A stretch of 40,999 bases of DNA. Source: Bacteroides sp. Its GTDB lineage: Bacteria; Bacteroidota; Bacteroidia; Bacteroidales; Bacteroidaceae. The stretch is from NCBI GenBank assembly GCA_017471925.1, contig JAFURM010000012.1, positions 1 to 40,999 on the forward strand, given 5' to 3'. This document shows positions 1 to 40,999 of the stretch, one piece after another. The notes under the pieces were generated by a model. That model had not been told where the DNA came from. It searched no databases and was given only the letters and a program-made list of their open reading frames with translations. The position numbers and the translations under genes are program-made. Position 1 is the first letter of the stretch; every line of letters starts with the position of its first letter.

Positions 1-140
1 GAAGCCTACATGGAAAGAGTAGGTTGCCCAGCAAATTAATGTTTATACGGCTTTTGACCGTACGGGTCATTATCTCTAACTCGTTATCAATCAGTTTAAT
101 GTACTACATCAAGTACATAAGGTTCGAAAAAAGGGTGTGC

Positions 141-572
141 CTAAAAAGGAAGTTCCTCTATTTTAAAATCATCAACCTTTTGACAATTCTTATATATAAT
201 GAATTCGTCAAAATTGCACATTATTATATACTTCGGCTTTTCATGACCTTCACCTATAACCTTATTAGGATCCATATTAAGCCAATAATCACGTGCTTGA
301 CTAAAATGAACTTCAAGATTCTTAACACTACGTTTTTTCATTTCAATCAACACACCCGAACGCCCTTTAGGACACCATAAACAATCAGCAAACTTAGTAC
401 GTTTGGTCACATCAAATTTAATTCTTGCCTCCAACGTACCGTTAGCTTCAATGATTCCACCATGACCGAAAGCCCTAAACAAGCGATCACAGAATAATTG
501 CGCTTCCCCTTTCTCGTCTCCTTTGAGGGCTGAAACAAATTTTAAGAACTCTTCAATATGTTCTTTATTCAT
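141..572 (-). pseudogene. N-terminal remnant of an MmeI-like type IIG restriction/methyltransferase
   Basis: The 143-residue frame resembles the N-terminal nuclease domain of MmeI-like restriction-modification fusion enzymes: a KGDEKGEAQ segment (about 18-25), FADCLW with Asp63, LIEMKK with Glu77 and Lys79 (a PD-(D/E)xK-like triad), a QARDYW helix and a PKYIIMCNFDEF strand near 112-123. Full enzymes of this kind run to roughly 900 residues and continue into a methyltransferase. Here the frame stops right after an EELPF segment, and the bases beyond it do not continue the family in any frame. I therefore call it a truncated remnant left by a rearrangement. It lies beside an IS5-like fragment and a tRNA-Ser gene, which suits a decayed island. 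An expressed stand-alone nuclease domain is possible but less likely. Confidence 0.7.
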
Positions 573-624
573 AGTTTATGGCATTTTACAAGCTTTTTTG
601 AAATGATTAGATTATTCGTATTTA

Positions 625-808
625 TCTGTTAATCAGAATGCTCCCCTCAGACTTTACTCCTTGGCAAACGGTCTATTACTATTTCCGAAAATGGAGGCTT
701 GAAGTGTTGGGAAGGAAAGTCAAAGAAAGGAAAGAACATGTTGTCGTTGACACTTTGGGGTTTCCAATGGCTATCAAAATGATAGCAAAAGAGCCATACC
801 TACCATAG
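625..808 (+). pseudogene. IS5-family transposase remnant with internal deletion
   Basis: From 638 the + strand reads 56 codons to a TAG at 806-808. The start reads MLPSDFTPWQTVYYYFRKW, which matches the N-terminal region of IS5-family (DUF4096-type) transposases. It then jumps within a few residues to KERKEHVVVDTLGFPMAIK, which in those proteins lies far downstream next to the first catalytic Asp. The central part is therefore deleted. Upstream of 638, bases near 627 look like the preceding CQWR codons damaged by a stop and a frameshift. No terminal inverted repeats are visible. It is a dead insertion-sequence fossil. Confidence 0.75.
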
Positions 809-863
809 AAAACCTTGCATAGAAAAAAGACTCCGTTTGAATGTAATCTGATCATAAAACAAG

Positions 864-899
864 CGGGTGCAAATCAAGCAATTACCTGATTTGCACCCG
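864..899 (-). terminator. Rho-independent terminator after tRNA-Ser
   Basis: A perfect 13-bp inverted repeat (864-876 with 887-899) encloses a 10-nt loop. On the minus strand it is followed by CTTGTTTT. It starts 5 bases beyond the tRNA 3' end. Confidence 0.85.
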
Positions 900-904
900 T
901 TTAC

Positions 905-992
905 TGGCGGAGAGACAGGGATTCGAACCCCGGGTACCTCTCGGTACAACGGTTTTCAAGACCGCCGCAATCGACCACTCTGCCACCTCTCC
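905..992 (-). tRNA. tRNA-Ser (anticodon UGA)
   Basis: The minus strand folds as a class II tRNA. It has a GGAGAGG acceptor arm paired with TCTCTCC before G-CCA, an anticodon stem CGGTC/GACCG-like around the loop CTTGAAA (anticodon TGA, reading UCA), a long variable arm GTACCGAGAGGTAC, and a T arm GGGTTCGAATCCC. The CCA is encoded. The 88-nt length and long variable arm fit serine. A promoter lies upstream at 1054-1084 and a terminator follows immediately. Confidence 0.97.
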
Positions 993-1053
993 AAAACTTC
1001 TGTGCATAGTGCTTATGACTTCTGTGCAGAAGTGCTTTCCTCTAAAAGCGCTG

Positions 1054-1084
1054 CAAAGGTACGATTGTTTTTTAAAACCACAAA
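1054..1084 (-). promoter_or_regulatory. Bacteroides-type promoter for tRNA-Ser
   Basis: On the minus strand a TTTG -33 box (1081-1084) is followed after 19 bp by TACCTTTG (1054-1061). This matches the Bacteroides TTTG/TAnnTTTG pattern. The start point would fall about 55 bases before the tRNA. Confidence 0.8.
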
Positions 1085-1164
1085 CATTTCACGGATTTTA
1101 TTTTTCACTAAATCCCTGATTTACGTCTTCAAATCCGATACTTATATGATGATTGACTGCAAAA

Positions 1165-1196
1165 TTTGCTTCTGCCATCGGTTTGCATTATCTTTG
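1165..1196 (+). promoter_or_regulatory. Promoter of the S26-type peptidase gene
   Basis: TTTG (1165-1168), 20 bp, then TATCTTTG (1189-1196), a good Bacteroides promoter. The predicted start point near 1203 lies after the ATG at 1166 of the longer open frame, so that upstream start is excluded. Confidence 0.75.
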
Positions 1197-1218
1197 CCGC
1201 CAAAGAAGCGAATAGCTA

Positions 1219-1262
1219 TGAGAACAGGAAATCATACCTTTCAAAAACGTCTCCGGCCATGA
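1219..1262 (+). other. Possible 14-codon leader ORF overlapping the peptidase start
   Basis: The first ATG after the predicted transcription start opens a 14-codon frame. Its TGA stop overlaps the peptidase ATG as ATGA (1259-1262). The overlap suggests translational coupling. Nothing shows that the peptide itself has a function. Confidence 0.4.
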
Positions 1263-1714
1263 AGCGTGTCACGATGGTCAACGACCTGCTGTTCGGCGAA
1301 GTGGGCCGACTGCTGGAGGAAGGCAAACGAGTGACCCTGCTGACCAAAGGAAACAGCATGAGGCCATTCATCGAAGGAGAGAAAGACAGCGTGGAGCTGC
1401 AGAAGAGCGAACACGTGAGGCGAGGCGACATCTTGCTGGCCAAGGTGAAGTCGGGACGACACGTCATGCACCGGGTGATAAGGATATGCGGTGACGACAT
1501 CACCTTGATGGGCGACGGCAACCTGCACGGACAGGAATACTGCCAGACTCGGGACGTGCTGGGCACCGTGATGCTCATCCGTCATGCCAGCGGCAGGACA
1601 ACCGACTGCCAATCGGCCATGCACCAGACAGCCGCCCTCCTTTGGAGGTGGTTGCTTCCTTTCCGGCGCTATCTGCTGGCTATACACAACAGGCTGTTTG
1701 TCAGAAGAAAATAA
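1259..1714 (+). CDS. S24/S26-family signal-peptidase-like protease
   Basis: The 151-residue protein carries the signal peptidase I active-site pattern. TKGNSMRPF supplies the catalytic Ser33 (SxMxP box), RGDILLAKV is the second box, and HVMHRVI puts a His (71) where bacterial enzymes have Lys. That Ser-His pairing is known from SipW and eukaryotic ER signal peptidases. There is no N-terminal anchor. A hydrophobic, arginine-rich stretch (about 128-147) could sit at the membrane. The start at 1259 is preferred because the predicted transcript begins near 1203 and because of the ATGA overlap with a short leader frame. The 3' end overlaps the convergent antiporter gene by 14 bp. The substrate is unknown; the S24 repressor-type alternative is unlikely because no DNA-binding domain is present. 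Confidence 0.75.
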   Translation: MKRVTMVNDLLFGEVGRLLEEGKRVTLLTKGNSMRPFIEGEKDSVELQKSEHVRRGDILLAKVKSGRHVMHRVIRICGDDITLMGDGNLHGQEYCQTRDVLGTVMLIRHASGRTTDCQSAMHQTAALLWRWLLPFRRYLLAIHNRLFVRRK

Positions 1715-3014
1715 GTTGGGCCAACACGTAGACGGGCAACAGCACCACCAACGAGAACTTGAAGATGTAGCCGAAGAAGGAGGGCATGCGAAGTCCGCTT
1801 TGCTCGGCAATGGCCTTCACCATGAAGTTGGGGCCGTTGCCTATATAGGTCATGGCACCGAAGAAGACCGATGACGTGGCAATGACCTTCAGCAGCACTT
1901 CCGAGATGCCGGCCACCACAGGTGCGCCCTCAGCCAAGGGCAATCCGCTGGCCACAGAGTGGAAGGCTACCGCCGTGGGGGCATTGTCCAGGAAGGAGCT
2001 CAACATGCCGGTGCTATAATAGAACTGCCACGGCTCGGTCAGCCCCATGGAGGAGGCATTGGCATTCAGGTAGATGAGCGCAGGGGTCATGGTCACGAAG
2101 ATTCCGATGAAGAGCACGGCGACCTCGATGATGGGTGCCCAGGAGTAATGGTTGTCCCGGCGCACCTGCCGCTTGGTGGTCAGCAGGGAGAGCAGGATGA
2201 TGACAAGCAGTACCTCCTCGCGCAACAGCAGGATATAGACAGGAGCATGCGCATCGCCCATAGCGGGGATATAGTTGCTGTTGACGAACATCACGCTCAG
2301 CACCACACCCGCCAGCCACACCAGGTTGACAAGTCCCTGATAGGTGATGGGCTTCGTGTTCATGGCATCGTCCATCAGGTTTTCCAGCGACTCCCGTTTC
2401 CGGTAATAGTAGCTGTCCAGCAGATAGTAGACAACCAGCAGGCAGACACCGGTAAAGGCCCACACGGGTATCAGGTTGGTAAACCAGGTGAACTCGGCCC
2501 CACGCAGATAGAGCAGAAACAAGGGAGGGTCGCCCAAGGGGGTAAGCAAGCCGCCGCAGTTGGCCACAATGGCAATGAAGAAGAGTATCGTGTGGGTGGT
2601 ATATTTGCGTTGCGAGTTGGTCGAGATGAGCGGCCGGATGAGGAGCATGGCAGCTCCCGTGGTGCCCATCAGCGAAGCCAGCATGAAGCCTATCGTCAGG
2701 ATGAAGGTGTTCACCTTTGGAGTGGCCTGGATGTCACCGCTGACGTGGATGCCGCCCGTCACGACAAACAGTGCCGCCAGCAGTACCATGAAGGGCACAT
2801 AGTCGAAGACGACCTGATGAATCAACTTGTGCGTGAACTGGTTTTCGGGCGTATTGTTGGCCACCATCCATACGGCTACAATCGCGCCGAAGAAGAGGGA
2901 GACCCATAACTTGTTCACATTCTTTTCCCACTGTTTCTCTACAATCAAAGGTGCCAGCGCGATGCACAGAAGCATAGCGACAAAAGGCAGCAACATCCAA
3001 AACGGTACTTCCAT
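1701..3014 (-). CDS. nhaD: NhaD-type sodium:proton antiporter
   Basis: This 437-residue polytopic inner-membrane protein belongs to the ion transporter (CitMHS-like) superfamily and resembles NhaD Na+/H+ antiporters, which exchange cytoplasmic Na+ for protons. Visible features include about 12 hydrophobic segments, a glycine-rich TTGAAMLLIRPL re-entrant-like stretch, GGLLTPLGDPPLF near 156-168, and the symmetric FLDNAPTAVAF with GAMTYIGNGPNFMVKAI in the C-terminal half. The longer frame begins at a TTG; I chose the ATG at 3014. It follows lepA by 43 bases on the same strand, so co-transcription is plausible. The symbol is by family resemblance; ion specificity is inferred. Confidence 0.82.
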   Translation of the reverse strand: MEVPFWMLLPFVAMLLCIALAPLIVEKQWEKNVNKLWVSLFFGAIVAVWMVANNTPENQFTHKLIHQVVFDYVPFMVLLAALFVVTGGIHVSGDIQATPKVNTFILTIGFMLASLMGTTGAAMLLIRPLISTNSQRKYTTHTILFFIAIVANCGGLLTPLGDPPLFLLYLRGAEFTWFTNLIPVWAFTGVCLLVVYYLLDSYYYRKRESLENLMDDAMNTKPITYQGLVNLVWLAGVVLSVMFVNSNYIPAMGDAHAPVYILLLREEVLLVIILLSLLTTKRQVRRDNHYSWAPIIEVAVLFIGIFVTMTPALIYLNANASSMGLTEPWQFYYSTGMLSSFLDNAPTAVAFHSVASGLPLAEGAPVVAGISEVLLKVIATSSVFFGAMTYIGNGPNFMVKAIAEQSGLRMPSFFGYIFKFSLVVLLPVYVLAQLIFF

Positions 3015-3057
3015 CTGCAAGTATCTATCTATATATATTAATAAGGTGTATCACCTA

Positions 3058-4839
3058 TCAGTCCAACTTCAGGACGGCCAGGAAGGCTTTCTGCGGCACC
3101 TCCACATTGCCAATCTGCTTCATGCGCTTCTTGCCTCGCTTCTGCTTCTCTAACAGCTTGCGCTTACGGCTCACGTCACCGCCATAACACTTGGCCGTCA
3201 CGTCCTTGCGCACCTGCTTCACCGTTTCGCGGGCAATAATCTTGGCTCCGATGGCGGCCTGGATGGCGATGTCGAACTGCTGGCGCGGTATCAGTTCCTT
3301 CAACTTCTCGCACATCCGTCGGCCGAAGGTCTCGGCGTTGTCGAAGTGTGTCAGGGTGGAGAGGGCATCCACCGGCTCGCCGTTCAGCAGGATGTCCAGC
3401 TTCACAAGGCGGCTGGGGCGGAAGCCGTTGGCATGATAGTCGAAGGAGGCATAGCCCTTGGAGATGCTCTTCAGCTTGTCATAGAAGTCTATCACGATTT
3501 CACCGAGCGGCATGTCATAGTAGATTTCCATGCGGTTGCCCGAGATGTACTCCTGCTTCACCAGTTCGCCACGCTTGCCCAAGCAGAGGGTCATGATGGG
3601 GCCGATATAGTCGGTCTTCGTGATGACCGATGCACGGATATAGGGTTCCTCAATGTGGTCTATCATCGTAATCTCGGGCATGGAGCCAGGATTGTGCACC
3701 TCCTTCATCTCGCCCTGCTTGTCGTAGACGTGATAGGAAACGTTGGGCACCGTGGTGATGACGTTCATGTCGAACTCCCTATCCAACCGTTCCTGTACAA
3801 TCTCCATGTGCAGCAGTCCCAGGAAGCCACATCGGAAGCCGAAGCCTAAAGCCAGGGAGGACTCGGGCTGGAAGGTGAGCGAGGCGTCGTTCAGCTGCAG
3901 TTTCTCCAAGGAGGCACGCAGGTCTTCGAAGTCCTCGGCCTCAATGGGATAGACACCTGCAAAGACCATCGGCTTTACCTCTTCAAATCCGGCAATGGCC
4001 TGGCTGCAGGGGCGTGCGATGTGGGTGATGGTGTCGCCCACCTTCACCTCCTTGGAGGTCTTGATGCCGCTGATGATGTAGCCCACGTCGCCTGTGCGCA
4101 GTTCCTGACGCGGGTGCATGTCCATCTTCAGCACACCTATTTCGTCGGCGTCATACTCCTTGCCGGTGTTGAAGAACTTCACCTTGTCACCCTTGCGGAT
4201 AATGCCGTTCTCTATCTTGAAGTAGGCGATGATGCCCCGGAAGGAGTTGAACACAGAGTCGAAGATGAGTGCCTGCAGGGGAGCCTCTTCGTCACCCTGC
4301 GGATGGGGCACCCGCTCTATGACGGCTGCCAGAATCTCTTCTACACCCATACCGGTCTTTCCGCTGGCGCGTATAATCTCCTCGCGCTTGCAGCCCAGGA
4401 GCTCTACGATTTCGTCTTCCACCTCGTCGGGCATGGCACTGTCCATGTCGCACTTGTTGATGACGGGGATAATCTCCAGGTCGTGTTCAATGGCCATGTA
4501 GAGGTTGGAGATGGTTTGTGCCTGCACGCCTTGCGAAGCGTCCACGATGAGCAGTGCACCCTCGCAGGCTGCAATGGAGCGCGACACTTCATAGGAGAAG
4601 TCCACGTGTCCCGGCGTATCTATCAGGTTGAGCACATACTTCTCCCCCTTGTACTGATACTCCATCTGTATGGCATGGCTTTTGATGGTGATGCCCCTCT
4701 CCTTCTCCAGCTCCATGTCGTCCAGCATTTGTCCCTCGGTCACCTGTATTGTATTCGTGTATTCCAATAAGCGGTCGGCCAGGGTGGACTTGCCATGGTC
4801 AATGTGGGCAATGATGCAGAAATTCCTAATATGTTTCAT
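3058..4839 (-). CDS. lepA: Elongation factor 4 (LepA) GTPase
   Basis: LepA is a translational GTPase that binds ribosomes and back-translocates or rescues stalled complexes. The 593-residue product has the G1 box AHIDHGKST near the N-terminus, the switch region [10 protein letters not shown], the DTPGHVDF G3 box and NKCDM as G4, followed by domains II and III and the LepA-specific C-terminal domain ending with lysine-rich [17 protein letters not shown]. Full family length is about 600. The ATG at 4839 gives the standard [18 protein letters not shown] start; an in-frame TTG two codons upstream is unlikely. A TATATTTG -7 box lies at 4878-4885. The Na+/H+ antiporter gene follows. Confidence 0.97.
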
Positions 4840-4877
4840 TATCAAACGGTTATCTTATTAAGAGCTTTTAAGAGGTG

Positions 4878-4885
4878 CAAATATA
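4878..4885 (-). promoter_or_regulatory. Candidate -7 box for lepA
   Basis: The minus strand reads TATATTTGC, matching TAnnTTTG, 39 bases before the lepA ATG. No clear -33 TTTG is seen at the usual distance. Confidence 0.45.
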
Positions 4886-4946
4886 GTGAGATTTCGCCGA
4901 ATAGAGAAATTTGGAGCAAAATGAATGCTTTCCATCGCCATAAACA

Positions 4947-5056
4947 ATAAACGCCGCTACCTTTACGCATAAACGCGGCAGCCTTTACGTATAGACGCAC
5001 CAAGCATCACGTATAGGCGCTGCGGCCATCGCATATAGAGGCATCAAGCATCAGGG
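4947..5056. repeat. Five degenerate 22-bp tandem repeats
   Basis: Five consecutive 22-bp units start at 4947, 4969, 4991, 5013 and 5035. Each opens with ATAAACGC, ATAGACGC, ATAGGCGC or a close variant, and units 1-2 end in CCTTTACG. The array fills most of the lepA upstream gap and codes for nothing. Confidence 0.8.
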
Positions 5057-5079
5057 GAAGCAAGGGCGACCGGATGTAA

Positions 5080-5112
5080 AAAGCCCTGCAACCACAACGA
5101 TTGCAGGGCTTT
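5080..5112 (-). terminator. Terminator of the winged-helix gene
   Basis: A perfect 12-bp inverted repeat (5080-5091 with 5101-5112) surrounds a 9-nt loop and is followed on the minus strand by a short T run. It lies 52 bases after the gene's stop. Confidence 0.85.
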
Positions 5113-5164
5113 AATAGATGTGTTCCCTCGCCGCAATGCCGGCAAAGGAATCTGACGTTCATTC

Positions 5165-5371
5165 TTACTTCAGAGAAACGACGAGTTTACCCTTAACCTC
5201 TTCCGTGTTAAGCTTGTCTTCTCTCAGCAACCAGCCAAGACCCAAATAGAGTTCCTTGTCGGCCAATTCTGCAGCCTTCTTGATTTGGGCGGTCGTCATA
5301 CCCTCAGTACCATTCAATGCATTCCAAATCTTACCTGCGAATTCGCCAGCTTTTTCTTGTAACATGTTCAT
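5165..5371 (-). CDS. Small winged helix-turn-helix protein (DUF2582-like)
   Basis: The 68-residue protein resembles the small winged-helix family previously called DUF2582. A first helix (LQEKAGEFAGKIWNALNG) leads into GMTTAQIKKAAELADKELYLGLGWLLREDKL, a typical helix-turn-helix arrangement, then a short wing ending in GKLVVSL. Such proteins are single-domain and probably bind nucleic acid or act in protein interaction; no target is evident. It is monocistronic, with a candidate promoter at 5442-5449 and a strong terminator at 5080-5112. A Met three codons in is an alternative start. Confidence 0.8.
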   Translation of the reverse strand: MNMLQEKAGEFAGKIWNALNGTEGMTTAQIKKAAELADKELYLGLGWLLREDKLNTEEVKGKLVVSLK

Positions 5372-5441
5372 TTAGCTTTTAGTTATACATAAAAATAGAT
5401 GATGCGCCCCATCAAGAGGGGTCACACTTTATTTGTCGCTG

Positions 5442-5449
5442 CAAAGATA
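5442..5449 (-). promoter_or_regulatory. Candidate -7 box for the winged-helix gene
   Basis: The minus strand reads TATCTTTGC, the commonest Bacteroides -7 form, about 70 bases before the start codon. Confidence 0.6.
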
Positions 5450-5560
5450 GCTATTTTTATGTTATAAAACATATTATGCATAGTTTTTCTTCTGTTTTTG
5501 TACAAAAAGTCTGTTTTTACAGGTCATTTGGGTCACGATGACAGGTCGGCAGACACAGGC

Positions 5561-6046
5561 TCACCTGCCCTCCTGCAGATGCTCCACCCACAGGCGTGCG
5601 GCCTCTTCCACCATCTTCGCACAAGGACGCTTGGCATAATAGGTCGTCGTGCGGGCCTCGGGCACGGAGGAACCTTCGGGTTTCTTCAGCCCCAGCAGTT
5701 CGGCACACACCAACGAGCCGTTGCGCTGCCTGAAAGCTTCAGCCAGCTGTTGCACCAGGGCATAGTTGGCCGCCTTGGCGGCTGCATCACTCCCCTGCAC
5801 CGCACCGCCTTCCAGTCCGGCCAGCATGAAGAGACCACATGCAGCACCACACGTCAGCCTCATCCGGCCGATGCCGCCACCAAAGGAGGCCGACATACGC
5901 AACGCCTGCTCCTCCGTGAAGCCATACATATCGGCAAATGCCGCCACCACCGACTGCGAACAGTTGAACCCGCTCTTGAAATACTCCACAGCCTTCGCTA
6001 TTCTATCTTCCATCCTATCCTTATCCTCCATATCCATTAGAACCAT
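5561..6046 (-). CDS. C_GCAxxG_C_C family redox-type protein
   Basis: The product (up to about 161 residues) matches the C_GCAxxG_C_C family. Four spaced cysteine motifs are present: FNCSQSV, TCGAACGLFMLAG, VCAELLG and PCAKMVEEAA, with a glycine-rich FGGGIGRM loop before the second. The pattern suggests a metal or redox centre, but no reaction is established. Several Met codons lie at the front (6046, 6037, 6031, 6013); family members usually begin close to MEDRIAKAVEYF, so 6013 may be the true start. It lies directly downstream of the Nramp transporter gene with only a repeat-filled spacer between, so co-transcription is likely. Confidence 0.8.
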   Translation of the reverse strand: MVLMDMEDKDRMEDRIAKAVEYFKSGFNCSQSVVAAFADMYGFTEEQALRMSASFGGGIGRMRLTCGAACGLFMLAGLEGGAVQGSDAAAKAANYALVQQLAEAFRQRNGSLVCAELLGLKKPEGSSVPEARTTTYYAKRPCAKMVEEAARLWVEHLQEGR

Positions 6047-6073
6047 CAATTATCAACTATCAATTATCAACTA
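6044..6073. repeat. Short ATCAATT/ATCAACT tandem repeat
   Basis: Alternating TATCAATTATCAACT units fill the spacer between two minus-strand genes and overlap the Nramp stop codon. A related repeat lies inside the UDP-glucose dehydrogenase gene near 40070-40138. Confidence 0.7.
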
Positions 6074-7333
6074 AAAGACCGTTTCCACCAGCAGCCACAC
6101 GTTCAGTGCCGTCACGACCGCTGCAATGCTATAGAGCACAAAGCTCGTCCAACGGCTGTTGGCATACCTTCCCATCACCCTGCGGGACGACGTAAGCCCT
6201 ACCTGCAGGAACACCGTGAAGGGAAGCTGTATGCTGAGCACCATCTGTGAAACCAGCAAGCCCTTGAAAGGGTCACCGATGAAGCATATCATCAGCAACG
6301 CAATGCCCAGCGAGATAGCCACACCTACCTGTGAGTGACTGTCCTTGCTGTTATAGCTCTCACCGAAGATACCGGCAAAGATGGAGCCGGCCGCCATGCC
6401 GCTGGTGATGGTGGACGAGATGCCGGCCATCAGCAAGGCCAATGCAAACACCACCGCCGCACCGTTGCCCAGCAAGGGCTGAAGCAACGACTCGGCCTGC
6501 TGCAACTCCTCCACATGGACACCCTGACTGAAGAAGGTGGATGCCGCCAGCAGTATCATCGCACTGTTGATGGCCCAACCCACAAGCATGGAGAAAAGCG
6601 TGTCGAACAGTTCATACTTCAACACCTTGCGGATAGAGGCATCATCCTGCTTGTTGTACTCATGACTCTGAATCACCTCCGAGTGCAGGAAGAGGTTGTG
6701 GGGCATCACTACCGCACCCAGCACACTCATCACGATGAGCATGCTGCCCTCGGGCAGAGAGGGCACGACCCACCCCTGAGCCGCCTGAGCCCAGTCAATC
6801 TTCACTAAAAACAGTTCGTAGATAAAGGAAAGCCCGATGACCGAGACGAAGGCGATGATGGCCCGTTCAATCTTCTTATAGGAGTTGGTGAAGAGCATCA
6901 CCAGCACAAAGAGGGTGGTCAGCACAGCCCCCCACAGGATGGGTATCCCCAAAAGCATCTGCAGGGCAATGGCTCCGCCCAATATTTCGGCCAGCGAAGT
7001 GGAGATGGAAGCCAGCACGGCCGTGCCCAATATGGGGCGCGACACCCATCGGGGCGTGTACTTCGTGGCAGCCTCAGACAGACACAGGCCGGTCACGATA
7101 CCCAAATGGGCCACATTATGTTGCAAGACAATCAGCATGATGGTGGAGAGCGTCACCACCCACAGCAAGGCATATCCGAACTCTGAACCTGCCGCGAAAT
7201 TGGATGCCCAGTTGCCGGGGTCAATGAATCCCACCGTGACTAACAGGCCCGGCCCGATATACTTGAAGACATCAAGGCCACCCAGATAGCGCTTGTGGTC
7301 TTTCCTCTGCAGGTCTTTCCAAATATTCTTCAT
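6071..7333 (-). CDS. Nramp-family divalent metal transporter
   Basis: This 420-residue inner-membrane protein belongs to the Nramp/MntH family, which imports Mn2+ or Fe2+ with protons. The first membrane segment has the hallmark DPGN (38-41) and segment 6 has MPH (210-212), so the metal-binding Asp, Asn and Met are retained. About 11 membrane segments are visible. E. coli MntH is of similar length. A promoter with both boxes lies at 7360-7392. The C_GCAxxG gene follows 24 bases downstream. Metal preference cannot be read from the sequence. Confidence 0.93.
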   Translation of the reverse strand: MKNIWKDLQRKDHKRYLGGLDVFKYIGPGLLVTVGFIDPGNWASNFAAGSEFGYALLWVVTLSTIMLIVLQHNVAHLGIVTGLCLSEAATKYTPRWVSRPILGTAVLASISTSLAEILGGAIALQMLLGIPILWGAVLTTLFVLVMLFTNSYKKIERAIIAFVSVIGLSFIYELFLVKIDWAQAAQGWVVPSLPEGSMLIVMSVLGAVVMPHNLFLHSEVIQSHEYNKQDDASIRKVLKYELFDTLFSMLVGWAINSAMILLAASTFFSQGVHVEELQQAESLLQPLLGNGAAVVFALALLMAGISSTITSGMAAGSIFAGIFGESYNSKDSHSQVGVAISLGIALLMICFIGDPFKGLLVSQMVLSIQLPFTVFLQVGLTSSRRVMGRYANSRWTSFVLYSIAAVVTALNVWLLVETVF

Positions 7334-7359
7334 TTCACCTATTCGTTTGTTACAGGGCG

Positions 7360-7392
7360 TAAAAGTACAAAGAAATGTTCACTAACAACAAA
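7360..7392 (-). promoter_or_regulatory. Promoter of the Nramp gene
   Basis: On the minus strand TTTG (7389-7392) is followed after 21 bp by TACTTTTA (7360-7367), about 27 bases before the start codon. Confidence 0.6.
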
Positions 7393-7422
7393 ACGCGGCT
7401 GTTTTTGTTGGGCACAGCCCAT

Positions 7423-7467
7423 AAAAAAAAGGAAGTGGAGATGTCCGATGACACATCCACTCCTTCC
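7423..7467 (-). terminator. Terminator of the pheT-yebC-TSCPD operon
   Basis: An imperfect GGAAGGAGTGGATGT / ACATCTCCACTTCC hairpin is followed on the minus strand by a run of eight T. It lies just after the TSCPD gene stop. Confidence 0.8.
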
Positions 7468-7485
7468 ACAACCGCATAGGAGCGG

Positions 7486-7734
7486 TCAATATCCCATAGC
7501 ATGAAGCGCCTTACAAAGTTGGTCGGGACACGAGGTGGCACGCATGCCACAACGCACTCCCTCCAGGCGGGCAATGACCTCCTGTACCGGCATCCCCGTC
7601 ACCAGGCGGGAAATACCCTGAAGATTACCGTTGCATCCGCCCCAGAAGTGAACATCCTTCACGATGCCCTCTTCCACCTCCAACTCAATGTTGGAACTGC
7701 ATGTGCCCTGTGTACGATAGTTATATGCAGCCAT
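7486..7734 (-). CDS. TSCPD domain protein (TIGR03905 family)
   Basis: The 82-residue protein is a stand-alone TSCPD domain, named for the conserved motif seen here as ATSCPDQL (about 66-73). The motif also occurs at the end of some ribonucleotide reductases, where its cysteines may bind metal. Other conserved parts are GTCSSNIELEVEEG and FWGGCNGN. Function is unknown. Its ATG overlaps the TAA stop of the upstream yebC-like gene by one base (TAATG), so translation is probably coupled. It is the last gene before a strong terminator. Confidence 0.88.
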   Translation of the reverse strand: MAAYNYRTQGTCSSNIELEVEEGIVKDVHFWGGCNGNLQGISRLVTGMPVQEVIARLEGVRCGMRATSCPDQLCKALHAMGY

Positions 7735-8465
7735 TACTCCTCTTCGGGCTTCATGTTGGTATATACGGTCTGCACATCGTCAAACTCTTCCAGACGCTCC
7801 ACCATCTTGTCGATGGTCTCACGCTGTTCGGGAGTGACATCCTTCTGGTCATTGGGGATATAGGTAAACTCACCGCCGACATCCTCAAAGCCCCCCTCTT
7901 CCAGATGCTTCTGGATGGCTGCATAGCTCTTGGGGTCACCATAGATGGTGATTGTGCCCTCTTCTTCATCCTCCTCATAGTCTTCCTCAACGTCGAAGTC
8001 AATCATCTCAAGGATAAACTCTTCCATGTCCATGCCGTCCTTCTTCTTGAACGTAAAGACACACTTATGGTCAAAGAGGAAAGCCAGTGAGCCTGTCGTA
8101 CCGAGATTGCCTCCAAACTTGTTGAATACCGAGCGTACATCGGCCACGGTGCGGGTCGTATTGTCCGTCAGGGTATCTACGAAGACGGCCACACCGTGGG
8201 GGCCATAGCCTTCATAGGTCATGCCCTTGTATTCGCTCTGGTCCTTGCCCATAGCGTTCTTGATGGCACGTTCAATATTGTCCTTCGGCATGTTCTCGCG
8301 CTTACAGGTGGCGATGATGGAGCGGAGGGCAGGATTGGTGTCCGGCTCGGGACCGCCTGCCTTCACGGCAATGGCAATCTGCTTGCCCAGTCGGGTGAAT
8401 GTCTTGGCCATGTGGCCCCATCTTTTCAGCTTAGCTGCTTTTCTATATTCAAATGCTCTTCCCAT
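7734..8465 (-). CDS. YebC/PmpR-family protein
   Basis: The 243-residue protein is a clear YebC/PmpR-family member. The start MGRAFEYRKAAKLKRWGHMAKTF and the segments NPALRSIIATCKRENMPKDNIERAI, YEGYGPHGVAVFVDTLTDN and RSVFNKFGGNLGTTGSLAFLF are diagnostic. Members are DNA-binding regulators in some bacteria, and a related protein has been linked to relief of ribosome stalling. An acidic run (DVEEDYEEDEEEG) is near the middle. It is 50 bases after pheT and overlaps the TSCPD gene by one base, so the three form an operon. Confidence 0.95.
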   Translation of the reverse strand: MGRAFEYRKAAKLKRWGHMAKTFTRLGKQIAIAVKAGGPEPDTNPALRSIIATCKRENMPKDNIERAIKNAMGKDQSEYKGMTYEGYGPHGVAVFVDTLTDNTTRTVADVRSVFNKFGGNLGTTGSLAFLFDHKCVFTFKKKDGMDMEEFILEMIDFDVEEDYEEDEEEGTITIYGDPKSYAAIQKHLEEGGFEDVGGEFTYIPNDQKDVTPEQRETIDKMVERLEEFDDVQTVYTNMKPEEE

Positions 8466-8515
8466 TTTTTATGAATTATGAATGTTATTTTTTGATTGAT
8501 GAATGATTTCACGGC

Positions 8516-10981
8516 TTATCTCAGCTTGGCACCGAGCTTGTTCTCAAGGTTGGCAATCAGCTTGGACATAATCTTGTCTATCTGCTTATCGTTCAGTGTG
8601 GCGTTCTCGTCCTGCAGCGTGAAGCTCACGGCATAGGACTTCTTGCCGGCCTCCAGGTTCTTGCCTTCGTACACATCGAAGAGGGCTACCTCCTTCAGCA
8701 GTTTCTTCTCTGTCTCACGGGCAATCTTCTCGATTTCGGCAAACTGCACCTTCTTGTCTATCAGCAGGGCGAGGTCACGCTTCACGGCAGGAAACTTGGA
8801 GAGTTCGCTGAAGTTCACCTTCACGTTTCTGATGGCACGCTGCAGTTCCTTCCAGTTGATGTCGGCATAGAAGACCTCGTTATCGATGTCGAATGCCTTC
8901 AGTAGCTTGCGCGTCACGATGCCCAAGGTGGCCAGTCGCTTGCCGCCACGTGTCTGCACGGAGAGGGCTGCCGCATAGATGTCATCGGACAGGTTGCCTA
9001 CGACCAGGTCGCGCATGTCCAGTCCCACACGGGCAAAGATGTTTTCCACATAAGCCTTCAATTCGTACACCGTGGCAGCCTCATCGGCATGTGCCCAGGA
9101 ATTGGAGACGCGCTTACCGGTCACCCAAAGGCCCAGGTGGTAATCCTCGGTATAGGCTGCCAAGGGCTTCTCGGCATCCTTTTTCTCGGCATTATAGTAG
9201 TAGCAGTTGCCATACTCGAAGAACTTCAAGTCGGCATTCTTACGGTTGGCGTTGTGGGCAATGCTTTCCAATCCGCCGAAAAGAAGTGTCTGACGCATGG
9301 CGTTCAGGTCAGCACTCAGGGGGTTCATCAGCATCACCAGATTCTTGGCGGGGAAAGTTTCCGGCAAGGCATCATAATAGGCCGCACGAGTCAGGGAGTT
9401 GTTCAATATCTCATTGAAGCCACATCCCACCAACTGCTCGGCAATGAGGTTCTGCAGGCGATTGCTCTTGTCCTGCTCTCCCTTGGTAGTGAGGCTTGAC
9501 TTCAAGGAGGTGGGTATTTCTACCTTATTATATCCATAGATACGCAGGATGTCCTCAATGACATCACAGTCACGCTGCACGTCTACCCGGTAAGGAGGAA
9601 CGTCCAAGGTCAGGCCCTCGGCCGTTTCTGCCACCACCTTCATCTCCAGTGTAGCGAGAATACTCTTGATTGTTTCGGCCGGAATATGCTTGCCGATGAG
9701 ACTGTCCAGCTTGGCATAGGCCAACTCCACACGGAAGTCATGGGCAGGAACCGGACAAACGTCCTTAATTTCCGAAGAGATGGTGCCACCTGCCAGTTCC
9801 TTCACCATCAGGGCTGCCAGTTTCAGGCAATAAAGGGTGTTGTTGGGATCTACGCCACGTTCAAAGCGGAAGGATGCATCGGTGCTGAGCCCATGACGAC
9901 GGGCAGTCTTACGTACCCAGGTGGGATGGAAATAGGCACTTTCCAGGAAGACATCCGTCGTCTTCTCCGTAGAACCGGAATCCAATCCGCCAAAGACACC
10001 GGCAATGCACATCGGCTCCTCTGCATTGCAAATCATGAGATCACGGCCGTCCAACTTGCGCTCCACCTCATCCAAAGTGACAAAAGGCGTTCCTTCGGGC
10101 ATGGTCTTCACCACGACCTTTCCGCCCTTAATCCGACCGGCATCAAAGCAATGTAACGGCTGGCCAAAGGCATGGACAATATAATTGGTGACATCCACCA
10201 CATTATTAATAGGACGTACACCGATGAGACGCAACTTGTTCTGCAACCAGTCGGGACTCTCCTTCACAGTGACACCCTTTACTGAGACACCGGCATAGCG
10301 GGGACAGGCTTCGCTATTCTCCACCTCCACACAAATATCCAGGTCATGATTGTCCACCCTGAAGGCCTCCACAGAAGGACGCTTCAGGGTCGTAGCCACA
10401 CCCTGCTGCACCAGATAGGCATAGAGGTCACGGGCCACTCCATAATGGGAGCAGGCATCCGCCCGATTGGGAGTGATGTCCACTTCCAGCACATAGTCGC
10501 TCTTGATGTTATAGTAATCCTTGGCAAGCGTGCCGGGTACTGCCTCGGAAGGCAACACGATAATACCGGCATGGTCAGTGCCCAAACCGATTTCATCCTC
10601 CGCGCAAATCATGCCGTTGGATTCCACACCGCGCAACTTGGATTTCTTGATGGTGAAACACTCATCGCCGTCATACAACTTGGTGCCCAGCGTAGCCACA
10701 ACCACCTTCTGTCCGGCTGCCACATTGGGAGCGCCACACACTATCTGCACAGGTTCGCCCTGTCCCAGATTGACGGTTGTAACATGCATGTGGTCAGAAT
10801 TGGGATGGGGTTCGCAGGTCAGCACCTCGCCAATCACCAGTCCTTCCAATCCGCCCTTGATGGATTGCACCTCTTCCACACTGCCGGTTTCCAAGCCTAT
10901 GGAAGTCAGCGCTGAAGCCACTTCATCGGGCGTCAAGTCAAAGTCTATATACTCTTTCAGCCAATTATAAGAGATATTCAT
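8516..10981 (-). CDS. pheT: Phenylalanine-tRNA ligase beta subunit
   Basis: PheT forms the alpha2beta2 enzyme that charges tRNA-Phe in the cytoplasm. The 821-residue product has the usual order: an N-terminal start MNISYNWLKEYIDF, a tRNA-binding OB-fold (about 40-150, with HPNSDHMHV), the B3/B4 editing domain, the B5 domain, a catalytic-like core, and the C-terminal FDX-ACB domain (ELSKFPAVKRDLALL onward). An in-frame TTG lies further upstream at 11020, but it sits within the -7 promoter box, so the ATG at 10981 is the start. pheS is not in the window. Confidence 0.97.
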   Translation of the reverse strand: MNISYNWLKEYIDFDLTPDEVASALTSIGLETGSVEEVQSIKGGLEGLVIGEVLTCEPHPNSDHMHVTTVNLGQGEPVQIVCGAPNVAAGQKVVVATLGTKLYDGDECFTIKKSKLRGVESNGMICAEDEIGLGTDHAGIIVLPSEAVPGTLAKDYYNIKSDYVLEVDITPNRADACSHYGVARDLYAYLVQQGVATTLKRPSVEAFRVDNHDLDICVEVENSEACPRYAGVSVKGVTVKESPDWLQNKLRLIGVRPINNVVDVTNYIVHAFGQPLHCFDAGRIKGGKVVVKTMPEGTPFVTLDEVERKLDGRDLMICNAEEPMCIAGVFGGLDSGSTEKTTDVFLESAYFHPTWVRKTARRHGLSTDASFRFERGVDPNNTLYCLKLAALMVKELAGGTISSEIKDVCPVPAHDFRVELAYAKLDSLIGKHIPAETIKSILATLEMKVVAETAEGLTLDVPPYRVDVQRDCDVIEDILRIYGYNKVEIPTSLKSSLTTKGEQDKSNRLQNLIAEQLVGCGFNEILNNSLTRAAYYDALPETFPAKNLVMLMNPLSADLNAMRQTLLFGGLESIAHNANRKNADLKFFEYGNCYYYNAEKKDAEKPLAAYTEDYHLGLWVTGKRVSNSWAHADEAATVYELKAYVENIFARVGLDMRDLVVGNLSDDIYAAALSVQTRGGKRLATLGIVTRKLLKAFDIDNEVFYADINWKELQRAIRNVKVNFSELSKFPAVKRDLALLIDKKVQFAEIEKIARETEKKLLKEVALFDVYEGKNLEAGKKSYAVSFTLQDENATLNDKQIDKIMSKLIANLENKLGAKLR

Positions 10982-11017
10982 ATTGATATAATATTTATTG
11001 TTTCTAAAAGTGACCCG

Positions 11018-11025
11018 CAAAGTTA
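11018..11025 (-). promoter_or_regulatory. -7 box of the pheT operon
   Basis: The minus strand reads TAACTTTGC, about 37 bases before the pheT ATG. Confidence 0.6.
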
Positions 11026-11096
11026 ATAGTTTTTTTTGGTTGGCGGGATATTATTAAAGGAGTTTTTCTATTTTATGCCGACAAGTAGACAAAAAG

Positions 11097-11159
11097 GGCG
11101 CGAGCCATGAGCAACAAGCCGCCACGATTGTGGCAAACCGGCAACTCATGGCTCGCGCC
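11097..11159 (-). terminator. Terminator after the bamD-rpoZ-DUF4293 operon
   Basis: A perfect 15-bp inverted repeat (11097-11111 with 11145-11159) is followed on the minus strand by CTTTTTG. The 33-nt loop is longer than usual and contains an inner GCC-GGC pairing. Confidence 0.8.
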
Positions 11160-11176
11160 TCGGAAGCACTATAATG

Positions 11177-11635
11177 TTATCTCAACCTGTCGGCCGCTCT
11201 CACCATCAGTTCGTCACGATAGATGGCACGAAAAGCCAGATAATTCAAGATGACACAAACCAAGGGAAGACACAAAGCCCATCCCAAACGAAATTCCATG
11301 TCCGCCAGATTTTCTTTCAGGACATAGAAAAAAACACCGAACACGGCATAGTAGCCCAACAACAGTACGGAGTTGAACACTGTCATGCGCACCTGCAACA
11401 TACGGTTACGATACAGGAATATCGTAGCCAACGCGACAATGACTGCCAGCAGCAGGACACCGAACAGCCCCCATGTGGAGTGCAGGCTACCGTCCTGCAA
11501 CGTAAGTCCCAGCGGCTTGAAGGTCATGGTCGTCACGCCGTCAGCTGCAACAAACTGTCCGACGGGCGAGAACAAGGCCACTCCCAGCAGGATAGTCACC
11601 ACCAGAAGATAAATGGTTTGGATACGCTGAATCAT
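11177..11635 (-). CDS. DUF4293 membrane protein
   Basis: The 152-residue protein matches DUF4293, a Bacteroidota family of small membrane proteins with unknown role. Four hydrophobic segments are visible (about 6-30, 52-75, 83-106 and 116-138), and the start MIQRIQTIYLL is characteristic. Its ATG overlaps the TAA stop of the omega-subunit gene by one base, so it is the third gene of the bamD operon. A strong terminator follows. Confidence 0.85.
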   Translation of the reverse strand: MIQRIQTIYLLVVTILLGVALFSPVGQFVAADGVTTMTFKPLGLTLQDGSLHSTWGLFGVLLLAVIVALATIFLYRNRMLQVRMTVFNSVLLLGYYAVFGVFFYVLKENLADMEFRLGWALCLPLVCVILNYLAFRAIYRDELMVRAADRLR

Positions 11636-11970
11636 TACTGAAGTTTTTCTTTTTCCTTTGCCGGGTTGCGATAATACACCTTACCCTCCTTGTACTCTTG
11701 GGTAGCAATCAGAGTGGGTTTGGGCAGTTTCTCATAATAACGTGAGATTTCTATCTGTTCACGGTTTTCAAAGACCTCCTCCAGATTGTCATTGTAGGAA
11801 GCAAACTCGGCCAGCTTTTTAGAAAGGTCACTCTTGATTTCCGCACTAATCTGATTGGCACGTTTGGCAATGACAGCCACTGTTTCATATACATTACCGG
11901 TGTCTTCACACAACTCCATCATGTCACGAGTCACTGTCGTGGTCGGAGCATTCGTCTTTCTGTAATCCAT
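11635..11970 (-). CDS. rpoZ: RNA polymerase omega subunit, Bacteroidota type
   Basis: The 111-residue protein resembles the Bacteroidota RpoZ/Rpb6-like omega subunit, which helps assemble RNA polymerase. The central stretch GNVYETVAVIAKRANQISAEIKSDLSKKLAEF corresponds to the omega core helix region with its conserved AKRANQI. Omega proteins of other phyla are shorter at the C-terminus. It lies 40 bases after bamD and overlaps the next gene by one base (TAATG). Some databases call such proteins hypothetical. Confidence 0.8.
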   Translation of the reverse strand: MDYRKTNAPTTTVTRDMMELCEDTGNVYETVAVIAKRANQISAEIKSDLSKKLAEFASYNDNLEEVFENREQIEISRYYEKLPKPTLIATQEYKEGKVYYRNPAKEKEKLQ

Positions 11971-12010
11971 AAAATTATTCTCTATCTAAATTAATTTTTG
12001 TTTCTATCGT

Positions 12011-12835
12011 TCACTCTTCTTCTGTCTCGGGTTGTTTGCCCAGGGCTTTCTCGGACTCCTTGAAGATTTTATCCGCTTCCTTCAGATACTTGCTCTCAGG
12101 AAACTCATTCTTGAAGGCATAATATTCGTCCACCGCCTCACGGTAACGCTCGGCCTTCTTCTCTTCCACACTGTAAACCGCCATTTCATACTTGGCCTTC
12201 AGTATCAGGATGGAGAGGTCTTCACGTAAGTTGGTATAGGGATAGTCCTTCAAGGCATTCTGTGCCGTAATCACACAAGAGAGATAGTTGTTTCCCAGAT
12301 AATTGCCCAAGTTATAGTACATCTTGGCCGAAAGATACTCCTTCATCACCAGCTTGTCCTGAAGGGCAAATATCATCTCCTGGGCTTCGTTCTTCTTGGA
12401 GCTTTCGGGGAAATACTCCATGAACATCTGCAGCTGCTGTATGGCTCCATACGTACCGGACTGATCCAGACGAGGTTCGGGAGTGTCCAGATAGAGTGCC
12501 TTACCGGCATGGAAACGGGCCAACTCGGTATAGATGCCGCGCGGATAGGAGTTGTAATACTGGATAAAGGTCTGTGCAGCTGTCTGGAAGTCCTTCTGAT
12601 TATAGTAGCACATACCCAACATGTAGAGAGACTCTTCTGCCTTGTCCGTACCTTTCAGGATGGTTATCAACTCGTTCAACAGGGTTGTGGCACGGCTATA
12701 CTGCCCCTTGGCGAAATAGTTCTTGGCAGCCTCGTACTTATATTCGTAATCTGTACTTTTCAACAACTTGTTGTATTCTCCACACGAGGAGAGCAGCAGA
12801 GCCGTTAACAGTGTGATCAGGATATTCTTCTTCAT
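12011..12835 (-). CDS. bamD: Outer membrane assembly lipoprotein BamD
   Basis: BamD is the periplasmic-side lipoprotein of the BAM complex, which inserts beta-barrel proteins into the outer membrane. The 274-residue product has a lipoprotein signal ending in LLSSC (Cys18), then tetratricopeptide-like helical pairs including YNQKDFQTAAQTFIQYYNSYP and QQLQMFMEYFPESSKKNEA, typical of BamD. The C-terminus is acidic. It is first in an operon with rpoZ and the DUF4293 gene, and a good promoter lies at 12858-12888. Confidence 0.92.
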   Translation of the reverse strand: MKKNILITLLTALLLSSCGEYNKLLKSTDYEYKYEAAKNYFAKGQYSRATTLLNELITILKGTDKAEESLYMLGMCYYNQKDFQTAAQTFIQYYNSYPRGIYTELARFHAGKALYLDTPEPRLDQSGTYGAIQQLQMFMEYFPESSKKNEAQEMIFALQDKLVMKEYLSAKMYYNLGNYLGNNYLSCVITAQNALKDYPYTNLREDLSILILKAKYEMAVYSVEEKKAERYREAVDEYYAFKNEFPESKYLKEADKIFKESEKALGKQPETEEE

Positions 12836-12857
12836 TACATTTTTTTCAAATAATGTG

Positions 12858-12888
12858 CAAAGATAGAGGTTAACGGCGAATTAAGCAA
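12858..12888 (-). promoter_or_regulatory. Promoter of the bamD operon
   Basis: On the minus strand GTTGC (TTG at 12886-12888) is followed after 20 bp by TATCTTTG (12858-12865), with the ATG 22 bases downstream. Confidence 0.7.
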
Positions 12889-13001
12889 CGATAGGGAACT
12901 TAATTTTTCAAAAACTGGATAAACTGTCCCTTTTTACCTGCCATTTCTTGCTTATATCACATATTTTCCCGAATATTGCCGCCACAAAAAGAGCATGGAA
13001 G

Positions 13002-15074
13002 ATGAAGAAGTTTGAGCTGACATCCAATTACCAGCCTACGGGAGACCAGCCGGAGGCCATCGCACAACTGACCGAAGGGGTGCGCAACGGCCTGCCTGCA
13101 CAGACCTTGCTGGGTGTAACCGGCTCCGGAAAGACATTCACCATAGCCAACGTAATAGCCAATATCGGCAAGCCGACACTGGTACTGAGCCACAACAAGA
13201 CACTGGCCGCACAGCTATACAGCGAATTCAAAGGCTTCTTCCCTCATAATGCCGTAGAGTATTACGTCTCCTATTACGATTACTATCAGCCCGAAGCCTA
13301 TCTGCCGGCATCAGACACCTATATTGAAAAGGATCTGGCCATCAATGATGAGATAGACAAGCTCAGGCTTGCCGCCACTTCATCCCTGCTCTCCGGAAGG
13401 AAAGATGTCATTGTGGTATCTTCCGTCTCCTGCATCTATGGCATGGGCAATCCTTCAGATTTCTACAACAACGTCATTGAAGTAATTCGTGGCAAGTTCT
13501 TCAGTCGGAACGTATTCTTGCGCAACTTGGTGGAAAGTCTCTACGTGCGCAACGACATAGACCTCAATCGAGGCAACTTTCGGGTCAAGGGAGATACGGT
13601 TGACATCTATCTGGCCTATGCCGACAACCTGCTACGTATTGTCTTCTGGGGCGACGAGGTAGACAGTATCGAAGAGGTGGACCCCGTCAGCAACATAGTC
13701 CTCGCCCATTTCGATGAGTATAAGATATATCCTGCCAATCTCTTCATGACAACCAAGGAGACTACACTCAGAGCCATCCACCAGATAGAGGACGATTTAC
13801 AAAAACAGGTACGTTGGTTTGAAGACGAAGGACGTCCACTGGAGGCCAAGCGACTCTATGAAAGGGTCACTTACGACATGGAGATGCTGCGTGAGTTGGG
13901 ACACTGTTCGGGCATAGAGAACTACTCCCGCTACTTCGACGGCCGCGCTCCGGGCACACGTCCATATTGTCTGCTCGACTTCTTCCCCGACGATTTCCTC
14001 ATCGTAATAGACGAGAGCCACGTCAGTGTTCCCCAAATAGGAGCCATGTATGGAAGCGACCGTGCCCGCAAGGTCAACCTGGTGGAATATGGATTCCGTC
14101 TGCCTGCCGCAATGGACAACCGTCCTCTGAAGTTCGATGAATTTGAGGCCATGGCCAAACAAATCATCTTTGTCAGTGCCACTCCGGCCGATTATGAACT
14201 TATCAAATCGGAAGGCATCATCGTCGAACAGGTCATCCGCCCCACCGGACTGCTTGACCCCGTCATTCAAGTACGCCCCAGTCAGAACCAGATTGACGAC
14301 CTGATGGAGGAGATTCAGTTGCGCATCGAGCATGGAGAGCGAACATTGGTCACCACGCTCACCAAACGTATGGCCGAAGAGTTGAGTGAATATCTGGCAG
14401 ACAATGGTGTGAAGTGCAACTATATCCACAGTGGTGTGGAGACTATGGAACGGGTGAAAATCATGAGTGACCTCCGTGAAGGTATCTATGATGTGCTTAT
14501 TGGGGTCAACCTGCTACGTGAAGGCCTTGACCTACCCGAAGTTTCCCTTGTGGCCATCCTTGATGCCGACAAGGAGGGATTCCTGCGTTCCCATCGTGCA
14601 CTGACACAGACAGCCGGACGTGCAGCCCGCAATGTCAACGGTCTCGTCATCATGTATGCCGACCGCATAACCGAAAGCATGCAACGGACTATAGACGAGA
14701 CCAACCGCCGTCGCGAAAAGCAGTTGAAGTACAATGCCGACCACGGTATCACTCCCCGACAAATCCAAAAGGCCAAGAATACCAATGTCTTTGCCTCCTC
14801 CGACAACAGTGTTCCATCATTGTCCAAGCCTTTATCGTCCTCGTCCTCCGCTTCTCCACGTCCCTATACCGAACAGGGAAGCGTCAGAAACGTTGCAGCC
14901 GACCCCATCTTGCAATACATGTCACCGGCACAGCTGGAAAAGAGCATTGCACGCACCAAGAAACTGATGCAAGAGGCCGCCAAACGTCTGGACTTCATCG
15001 AAGCCGCCCAGTATCGCGACGAACTGCTTCGCCTGCAAGACCTGCTGGCCTCCAAGGTCGAATCAAAAGCCTAA
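13002..15074 (+). CDS. uvrB: Excinuclease ABC subunit B
   Basis: UvrB is the helicase-like damage-verification subunit of nucleotide excision repair. The 690-residue product has Walker A GVTGSGKT (38-45), the beta-hairpin region with YYDYYQPEAYLP, the DESH box VIDESHV, helicase motifs VSATPADYE and LREGLDLPEVSLVAILDADKEG, and a C-terminal UVR domain (QLEKSIARTKKLMQEAAKRLDF) that binds UvrC. A serine-rich linker precedes the UVR domain. The frame is open upstream to a TTG at 12948, but MKKFELTSNYQPTGDQP is the conserved start. The 3' end overlaps the convergent transporter gene by 12 bp. Confidence 0.98.
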   Translation: MKKFELTSNYQPTGDQPEAIAQLTEGVRNGLPAQTLLGVTGSGKTFTIANVIANIGKPTLVLSHNKTLAAQLYSEFKGFFPHNAVEYYVSYYDYYQPEAYLPASDTYIEKDLAINDEIDKLRLAATSSLLSGRKDVIVVSSVSCIYGMGNPSDFYNNVIEVIRGKFFSRNVFLRNLVESLYVRNDIDLNRGNFRVKGDTVDIYLAYADNLLRIVFWGDEVDSIEEVDPVSNIVLAHFDEYKIYPANLFMTTKETTLRAIHQIEDDLQKQVRWFEDEGRPLEAKRLYERVTYDMEMLRELGHCSGIENYSRYFDGRAPGTRPYCLLDFFPDDFLIVIDESHVSVPQIGAMYGSDRARKVNLVEYGFRLPAAMDNRPLKFDEFEAMAKQIIFVSATPADYELIKSEGIIVEQVIRPTGLLDPVIQVRPSQNQIDDLMEEIQLRIEHGERTLVTTLTKRMAEELSEYLADNGVKCNYIHSGVETMERVKIMSDLREGIYDVLIGVNLLREGLDLPEVSLVAILDADKEGFLRSHRALTQTAGRAARNVNGLVIMYADRITESMQRTIDETNRRREKQLKYNADHGITPRQIQKAKNTNVFASSDNSVPSLSKPLSSSSSASPRPYTEQGSVRNVAADPILQYMSPAQLEKSIARTKKLMQEAAKRLDFIEAAQYRDELLRLQDLLASKVESKA

Positions 15075-16511
15075 CGGCCACCCACACAGATACCAGATGA
15101 CAAAAAGTATGCTCCAAAGCAGCAACACGCACAAGGAATAGCGCCACAGATGCCTCAACAGGAAAGTGTATGTGGCATTCTTGTCATATTGCCGGATATA
15201 CGCCAAGACAAAAGGAAGATAGGCACCCATAGGTGACAACCCGCAACAACTGCTCTCTCCCAAACGATAGGCGCACTGCACCTCATCCGGAGCAATTCCC
15301 ATCGCTATCATTGGAGGGACAAGCAGTAGCGACAAACTGCCCCACCCCACAATGGAAGAGGGTACCAGGAAATTGAATGCTGCAACCATCAGCAGGAGCA
15401 GCAACAAGATGCCCCACGGTTCAAGCTGTATTCCCATAAGCCACTCTGTACCGATGACAGCCACGCATCTCCCCATCTGGGAATATTCCAGGCACGCATG
15501 CATCTGAGAGGCGAAGAAAAGAATCACCACATAGGAAGTGAACAGCCCCATATAATGTGAAAGTCCCTCTATGACATCCGTTTCCCTGCGATAGCGTCCC
15601 GACACGAAGCCATAGACAAGCCCCATCAATGCAAGCCCCAGGGCATAGAGGAAAACAAGACCTTGCATGAAAGGGGAACCGTCCAACCCGCCATTGGCAT
15701 GACGGAAAATGCCATTTGCCGAAAAGGTGGCCCACAAGACGAGCAATAGATAGACACCACCGGCCACAGCAGAAAACAAGCAAGCCCTGCGCTCCCTGCG
15801 AGACAAAGTCTTCTCTCCCCTCAGCAAGGGATTCTCCGAGGAGACAGCCAATGCAGGCAACAGCTTTTTCTTGGTAATACAGAGAATGACCATGCTTGTC
15901 AACAAGGCTGATGCAGTCATGAAAAAGCGGTTGCACATAGGACCTATCCGGCCATCATCAATAGCTGCCACTTCCAGGCTGTTCTGTGTGGCAGCCACCA
16001 TCTGACTGTCGGAAGAAGAGAGCAGGAAATTCGATCCGTCACTACAGGACATGGAGACATAGGCCACCACAATACCGGCCACAGGCGACAAGCCTGTCAC
16101 ACGGAAAAGCGTAGCGGCAACAGGAAGAAGGATGACACATCCGGCTTCGCCAATCGTATGGGAAATCATGCCCAGAAGAATAACCACAAGCACAGAAACA
16201 GAAGGAGAGGAAGCGTTGCTCTTCAAACGGCTCCAATAGGCTTCCCACATGCCTGAATGCCGGGCGATTCCCCATCCAAGCAGAAACGTAGCCACCACGC
16301 CCAATGGAGTGAACCCGACAAAGTTGGAGACCACATGCCGCAACCACCAACGAATACCCTCGGAAGCCAGCAGGCTCTGCACAACGATTTCCTCACCTGT
16401 GTCAGGAGAGATGACAGCCAGGCCATAGACATTGCATATCCAGGAAAGGAATACCACCAGCAATGTCAGCCAGGCAAACATGGTGGCAGGATGGGGAAAG
16501 TTATTCGTCAT
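15063..16511 (-). CDS. AbgT-family transporter
   Basis: The 482-residue inner-membrane protein matches the AbgT family, known for importing p-aminobenzoyl-glutamate or exporting antimetabolites such as sulfonamides. Family signatures seen are NFVGFTPLGVVATFLLGWGIARHSG, GMISHTIGEAGCVILLPVAA, the NFLVPSSIVGWGSL re-entrant-type motif near 400 and the late GESSCCGLSPMGAYLPFVL. About 12 membrane spans fit. Its ATG lies inside the end of the response-regulator gene (11-bp overlap), so it is the third gene of the sensor operon and is probably tied to the signal being sensed. The substrate is unknown. Confidence 0.88.
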   Translation of the reverse strand: MTNNFPHPATMFAWLTLLVVFLSWICNVYGLAVISPDTGEEIVVQSLLASEGIRWWLRHVVSNFVGFTPLGVVATFLLGWGIARHSGMWEAYWSRLKSNASSPSVSVLVVILLGMISHTIGEAGCVILLPVAATLFRVTGLSPVAGIVVAYVSMSCSDGSNFLLSSSDSQMVAATQNSLEVAAIDDGRIGPMCNRFFMTASALLTSMVILCITKKKLLPALAVSSENPLLRGEKTLSRRERRACLFSAVAGGVYLLLVLWATFSANGIFRHANGGLDGSPFMQGLVFLYALGLALMGLVYGFVSGRYRRETDVIEGLSHYMGLFTSYVVILFFASQMHACLEYSQMGRCVAVIGTEWLMGIQLEPWGILLLLLLMVAAFNFLVPSSIVGWGSLSLLLVPPMIAMGIAPDEVQCAYRLGESSCCGLSPMGAYLPFVLAYIRQYDKNATYTFLLRHLWRYSLCVLLLWSILFVIWYLCGWPLGF

Positions 16512-17229
16512 CAGGTTCCAGATTGTCTATATCCAAAATACGAAGTTCCAAGGCACGTACTACCAGGCGGGTAGCATTTACCCCTACCCGCTCGTCTGCA
16601 CCAAAAAGACGGCTGACCAGTTCGTTCTGTCGTTTTTCCAAAGACTTCACGCCAAACGGCATTCCTCGCAAATTGGCAATCATCTCCTTGGTATAGCCTA
16701 AAGCCAAATGACGCAGGAAACGCTCATCATATTCGTCAATGTCATAGTTGATGGCCGCCTCCACGCGTTTGTTTTCATTCAAGACCGAGTTACGGAAACG
16801 TTCCACAATCTTCTGCAATATAGGATAATTGAACACCAGTTTCTTGCCATCCATCACCGCCTGTACGTCAGTCTTGGTCAGTAGTTCTCCAGTCTTCAGG
16901 ATAATGCCGTCGGCTCCTGCATCCAAGGCATCCACCCACAGTTTCTCGTTCAACACTTCCCCCGTAAATATCAGTACATGCACTCCGGGATAGCGTTTGA
17001 AGATATTCCGGCAAATATCCACTCCGATTGTGGTGGAACCTCCCAATCCCAAGTCCAGCAACACGAGGTCGGGAATGGAAGCCTCTATCAATGGCCAGAA
17101 CTCCTGTTCCGTCATAGCGGCACCTATCACTTCTGCATCGGGAATCTCGTGACGGAAAATCTCTTCCGTACCCTTCAACTCCAGTTTGACATCTTCTACA
17201 ATGATGACTTTGAATTTTCTGTTCTCCAT
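16501..17229 (-). CDS. Response regulator with LuxR-like output domain (DUF5932-type)
   Basis: The 242-residue protein has a receiver domain with the acidic pair Glu12-Asp13, phosphoacceptor Asp59 in LVLLDLGLGG, Thr89 in VLIFTG and Lys112 in IILKTG, so all phosphotransfer residues are present. After a linker (about 125-165) comes a helix-turn-helix of the LuxR/NarL kind, FLRHLALGYTKEMIANLRGMPFGVKSLEKRQNELV. The region resembles the DUF5932 type seen in Bacteroidota. It starts 7 bases after the giant sensor stop and overlaps the AbgT-family gene by 11 bp. It is most likely the direct partner of the sensor; target genes are unknown. Confidence 0.88.
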   Translation of the reverse strand: MENRKFKVIIVEDVKLELKGTEEIFRHEIPDAEVIGAAMTEQEFWPLIEASIPDLVLLDLGLGGSTTIGVDICRNIFKRYPGVHVLIFTGEVLNEKLWVDALDAGADGIILKTGELLTKTDVQAVMDGKKLVFNYPILQKIVERFRNSVLNENKRVEAAINYDIDEYDERFLRHLALGYTKEMIANLRGMPFGVKSLEKRQNELVSRLFGADERVGVNATRLVVRALELRILDIDNLEPDDE

Positions 17230-17236
17230 ATTTCAT

Positions 17237-20200
17237 TCATTTTTTTGGCAATGTAAAATAGACCGTAAATCCTCCCTCTGACGCCACCTCAGCATTGATG
17301 CGGCAACCGCGCCGACCAGCGAACTCATCATGGTCACGGATAATTTGTTTGCATAGCAGGTATTCAATACCTTTCAGCCCACAGCCATACGCTGTTTCCA
17401 ACTGTGTCAATGAGGGATAGAACAATTGGTTCAACTCTTCCTGAGACTTCTGCCGACGGGAATCCGTAAAAAGGAAGCGGACAAAATCACCATCAGATAC
17501 AGCCTTCAGGGAGAGCATACCGGGCAACGGGCAAGCCAAAGCCTCATCTATCAGGTTCTCCAGTAAATATTGCAGCAACACCTTGTCACCTACAACCGTG
17601 AGCATCGGTTCCATTCCCTGCTGCAGAGCCGGCGCAGCCGTTCTGCTCTTCCCGGCCTTACGACAACAGTAACGTTCTGCCCCATCAAGCAGTTCCCTGA
17701 CATCAATGACGGAACGTCGGAAAGTAACCTCCTCCAACTGGCGGGAAGCACAATGGCTCAGTATGCTAAAGATACCTTTATAATACTCTATCAATTCACC
17801 AACGGCCGTCAGTGTCTCCTGCTCCTGTCCGGAGGGCAACTGTTTCCGACAAAGTTTGCAGATAAGCAGCTTGATTCGATTGGGATAATATATCGTTTCA
17901 TGCTTAATGGCTGAAAGGCAGTTGTCCAAGACCAGATTCTGCACATGCAACATGCGGTCTTCACGTGAGGCCCGCCGGGCTTCATCCTGCGCTTCTTCAA
18001 TGTCCTGATAATGCAGGGCCATCTTGAGTACGGCATTGTAAAGCACAATGGCCAGATAGCCGGCAATAAGTTCCAGCAACAGATGGTCAGCCGACTGTTC
18101 GCGTTCCTCCGTACACTCCACACAAATCACACCTATGCAACGGCTGCCATCATTCTCCTCTATCATCAGCGGAAAGGCCCGGTATGTCTGTTCCAACTGC
18201 CGTTCACCACTTTGGTGACAGCGGTCGGCCAGTATTCTCCAGACCTTCATCTCCTCCGCTTTCCGAGACATTCCTTCCACAACGACTTCGGGCACTCCTC
18301 CTCCTTCCGGATAAAGCACTATACCCAGGCTACCTATCCCCATCAATTCATTCACTCCGTCAAACGTAGCTTTCACAATGCGTTGTAAAACATCCCGATA
18401 CCACTCCTCGCCTACCTCCGAATCATGTGGAAAGGCAGCCGCCAGGGAGAGTTGTTTGTTTACCTCCAGCACCTGCTCCAGATTCCAGCGTTCCATCTGC
18501 CTGCGGTAAACATACACCACATAGTAAGCCAATACACCGGCAAAAAGCAAGATGACCGACAACACCATCCCCACCATCTTGTTGGTCGTGGAGATTTCCA
18601 GTTTACGGCAATACTCTTCCAGCGAGTTGTCCTCACCCAGCATTTTGTATAATGTAGTGTAAGCCGTATTGTTATAGGCATACTTTTCCCATTCTTTCAG
18701 GGCCAAGAAGGCCACGGCCGCTTCGTTGCGTATATCCAGGATGACGAAATAGTCCGTTTCCAGCCCTTCATTCCACCAAGAGAACTCCACCGGCTGCTCT
18801 TCATTCCACAAACTCAGGAACTGGTGAGGCAGAGTGGCATAGACCCGATAATGTTCATTCAGGCAATTCATGGCCGAATCTACATATTGCAGTGCCAAAC
18901 GGTAATCACCGTCTATGTTGCAGTAATAAGCCGCATTGGCATAATCGGAAGCCTCATCCAGCAACACGGCATAGGCATCAGGTTCTCCTTCGGGCATCTC
19001 TTCATAGGAGGTCTCGGGAACATCCACACAGGAAAAAAGAGTAAATAAGAGTCCTACGGCAAGCAACGCCTTGCGTACTCCTGCCGGCAAGCGGAAGTAA
19101 AAACGGCTGCCTTGCCCCAATGTGCTCTCCACACTGAACATACAGACCTGAAAAAGCGGATTGCTCTTCCGATACTTTTCAATAATGCCCTTACAGTTCA
19201 TCAAGCCGAAGCCATCTCCCTTGCTCTTTCTCAATTCATCGGGATTCTCCGCATGGTCCATACCGATGGTGCTTGAATCATAGATTTTCTCTCCCATAAG
19301 CCGTGAGACATCCTCAGACGAAAGTCCGCATCCGTTATCTTCCACGGAAATTTCCACATAGTCTGCCTCACATCGGGCGTATACTTTAATTTCTCCTCCA
19401 CGGGGCGTAAACTTACGGGCATTCTCAGCAAGAGTGTTCACCATGAAGAGAGTCAGTGCCTTGTCCGCCTTCACCAATGCCTCTGTAGGGAGAATCAAGA
19501 GATTTTGCCCTTTCATTTCAAAGGCTCTCCCTCCCTTGCGCAACAGTTCAAAGAGTTCATTCAATTCAAAGGTCTCTATATTCAGACTCAACGTACCCTG
19601 CTTCATCTTTATCCAATGGGCCAGGATATCATTATATTCGTTAATCTTCGTGACCAACTCATCTATATAGTGCAACTTGCTGTTTTTGATTTCCTCGTCT
19701 TCCAGGAACTCCTTCCTGGTTAGTTTATGTACCTCGTTGACAATGCGGTCAATATAGGGAAGAATGCCGTCCACTATGGCCAAGCAACTCTTCTTCACCA
19801 TGTTTTGCCGCTTGTTCTCGATGATATGCTGCTCATAGACATAGCGTTGCTTCTCCAACCTACGCTGTTCATTGCCTAAGGAAACACTCCTCATGCCGTT
19901 ATCCAACGCCCAAGTGACATAGGGACTGATTACCCGTGCTATGGCCTGTTCCTCCTTGGTGGTTCTGCCACGAAAGTAAAGACCATCTTCTGCCAGATAC
20001 CAATCCTCACGGCCAAAAAGTTCGTTTACTTCCGGTGCTACATCCTCACGTATGACCTCAAGGATATTCGCTTCATCTTGGGCATCCTGAGGTATGGAAG
20101 CGGTTATCCGGCCGCAGACATTCAGCAACAACTGCAGACGACAAGTGTGCCGGGCATTCCGCTCTTTTGCCCGCTTGCTGAAAAGACTCAGGAAAAGGAT

Positions 20201-21547
20201 GAGTGAGATGATAACTACAGCCAGCACTATCAGTACAACATTCAAGCGGTTGGCCTCTCCTTCCAGAGCTTGATAACGGCTTTCCAATTCCTTGTCCTGA
20301 CGGGTATCTTCCAGGATATCCAGATAGACATTGCGATTATAATCCGAGCAGGGCTTCATACCCAACCCTGAATAGCTGACGCACAGCTGTTCACGAATAC
20401 GCGAAATCCATTCTGGTACAGTTTTCAGTTTCTGCTTCATCCAGAGTTTTTCCACAGAGACTGTATCACGGACATCATAGGGTTTCAACCAATCCAAACT
20501 ATCCGTACAGTTATAATAGTAACGATGATGCTCGTTCACACATTCCAACGCCTGCACCAAGGTATCCAAAGCCTCCTCATATCGGCCATGAGTATTCAGG
20601 TAGCGACCGATAGAGACATAGGCTCCTGCTATTTGATAAAGATCATTGTAGCGACGGAACAGGAGCAAGGCTTGCTGCCCCAAACGCAACGGAAGCAAGG
20701 AGTCTGTCGGGAAGCCCAACTGTTGCAAGGCATGTGGACGACATTGCAGAAAAAAGGCATAGGCATCGGGAGATGCCATAAGATTAGCAAGTCCCTGGAT
20801 GGCATTCCCCTCAAAATAAAGATACCCTTCCTGAGAAGCCCGTTTCCAGGTACGGAACAGTTCGTCAAATTCCGCCATGCGGCGTACATCGGCCGTGGCA
20901 CCTTCACACAATGCCGCCGAACCTTTTATGTAATGATAGTACAGCCATTGACCGGTGTCAGCCGTCCACTCTTCCTCTCCGGCCAAAGAGTCCATGGCTT
21001 CCAAAGCCTGCTGGCGTTGCTGCAGGTAGTAATAATAGACCGCAGAGACAATGTGGAATTCAGAACGGGCATAAGCCAGACGAGAACGTTCATGGGAATC
21101 GCTCTCCTGACCGGTATCCTCGGCAAGACGTTTCATACGTTGCAAGGCACTGTTGCGATAGTCATAGAATTCTTTGTTCAGGGCCGTACGCTGATAGATT
21201 TTCATCAGCCCTACATCAGCTATCAGCATCTCCACCTCGTTCCCGGTCAGGCTATACACCTCTTTATAATAGCGTTCGGCACGCTCGAAATCCATACGCA
21301 TAAAGGTACAAAAGCCCAGACTGTTGCAAGCCTCGGCTTTGCCTCGGCTATAGCTGTCTGCCGCCTGATAGGCCTTCAATGCTGCAGAGGAAGAAAGTTC
21401 CAGGTCCTTATAACGCTGGTTATAGGCTTCCGTATTCAACGAATCGACCAGATGTAATTCCTCCACCGACGACACGCCGACACAGGAAAACCTGGCCATG
21501 CCCAAGCATAGCAGACAACCCAACCATATATAGATATGCCTTTTCAC
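17237..21547 (-). CDS. Giant double-module membrane sensor kinase (DUF5112/DUF5113-like)
   Basis: This 1436-residue protein is two sensor kinases in one frame. Module 1: signal-like segment (5-20), periplasmic tetratricopeptide-like helices (about 30-430), TM (436-457), GAF-like region, helical dimerisation region with Asp593, and an ATPase domain with Asn709, DNGCGL (737-742) and GDGFGL (777-782). It runs straight into a second signal-like TM (826-840) ending LFSC. Module 2: short extracytoplasmic region (841-990), TM (992-1012), GAF-like domain (about 1045-1170), helix with His1216 in IKHETIYYP, and a degenerate ATPase with no DxGxG and Glu1335 in place of the N-box Asn. Similar Bacteroidota proteins carry the names DUF5112 and DUF5113. 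It heads an operon with a response regulator and an AbgT-family transporter. The start is a GTG giving the signal sequence. Confidence 0.85.
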   Translation of the reverse strand: MKRHIYIWLGCLLCLGMARFSCVGVSSVEELHLVDSLNTEAYNQRYKDLELSSSAALKAYQAADSYSRGKAEACNSLGFCTFMRMDFERAERYYKEVYSLTGNEVEMLIADVGLMKIYQRTALNKEFYDYRNSALQRMKRLAEDTGQESDSHERSRLAYARSEFHIVSAVYYYYLQQRQQALEAMDSLAGEEEWTADTGQWLYYHYIKGSAALCEGATADVRRMAEFDELFRTWKRASQEGYLYFEGNAIQGLANLMASPDAYAFFLQCRPHALQQLGFPTDSLLPLRLGQQALLLFRRYNDLYQIAGAYVSIGRYLNTHGRYEEALDTLVQALECVNEHHRYYYNCTDSLDWLKPYDVRDTVSVEKLWMKQKLKTVPEWISRIREQLCVSYSGLGMKPCSDYNRNVYLDILEDTRQDKELESRYQALEGEANRLNVVLIVLAVVIISLILFLSLFSKRAKERNARHTCRLQLLLNVCGRITASIPQDAQDEANILEVIREDVAPEVNELFGREDWYLAEDGLYFRGRTTKEEQAIARVISPYVTWALDNGMRSVSLGNEQRRLEKQRYVYEQHIIENKRQNMVKKSCLAIVDGILPYIDRIVNEVHKLTRKEFLEDEEIKNSKLHYIDELVTKINEYNDILAHWIKMKQGTLSLNIETFELNELFELLRKGGRAFEMKGQNLLILPTEALVKADKALTLFMVNTLAENARKFTPRGGEIKVYARCEADYVEISVEDNGCGLSSEDVSRLMGEKIYDSSTIGMDHAENPDELRKSKGDGFGLMNCKGIIEKYRKSNPLFQVCMFSVESTLGQGSRFYFRLPAGVRKALLAVGLLFTLFSCVDVPETSYEEMPEGEPDAYAVLLDEASDYANAAYYCNIDGDYRLALQYVDSAMNCLNEHYRVYATLPHQFLSLWNEEQPVEFSWWNEGLETDYFVILDIRNEAAVAFLALKEWEKYAYNNTAYTTLYKMLGEDNSLEEYCRKLEISTTNKMVGMVLSVILLFAGVLAYYVVYVYRRQMERWNLEQVLEVNKQLSLAAAFPHDSEVGEEWYRDVLQRIVKATFDGVNELMGIGSLGIVLYPEGGGVPEVVVEGMSRKAEEMKVWRILADRCHQSGERQLEQTYRAFPLMIEENDGSRCIGVICVECTEEREQSADHLLLELIAGYLAIVLYNAVLKMALHYQDIEEAQDEARRASREDRMLHVQNLVLDNCLSAIKHETIYYPNRIKLLICKLCRKQLPSGQEQETLTAVGELIEYYKGIFSILSHCASRQLEEVTFRRSVIDVRELLDGAERYCCRKAGKSRTAAPALQQGMEPMLTVVGDKVLLQYLLENLIDEALACPLPGMLSLKAVSDGDFVRFLFTDSRRQKSQEELNQLFYPSLTQLETAYGCGLKGIEYLLCKQIIRDHDEFAGRRGCRINAEVASEGGFTVYFTLPKK

Positions 21548-21551
21548 AAAG

Positions 21552-21580
21552 CAAAGCTACGAATAAATCCGGGAAACAAA
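21552..21580 (-). promoter_or_regulatory. Promoter of the giant sensor operon
   Basis: On the minus strand TTTG (21577-21580) is followed after 17 bp by TAGCTTTG (21552-21559). The start point would fall at or within a base or two of the GTG start codon at 21547, implying a leaderless or nearly leaderless transcript. Confidence 0.55.
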
Positions 21581-21624
21581 AACATTTTTTATACAATAAC
21601 CTGCAATATGTAGCGAGAAATTCC

Positions 21625-21632
21625 TACCTTTG
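21625..21632 (+). promoter_or_regulatory. -7 box of prs
   Basis: TACCTTTGCC, 40 bases before the prs ATG, in the 125-bp gap shared with the divergent sensor promoter. No clear TTTG -33 box. Confidence 0.6.
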
Positions 21633-21672
21633 CCATCAAATTAACAAATAGGTCTAACCTCTATTATATAAA

Positions 21673-22611
21673 ATGAGCGAAAAAGCACCCTTTATGGTAT
21701 TCTCGGGAACAAATTCCAGATACCTTGCAGAGAAAATCTGCACCAGCCTTGGTTGCCCTCTGGGCAAAATGAACATCACCCATTTTGCCGACGGCGAATT
21801 CGCAGTATCCTACGAAGAGTCCATCCGTGGCTCACATGTATTCCTGGTACAGTCCACCTTCCCCAATTCCGACAATCTGATGGAACTTCTGCTGATGATT
21901 GATGCCGCCAAACGTGCATCAGCCAAGAGCATTGTGGCCGTCATCCCCTATTTCGGCTGGGCACGTCAGGACAGGAAAGACAAGCCCCGCGTTTCTATAG
22001 GTGCCAAACTGGTGGCCGACTTGCTGTCTGTAGCCGGCATTGACCGTCTGATAACGATGGACCTCCATGCCGACCAGATTCAAGGTTTCTTTGATATTCC
22101 TGTCGACCATCTGTATGCCTCAGCCGTTTTCCTGCCCTACATCGAATCCCTGGAACTGGAAGATTTGGTTATCGCTACTCCCGACGTTGGAGGCTCCAAG
22201 CGCGCCAGCACATTCTCCAAATACCTGGGTGTACCCCTGGTGCTTTGCAACAAGACACGTGAAAAGGCCAATGTCGTGGCTTCCATGCAGATTATCGGTG
22301 ACGTGAAAGACAAGAACGTTGTACTGATTGACGACATTGTGGACACAGCCGGCACCATTACCAAAGCAGCCAACATCATGCTTGAAGCCGGTGCCAAGTC
22401 TGTTCGTGCCATTGCCAGCCACTGCGTCATGTCCGATCCGGCTTCCTTCCGCGTACAGGAGTCCGGTCTTACGGAAATGGTCTTCACAGACAGTATCCCC
22501 TACGCCAAGAAATGCGACAAGGTGAAGCAGTTGAGCATTGCCGACATGTTTGCCGAAACCATCCGTCGCGTGATGAACAACGAGTCCATCAGTTCACAAT
22601 ACATCATCTGA
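21673..22611 (+). CDS. prs: Ribose-phosphate pyrophosphokinase
   Basis: This enzyme makes phosphoribosyl pyrophosphate from ribose 5-phosphate and ATP for purine, pyrimidine, histidine, tryptophan and NAD synthesis. The 312-residue product has the family motifs FADGEFAVSYEESIRG, the flexible-loop/ATP region GWARQDRKDKPR, TMDLHADQIQGFF, the catalytic DVGGSKRA and the PRPP-binding loop VVLIDDIVDTAGTI. Length is typical. The promoter is at 21625-21632 and a hairpin follows the stop. It is a single housekeeping gene. Confidence 0.98.
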   Translation: MSEKAPFMVFSGTNSRYLAEKICTSLGCPLGKMNITHFADGEFAVSYEESIRGSHVFLVQSTFPNSDNLMELLLMIDAAKRASAKSIVAVIPYFGWARQDRKDKPRVSIGAKLVADLLSVAGIDRLITMDLHADQIQGFFDIPVDHLYASAVFLPYIESLELEDLVIATPDVGGSKRASTFSKYLGVPLVLCNKTREKANVVASMQIIGDVKDKNVVLIDDIVDTAGTITKAANIMLEAGAKSVRAIASHCVMSDPASFRVQESGLTEMVFTDSIPYAKKCDKVKQLSIADMFAETIRRVMNNESISSQYII

Positions 22612-22627
22612 CAAGATGAAACAGTAT

Positions 22628-22653
22628 GAGGATGTGTCGTCATACACATCCTC
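22628..22653 (+). terminator. Likely terminator of prs
   Basis: A GAGGATGTGT / ACACATCCTC 10-bp hairpin with a 6-nt loop begins 17 bases after the prs stop and is followed by TCATTTT. The T run is short. Confidence 0.7.
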
Positions 22654-22660
22654 TCATTTT

Positions 22661-22775
22661 AGGCACGGACAACACGGATAATCACGGATTCTTTTCTTCG
22701 TTTGTAACCGAACGATTTAATCCAACCGTGACGTATTATTGAGCAAAGCGAAAAATACCCGTGCAACCCGTGCCT
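22661..22775. repeat. Dispersed GGCACGGA inverted-repeat element, copy 1
   Basis: The ends read AGGCACGG at 22661-22668 and CCGTGCCT at 22768-22775, with further ACACGGAT-like half-sites inside the left arm. Related sequences occur at 33323-33340 and 36551-36604. Confidence 0.65.
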
Positions 22776-22801
22776 GAAATGTTAATGAATCAATTGCTAC
22801 C

Positions 22802-24250
22802 ATGGAAATCATAGACCTTGTCATCTTTCTGCTTTTCACTGGTGGTACGGTACTTTTCGGATGTTCCTTTTTCAATAAGAAAACCTCTTCCGATGAGTTC
22901 ACCTCAGCTGGCCGTAACCTGCCCGGATGGGTGGTGGGTATGTCCATCTTTGCCACCTATGTCAGCAGCATCAGCTACCTGGGCTACCCGGGTAAGGCCT
23001 TTGCCGGAGATTGGAACGCTTTCGTCTTCAGCCTCTCCATTCCGATAGCCTCTTATTTTGCCGCTAAGTATTTCGTTCCTTTCTATCGCAGCCAAGGCAG
23101 TGTTTCGGCCTACAGTTTTCTGGAAGAACGATTCGGCACCTGGGCACGCATCTATGCCTCGGCCTGTTACTTGCTGACACAGATTGCCCGCATGGGTTCC
23201 ATCCTCTTCCTCTTGGCTCTTCCCATGAACATCCTGATGGGCTGGAACATACAGACGGTAATCATCGTCACCAGTATTGCCATCCTGACTTATTCCATGA
23301 GCGGCGGACTGAAAGCCGTCATCTGGACAGAAGCCATCCAGGGATTCATTCTGATAGGCGGTGCCTTGGTGTGTCTGGTAGTTCTGCTGTTCAGTATGCC
23401 CGAAGGTCCTCTGCAGACCTTTGAGATTGGTATCAAAGCGGGTAAATTCGACTTGGGAAGTTTCGATACGGACATCACCTCATCCACTTTCTGGGTATGC
23501 CTCATCTACGGCATCTTCACCAACCTGCAGAATTACGGCATCGACCAGAACTATGTGCAACGCTACCACACGGCCAAGAGCGAGAAAGAAGCCAAGTTCT
23601 CTGCACTCTTTGGCGGGTATCTGTTCATCCCTGTATCAGCCATCTTCTTCCTTATCGGGACGGCGCTCTTTGCCTACTATCAGGTATACCCCGAGCAGCT
23701 TCCTCCCGAAGGTCTCAAGGCCGACCACGTTTTCCCCTACTTTATTGTCCATCGCCTGCCCACGGGACTTACCGGCCTGCTCATCGCCTCCATCTTTGCT
23801 GCCGGCATGAGTACGGTAGCCACCAGCATCACCAGTTCCTCCACCATCCTGCTGACCGACTACTACAAACGGCTGCGCAAACAGGCCGGTGAGCGTGAAC
23901 AGCTCATCGTACTGAAGGGTTCCAGTCTTCTTGTAGGCGTATTGGGTGCTCTTGTCGCTTTGGCCCTGCTGAACGTGGATAGCATTCTGGATGCCTGGTG
24001 GAAACTTTCATCGATCTTCAGCGGTGGCATGTTGGGACTCTTTCTGTTGGGCTTCATGGTACGCCGGGCACGTCATGCCGAGGCTGTATTAGGCACCCTG
24101 TGCGGGGTATTCGTCATTGCCTGGATTTCCGCCCATGAATTTCTCCATCTGCCCCATCCGCACATCCATGAATACCTGGCCATCGTGTTGGGCACCACCA
24201 CCATTTTTCTGACAGGCCTCCTCCTCACCTGTATTATCCGTAAGAGATAG
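22802..24250 (+). CDS. Sodium:solute symporter (SSS family)
   Basis: The 482-residue membrane protein matches the sodium:solute symporter (SLC5-like) family. An N-terminal hydrophobic segment leads to TSAGRNLPGWVVGMSIFATYVSSISYLGYPGKAF, the characteristic first helices. YSMSGGLKAVIWTEAIQGFILIGGAL and IASIFAAGMSTVATSITSSSTILLTDYYKR are the later family signatures, including the sodium-site serines. About 13 spans fit. The C-terminus is short. The transported solute (sugar, carboxylate or sialic-acid-like) cannot be told. A bidirectional terminator follows. Confidence 0.93.
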   Translation: MEIIDLVIFLLFTGGTVLFGCSFFNKKTSSDEFTSAGRNLPGWVVGMSIFATYVSSISYLGYPGKAFAGDWNAFVFSLSIPIASYFAAKYFVPFYRSQGSVSAYSFLEERFGTWARIYASACYLLTQIARMGSILFLLALPMNILMGWNIQTVIIVTSIAILTYSMSGGLKAVIWTEAIQGFILIGGALVCLVVLLFSMPEGPLQTFEIGIKAGKFDLGSFDTDITSSTFWVCLIYGIFTNLQNYGIDQNYVQRYHTAKSEKEAKFSALFGGYLFIPVSAIFFLIGTALFAYYQVYPEQLPPEGLKADHVFPYFIVHRLPTGLTGLLIASIFAAGMSTVATSITSSSTILLTDYYKRLRKQAGEREQLIVLKGSSLLVGVLGALVALALLNVDSILDAWWKLSSIFSGGMLGLFLLGFMVRRARHAEAVLGTLCGVFVIAWISAHEFLHLPHPHIHEYLAIVLGTTTIFLTGLLLTCIIRKR

Positions 24251-24261
24251 CCACACAAAAA

Positions 24262-24289
24262 AGCGGATGTACTTATTGGTACACCCGCT
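24262..24289. terminator. Bidirectional terminator between symporter and rpmE2
   Basis: AGCGGATGTAC / GTACACCCGCT pair around a 6-nt loop, with A runs on the left and T runs on the right, so it can serve both converging genes. Confidence 0.85.
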
Positions 24290-24317
24290 CTTTTTACCTT
24301 TATATATAAATAAGGTA

Positions 24318-24569
24318 TTACTTCTTGCGGTTTCCGTAACGGCTCATGAACTTGTCCACACGACCGGCAGTGTCAACCAGCTTGGACTTACCCGTATAGA
24401 ACGGGTGAGAAGTGTTAGAGATTTCCAACTTAACCAACGGATAAGTTTCGCCCTCAAACTCAACGGTTTCCTTAGTGTTGCAAGTAGAGCGAGAAAGGAA
24501 CATATCGCCGTTTGACATGTCTTTGAATACTACCGGACGGTAATTTTCAGGATGAATACCTTTTTTCAT
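24318..24569 (-). CDS. rpmE2: 50S ribosomal protein L31 type B
   Basis: The 83-residue protein is L31 of the zinc-free (type B) form: [21 protein letters not shown], then [42 protein letters not shown]. It has a single Cys (30) instead of the zinc-binding cysteines of type A. Type B copies replace type A under zinc shortage in some bacteria; in Bacteroidota it is often the only L31. It has its own -7 box at 24647-24654, a 5' leader of about 70 nt and a terminator. Confidence 0.95.
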
Positions 24570-24646
24570 TTTCCTATTTACGTTTTAAATTATTATTCGG
24601 TTACTATTTTGGTAATGAAATAGTGTAATGGTCTTTTTTCAGGGTG

Positions 24647-24654
24647 CAAAGATA
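24647..24654 (-). promoter_or_regulatory. -7 box of rpmE2
   Basis: The minus strand reads TATCTTTGC, about 78 bases before the start codon. Confidence 0.65.
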
Positions 24655-24845
24655 CATCATTTCTCTGAAAAAGAAAACAGTTTCAATAAAAAAAGCATCT
24701 TCAAATAGTTTTTTGGCCCTGATTTGCCACATGGAGATAGCAATCTCCCCTATAGGCACTCTGTTTTCCTCTTCAGGAAGCGAAATTAGAGAAGATTGGA
24801 AGATATTTTATGGCTTTTGCACGTCTCTTTTTGACGGAGAATGTT

Positions 24846-24853
24846 TACTTTTG
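24846..24853 (+). promoter_or_regulatory. -7 box of the aldolase gene
   Basis: TACTTTTGC lies 39 bases before the ATG. TTTG boxes upstream are not at the standard distance. Confidence 0.6.
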
Positions 24854-24892
24854 CACAGAATTTGATTCACTAACAATAAACTTTTAAACAAA

Positions 24893-25894
24893 ATGGTAAA
24901 TTACAAAGATTTGGGCCTGGTGAACACCAAGGAGATGTTTGCAAAGGCAATCAAGGGCGGATATGCCATTCCGGCTTTCAACTTCAACAATATGGAGCAG
25001 TTGCAGGCCATCATCAAGGCAGCCGTAGAAACGAAGTCTCCGGTTATCCTGCAAGTATCCAAGGGTGCCCGCCAATATGCCAACGCCACTCTGTTGCGCT
25101 ACATGGCTCAAGGTGCTGTAGAATACGCCAAGGAGCTGGGTTGTGAAAAGCCTGAAATCGTGCTTCATCTGGATCACGGTGACACGTTCGAAACCTGCAA
25201 GAGCTGTATCGACTACGGTTTCTCTTCAGTAATGATTGACGGTTCTCACCTGCCCTATGAGGAAAACGTAGCCCTGACAAAGAAGGTAGTAGAGTATGCC
25301 CATCAGTTTGATGTAACTGTAGAAGGCGAGCTCGGTGTTTTGGCCGGCGTAGAAGATGAAGTATCTTCTGACCACCACACTTACACTGACCCCGAAGAGG
25401 TTATCGACTTCGCTACCCGCACAGGCTGCGACTCATTGGCTATCTCTATCGGTACTTCTCACGGTGCTTACAAGTTCACTCCCGAGCAGTGCACCATTGA
25501 CCCTGCTACCGGCCGCATGGTACCTCCTCCCTTGGCATTCAACGTGCTGAAGGCTGTAGAAGAGAAGCTTCCCGGCTTCCCCATCGTGCTCCACGGTTCT
25601 TCTTCAGTTCCCCAAGAAGAAGTAGAGACCATCAACAAATATGGCGGTGCCCTGAAGGCTGCCATCGGTATTCCCGAAGAGTGGCTGCGCGAAGCTGCCA
25701 AGAGCGCTGTGTGCAAGATCAACATTGACTCTGACTCTCGTCTGGCCATGACAGCTGCTGTGCGCAAGGTATTTGTAGAGAAGCCCGCAGAATTTGACCC
25801 CCGCAAGTATCTGGGTCCTGCCCGCGACAACATGGAGAAGATGTACAAGCACAAAATCATCAACGTGCTGGGTTCAGACAACAAGCTGGGCTAA
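24893..25894 (+). CDS. fba: Class II fructose-bisphosphate aldolase
   Basis: This glycolytic enzyme cleaves fructose 1,6-bisphosphate into glyceraldehyde 3-phosphate and dihydroxyacetone phosphate using zinc. The 333-residue product shows IPAFNFNNMEQLQAI, VLHLDHGDTFETCK (zinc His and catalytic Asp), MIDGSHLPYEENV, VEGELGVLAGVED (metal Glu), AISIGTSHGAYKF with the next zinc His, and LHGSSSVPQEEV with the third. Length suits the class IIB-like form. Codon use is strongly biased toward preferred codons, as expected of a highly expressed gene. A strong terminator follows. Confidence 0.97.
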   Translation: MVNYKDLGLVNTKEMFAKAIKGGYAIPAFNFNNMEQLQAIIKAAVETKSPVILQVSKGARQYANATLLRYMAQGAVEYAKELGCEKPEIVLHLDHGDTFETCKSCIDYGFSSVMIDGSHLPYEENVALTKKVVEYAHQFDVTVEGELGVLAGVEDEVSSDHHTYTDPEEVIDFATRTGCDSLAISIGTSHGAYKFTPEQCTIDPATGRMVPPPLAFNVLKAVEEKLPGFPIVLHGSSSVPQEEVETINKYGGALKAAIGIPEEWLREAAKSAVCKINIDSDSRLAMTAAVRKVFVEKPAEFDPRKYLGPARDNMEKMYKHKIINVLGSDNKLG

Positions 25895-25940
25895 GACACC
25901 TGAAACCATTGGGATTCTTATCCCTCCCCCTATTTACACC

Positions 25941-25976
25941 AACTGCACCAAAGTCTTCCTTTGGTGCAGTTTTTTT
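25941..25976 (+). terminator. Strong terminator of fba
   Basis: A perfect 13-bp inverted repeat, AACTGCACCAAAG with CTTTGGTGCAGTT, around a 5-nt loop is followed by a run of T to 25976. Confidence 0.93.
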
Positions 25977-25983
25977 AGTCAAT

Positions 25984-26023
25984 GTTCAAAGTCCGATGAA
26001 CATATGTTCGTGGGGACTTGAAC
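25984..26023. repeat. Nested palindrome before the DUF4301 gene end
   Basis: GTTCAAAGTCC (25984-25994) pairs with GGACTTGAAC (26014-26023), enclosing the perfect palindrome GAACATATGTTC (25998-26009). It lies just past the DUF4301 stop on the minus strand and could be its terminator or a protein site. No T run is present. Confidence 0.55.
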
Positions 26024-26033
26024 TTATGTTCGT

Positions 26034-27551
26034 TTATTGATGTTGGTCACGCAGCAGGTCATTGACCGTCTTCACCGGATTGAAGGTGGTCAAAGGCACT
26101 TCTACAAAGACGGTATTCCAGTCACTCATGGCACCGTTCCACAAACCGGGAAGCTCAAGGGCCTTGAGTTCTTTGCCGTTCTTGGACTTATAGGAGATGA
26201 AACCCGTAGCCTTGTCTACATAGTTCACGAGGTCAAACTTGTGTCCCTTATAATCGCGCACGGCACAAACAAGGTCTACCGGATTAAAGTGAGTGCCCTT
26301 TTCAAACATTTCCTTCTTTTCGGGGTCGTTCATATCTATCTGAGAACTTTCCAGAATCTGCAAAGAGATGGTGCCGTCGCTGTTATAGGCCAGGAAGGGA
26401 CCACCGCCAGGTTCACCCACATTCTTCACCATACCGCAGACACGCATGGGACGGTTCAGTTTCTTCTTCAGATAGATGACCAATTCGGCATCTTCCAAAT
26501 CCTTGGTTTCAGGGTTCTTGCAATGGAGTTTCTTCTGCAGGAACTGCAGGATATCCAGCACCTGTTCGTGCGTATACTTTCCGCTGTCCAGCAGTTGCAG
26601 ATAGCTGAATGCCTGCTGTTGCAGACTGATGAGCACACCGGAAATCAGTTTTTTGTAGAGCACGGTATCTCCCTTCAGTTTGTCTGGCACCACATTGTCT
26701 ATGTTCTTGATGAAGATGATGTCGGCATCAAGATCGTTGAGATTTTCAATCAGTGCACCGTGTCCACCGGGACGGAACAGCAACTGGCCTTTGTCACGGA
26801 AGGGCTTGTTCTCCATGTCAGCGGCAATGGTATCGGTACTGGGTTTCTGCTCGGAAAAGGAGATATTGTAGTCCACACCATATTTTTTGGCATAAGCCGT
26901 AGCCTTCTCCTCCACCAATGCCTTGAAGAGCGGACGGTGCTCGGGTGAAACCGTGAAATGCACATTCACCTTTCCGCTACGGTTGGCGGCATAGAGCGCA
27001 CCTTCCACCAGATGTTCCTCCAAGGGGGTGCGGCTTCCCTCTTCATACCTGTGGAACTTCAGCAATCCCTTGGGCAGAGCACCATAGTTCAGGCCGGCAC
27101 TCTCCAACAGGGCCGCAACTACAGCCTTGTAGTTTCCTGCCGCAACGAGAGCAGGTATATCCACCCCATTGTTCTTCACGCAAGCCTCGTTCAGGTCTTT
27201 GTAGAAAGCGAATTTTTCTATTTTTTCGAAAAAGGTCTTTTCGAAAGCCGTTTCGGGGGTATCATGGTCACCACCCAGAAATTCGAACAGATTCTTGAAC
27301 ATGCGGCTGGCTGCTCCCGATGCCGGCACAAACTTCACTACGACCCGGTCGGTCTGTGTGTAGGCATCCCATGCATTGAGATACTTCTTCTGCTCATCGC
27401 TTCCAGGAGCGAGAATACCGTTTTCCACTGATGCTGCGGCCGAAAGTCTCAAATAGGGGAATCCCTTCTCAAAGCTGGCCAACTGGTCAGCAATCTGTTC
27501 TTCTGAAATGCCTTTCTTGGCAAGCAATTCTTTGTCTTGAAGTGTAATCAT
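26034..27551 (-). CDS. DUF4301 family protein
   Basis: The 505-residue cytoplasmic protein matches DUF4301, a Bacteroidota family of unknown function. It has KFVPASGAASRMFKNLFEFLGG (about 73-94) and RPGGHGALIENLNDLDADIIFIKNIDNVVPD (about 255-285). Those strings recall UDP-sugar pyrophosphorylase-like nucleotidyltransferase folds, with a glycine-rich loop and a D-x-D-like IKNIDN strand, but I cannot name a reaction. No signal peptide. A -7 box TACTTTTG sits at 27577-27584, divergent from the relA promoter. Confidence 0.85.
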   Translation of the reverse strand: MITLQDKELLAKKGISEEQIADQLASFEKGFPYLRLSAAASVENGILAPGSDEQKKYLNAWDAYTQTDRVVVKFVPASGAASRMFKNLFEFLGGDHDTPETAFEKTFFEKIEKFAFYKDLNEACVKNNGVDIPALVAAGNYKAVVAALLESAGLNYGALPKGLLKFHRYEEGSRTPLEEHLVEGALYAANRSGKVNVHFTVSPEHRPLFKALVEEKATAYAKKYGVDYNISFSEQKPSTDTIAADMENKPFRDKGQLLFRPGGHGALIENLNDLDADIIFIKNIDNVVPDKLKGDTVLYKKLISGVLISLQQQAFSYLQLLDSGKYTHEQVLDILQFLQKKLHCKNPETKDLEDAELVIYLKKKLNRPMRVCGMVKNVGEPGGGPFLAYNSDGTISLQILESSQIDMNDPEKKEMFEKGTHFNPVDLVCAVRDYKGHKFDLVNYVDKATGFISYKSKNGKELKALELPGLWNGAMSDWNTVFVEVPLTTFNPVKTVNDLLRDQHQ

Positions 27552-27576
27552 AATACCAAAATTATAAATTCATGCC

Positions 27577-27584
27577 CAAAAGTA
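27577..27584 (-). promoter_or_regulatory. -7 box of the DUF4301 gene
   Basis: The minus strand reads TACTTTTGG, 25 bases before the ATG. Confidence 0.5.
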
Positions 27585-27626
27585 TAAAAAAAACAGAAGC
27601 GGCATTATAAAAAGGGAGAAAAAAAC

Positions 27627-27634
27627 TACCTTTA
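27627..27634 (+). promoter_or_regulatory. -7 box of the relA-dgkA operon
   Basis: TACCTTTA lies 22 bases before the start codon, differing from TAnnTTTG in the last base only. Confidence 0.45.
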
Positions 27635-27656
27635 CGCCACAAAATAGAATAAGGAT

Positions 27657-29873
27657 ATGGAAACAGAAGACTTTTTCACCATAGAAGAGCGCCGGTTGCT
27701 CTTCACACTCTACCGCAAATTGCTGCAACTTTCCGGCGAAACGCTACGCAAGGATGACTGCAGGAACCTGAAGAACCACCTCATCAATAGCATACGGAAC
27801 GGCAGGATTCAGCGCGACATCTTTGCCCTGAACCCCATCATCAAGGACATGCAGACGGCCACCATCGTAGCCGAAGAGATTGGCATGAGACGGGCTTCCA
27901 TCTTGGGAGTGATGCTCCACGACTCTGTGCGCTGTGGCGGATGTACTATTCAGGAGGTACAACGTTCCTTCGGTGAAGACGTGGCGGGCATCATACGCGG
28001 ACTGATTCGTGTGCAGGAACTCTACACCAAGAGTCCTACCATCGAATCCGAGAATTTCCGCAACCTGTTGCTTTCGTTTGCCGAAGACATGAGGGTGATA
28101 CTCATCATGATAGCCGACCGCGTGAACATCATGCGACAAATCAAGGATGCCGACAACGATGAAGCACGCCGACAGGTGGCCAACGAAGCGGCCTACCTCT
28201 ACGCTCCCCTCGCCCACAAGCTGGGACTCTACAAACTGAAATCCGAGTTGGAAGACCTCTCACTGAAATACACCGAACACGATGTCTACTATCACATCAA
28301 GGAGAAACTGAACGAAACCAAGGCTTCGCGAGACAAGTATATCGCCGCTTTCATTGCTCCGGTGAAGAAGAAGTTGGAAGAGGCCGGACTGAAGTTCCAC
28401 ATCAAGGGACGCACCAAGTCCATACATTCCATCTACCAGAAGATGAAGAAGCAGAAATGTCCCTTCGAGGGAGTGTATGACCTCTTTGCCATCCGCGTCA
28501 TACTGGAATCAGACATCGACAAGGAGAAACTGGAGTGTTGGCAGACCTACTCTATCGTGACCGACATGTACCAGCCCAACCCTAAACGGTTGCGTGACTG
28601 GCTTTCCGTGCCCAAGAGCAACGGCTACGAATCCCTGCACATCACGGTGATGGGTCCCGAAGGCAAATGGGTGGAGGTACAGATACGTACCGAGCGCATG
28701 GACGAGATTGCCGAACGCGGTTTGGCAGCCCACTGGCGTTACAAGGGAGTGAAGGGAGAGAGCGGACTGGACGAATGGCTCACGTCGGTACGTGAGGCAT
28801 TGGAAAATTCAGACAACGGATTGGAAGCGATGGATCAGTTCAAGCTGGACCTGTACGAAGACGAGGTGTTCGTCTTCACTCCCAAGGGAGACCTGTTCAA
28901 GCTGGCCAAAGGCTCCACCGTGCTCGACTTTGCATTCCACATCCACAGCAAACTGGGCTGCAAGTGCATCGGTGCCAAGGTGAACGGCAAGAACACACAA
29001 CTGAAACAGGTGCTTCAAAGTGGCGACCAGGTGGAAATCATGACCTCCAACACACAGACCCCCAAGCAAGACTGGCTGAACATTGTAGCTACAGCCAAGG
29101 CACGCACCAAAATCCGGCAGGCCCTGAAAGAGGTGGCCGCCCGACAGCATGCGTTTGCCAAGGAGACCTTGGAGCGCAAGTTCAAGAACCGGAAGATTGA
29201 ATATGACGAGAGCACCATGATGCGCCTCATCAAACGCTTGGGATATAAGGTGGTGACCGACTTCTATCAGGCCGTGGCCGATGAGACACTGGACGTAAAC
29301 AACATTCTGGACAAATACCTGGAGCAACAGAAACGCGACAGTGACGTTCATGACGAAATAACCTACCGCAGTGCCGAGGGCTACAACCTGCAGACTCCTC
29401 AAACGGAAGAGAAAGGCAACAAGGAAGATGTATTGGTCATCGACCAGAACCTGAAAGGACTGGAGTTCAAATTGGCCCGCTGCTGCAACCCCATCTATGG
29501 CGATGATGTTTTCGGGTTTGTCAGTGTTACAGGAGGTATCAAAATCCACCGGTGTGACTGTCCCAACGCCAGCGACTTGAGGGAACGCTTCGGCTATCGC
29601 ATCGTGAAGGCACGTTGGGCAGGCAAGTCACAGGGCACTCAATACCCCATTACCTTACGGGTGGTGGGACATGATGACATCGGCATCGTCACCAACATCA
29701 CCTCCATCATCTCCAAGGAGATGGGCATCAGCCTGCGAAGTATCGGTATAGACTCCCACGACGGTCTCTTCTCGGGCACACTGACCATCATGATTGGAGA
29801 TACAGGACGGCTGGAAACCTTAATCAAGAAACTGCGCACGGTAAAAGGTGTAAAACAGGTGTCCCGCAACTGA
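27657..29873 (+). CDS. relA: RelA/SpoT-family (p)ppGpp synthetase with degenerate hydrolase domain
   Basis: The 738-residue alarmone enzyme has an HD-like domain (about 35-195), synthetase domain (about 225-390), TGS (400-462), a helical and Cys-containing region with LARCCNPIYGDDVFGFV, and a C-terminal ACT domain (from about 661). The synthetase keeps GRTKSIHSIYQKM, VYDLFAIRV, SNGYESLHITVMG and VEVQIRTERMDEIAERGLAAHW. The hydrolase side is impaired: the first metal His is Asp64, the HD pair is kept (88-89), but the catalytic ED after it is Arg92-Cys93; Asp154 remains. It is therefore probably RelA-like, a synthetase only. Its TGA overlaps the dgkA ATG by one base. Confidence 0.92.
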   Translation: METEDFFTIEERRLLFTLYRKLLQLSGETLRKDDCRNLKNHLINSIRNGRIQRDIFALNPIIKDMQTATIVAEEIGMRRASILGVMLHDSVRCGGCTIQEVQRSFGEDVAGIIRGLIRVQELYTKSPTIESENFRNLLLSFAEDMRVILIMIADRVNIMRQIKDADNDEARRQVANEAAYLYAPLAHKLGLYKLKSELEDLSLKYTEHDVYYHIKEKLNETKASRDKYIAAFIAPVKKKLEEAGLKFHIKGRTKSIHSIYQKMKKQKCPFEGVYDLFAIRVILESDIDKEKLECWQTYSIVTDMYQPNPKRLRDWLSVPKSNGYESLHITVMGPEGKWVEVQIRTERMDEIAERGLAAHWRYKGVKGESGLDEWLTSVREALENSDNGLEAMDQFKLDLYEDEVFVFTPKGDLFKLAKGSTVLDFAFHIHSKLGCKCIGAKVNGKNTQLKQVLQSGDQVEIMTSNTQTPKQDWLNIVATAKARTKIRQALKEVAARQHAFAKETLERKFKNRKIEYDESTMMRLIKRLGYKVVTDFYQAVADETLDVNNILDKYLEQQKRDSDVHDEITYRSAEGYNLQTPQTEEKGNKEDVLVIDQNLKGLEFKLARCCNPIYGDDVFGFVSVTGGIKIHRCDCPNASDLRERFGYRIVKARWAGKSQGTQYPITLRVVGHDDIGIVTNITSIISKEMGISLRSIGIDSHDGLFSGTLTIMIGDTGRLETLIKKLRTVKGVKQVSRN

Positions 29874-30259
29874 TGGAGGAAAGAGGCATGAGATATGACT
29901 TCAGAAAACAGGTGCGCAGTTTCCGTTATGCCTGGCAGGGCATCCGCTGCTGTGTTGGGCGCGAACAGAATCTCGGATTCCATCTGGTGGCTACCGTGAT
30001 GGTGGTGACTGCCGGCATCTGCTTCGGCATCACCCGTATGGAATGGATGATGATAGTGGGATGCATAGGTCTGGTGATTGCAGCCGAGCTGTTTAATTCG
30101 GCCTTGGAGCGATTGGTAGATCTGGTCTCTCCTGAATATCATCCCTTGGCCGGACAGGTGAAGGACATCGCAGCCGGTGCTGTTTTGGTGTGTGCCTTGG
30201 CTGCCTGCATTATCGGTCTGATTATCTTCGTGCCCTATCTGACACGGTGCTTCCTGTAA
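29873..30259 (+). CDS. dgkA: Diacylglycerol/undecaprenol kinase family protein
   Basis: The 128-residue membrane protein belongs to the small DgkA family, which phosphorylates diacylglycerol or, in many bacteria, undecaprenol to recycle the cell-wall carrier lipid. It has three hydrophobic segments (about 36-53, 58-75 and 103-124) and the signature AAELFNSALERLVDLVSPEYHPLAGQVKDIAAGAVL with catalytic Glu and KDxAAGAV. It starts on the last base of the relA stop codon and may initiate at a later Met (MRYDF). The 3' end overlaps the convergent MFS gene by 25 bp. Lipid specificity is not visible. Confidence 0.92.
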   Translation: MEERGMRYDFRKQVRSFRYAWQGIRCCVGREQNLGFHLVATVMVVTAGICFGITRMEWMMIVGCIGLVIAAELFNSALERLVDLVSPEYHPLAGQVKDIAAGAVLVCALAACIIGLIIFVPYLTRCFL

Positions 30260-31194
30260 TAGGCATCGGTGGCCAGCACATAGAGCAGAATAGAAGCGAG
30301 CATCAGGCCGGCAACCATCATCAGCGGCCACATCAAGGCATCTCCCCATCCGCCCTGCTCAAAGAGGAAAAGACCAGCCATCACTCCAAGGTCTGTAGCC
30401 AGATAGAAGGTGGTATTGGCCGTTCCTCGCTGACAATGTTGGGAGAGGTTGACAAACAGACGAGTCCAGGCAAAGGCGGTCTGCAGCATCAGGAAGGCTA
30501 CGAGCGTTGCGGCCCCCACCCTCCATTCTGTCAGAAACAGCAAGGGCATCAGCAGGCCGGCAGCCATAGCCTTCAGCAACACATTCACAGCCGGCAGCCA
30601 GGCACGGGGCAGGAAGAAACGATCCATGTTGTACAGGGTCATGCCAATAGGTGCCCGGAAAGCGACATGCACCCTTGCAGCAAAGCAAAGCCCCAATGCC
30701 CCCAACACTAACGAGAGAGTGAGCATCTGACGGACATCCCACACTCCCTGCAGAAAGGCCGGCAACAAGATGCCGGCAATCATGCCCAAACGTGCCACCG
30801 TGGCATAACAAACGTTGCAGGAAGTACGATGCTCCGATGGCGTGATGTCAATGGCCAGTGTGATACCGGCCGTAACGGCCAGTCCGAAGCCTGCTCCCTG
30901 CAACAGTGCAGCTATATATAATAAGGTGGGATGAACGTTCACCAAAGCAGCCCCACCCGCCAGCGTCGTCAGTAGTGCCGACAGCAGGTAGACATGCTTG
31001 CGCTTATAGGCATCACCCAAGTAGGCATGGAAAGGCCCCACGACCAACATCCCCACTGCAAACAGCAGAAGGAAGAATGTACAGGAGGCCTGCAGCAATA
31101 CCACCACATAGACCGATGCAAACAGGAAGAAATTGGCCATGCACATCCGCAGGAAAGCGGGGGCGGCCAACCGGTCAGTATTGCTCCTTTTCAT
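30235..31194 (-). CDS. MFS-type transporter, shortened
   Basis: The 319-residue membrane protein has the fold of the major facilitator superfamily. The loop [10 protein letters not shown] after the second span matches the MFS motif GxLaDrxGrkr, and TM4 has [16 protein letters not shown] count about 10 hydrophobic spans; usual members have 12 and 390-450 residues, so two spans near the C-terminal half seem missing. The frame is intact, so this may be a natural short form. It overlaps panB by 20 bp and likely shares its transcript. Its substrate is unknown. Confidence 0.75.
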
Positions 31195-31996
31195 TGGGGA
31201 AGTCCAGATTCTTCACATCGGAAACGTAGCGGCTGATGGCATCCGTCATCACGGTGTAGAGGTCGGCATAGCGACGCAGGAAACGGGGGCGGAAACCATT
31301 GTTCATGCCCAGCATGTCCTGAGCCACCAATACCTGTCCATCCGTACCTCCACCGGCACCGATACCGATGATGGGGATGGTAAGCTCGGAAGCCACCCGT
31401 TCGGCCAATGCTGCAGGAATCTTCTCTAATACGATGGCAAAGCATCCGGCCTCTTCCAACAGATGGGCATCACGCACCAGTTTGTCTGCCTCAGCATCAT
31501 CCTTGGCACGCACCGTATAGGTACCATACTTGTTGATGCTCTGCGGCATCAGTCCCAGGTGTCCCATAACGGGGATGCCTGCACTCAATATGCGCTTCAC
31601 GGTGCCGATAATCTCTTCGCCCCCCTCCAGTTTCAGGGCATCGGCATGACTCTCCTTCATGATGCGGATAGCGGAGGCCAAACCTTCCATTTCATTGCCT
31701 TGATAGGAACCGAAAGGCATGTCCACAACCACCATGGCCCGCTTCACACCACGCACAACCGACTTTCCGTGATAAATCATCTGATCCAATGTGATGGGTA
31801 GTGTGGTGACATTGCCCGCCATGACGTTGGAGGCGGAATCTCCCACAAGAATAACGTCCACCCCGGCTGCATCCACAATCTGCGCCATGGTGTAGTCATA
31901 AGATGTCAACATGGAAATTTTTTCGCCTCTTTGTTTCATTTCCACAAGGCGATGAGTGGTGACTTTACGGGTATCTCCCGAAATATATCCGGCCAT
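31175..31996 (-). CDS. panB: 3-Methyl-2-oxobutanoate hydroxymethyltransferase
   Basis: PanB makes ketopantoate from 2-oxoisovalerate and 5,10-methylene-tetrahydrofolate, the first step of pantothenate and CoA synthesis. The 273-residue product has [33 protein letters not shown] with the metal-binding Asp, MPFGSYQG, the KLEGGEE loop with catalytic residues, [11 protein letters not shown] and [17 protein letters not shown]. Length is standard. A -7 box is at 32026-32033. The downstream MFS gene overlaps its end. Confidence 0.97.
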
Positions 31997-32025
31997 AATC
32001 TCTTAAATTGGTTTCAAATCGACTG

Positions 32026-32033
32026 CAAAGGTA
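32026..32033 (-). promoter_or_regulatory. -7 box of panB
   Basis: The minus strand reads TACCTTTGC, 29 bases before the start codon. Confidence 0.6.
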
Positions 32034-32084
32034 TAACTTAAAATCAGAAAGAGGCCCATATGAATGCAGAAAAAACATCTTTTT

Positions 32085-32116
32085 CTTGTGTAGACCTGCC
32101 AAGGAACGTACCTTTG
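32085..32116 (+). promoter_or_regulatory. Promoter of the SpoU-family methyltransferase
   Basis: CTTG (32085-32088), 20 bp, then TACCTTTG (32109-32116), 48 bases before the ATG. Confidence 0.65.
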
Positions 32117-32164
32117 TCCGGAGAAACAGAACCGTCACAGACAATCCTAAAACAACAATAGCTC

Positions 32165-32980
32165 ATGCCAGTCATCCCCATTACCTCCCTTGACTATCCC
32201 GGTGTGGAACTCTTCTCCACGCTCACCGAAGCCCAGCTCCGCAACCGTCTTGAACCTTCCAAGGGCATCTTCATTGCCGAAAGTCCCAAGGTCATCCATG
32301 TGGCCTTGAACGCAGGCTACCGTCCATTGGCCCTGCTTTGCGAAGAGAAGCACATCACGGGAGATGCCGCCGACATCATCAGCCGATGTGAGGAGACACT
32401 TCCTGTCTATACCGGCAGCAGAGAGGTACTTGCCAGCCTGACGGGCTACACCCTGACCCGTGGTGTCCTATGCGCCATGCAACGCTCTATGCCACCGACG
32501 GTAGAAGAGGTCTGCAGAGATGCACGCCGCATCGTGGTCATAGACAGCGTGGTTGACACGACCAACATCGGCGCCATCTTCCGCTCGGCCGCAGCATTGG
32601 GGATTGATGCTGTGCTGCTCACTCCAAGTTCATGCGACCCGCTGAACCGCCGTGCTGTCAGGGTATCTATGGGCTCCGTCTTCCTGGTACCTTGGACCTG
32701 GATAACTCCCCCACTCCATACACTCCACCGGTTGGGTTTCCGCACGGTAGCCATGGCACTGAGTGACAACTCCATCCCCTTGAATCACCCTTCCCTGAAA
32801 CAGGAAGAACGCCTGGCCATCATCATGGGCACAGAGGGAGACGGACTTGCAGCAAGCACCATTGCAGAGGCCGACTATGTGGTACGCATACCCATGGCCC
32901 ACGGTGTGGATTCGCTGAATGTTGCCGCCGCTTCAGCCGTAGCCTTCTGGGAACTTTGCAAGAGAAAATCGGACTTCTGA
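32165..32980 (+). CDS. TrmH/SpoU-family RNA 2'-O-methyltransferase
   Basis: The 271-residue protein has an N-terminal substrate-binding segment and a SPOUT catalytic domain. Motif 1 is DTTNIGAIFRSAAALGID (about 124-141) with the conserved Asn and Arg; motif 2 is IIMGTEGDGL, and motif 3 is IPMAHGVDSLNVAAASAV, the knotted SAM-binding region. It therefore methylates a ribose in tRNA or rRNA with S-adenosylmethionine; which RNA is not decidable. It appears monocistronic, with a terminator candidate at 33269-33303 well downstream. Confidence 0.92.
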   Translation: MPVIPITSLDYPGVELFSTLTEAQLRNRLEPSKGIFIAESPKVIHVALNAGYRPLALLCEEKHITGDAADIISRCEETLPVYTGSREVLASLTGYTLTRGVLCAMQRSMPPTVEEVCRDARRIVVIDSVVDTTNIGAIFRSAAALGIDAVLLTPSSCDPLNRRAVRVSMGSVFLVPWTWITPPLHTLHRLGFRTVAMALSDNSIPLNHPSLKQEERLAIIMGTEGDGLAASTIAEADYVVRIPMAHGVDSLNVAAASAVAFWELCKRKSDF

Positions 32981-33087
32981 CTTCAAGCGGCCGCCCAACT
33001 GTCAACAAATGTAATCAAGACTCCATTTGTTTTACATCCAGGTTTCTCCGCAGAATCCTCCTTCCCTCTTTTTTCTCCCATTTACTG

Positions 33088-33173
33088 CGAAATTTTTCCA
33101 ACCCTGCCTTGAAATTTTTCCAACCCAACTGGGAAAAAATTTCCGCCCAACTGGGGTACTTTTCCAAGCCCCT
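33088..33173. repeat. Four degenerate 21-22 bp tandem repeats
   Basis: Units begin at 33088, 33110, 33131 and 33153. The shared core is AAATTTTTCCAACCC or close variants, ending CAACT, GCCT or CCCCT. The array lies in the 380-bp gap between the methyltransferase and uxaC; no gene is visible there. Confidence 0.75.
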
Positions 33174-33268
33174 GTTTTACGTATATTAAGATAATTGCAA
33201 AATACTTACATTCCTTCCTCCGTAATCCCCTATTTCCCGTTTTCTTCCTGAAACCCCAACTTAATAAA

Positions 33269-33303
33269 TTTGGCACGCCTCCACATCAGGGAAACGTGCC
33301 AAA
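33269..33303. terminator. Possible terminator after uxaC or the methyltransferase
   Basis: TTTGGCACG (33269-33277) pairs with CGTGCCAAA (33295-33303) around a 17-nt loop. A or T tracts on both sides are short. Confidence 0.5.
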
Positions 33304-33322
33304 ATCCGAAAAATAGTTTTAT

Positions 33323-33340
33323 CTGTGTCATCCGTGCCTA
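33323..33340. repeat. Half copy of the GGCACGGA dispersed repeat
   Basis: CTGTGTCATCCGTGCCTA is the complement of the arm seen at 36551 (AGGCACGAATGACACAG) with one difference. Only one arm is present here. Confidence 0.6.
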
Positions 33341-33360
33341 ATTGGGGCACTGCCACGAAT

Positions 33361-34767
33361 TTAGAACTGGAAGAACTTCTTCGCGTTGTTGTAGCTGATG
33401 TCTTCAATCATCTGGTTGACACGCTCCATCTCGGCATAAGGAATCTCACCATTCTCCACATCGCGACCAACGAGATTGCAGAGCGTACGGCGGAAGTATT
33501 CATGACGCGGATAAGAGAGGAAGGAGCGTGAGTCGGTAAGCATACCTACGAAGCGGCTCAACAGACCCAATACAGAGAGAGCGTTCATCTGCTTCTCCAT
33601 GCCATCCTTCTGATCGAGGAACCACCAGCCGGAACCAAACTGAATCTTGCCCGGCACTGTACCGTCCTGGAAGTTGCCCAGCATAGTGGCAATCACTTCA
33701 TTGGCACAAGGATTGAGGTTATAGAGAATGGTCTTGGTGAGCTTGCCTGCTGAATTCAGACGATCCAGGAACTTGGCCATAGCCTTGGCTGTAGTGAACT
33801 CGCCGATGGAGTCGAAGCCGGTATCAGGTCCTAACAGTTTGAACATCTTGCTGTTATTGTTACGGATAGCGCCATAGTGGAACTGTTGAGTCCATCCCTT
33901 CTCCCAATCCATCTCGCCGAACACGATGAGCATGGCCGACTTGAATTTCAGGATTTCCTCCTTGCTCAGTTCGGTACCGCCATACACCTTATTAAATATA
34001 GCCTTGATTTCAGCCTCGGTATAGTCTTCGGCATAGAACTCCTCGATGCCGTGGTCAGAGAGTTTGCAGCCCTGCTCGGCAAAGAAGTCATGACGCTTGC
34101 GCAACGCCTCAATCATATCGTCAAAGGTATGAATGGCCACTCCGCTCACTTCAGCCAGCTTCTCCACATAGGCACGGAAGTCTGCAGCAACCTCTACGGC
34201 CATCGCCTTGTCGGGACGCCATGTGGGGAGCATCTTCACTTCAAATCCGCTTTCGCGCGTCTTGATGTGATACTCCAGGCTATCCACGGGGTCATCGGTG
34301 GTACACACCACTTCCACATGATAGCGGCGCATCATGCCACGGGCGGAATATTCGGGCTGTTTCAGTTTCTCGTTACACTCGTCAAAGATTTCACGGGCTG
34401 TCTTGGGATTCAGTATCTTCTCAATGCCAAAGGCCGTCTTCAGCTCTAAGTGAGTCCAATGGTAAAGAGGGTTACGGAAGGTATAAGGCACTGTCTCGGC
34501 CCACTTCTCAAACTTCTCCCAATCGGTGGTATCCTTGCCGGTGCAGAAACGCTCGTCCACACCGTTGGTACGCATGGCACGCCATTTGTAATGGTCTCCG
34601 CCCAACCAGATTTCGGTCAGTGACTTGAACTGATAGTCATCGGCCACCATCTGGGGAATCAGATGACAGTGATAATCGATAATCGGCATCTTGGCCGCAT
34701 GTTCGTGATACAACTTCTGCGCGGTTTCTGTCTGCAGCAGGAAGTTCTCATCCATAAAGTTTTTCAT
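33361..34767 (-). CDS. uxaC: Glucuronate/uronate isomerase
   Basis: UxaC converts D-glucuronate to fructuronate and D-galacturonate to tagaturonate in the cytoplasm, the first step of hexuronate use. The 468-residue product has PIIDYHCHLIP (metal-binding HxH) near 28-38, EVVCTTDDPVDSLEYH, GMLTDSRSFLSYPRHEYFRR near the end, and NNSKMFKLLGPDTGFDS. Length is normal. It is transcribed divergently from uxaB, the next step of the galacturonate branch, from an overlapping promoter pair. Substrate flow from pectin or glycosaminoglycan uronates is inferred. Confidence 0.97.
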   Translation of the reverse strand: MKNFMDENFLLQTETAQKLYHEHAAKMPIIDYHCHLIPQMVADDYQFKSLTEIWLGGDHYKWRAMRTNGVDERFCTGKDTTDWEKFEKWAETVPYTFRNPLYHWTHLELKTAFGIEKILNPKTAREIFDECNEKLKQPEYSARGMMRRYHVEVVCTTDDPVDSLEYHIKTRESGFEVKMLPTWRPDKAMAVEVAADFRAYVEKLAEVSGVAIHTFDDMIEALRKRHDFFAEQGCKLSDHGIEEFYAEDYTEAEIKAIFNKVYGGTELSKEEILKFKSAMLIVFGEMDWEKGWTQQFHYGAIRNNNSKMFKLLGPDTGFDSIGEFTTAKAMAKFLDRLNSAGKLTKTILYNLNPCANEVIATMLGNFQDGTVPGKIQFGSGWWFLDQKDGMEKQMNALSVLGLLSRFVGMLTDSRSFLSYPRHEYFRRTLCNLVGRDVENGEIPYAEMERVNQMIEDISYNNAKKFFQF

Positions 34768-34850
34768 TTCCTTGTGCTTTTGTTAGTATATAAATATTAC
34801 TTCTTTATCGGTCTCTTCTATTTTTTGCTTTTATTAACCGTTATCGAACA

Positions 34851-34881
34851 CAAAAGTAGGAAATATAGTTTGTGATACAAA
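34851..34881 (-). promoter_or_regulatory. uxaC promoter
   Basis: On the minus strand TTTG (34878-34881), 19 bp, then TACTTTTG (34851-34858). This is a near-consensus Bacteroides promoter with a leader of about 75 nt. It overlaps the uxaB promoter. Confidence 0.8.
34869..34881. promoter_or_regulatory. Palindromic operator candidate between uxaC and uxaB
   Basis: TTTGTGATACAAA is a perfect TTTGT/ACAAA inverted repeat with a 3-bp centre. Its left TTTG is the uxaB -33 box and its right CAAA is the uxaC -33 box on the other strand. A bound regulator would control both genes. Confidence 0.55.
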
Positions 34882-34897
34882 ATAATTCGTATCTTTG
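34869..34897 (+). promoter_or_regulatory. uxaB promoter
   Basis: TTTG (34869-34872), 17 bp, then TATCTTTG (34890-34897). The leader to the ATG at 35047 is about 145 nt and includes a possible AGCCA/TGGCT hairpin near 34931-34968. Confidence 0.75.
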
Positions 34898-35046
34898 CGG
34901 CAAATATTTGTAATATTTAAGTTTTAAAGTAGCCAGTTGACGATGCCGAATGTATGATATTGGCTTCCATGAAGCGGAGAAACGGATACTTTTACTATGA
35001 ATAGGAACAGGAAACACATATCTATAAATTTAATAACTTAATAGAA

Positions 35047-36525
35047 ATGAAAGCATTAAACAAGCAAACAGCCCCAAAATCCGTGGCTCCTGAGCGCATC
35101 ATCCAGTTTGGTGAAGGCAATTTTCTCCGTGCATTCGTGGATTGGATTGTCTACAACATGAATCAGAAGACCGACTTCAACGGTAGCGTAGTCGTGGTAC
35201 AGCCCATCGAAAGAGGTATGGTGGAATGGCTCAACGGCCAGGACTGCCTCTATCACGTCAATCTGCAAGGACGTCAGAACGGCAAGCCTGTCAACACACT
35301 GACCCGCATCGACTGCATCAGCCGCGCGCTGAATCCCTACTCTCAGAATGCCGCCTTCATGGCATTGGCCGACCAACCGGAAATCCGCTTCGTCATCTCC
35401 AACACGACCGAGGCAGGTATTGCTTTCGACCCCAACTGCAAGTTCACCGATGCTCCCGCATCCTCCTATCCCGGCAAGCTCACCCAGCTGCTCTACCGTC
35501 GCTTCAAGACGTTCAAGGGCGACAAGACCAAGGGTCTCATCATCATGCCTTGCGAACTCATCTTCCTGAACGGACACCACCTGAAGGAGTGCATCTACCA
35601 GTATATCGAGCTGTGGAAAGAGGACTTCGGTGCCGACTATGAGAAGTTCAAGACCTGGTTCACCAAGTACTGCTACGTTTGCGCCACATTGGTGGACCGC
35701 ATCGTGCCGGGCTTCCCCCGCAAGGAGATTGCCCAGATTCAGAAGAAGATCTGCTATGCCGACAACCTCGTGGTACAGGCCGAAATCTTCCATCTGTGGG
35801 TCATCGAGAAGCCCGAAAACATGTCCATCGCCGCTTTGCGCAAGGAATTCCCTGCCGAGAAGGCCGGCCTGGACGTGCTCATCGCAGCGTCTGAAGCTCC
35901 CTACCATGAACGCAAGGTGACGTTGCTCAATGGTCCTCACACTGTACTCTCACCGGTAGCCTACCTGAGTGGCGTGAACATCGTACGCGATGCCTGCAAC
36001 CACCCCGTCATCGGCAAGTATGTACGCAAGGTGCAGTTTGACGAGCTGATGCAGACCCTGAACCTGCCGATGGAAGAGCTGAAGAAGTTTGCAGCCGACG
36101 TATTGGAACGCTTCGACAATCCTTATGTAGAACATCAGGTGACCAGCATCATGCTGAACTCCTTCCCCAAATATCAGACACGTGACCTCCCCGGCCTGAA
36201 GACCTATCTGGAGCGCAAGGGCGAACTTCCCAAGGGTCTGGTACTCGGATTGGCAGCCATCATTACCTATTATAAAGGTGGCGTGCGTGCCGATGGTGCC
36301 GAGATTGTCCCCAACGATGCACCCGAAATCATGCAGTTGCTGAAAGACCTTTGGGCAACAGGCGACACTCGCAAGGTAGCCGAAGGAGTATTGGCAGCCA
36401 AGGAACTCATCTGGGGCGAACATGGCGACTTGAACGCCATCCCCGGCCTGACCGACATGGTAACCGCCTTCCTGAACGACATCCAGTCCAAGGGTATGCT
36501 GGAGACAGTCAAGAGCATCCTCTAA
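35047..36525 (+). CDS. uxaB: Tagaturonate reductase (altronate oxidoreductase)
   Basis: UxaB reduces tagaturonate to altronate with NADH in hexuronate breakdown. The 492-residue product belongs to the polyol-specific dehydrogenase/reductase family: IIQFGEGNFLRAFVDWIVY is the N-terminal NAD-binding loop, then FVISNTTEAGIAF, MPCELIFLNGHHLKECI, CATLVDRIVPGFP (catalytic Lys/Asp region follows), and KVTLLNGPHTVLSPVAYLSG with the conserved His. Length matches the family. It is divergent from uxaC with overlapping promoters. uxaA is not in the window. Confidence 0.95.
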   Translation: MKALNKQTAPKSVAPERIIQFGEGNFLRAFVDWIVYNMNQKTDFNGSVVVVQPIERGMVEWLNGQDCLYHVNLQGRQNGKPVNTLTRIDCISRALNPYSQNAAFMALADQPEIRFVISNTTEAGIAFDPNCKFTDAPASSYPGKLTQLLYRRFKTFKGDKTKGLIIMPCELIFLNGHHLKECIYQYIELWKEDFGADYEKFKTWFTKYCYVCATLVDRIVPGFPRKEIAQIQKKICYADNLVVQAEIFHLWVIEKPENMSIAALRKEFPAEKAGLDVLIAASEAPYHERKVTLLNGPHTVLSPVAYLSGVNIVRDACNHPVIGKYVRKVQFDELMQTLNLPMEELKKFAADVLERFDNPYVEHQVTSIMLNSFPKYQTRDLPGLKTYLERKGELPKGLVLGLAAIITYYKGGVRADGAEIVPNDAPEIMQLLKDLWATGDTRKVAEGVLAAKELIWGEHGDLNAIPGLTDMVTAFLNDIQSKGMLETVKSIL

Positions 36526-36550
36526 AACTGTTTCAGATTTGAATTTATTC

Positions 36551-36604
36551 AGGCACGAATGACACAGACGGACATCACGCGTTCTATCCGTGCCATCCGT
36601 GCCT
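36551..36604. repeat. Dispersed GGCACGGA inverted-repeat element, copy 2
   Basis: The left arm AGGCACGAATGACACAGACGGA pairs imperfectly with the right arm TCCGTGCCATCCGTGCCT. It lies 26 bases after the uxaB stop and may act as its terminator, though no T run follows. Confidence 0.65.
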
Positions 36605-36666
36605 GATATTTTCTGATGCTGCAAGAAAAATTGCTACTGTTTATTTCCTATTCTATAAATTATTCG

Positions 36667-36674
36667 TACTTTTG
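36667..36674 (+). promoter_or_regulatory. -7 box upstream of the UpxY-like gene
   Basis: TACTTTTGC lies about 180 bases before the GTG start. The long leader fits antiterminator-controlled capsule loci. No flanking inverted repeats of an invertible promoter were seen here. Confidence 0.5.
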
Positions 36675-36856
36675 CCCACAAATAAGAGGCTACAAGTCTT
36701 CCGCCAAGTGCGGACAGACATCGGCAGTTTGGGAATTTTTCCACATTTCATCCCGAAGCAAGCCTTCTTATTATATTGATTTTCAACACACTGCCCCATT
36801 CCACCTGCGAATCCGGGGGAGTATGAGATTTACCCGACATACCATACGTTGCCCAC

Positions 36857-38002
36857 GTGACAGCAACAGACAATAGCAGCAAACTTATTCACTCCTCTCC
36901 TACCGCCGCACCGCCTGCATGGTACATCATGACTTCGCCCGACCCTTATGCCATCGAAGAGCATTTGTTGGACGAAAACATGTACAGGGAGAAGAATGGC
37001 CTGACGCCATTCCAATACTTTGTGCCCTACCGTTTCCTGCAACAACGGATAGCTCCTCGTGTCCCCGAAGAAGAGCCGGGCGAAGAGCAGGTTCCCATGT
37101 CCGAAGAGCAGAGCGAAGCCTACAGCAACAACGCCCTGCGGAGTGCCCTGAAACGATACATCTTCATCAAGGCACACGGCAAGGAACTGGAAAGCCTGCT
37201 CACCGACAGAGACAAACAGCCCATCTACTATAACCTGTGGTACTATCGCGACCGCAACCGGCAAAAGGTGACCGCTTCCGACGACATGATGGAACGGTTC
37301 ATTGAGGCATGTTGTGACCGACGCATCCGCTTTGAGGTGTGGCCTGCCATGGACAATCTGGAAGAAAACGACGAAGTAGTGCTCAACACCACTCAGTTCA
37401 AGGGCTACAAAGCCCATGTGCTGAAGGTAGAAAACGGGAAAAACGGCCGCACACTCACGGTGGCCCTGAACCTCTTTCAGGGAGCCATGTTGCTGAAGTT
37501 GCCCCACCTGAGAATGCAGGATGTGCTTTTCAACAGTAGGGACAGTGCACCAAGCAGCCGGGAGAGCAACCGTTACAAACTGATAGAGGACACCCAGCGG
37601 AAGCTGTTCGCCATTATGGAACACCGTTGGATGGGGATACCGTCAGAGACAATCATCAAGCGTGATATGGCTACGCTCGATTTACTCTTCACCTACCGTT
37701 ACCTGTTTCTCCCCACTCCGGCCATGCGGCGCAAGTTCAAGGCACTGATGCTGATATGTGCCTCAATGCGCGGAGACCGTCGGGAGACAGACCTCCTCGT
37801 CAGACAGACGGAACGTGAACTGCAGGAGATGGATGCCCAGCCGGCAGCCAAGTCAGCAGTAGAGCTTCGTGCCTTTCTGCAGGCAGCCCTTTTCATCGCC
37901 ACCCACAACCCCGATTATCGCGCTGCTGCCTTGTCCTATTTGGAATCACGCCCCAAGCCCACCGCCACCCATCTGCAACTGCTCAGATGGCTGAACCATT
38001 AA
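36857..38002 (+). CDS. UpxY/NusG-like transcription antiterminator with extra C-terminal domain
   Basis: The N-terminal part is NusG-like: AWYIMTSPDPYAIEEHL (21-37), FQYFVPYRF, then LKRYIFIKAHGKELESLL, followed by a KOW-like segment DEVVLNTTQFKGYKAHVLKV (172-191) and TVALNLFQGAMLLKLP. UpxY proteins of this kind stop polymerase terminating early in Bacteroides capsule operons. They are usually about 170-190 residues; this is 381. Residues 235-381 form an extra, mostly helical domain of unknown function. The start is GTG; an in-frame TGA lies 11 codons upstream and no ATG includes the conserved WYIM. It precedes a UDP-glucose dehydrogenase gene, so it likely heads a capsule locus. Confidence 0.7.
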   Translation: MTATDNSSKLIHSSPTAAPPAWYIMTSPDPYAIEEHLLDENMYREKNGLTPFQYFVPYRFLQQRIAPRVPEEEPGEEQVPMSEEQSEAYSNNALRSALKRYIFIKAHGKELESLLTDRDKQPIYYNLWYYRDRNRQKVTASDDMMERFIEACCDRRIRFEVWPAMDNLEENDEVVLNTTQFKGYKAHVLKVENGKNGRTLTVALNLFQGAMLLKLPHLRMQDVLFNSRDSAPSSRESNRYKLIEDTQRKLFAIMEHRWMGIPSETIIKRDMATLDLLFTYRYLFLPTPAMRRKFKALMLICASMRGDRRETDLLVRQTERELQEMDAQPAAKSAVELRAFLQAALFIATHNPDYRAAALSYLESRPKPTATHLQLLRWLNH

Positions 38003-38018
38003 TGAAAAACGGCGCAAA

Positions 38019-38107
38019 AAAGTATCTTAAGATAAATGGCAAAGTATCTTAAGATAAATGCCGGTTTATCTTAAGATAAATTGCCAAGTATCCTAAGATA
38101 CCTGAAA
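38019..38107. repeat. Four 22-23 bp tandem repeats built on TATCTTAAGATA
   Basis: Units start at 38019, 38041, 38063 and 38086. Units 1-3 carry the perfect palindrome TATCTTAAGATA, unit 4 TATCCTAAGATA. The array begins 17 bases after the UpxY-like stop. Confidence 0.85.
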
Positions 38108-38123
38108 ACGGCCTATATAATCT

Positions 38124-38226
38124 TGTCTTTTCCTGATTTCAGTAGACGTTTTTCAGTTTCATTAGCTGTATTAGTAGACACTTCTTCTGGAAGCCTACTG
38201 GAAGTCTGTCTTTTCCTGATTTCAGT
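38124..38226. repeat. 20-bp direct repeat, 83 bp apart
   Basis: The 20-mer TGTCTTTTCCTGATTTCAGT occurs at 38124-38143 and again at 38207-38226 without mismatch. Confidence 0.85.
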
Positions 38227-38393
38227 GGCTCTTCTGCAATTTGGTTGAATTCTCATTTTCGAGCAGATATACTTCATCGGCCAAGTAATATATACTTCAT
38301 CGGTCAGGTAATATATACTTCAAGTGCTAACGGATATATACTGAGTTGGCCAAGTAAGTACTTTGCCTTTTTCAACTAAATTGCAGAAGAGCC
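38227..38393. repeat. 23-bp inverted repeat around a tandem array
   Basis: GGCTCTTCTGCAATTTGGTTGAA (split here: GGCTCTTCTGCAATTT then GGTTGAA, 38227-38249) pairs with 38371-38393 with one mismatch. The 121 bp between hold the 23-bp array at 38266-38357. Confidence 0.8.
38266..38357. repeat. Four 23-bp tandem repeats (TATATACTTC family)
   Basis: Units at 38266, 38289, 38312 and 38335 begin with TATATACT or GATATACT; three of them end with the AAGTAA or AGGTAA tail. A related array lies at 39361-39449. Confidence 0.85.
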
Positions 38394-38463
38394 AGTTCAG
38401 TAGACGTTTTTTGTTTCGTTAGCCAGATTAATAGACACTTCCTTTGGAAGCCCACTGAAAGCC

Positions 38464-38757
38464 TTTACACTTCCCGTTTTCCATCCTGATATTGTTTTAC
38501 ACCTGTCAAAGATGGACAAGCAGGATTCCTGGCTTTTTGTTTGGCAAGAATGGATAGTATAAACACCTTGCCTGATGCATCGGGCAATGCTGTTGCTATG
38601 CCTGAAAAAAACTGTTAGAAACTGTTTGGGGATATTGATAAAGAACAGGCAGACATGAATACTTGTCCGGCGCAAATAATCCAACGAGTGTTGGAGTATG
38701 ACACGATGGATGATTGACGTATAGAGCATGTGTAATAACTCCTTCTATTAACTAAAC
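38464..38757. other. Non-coding leader before the small capsule-locus gene
   Basis: No supported gene. It contains the near-perfect palindrome TTGCCTGATGCATCGGGCAA at 38568-38587 (one mismatched pair), which could be a hairpin or protein site. A minus-strand frame across 38397-38729 has no family resemblance and overlaps repeats. Confidence 0.5.
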
Positions 38758-39315
38758 ATGATGAAAGAAACAATAAAGTCTCCCGGACAGATATACGATG
38801 AGTGGAAAAACTCCCTACGCAATCCGGACGATAGCATCTTTTACTATCACCCCTCGTTAGAGCGCATCATCCTTGGCCTCGCCATGTATGCCATAGTCTC
38901 ACACCCCTACCTCAGCAAGTTGAAGAAAGCCGAAGCCCTATCAATCTATAACATCTACATCAACGAGATGGTGACAGCATGGATTGACGAGACAGAACAG
39001 TTTGAGCACCTCTTTACCTCACTGATGACCCTGTGTGAAGCCTACAATACCGTTTGCCAAGGGTTTGCCGCCCAGCATCCCGGACTGAAGAAAACCATCC
39101 TCCATCTGCAATACACCTTCTGCTATTGGATAGCCGTTGCTGGAGACATGAATGAGAAGAGAGCAGACGAACTGCTGGATGACATCTCCACCGATGGTAA
39201 ACGTATCGACTCCGATATCATTTCACAGCTTGCCAAGCGAATCCAGCCCATTGTTATAAGCAAGGGAGAGAAACTTGATCCGCTTGAAGGTTTGTCGCTG
39301 ATTGAGAATGCATGA
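38758..39315 (+). CDS. Small helical protein of a capsule locus (UpxZ-like by position)
   Basis: The 185-residue protein has no signal peptide or membrane span and appears all-helical, with a lysine/glutamate-rich surface and aromatic clusters such as DDSIFYYHPSLERIILGLAMYAIV (written in parts: DDSIFYYHPSL, ERIILGLAMYAIV). I do not recognise its family with certainty. In Bacteroides capsule loci the second gene, after UpxY, is UpxZ, an inhibitor of UpxY proteins from other loci, about 160 residues. Position, size and neighbours (UpxY-like gene upstream, UDP-glucose dehydrogenase downstream) fit that role. Repeat arrays of one family lie on both sides. Confidence 0.55.
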   Translation: MMKETIKSPGQIYDEWKNSLRNPDDSIFYYHPSLERIILGLAMYAIVSHPYLSKLKKAEALSIYNIYINEMVTAWIDETEQFEHLFTSLMTLCEAYNTVCQGFAAQHPGLKKTILHLQYTFCYWIAVAGDMNEKRADELLDDISTDGKRIDSDIISQLAKRIQPIVISKGEKLDPLEGLSLIENA

Positions 39316-39333
39316 TTAGATAGATGAAAAACT

Positions 39334-39357
39334 CGTTAATCCGTTGGAGGATTAACG
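39334..39357 (+). terminator. Hairpin after the small capsule-locus gene
   Basis: CGTTAATCC pairs with GGATTAACG around GTTGGA, 18 bases after the stop. There is no T run, so it may be an attenuator-like hairpin rather than a full terminator. Confidence 0.5.
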
Positions 39358-39360
39358 AAA

Positions 39361-39449
39361 TTATACTTCATCCCCCATTTAATATGTCTTCATCGGCAAA
39401 GTAATATATACTTCAAGTGCCGGTGAATATATACTGTCTTGGAGAAGAC
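39361..39449. repeat. Four 22-23 bp tandem repeats (TATATACTTC family), second array
   Basis: Units at 39361, 39383, 39405 and 39428 share TATACTTCATC, TATATACTTCAAGTGC and TATATACTG with the array at 38266-38357. It ends 26 bases before the UDP-glucose dehydrogenase ATG. Confidence 0.85.
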
Positions 39450-39475
39450 AAATAAATCATCAAATATAGAATCAC

Positions 39476-40819
39476 ATGAAACAGTACAGAATAGCCGTAG
39501 CCGGCACCGGCTATGTCGGCCTGAGCATTGCAACTTTGCTCAGCCAGCACCATCAGGTGACTGCCGTGGATGTCATCCCCGAAAAGGTAGAGAAGCTGAA
39601 CAACAAGATTTCCCCCATTCAGGATGACTACATCGAAAAGTACCTGACCGAAAAGCCATTGAATCTCACCGCTACCCTTGACGGAGCTTCCGCCTACAAG
39701 GAAGCGGACTTCGTGGTGATTGCCGCCCCCACCAACTACGACCCGGTAAAGAACTTCTTCGACACCCATCACATCGAAGATGTCATCGACCTGGTGCGCA
39801 GCGTGAACGACAAGGCCGTGATGGTCATCAAGAGCACCATTCCTGTGGGCTATTGCGAAAGCCTTTACAGAAAGTTCGGCAAAACACTTCGTCTGCTCTT
39901 CTCTCCCGAATTCTTGCGTGAGAGCAAGGCTCTGTATGACAACCTCTACCCCAGCCGTATCATTGTCGGTTCACCCTCTGCAGCCATCTCCGATCATGCC
40001 GAAGAACTGGCCGAAGCCGCCAAGACCTTTGCCGCCTTATTGGTGGAAGGGGCTATCGGCAGCAGAGAGCAAGCAACTGACAACTATCAACTCTCAACCC
40101 CTGACTATCAATTACCAACTCTCAACTATCAACTGTCCAAGGGGATTCCCTTGCTCTTCATGGGTCTGACCGAAGCCGAGGCCGTGAAACTCTTCGCCAA
40201 CACCTACCTCGCTTTGCGTGTCAGCTACTTCAATGAACTGGACACTTATGCCGAAATGAAAGGTCTGAAAACCCAGGACATCATCAACGGAGTGTCCCTT
40301 GATCCGCGCATTGGTCAGCACTACAACAATCCCAGCTTCGGCTACGGCGGCTACTGCCTGCCTAAGGACACCAAGCAACTGTTGGCCAACTACAACGATG
40401 TGCCTCAGAACATGATGAGTGCCATCGTGGAGAGCAACCGCACCCGAAAAGACTTCATTGCCGACCGTGTATTGAATATGACAGGCTATTATGACTACTA
40501 CAACCGTGGAGATTATAATAAGGAAGAGGAAAAGGAGTGCGTCATCGGAGTCTACCGACTGACCATGAAATCCAACTCCGACAACTTCCGCCAAAGTTCC
40601 ATCCAAGGCGTAATGAAACGTATCAAGGCCAAGGGAGCTACGGTTATCATCTATGAACCGACTCTTGAAAACGGCAGCACTTTCTTCGGCAGTAAGGTGG
40701 TGAATGACTTGAAGGCATTCAAAGCCCGGTCGCAAGCTATCATTGCCAACCGCTATGATAGTTGTCTGGATGATGTAGCAGAAAAGGTATATACAAGGGA
40801 CATATTCAAGAGAGACTAA
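39476..40819 (+). CDS. ugd: UDP-glucose 6-dehydrogenase
   Basis: Ugd oxidises UDP-glucose to UDP-glucuronate with two NAD+, a capsule precursor. The 447-residue product has the Rossmann loop [17 protein letters not shown] (6-22), [36 protein letters not shown], the central helix [22 protein letters not shown], and catalytic Cys294 in [14 protein letters not shown]. Residues about 195-222 are an in-frame insert with repeats of NYQLS/DYQLP between the [10 protein letters not shown] region and GIPLLFMG; I expect close relatives to lack it. The insert DNA is an intergenic-type ATCAACT repeat. Other nucleotide-sugar dehydrogenases are possible but less likely. Confidence 0.93.
40070..40138. repeat. 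CAACTATCAACT-type repeat inside ugd
   Basis: Repeated CAACTATCAACT, CTGACTATCAATT and CAACTCTCAACT units run through the coding frame and resemble the intergenic repeat at 6044-6073. Confidence 0.8.
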
Positions 40820-40837
40820 GAAAAAACAGCCAATCCG

Positions 40838-40868
40838 TTGGCGGAATGGAAGAAAAGGTTTATCTTTG
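40838..40868 (+). promoter_or_regulatory. Promoter of the last, partial gene
   Basis: TTG (40838-40840), 20 bp, then TATCTTTG (40861-40868), 27 bases before the ATG. A GCCAATCCGTTGGC hairpin overlaps the -33 box. Confidence 0.7.
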
Positions 40869-40894
40869 CAGAACTGATTAATTAGTTGCAAATG

Positions 40895-40999
40895 ATGAAA
40901 AAGGAAATAACCAAGGAAGAGGTGATGAAAAGATTCTTAGCCTCCCGAAACAAGAAAAGAGAACACTTGGTGAAATTAGAAGAAAACATGCGTAGAGAA
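40895..40999 (+). CDS. Small lysine/glutamate-rich protein, cut by the window end
   Basis: An open frame from ATG 40895 (or 40892) runs 35 codons to the window edge. It is strongly charged (KKEITKEEVMKRFLASRNKK, then REHLVKLEENMRRE) and looks helical. A good promoter lies upstream. Function is unknown; it is placed as the next capsule-locus gene. Confidence 0.6.
   Translation, partial: MKKEITKEEVMKRFLASRNKKREHLVKLEENMRRE

Follow-up and report, generated by a model that had tools for sequence, protein, structure and literature searches.

A Bacteroides double sensor kinase with its ATPase and its predicted phospho-acceptor in different modules

The window, a stretch of 40,999 nucleotides from a Bacteroides sp. 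(contig JAFURM010000012.1), contains a gene that encodes two sensor-kinase modules in a single frame. An earlier note on this DNA characterized the product as two fused sensor kinases with complementary losses, and proposed that the ATPase of module 1 may phosphorylate a histidine of module 2. Do the two modules make up one kinase, and do they remain one chain? The features that bear on this question are collected in Table 1. All the residues and motifs named at the outset, Asp593, Asn709, DNGCGL (residues 737-742), GDGFGL (residues 777-782), His1216 within KHETIYYP and Glu1335 at the place of the N-box asparagine, were found where they had been placed.

Table 1. Features of the double sensor kinase gene and its neighbors, in coordinates of the window
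Feature	Position	Strand	Basis or remark
Gene of the double sensor kinase (1436 aa, start codon GTG)	17237..21547	(-)	single open frame
Lipoprotein-type N-terminal signal peptide, residues 1-22, Cys22	21482..21547	(-)	Cys22 in 207/225 homologs
Sensor 1, extracytoplasmic, DUF5112, residues 34-298	20654..21448	(-)	Pfam PF17139, E 5.8e-93
DUF5113 copy 1 including transmembrane helix, residues 300-459	20171..20650	(-)	Pfam PF17140, E 5e-102 (whole protein); hydrophobic helix in 225/225
Module 1 DHp-like helices (DHp1), residues 575-660, without phospho-acceptor His	19568..19825	(-)	hhalign; model secondary structure
Asp593 codon, place of the lost His	19769..19771	(-)	profile and homolog alignments
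CA1, intact ATPase, residues 676-822	19082..19522	(-)	
Putative internal signal peptide, residues 819-840, containing a lipobox; cleavage predicted before Cys840	19028..19093	(-)	junction pattern analysis
Sensor 2, extracytoplasmic, DUF5113 copy 2 with transmembrane helix, residues 859-1013	18509..18973	(-)	Pfam PF17140, E 2.2e-52
GAF-like alpha/beta domain of module 2, residues 1040-1180	18008..18430	(-)	by eye, secondary structure only
Module 2 DHp (DHp2), residues 1185-1285	17693..17995	(-)	hhalign; model
His1216 codon, predicted phospho-acceptor	17900..17902	(-)	His1216 in 224/224
CA2, degenerate ATPase, residues 1300-1436	17240..17650	(-)	
Cognate response regulator, receiver and DUF5932 (possibly NarL-like)	16501..17229	(-)	Pfam
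AbgT-family transporter, start overlaps regulator end	15063..16511	(-)	Pfam PF03806, E 1.4e-99

Some 234 of the 301 genomes sampled from the host family carry the gene (strong rows counted by hand), and the named matches include Bacteroides fragilis and other gut species. It is one open frame at 254 of the 255 loci that carry it. The exception, L082, is cut at 903 aa and was excluded from all module 2 counts. Once 30 repeats, identical over the last 500 aa or nested in another sequence, had been removed, 225 homologs were left, 224 for module 2; an earlier set of 155 lies within the 225, further repeats apart. The profile search suggested by the earlier note recovered DUF5112, DUF5113 twice and HATPase_c in module 1 (58.8 bits). 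The HATPase_c match of module 2 stayed near the cut-off of 26.4, at 25.4, 26.6 or 27.9 bits depending on fragment length, and neither the full-length protein nor its fragments matched a HisKA-family model at E up to 1. The two DUF5113 copies match each other as profiles (99.3%, E 1.8e-20), and Pfam returned no match for the GAF-like region of module 2.

Module 1 has kept the ATPase. The ATP-site residues N709, D737, G739, G741, G779 and G781 occur in all 225 homologs, so that this ATPase is complete, as had been claimed. Its acceptor position has fared differently. The residue at 593 is N in 86 homologs, T in 43, Y in 24, A in 22, M and S in 8 each, D and G in 7 each, L and H in 5 each, E and R in 3 each, and one of four further letters once each. 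The site is free to vary and Asp593 itself, found in 7/225, is not conserved, so that a role for it as an aspartate is wrong. Next to the five histidines come N, S (twice), A and G, never an acidic residue, and no His-Glu/Asp pair occurs there in module 1 of the 225. Thus the canonical histidine that was named beforehand as counting against the proposal was not found.

Module 2 is the reverse. His1216-Glu1217 is present in 224/224 homologs, and His1216 is the only invariant histidine within residues 455-1436. The N-box asparagine and the DxGxG box are each found in 0/224, and GxG[LIMFV] in 5/224; the loss of the G1 box, the other point fixed in advance, is therefore conserved. By sequence, the ATPase and the phospho-acceptor lie on different modules in all 224, as in a split histidine kinase. 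Such a complementary division of activities should leave CA1 more conserved than CA2 and DHp2 more conserved than DHp1. Positions conserved at 95% or more number 46/147 in CA1 and 5/136 in CA2, and 17/80 in DHp2 and 11/76 in DHp1.

The correspondence of Asp593 with His1216, which had been read by eye, is upheld by alignment. Aligned profile to profile (98.8%, E 6e-17), the two cytoplasmic modules have Asp593 opposite His1216; the DHp stretches alone give the same pairing at a score that is not significant (1.9%, E 0.026). When module 1 is aligned with a single, complete outgroup kinase (99.7%, E 1.3e-26), the histidine of the latter falls on Asp593. In a structural alignment of the model with HK853 (4jav_A), which is loose (rmsd 10.9 over 205 residues), model residue 154, equivalent to Asp593, is the first one aligned and stands opposite residue 260. 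We take H260 to be the phospho-acceptor of HK853, in agreement with entry titles naming 'H260A'.

The outgroup kinase belongs to the same order but to a different family (f101, genus g130; loci L290, L291 and L322-L329). It is a single copy with both the histidine and an intact ATPase, has a transmembrane helix and DHp-CA, and lies beside a homologous regulator in 8/8 genomes that carry it. Of the eight examples shown, seven begin like a lipoprotein, and L329 is ambiguous. The module 1 profile matches its whole length, and that of module 2 the ATPase part only. Pfam detects neither DUF5112 nor DUF5113 in it, and TPR matches are below the cut-off. A joint tree that also includes other kinases keeps the outgroup and each of the two modules together but resolves their order poorly: the grouping of module 1 with the outgroup has an AU p of 0.264, and several extracted kinase rows form very long branches. 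The double gene has the appearance of a kinase that was duplicated and whose copies underwent reciprocal losses, duplication being the probable direction of change.

The description 'two fused kinases' holds for the single frame and the complementary losses. It has to be qualified, since what looks like an internal signal peptide lies at the junction. A hydrophobic segment (mean hydropathy of at least 1.6 over 15 residues) is found at 221/225 junctions compared to 83/225 shuffles, and the net charge is higher before its core than after it in 220/221. The core has a median length of 15 residues, compared to 17 in the N-terminal signal peptides and 20 in TM1. A lipobox is present at 110/225 junctions (shuffles 40 ± 5; transmembrane controls 2/225 in TM1 and 8/223 in TM3). 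Among the 115 junctions without a lipobox, 41 show a signal peptidase I site of the Bacteroidetes type, in which Gln occupies +1 (shuffles 15.9 ± 3.5; TM1 3/225, TM3 0/223). On a single FastTree tree, evaluated without a shuffle control, the lipobox and Gln-type classes interchange 15 times or more. A looser peptidase I pattern, small-x-Ala, was rejected as evidence: it occurs at 75/109 junctions compared to 54.6 in shuffles, but the controls also exceed theirs (TM1 61/225 vs 36.3; TM3 44/108 vs 29.9). The 62 junctions with an Ala-only site, a weak and non-specific pattern, consequently count for little. No cleavage-site pattern was seen at 12/225 junctions, two of which are clipped by the segment analyzed and two lipobox-like by eye. 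The junction thus has, by its sequence, the makings of a signal peptide, namely a positive n-region, a short core and a lipobox or small-x-[AGS] site. Because it is conserved and mostly has a recognizable site, the mature protein may consist of two chains; cleavage by signal peptidase is predicted with about even confidence. Production of module 2 from an internal translation start at the junction is unlikely, since start-capable codons near it have no fixed position: ATG or GTG occurs within residues 816-831 in 158/225 homologs, and the window gene has GTA at residue 824.

The regulator adjoins the double kinase at 219 of the 222 loci with room for it, and is elsewhere in the genome at the other three. 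D13 and D59 are present in 217 of 219 alignment rows (218 regulators, that of the window entered twice), the other two being gaps, so the receiver site is intact. Its output domain is DUF5932 by Pfam and may be a helix-turn-helix domain of the NarL/LuxR type. Structural matches to RcsB, LiaR and DesR extend over 173-199 residues and are loose (rmsd 7.8-9.7), and most rows cover residues 4-152 only. The AbgT gene directly follows the regulator at 59/70 loci with room.

These data suggest the following mechanism. One complete lipoprotein sensor kinase would have been duplicated in tandem, and the copies would have lost complementary activities, the acceptor histidine in module 1 and ATP binding in module 2. 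The ATPase of module 1 would phosphorylate His1216 across a mixed DHp bundle, whose pairing geometry is conjectural, and the phosphate would pass from His1216 to the neighboring regulator. Sensor 2 would be exported by the internal signal peptide, and cleavage by signal peptidase II in the window species, or by signal peptidase I in other species, would yield two half-kinases, both bound to the membrane and always made 1:1. The phosphoryl path from the module 1 ATPase through the module 2 histidine to the regulator is put forward with good confidence, and the explanation as a whole, with duplication, reciprocal loss, cross-module phosphorylation and possible cleavage, with reasonable confidence. 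That the product is a polyprotein cut into two separately sensing half-kinases, active only as an obligate heterodimer, is proposed tentatively, at slightly under an even chance. Neither half should work without the other, and it is possible that the two sensors act as an AND-type switch.

Transfer from the module 1 ATPase to the module 2 histidine, as the earlier note proposed, is the best reading of the homolog counts, because there is no canonical histidine in module 1 and no intact DxGxG in module 2. It found no echo in coevolution. Neither mean-field DCA nor corrected mutual information gave any enrichment between DHp1 and DHp2 (0.47x and 0.71x of expectation) or between DHp2 and the receiver (0.62x and 0.36x), and coupling of DHp1 to the receiver was no lower than the latter (0.61x, 0.70x); the input was shallow (218 rows with a regulator found by script, 526 columns, Neff 156). 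Hairpin length covariation was discarded as evidence of DHp1-DHp2 pairing, for its rank correlation of 0.54 is equaled by other segment pairs, and sister pairs had no such covariation (6 same and 10 opposite of 112). The AF2 model of the chain has a pTM of 0.61. Several structural alignments begin in module 1 and end in module 2; that with 8a7f_A, for instance, covers 232 residues within 127..994 of the model (rmsd 6.2). In the model, such alignments are hints consistent with a mixed DHp/CA arrangement.

Other phosphoryl paths have to be weighed. The module 1 ATPase might phosphorylate its own DHp, at His574 or His607 for example, with module 2 as a regulatory pseudokinase. His574 is frequent (159/225), but neither it nor His607 (74/225) is invariant, the unduplicated relative has its histidine at the Asp593/His1216 position, and a merely regulatory module 2 would leave the His1216-Glu1217 pair of all 224 homologs unexplained, making this path quite improbable. 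Spo0B- and ChpT-like proteins combine a DHp bearing a histidine with a degenerate ATPase, which is also the make-up of module 2. Module 2 might accordingly be a phosphotransferase or phosphatase fed by another kinase, and module 1 an ATP-sensing regulator of the DivL type; DivL (4q20_B) ranks third among the best 50 structural matches listed for CA1. The complete CA1 motifs in every homolog argue against this, as does the chain itself, in which Pfam finds no receiver, in the whole protein or its parts, to hand over the phosphate. The split reading is also the simpler one given descent from a complete kinase, and the phosphotransferase alternative is unlikely. Finally, both modules might be decaying into a pseudogene-like remnant. 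CA2 is indeed strongly worn in several genera, but the frames are open over 988-1544 aa in 224/225 and the catalytic residues invariant, and judged by these invariant sites the idea is close to refuted.

A different matter is whether the chain is cut at all. The junction could be a transmembrane helix left from the signal peptide of the second copy, in which case the protein would be a continuous double sensor, possibly with the same phosphoryl path. The near-universal hydrophobic segment is in keeping with this, and no unfused module 1/module 2 pair occurs among the 255 loci. On the other hand, the core is closer in length to signal peptides than to TM1, the lipobox and Gln-type sites are far above the controls, and the repeated changes between the two classes would be needless for a mere anchor. 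An uncut chain is a real possibility, if somewhat below even.

If the split reading is correct, duplication, degeneration and complementation have taken place cleanly in nature within a single frame, and unduplicated relatives still exist for comparison. The gene would also show a way to force two extracytoplasmic sensors into joint action. Should the junction be cut, it suggests that a signal peptidase could yield a defined heterodimer from one bacterial gene. No paper mentioning DUF5112 or DUF5113 was found in the literature searched. Searches on split, tandem, pseudo and duplicated kinases and polyproteins, and on Bacteroides lipoprotein kinases, gave no account of the double kinase family among the matches listed.

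The fbcH product of Bradyrhizobium, the cytochrome b/c1 polyprotein, is a bacterial membrane protein cut at an internal signal peptide. The double kinase may share this plan, but the fbcH product does not function in signaling. Several kinases are also comparable. CheA3-CheA4 of Rhodobacter sphaeroides is a split histidine kinase in which, similarly, one partner lacks the phospho-acceptor domain and the other the catalytic domain, and phospho-His is made only by the two together (PMC3591291). These are separate CheA-type proteins of a cytoplasmic cluster with whole domains missing, whereas the double kinase consists of homologous membrane sensors in one frame, each keeping a worn copy of the domain it does not use. 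Hik36-Hik43 of Synechocystis likewise share a kinase between two proteins for one regulator but, unlike the double kinase, are described as two distant CheA-type genes, one with HPt domains (PMC7656254). DivL, reported to be without kinase activity (PMC4211667), and ChrS/HrrS, in a study of which the pseudokinase's own histidine was dispensable (PMC9491836), resemble the two modules as kinase-like proteins that miss a catalytic feature and act through partners. The double kinase differs from both of these in that its losses are reciprocal and a single frame supplies the two parts.

The double sensor kinase is read from one unbroken frame, and its start residue is M or V in close homologs. When the two halves were searched against Pfam profiles, DUF5112, DUF5113 and HATPase_c were matched, the latter two again as a second DUF5113 and a second HATPase_c stretch in module 2; the HisKA models had no match in the double kinase. 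The residues on which the earlier note built its proposal are all found in the kinase sequence under the numbers it had used.

Features of the double kinase and of its gene neighbors
Feature	Position	Description
Double sensor kinase	window 17237..21547, minus strand	1436 aa, start GTG
DUF5112	kinase residues 34-298	Pfam
DUF5113	kinase residues 300-459	Pfam
HATPase_c	kinase residues 702-822	Pfam
Putative internal signal peptide	kinase residues 819-840	RLPAGVRKALLAVGLLFTLFSC; positive stretch, then short hydrophobic core, lipobox
Regulator	window 16501-17229	receiver fused to DUF5932
AbgT-family transporter	window 15063-16511	overlaps regulator gene end

Within the family, 301 genomes were searched and 264 have a match to the kinase; 30 of these are weak (E 4.3e-11 or worse), giving a strong set of 234 genomes from 25 of the 30 genera. 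Across 393 genomes of the order, scores above 100 bits are confined, among the matches listed, to this family, and the best match listed from outside it (E 3.6e-24) lies in the ATPase region. Loci were taken from 80 named genomes and from others; the named hits (Bacteroides, Phocaeicola, Mediterranea) point to Bacteroidaceae as the family. Removal of 30 repeats from the 255 loci with a kinase gene gave 225 homologs, including that of the window (64 from named records, 161 others). This set does not survey all variants because the loci were picked mainly from strong matches; most of 40 added regions came from divergent genera, chosen as a test of the claim. The gene is a single frame in 254 of the 255 loci. 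In L082 (Bacteroides neonati, 5917-10287) an in-frame stop occurs after 903 residues, within module 2; either the gene is broken or the sequence contains an error.

The complementary losses of the two modules, proposed earlier from one sequence, are confirmed and strengthened by these homologs. The module 1 ATP site (N709, D737, G739, G741, G779 and G781) is kept in 225/225, and K1215, H1216, E1217 and P1222 of module 2 in 224/224. The second ATPase has neither the N-box Asn nor DxGxG in any of 224 sequences; a GxG-like run is present in five, including the window. Position 593 is occupied by N (86), T (43), Y (24), A (22), M (8), S (8), D (7), G (7), L (5), H (5), E (3), R (3) and singly by C, Q, I and K. 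In the five homologs with His, the next residue is N (1), S (2), A (1) or G (1), and a canonical His-acid pair is found here in none of the 225 homologs. The G1-box loss is thus general, but Asp593 itself, present in only 7/225, is not conserved. Between residues 455 and 1436 the sole invariant His column is 1216, the next commonest being 1406 (210/224), 1201 (193/224) and 574 (159/225). Such a pattern is expected if CA1, the module 1 ATPase, is the sole ATPase and H1216 the sole phosphoryl acceptor. The short forms examined (988 to about 1250 residues) have a more eroded second ATPase and retain the module 2 His. In the shortest, L160 and L165 (988 residues), hardly anything is left of the second periplasmic domain and the second ATPase is heavily eroded; their His box, KHETMYYP, is still present.

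That Asp593 stands where module 1 would once have had its His is supported by profile alignment of the cytoplasmic parts of the modules, which sets D593 opposite H1216 (98.8%, E 6e-17); the dimerization stretch by itself gives the same pairing at a non-significant E of 0.026. In a structure model of the kinase (pLDDT 84, pTM 0.61), model residue 154, equivalent to 593, aligns to HK853 residue 260, with the same offset for 2c2a (153 to 259). These pairings are the ends of aligned ranges with rmsd above 10, and the predicted structure is supportive only.

The most telling evidence is an apparently unduplicated relative in genus g130 of the outgroup family f101, onto whose His D593 falls. DUF5932 occurs outside the family in 2 of 295 genomes of the order, both from this genus, and a kinase of the g130 type in the same 2 of 291. 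The g130 regulator is homologous (about 30% identical; DUF5932 25.7 bits, receiver under cut-off) and adjoins one complete kinase of 710 residues. Within the genus this kinase is found in 8 of 40 genomes (L290, L291, L322-L329), in all eight adjoined by the regulator and carrying His-Asp, NNA, DTGCGI and GFGLM. Module 1 aligns with it over the whole length (99.7%, E 1.3e-26), with 'PYI' common to both; module 2 aligns in the ATPase part only (98.6%, E 7.8e-16), and the g130 C-terminus, HDDETxRGC, resembles HDEFAGRRGC of module 2. In the g130 kinase Pfam gives the ATPase 71.9 bits, finds neither DUF5112 nor DUF5113, and scores TPR under cut-off. On this evidence the ancestral form was probably one complete kinase. 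The kinase may instead have reached g130 by transfer, and a joint tree does not give the branching order of module 1, module 2 and the g130 kinase.

The junction between CA1 and the second sensor resembles a signal peptide. In 221/225 sequences (shuffles 83/225) the mean hydropathy of its core is 1.6 or more, the core's median length is 15 residues compared to 20 for the true transmembrane helix and 17 for N-terminal signal peptides, and net charge is higher upstream of the core than downstream in 220/221. The lipobox pattern is present in 110/225 junctions (shuffled c-regions 40 +/- 5; the transmembrane controls TM1 2/225 and TM3 8/223), and a matrix derived from N-terminal lipoboxes finds 116/225 (TM1 5, TM3 7, shuffles 7.4%). 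Small-x-[AGS]-Gln occurs in 41 of the 115 non-lipobox junctions (shuffles 15.9 +/- 3.5; TM1 3/225, TM3 0/223) and at shuffle level (8.0) in the lipobox junctions, 8/110. PMC5837995 describes Gln following the cut as the mark of signal peptidase I substrates in Bacteroidetes, with an average of 71% among those predicted. At the junction the share (41/115) falls short of this, and some of these sites may therefore go unused. An Ala-only site, a pattern for which the transmembrane controls also exceed chance, is found in 62 more junctions, and 12/225 have no site by the patterns used. A single FastTree tree requires no fewer than 15 switches between the two site types, lipobox and peptidase I, two of the 12 site-less junctions having been relabeled lipobox by eye for this count. 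A mere anchor motif would not need repeated exchange of peptidase sites, and for this reason cleavage of the chain at the junction is considered, on sequence grounds, an even call.

The regulator directly follows the kinase in 218/225 loci (scripted count) and likewise follows the second kinase piece in L082; L107, L108 and L199 end at a contig edge after the kinase. In L092, L098 and L173 the regulator does not adjoin the kinase, and DUF5932 is found elsewhere in all three genomes. The window's genome has one DUF5932. D13 and D59 are present in 217 of 219 rows of an alignment of 218 regulators, in which that of the window occupies two rows; the two rows without these residues have gaps. Mean column identity is 88% for the regulator (51 rows) versus 58% for the kinase (64 rows). 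The regulator probably binds DNA, as its structure model is close to receivers and, loosely over the full length, to NarL-type regulators (RcsB, LiaR). Of the 70 loci that extend far enough, 59 have the transporter gene next, often overlapping the regulator gene, which suggests a kinase-regulator-transporter operon and makes the transporter a likely target or partner of the system.

The proposed mechanism puts both lipoprotein-type sensors on the periplasmic side and joins the kinase parts of the two modules into a mixed pair: CA1 would bind ATP and transfer phosphate to H1216, which would pass it on to Asp59 of the regulator. From sequence, this phosphoryl path is well supported. Coevolution over 218 rows gave no support for pairing of the two dimerization hairpins, DHp1 and DHp2, or for closer coupling of the receiver to DHp2 than to DHp1; hairpin lengths likewise gave no support for the pairing. 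If ATP use is controlled by sensor 1 and access to the His by sensor 2, as proposed, the AND-type switch of the earlier note is possible; equally, either sensor may act by inhibition only. A phosphatase motif usually has Thr or Asn four residues after the His; here the residue is Tyr1220, and phosphatase behavior may be unusual. PMC3591291 gives the motif as HE/DxxN/T.

The best description of the double kinase is a variant split histidine kinase that arose through duplication followed by reciprocal loss; it is possibly, as far as the literature searched shows, the first kinase polyprotein. The known split kinases CheA3/CheA4 (PMC3591291) and Hik36/Hik43 (PMC7656254) show that the split-kinase principle works, although both pairs are made unlike the double kinase.
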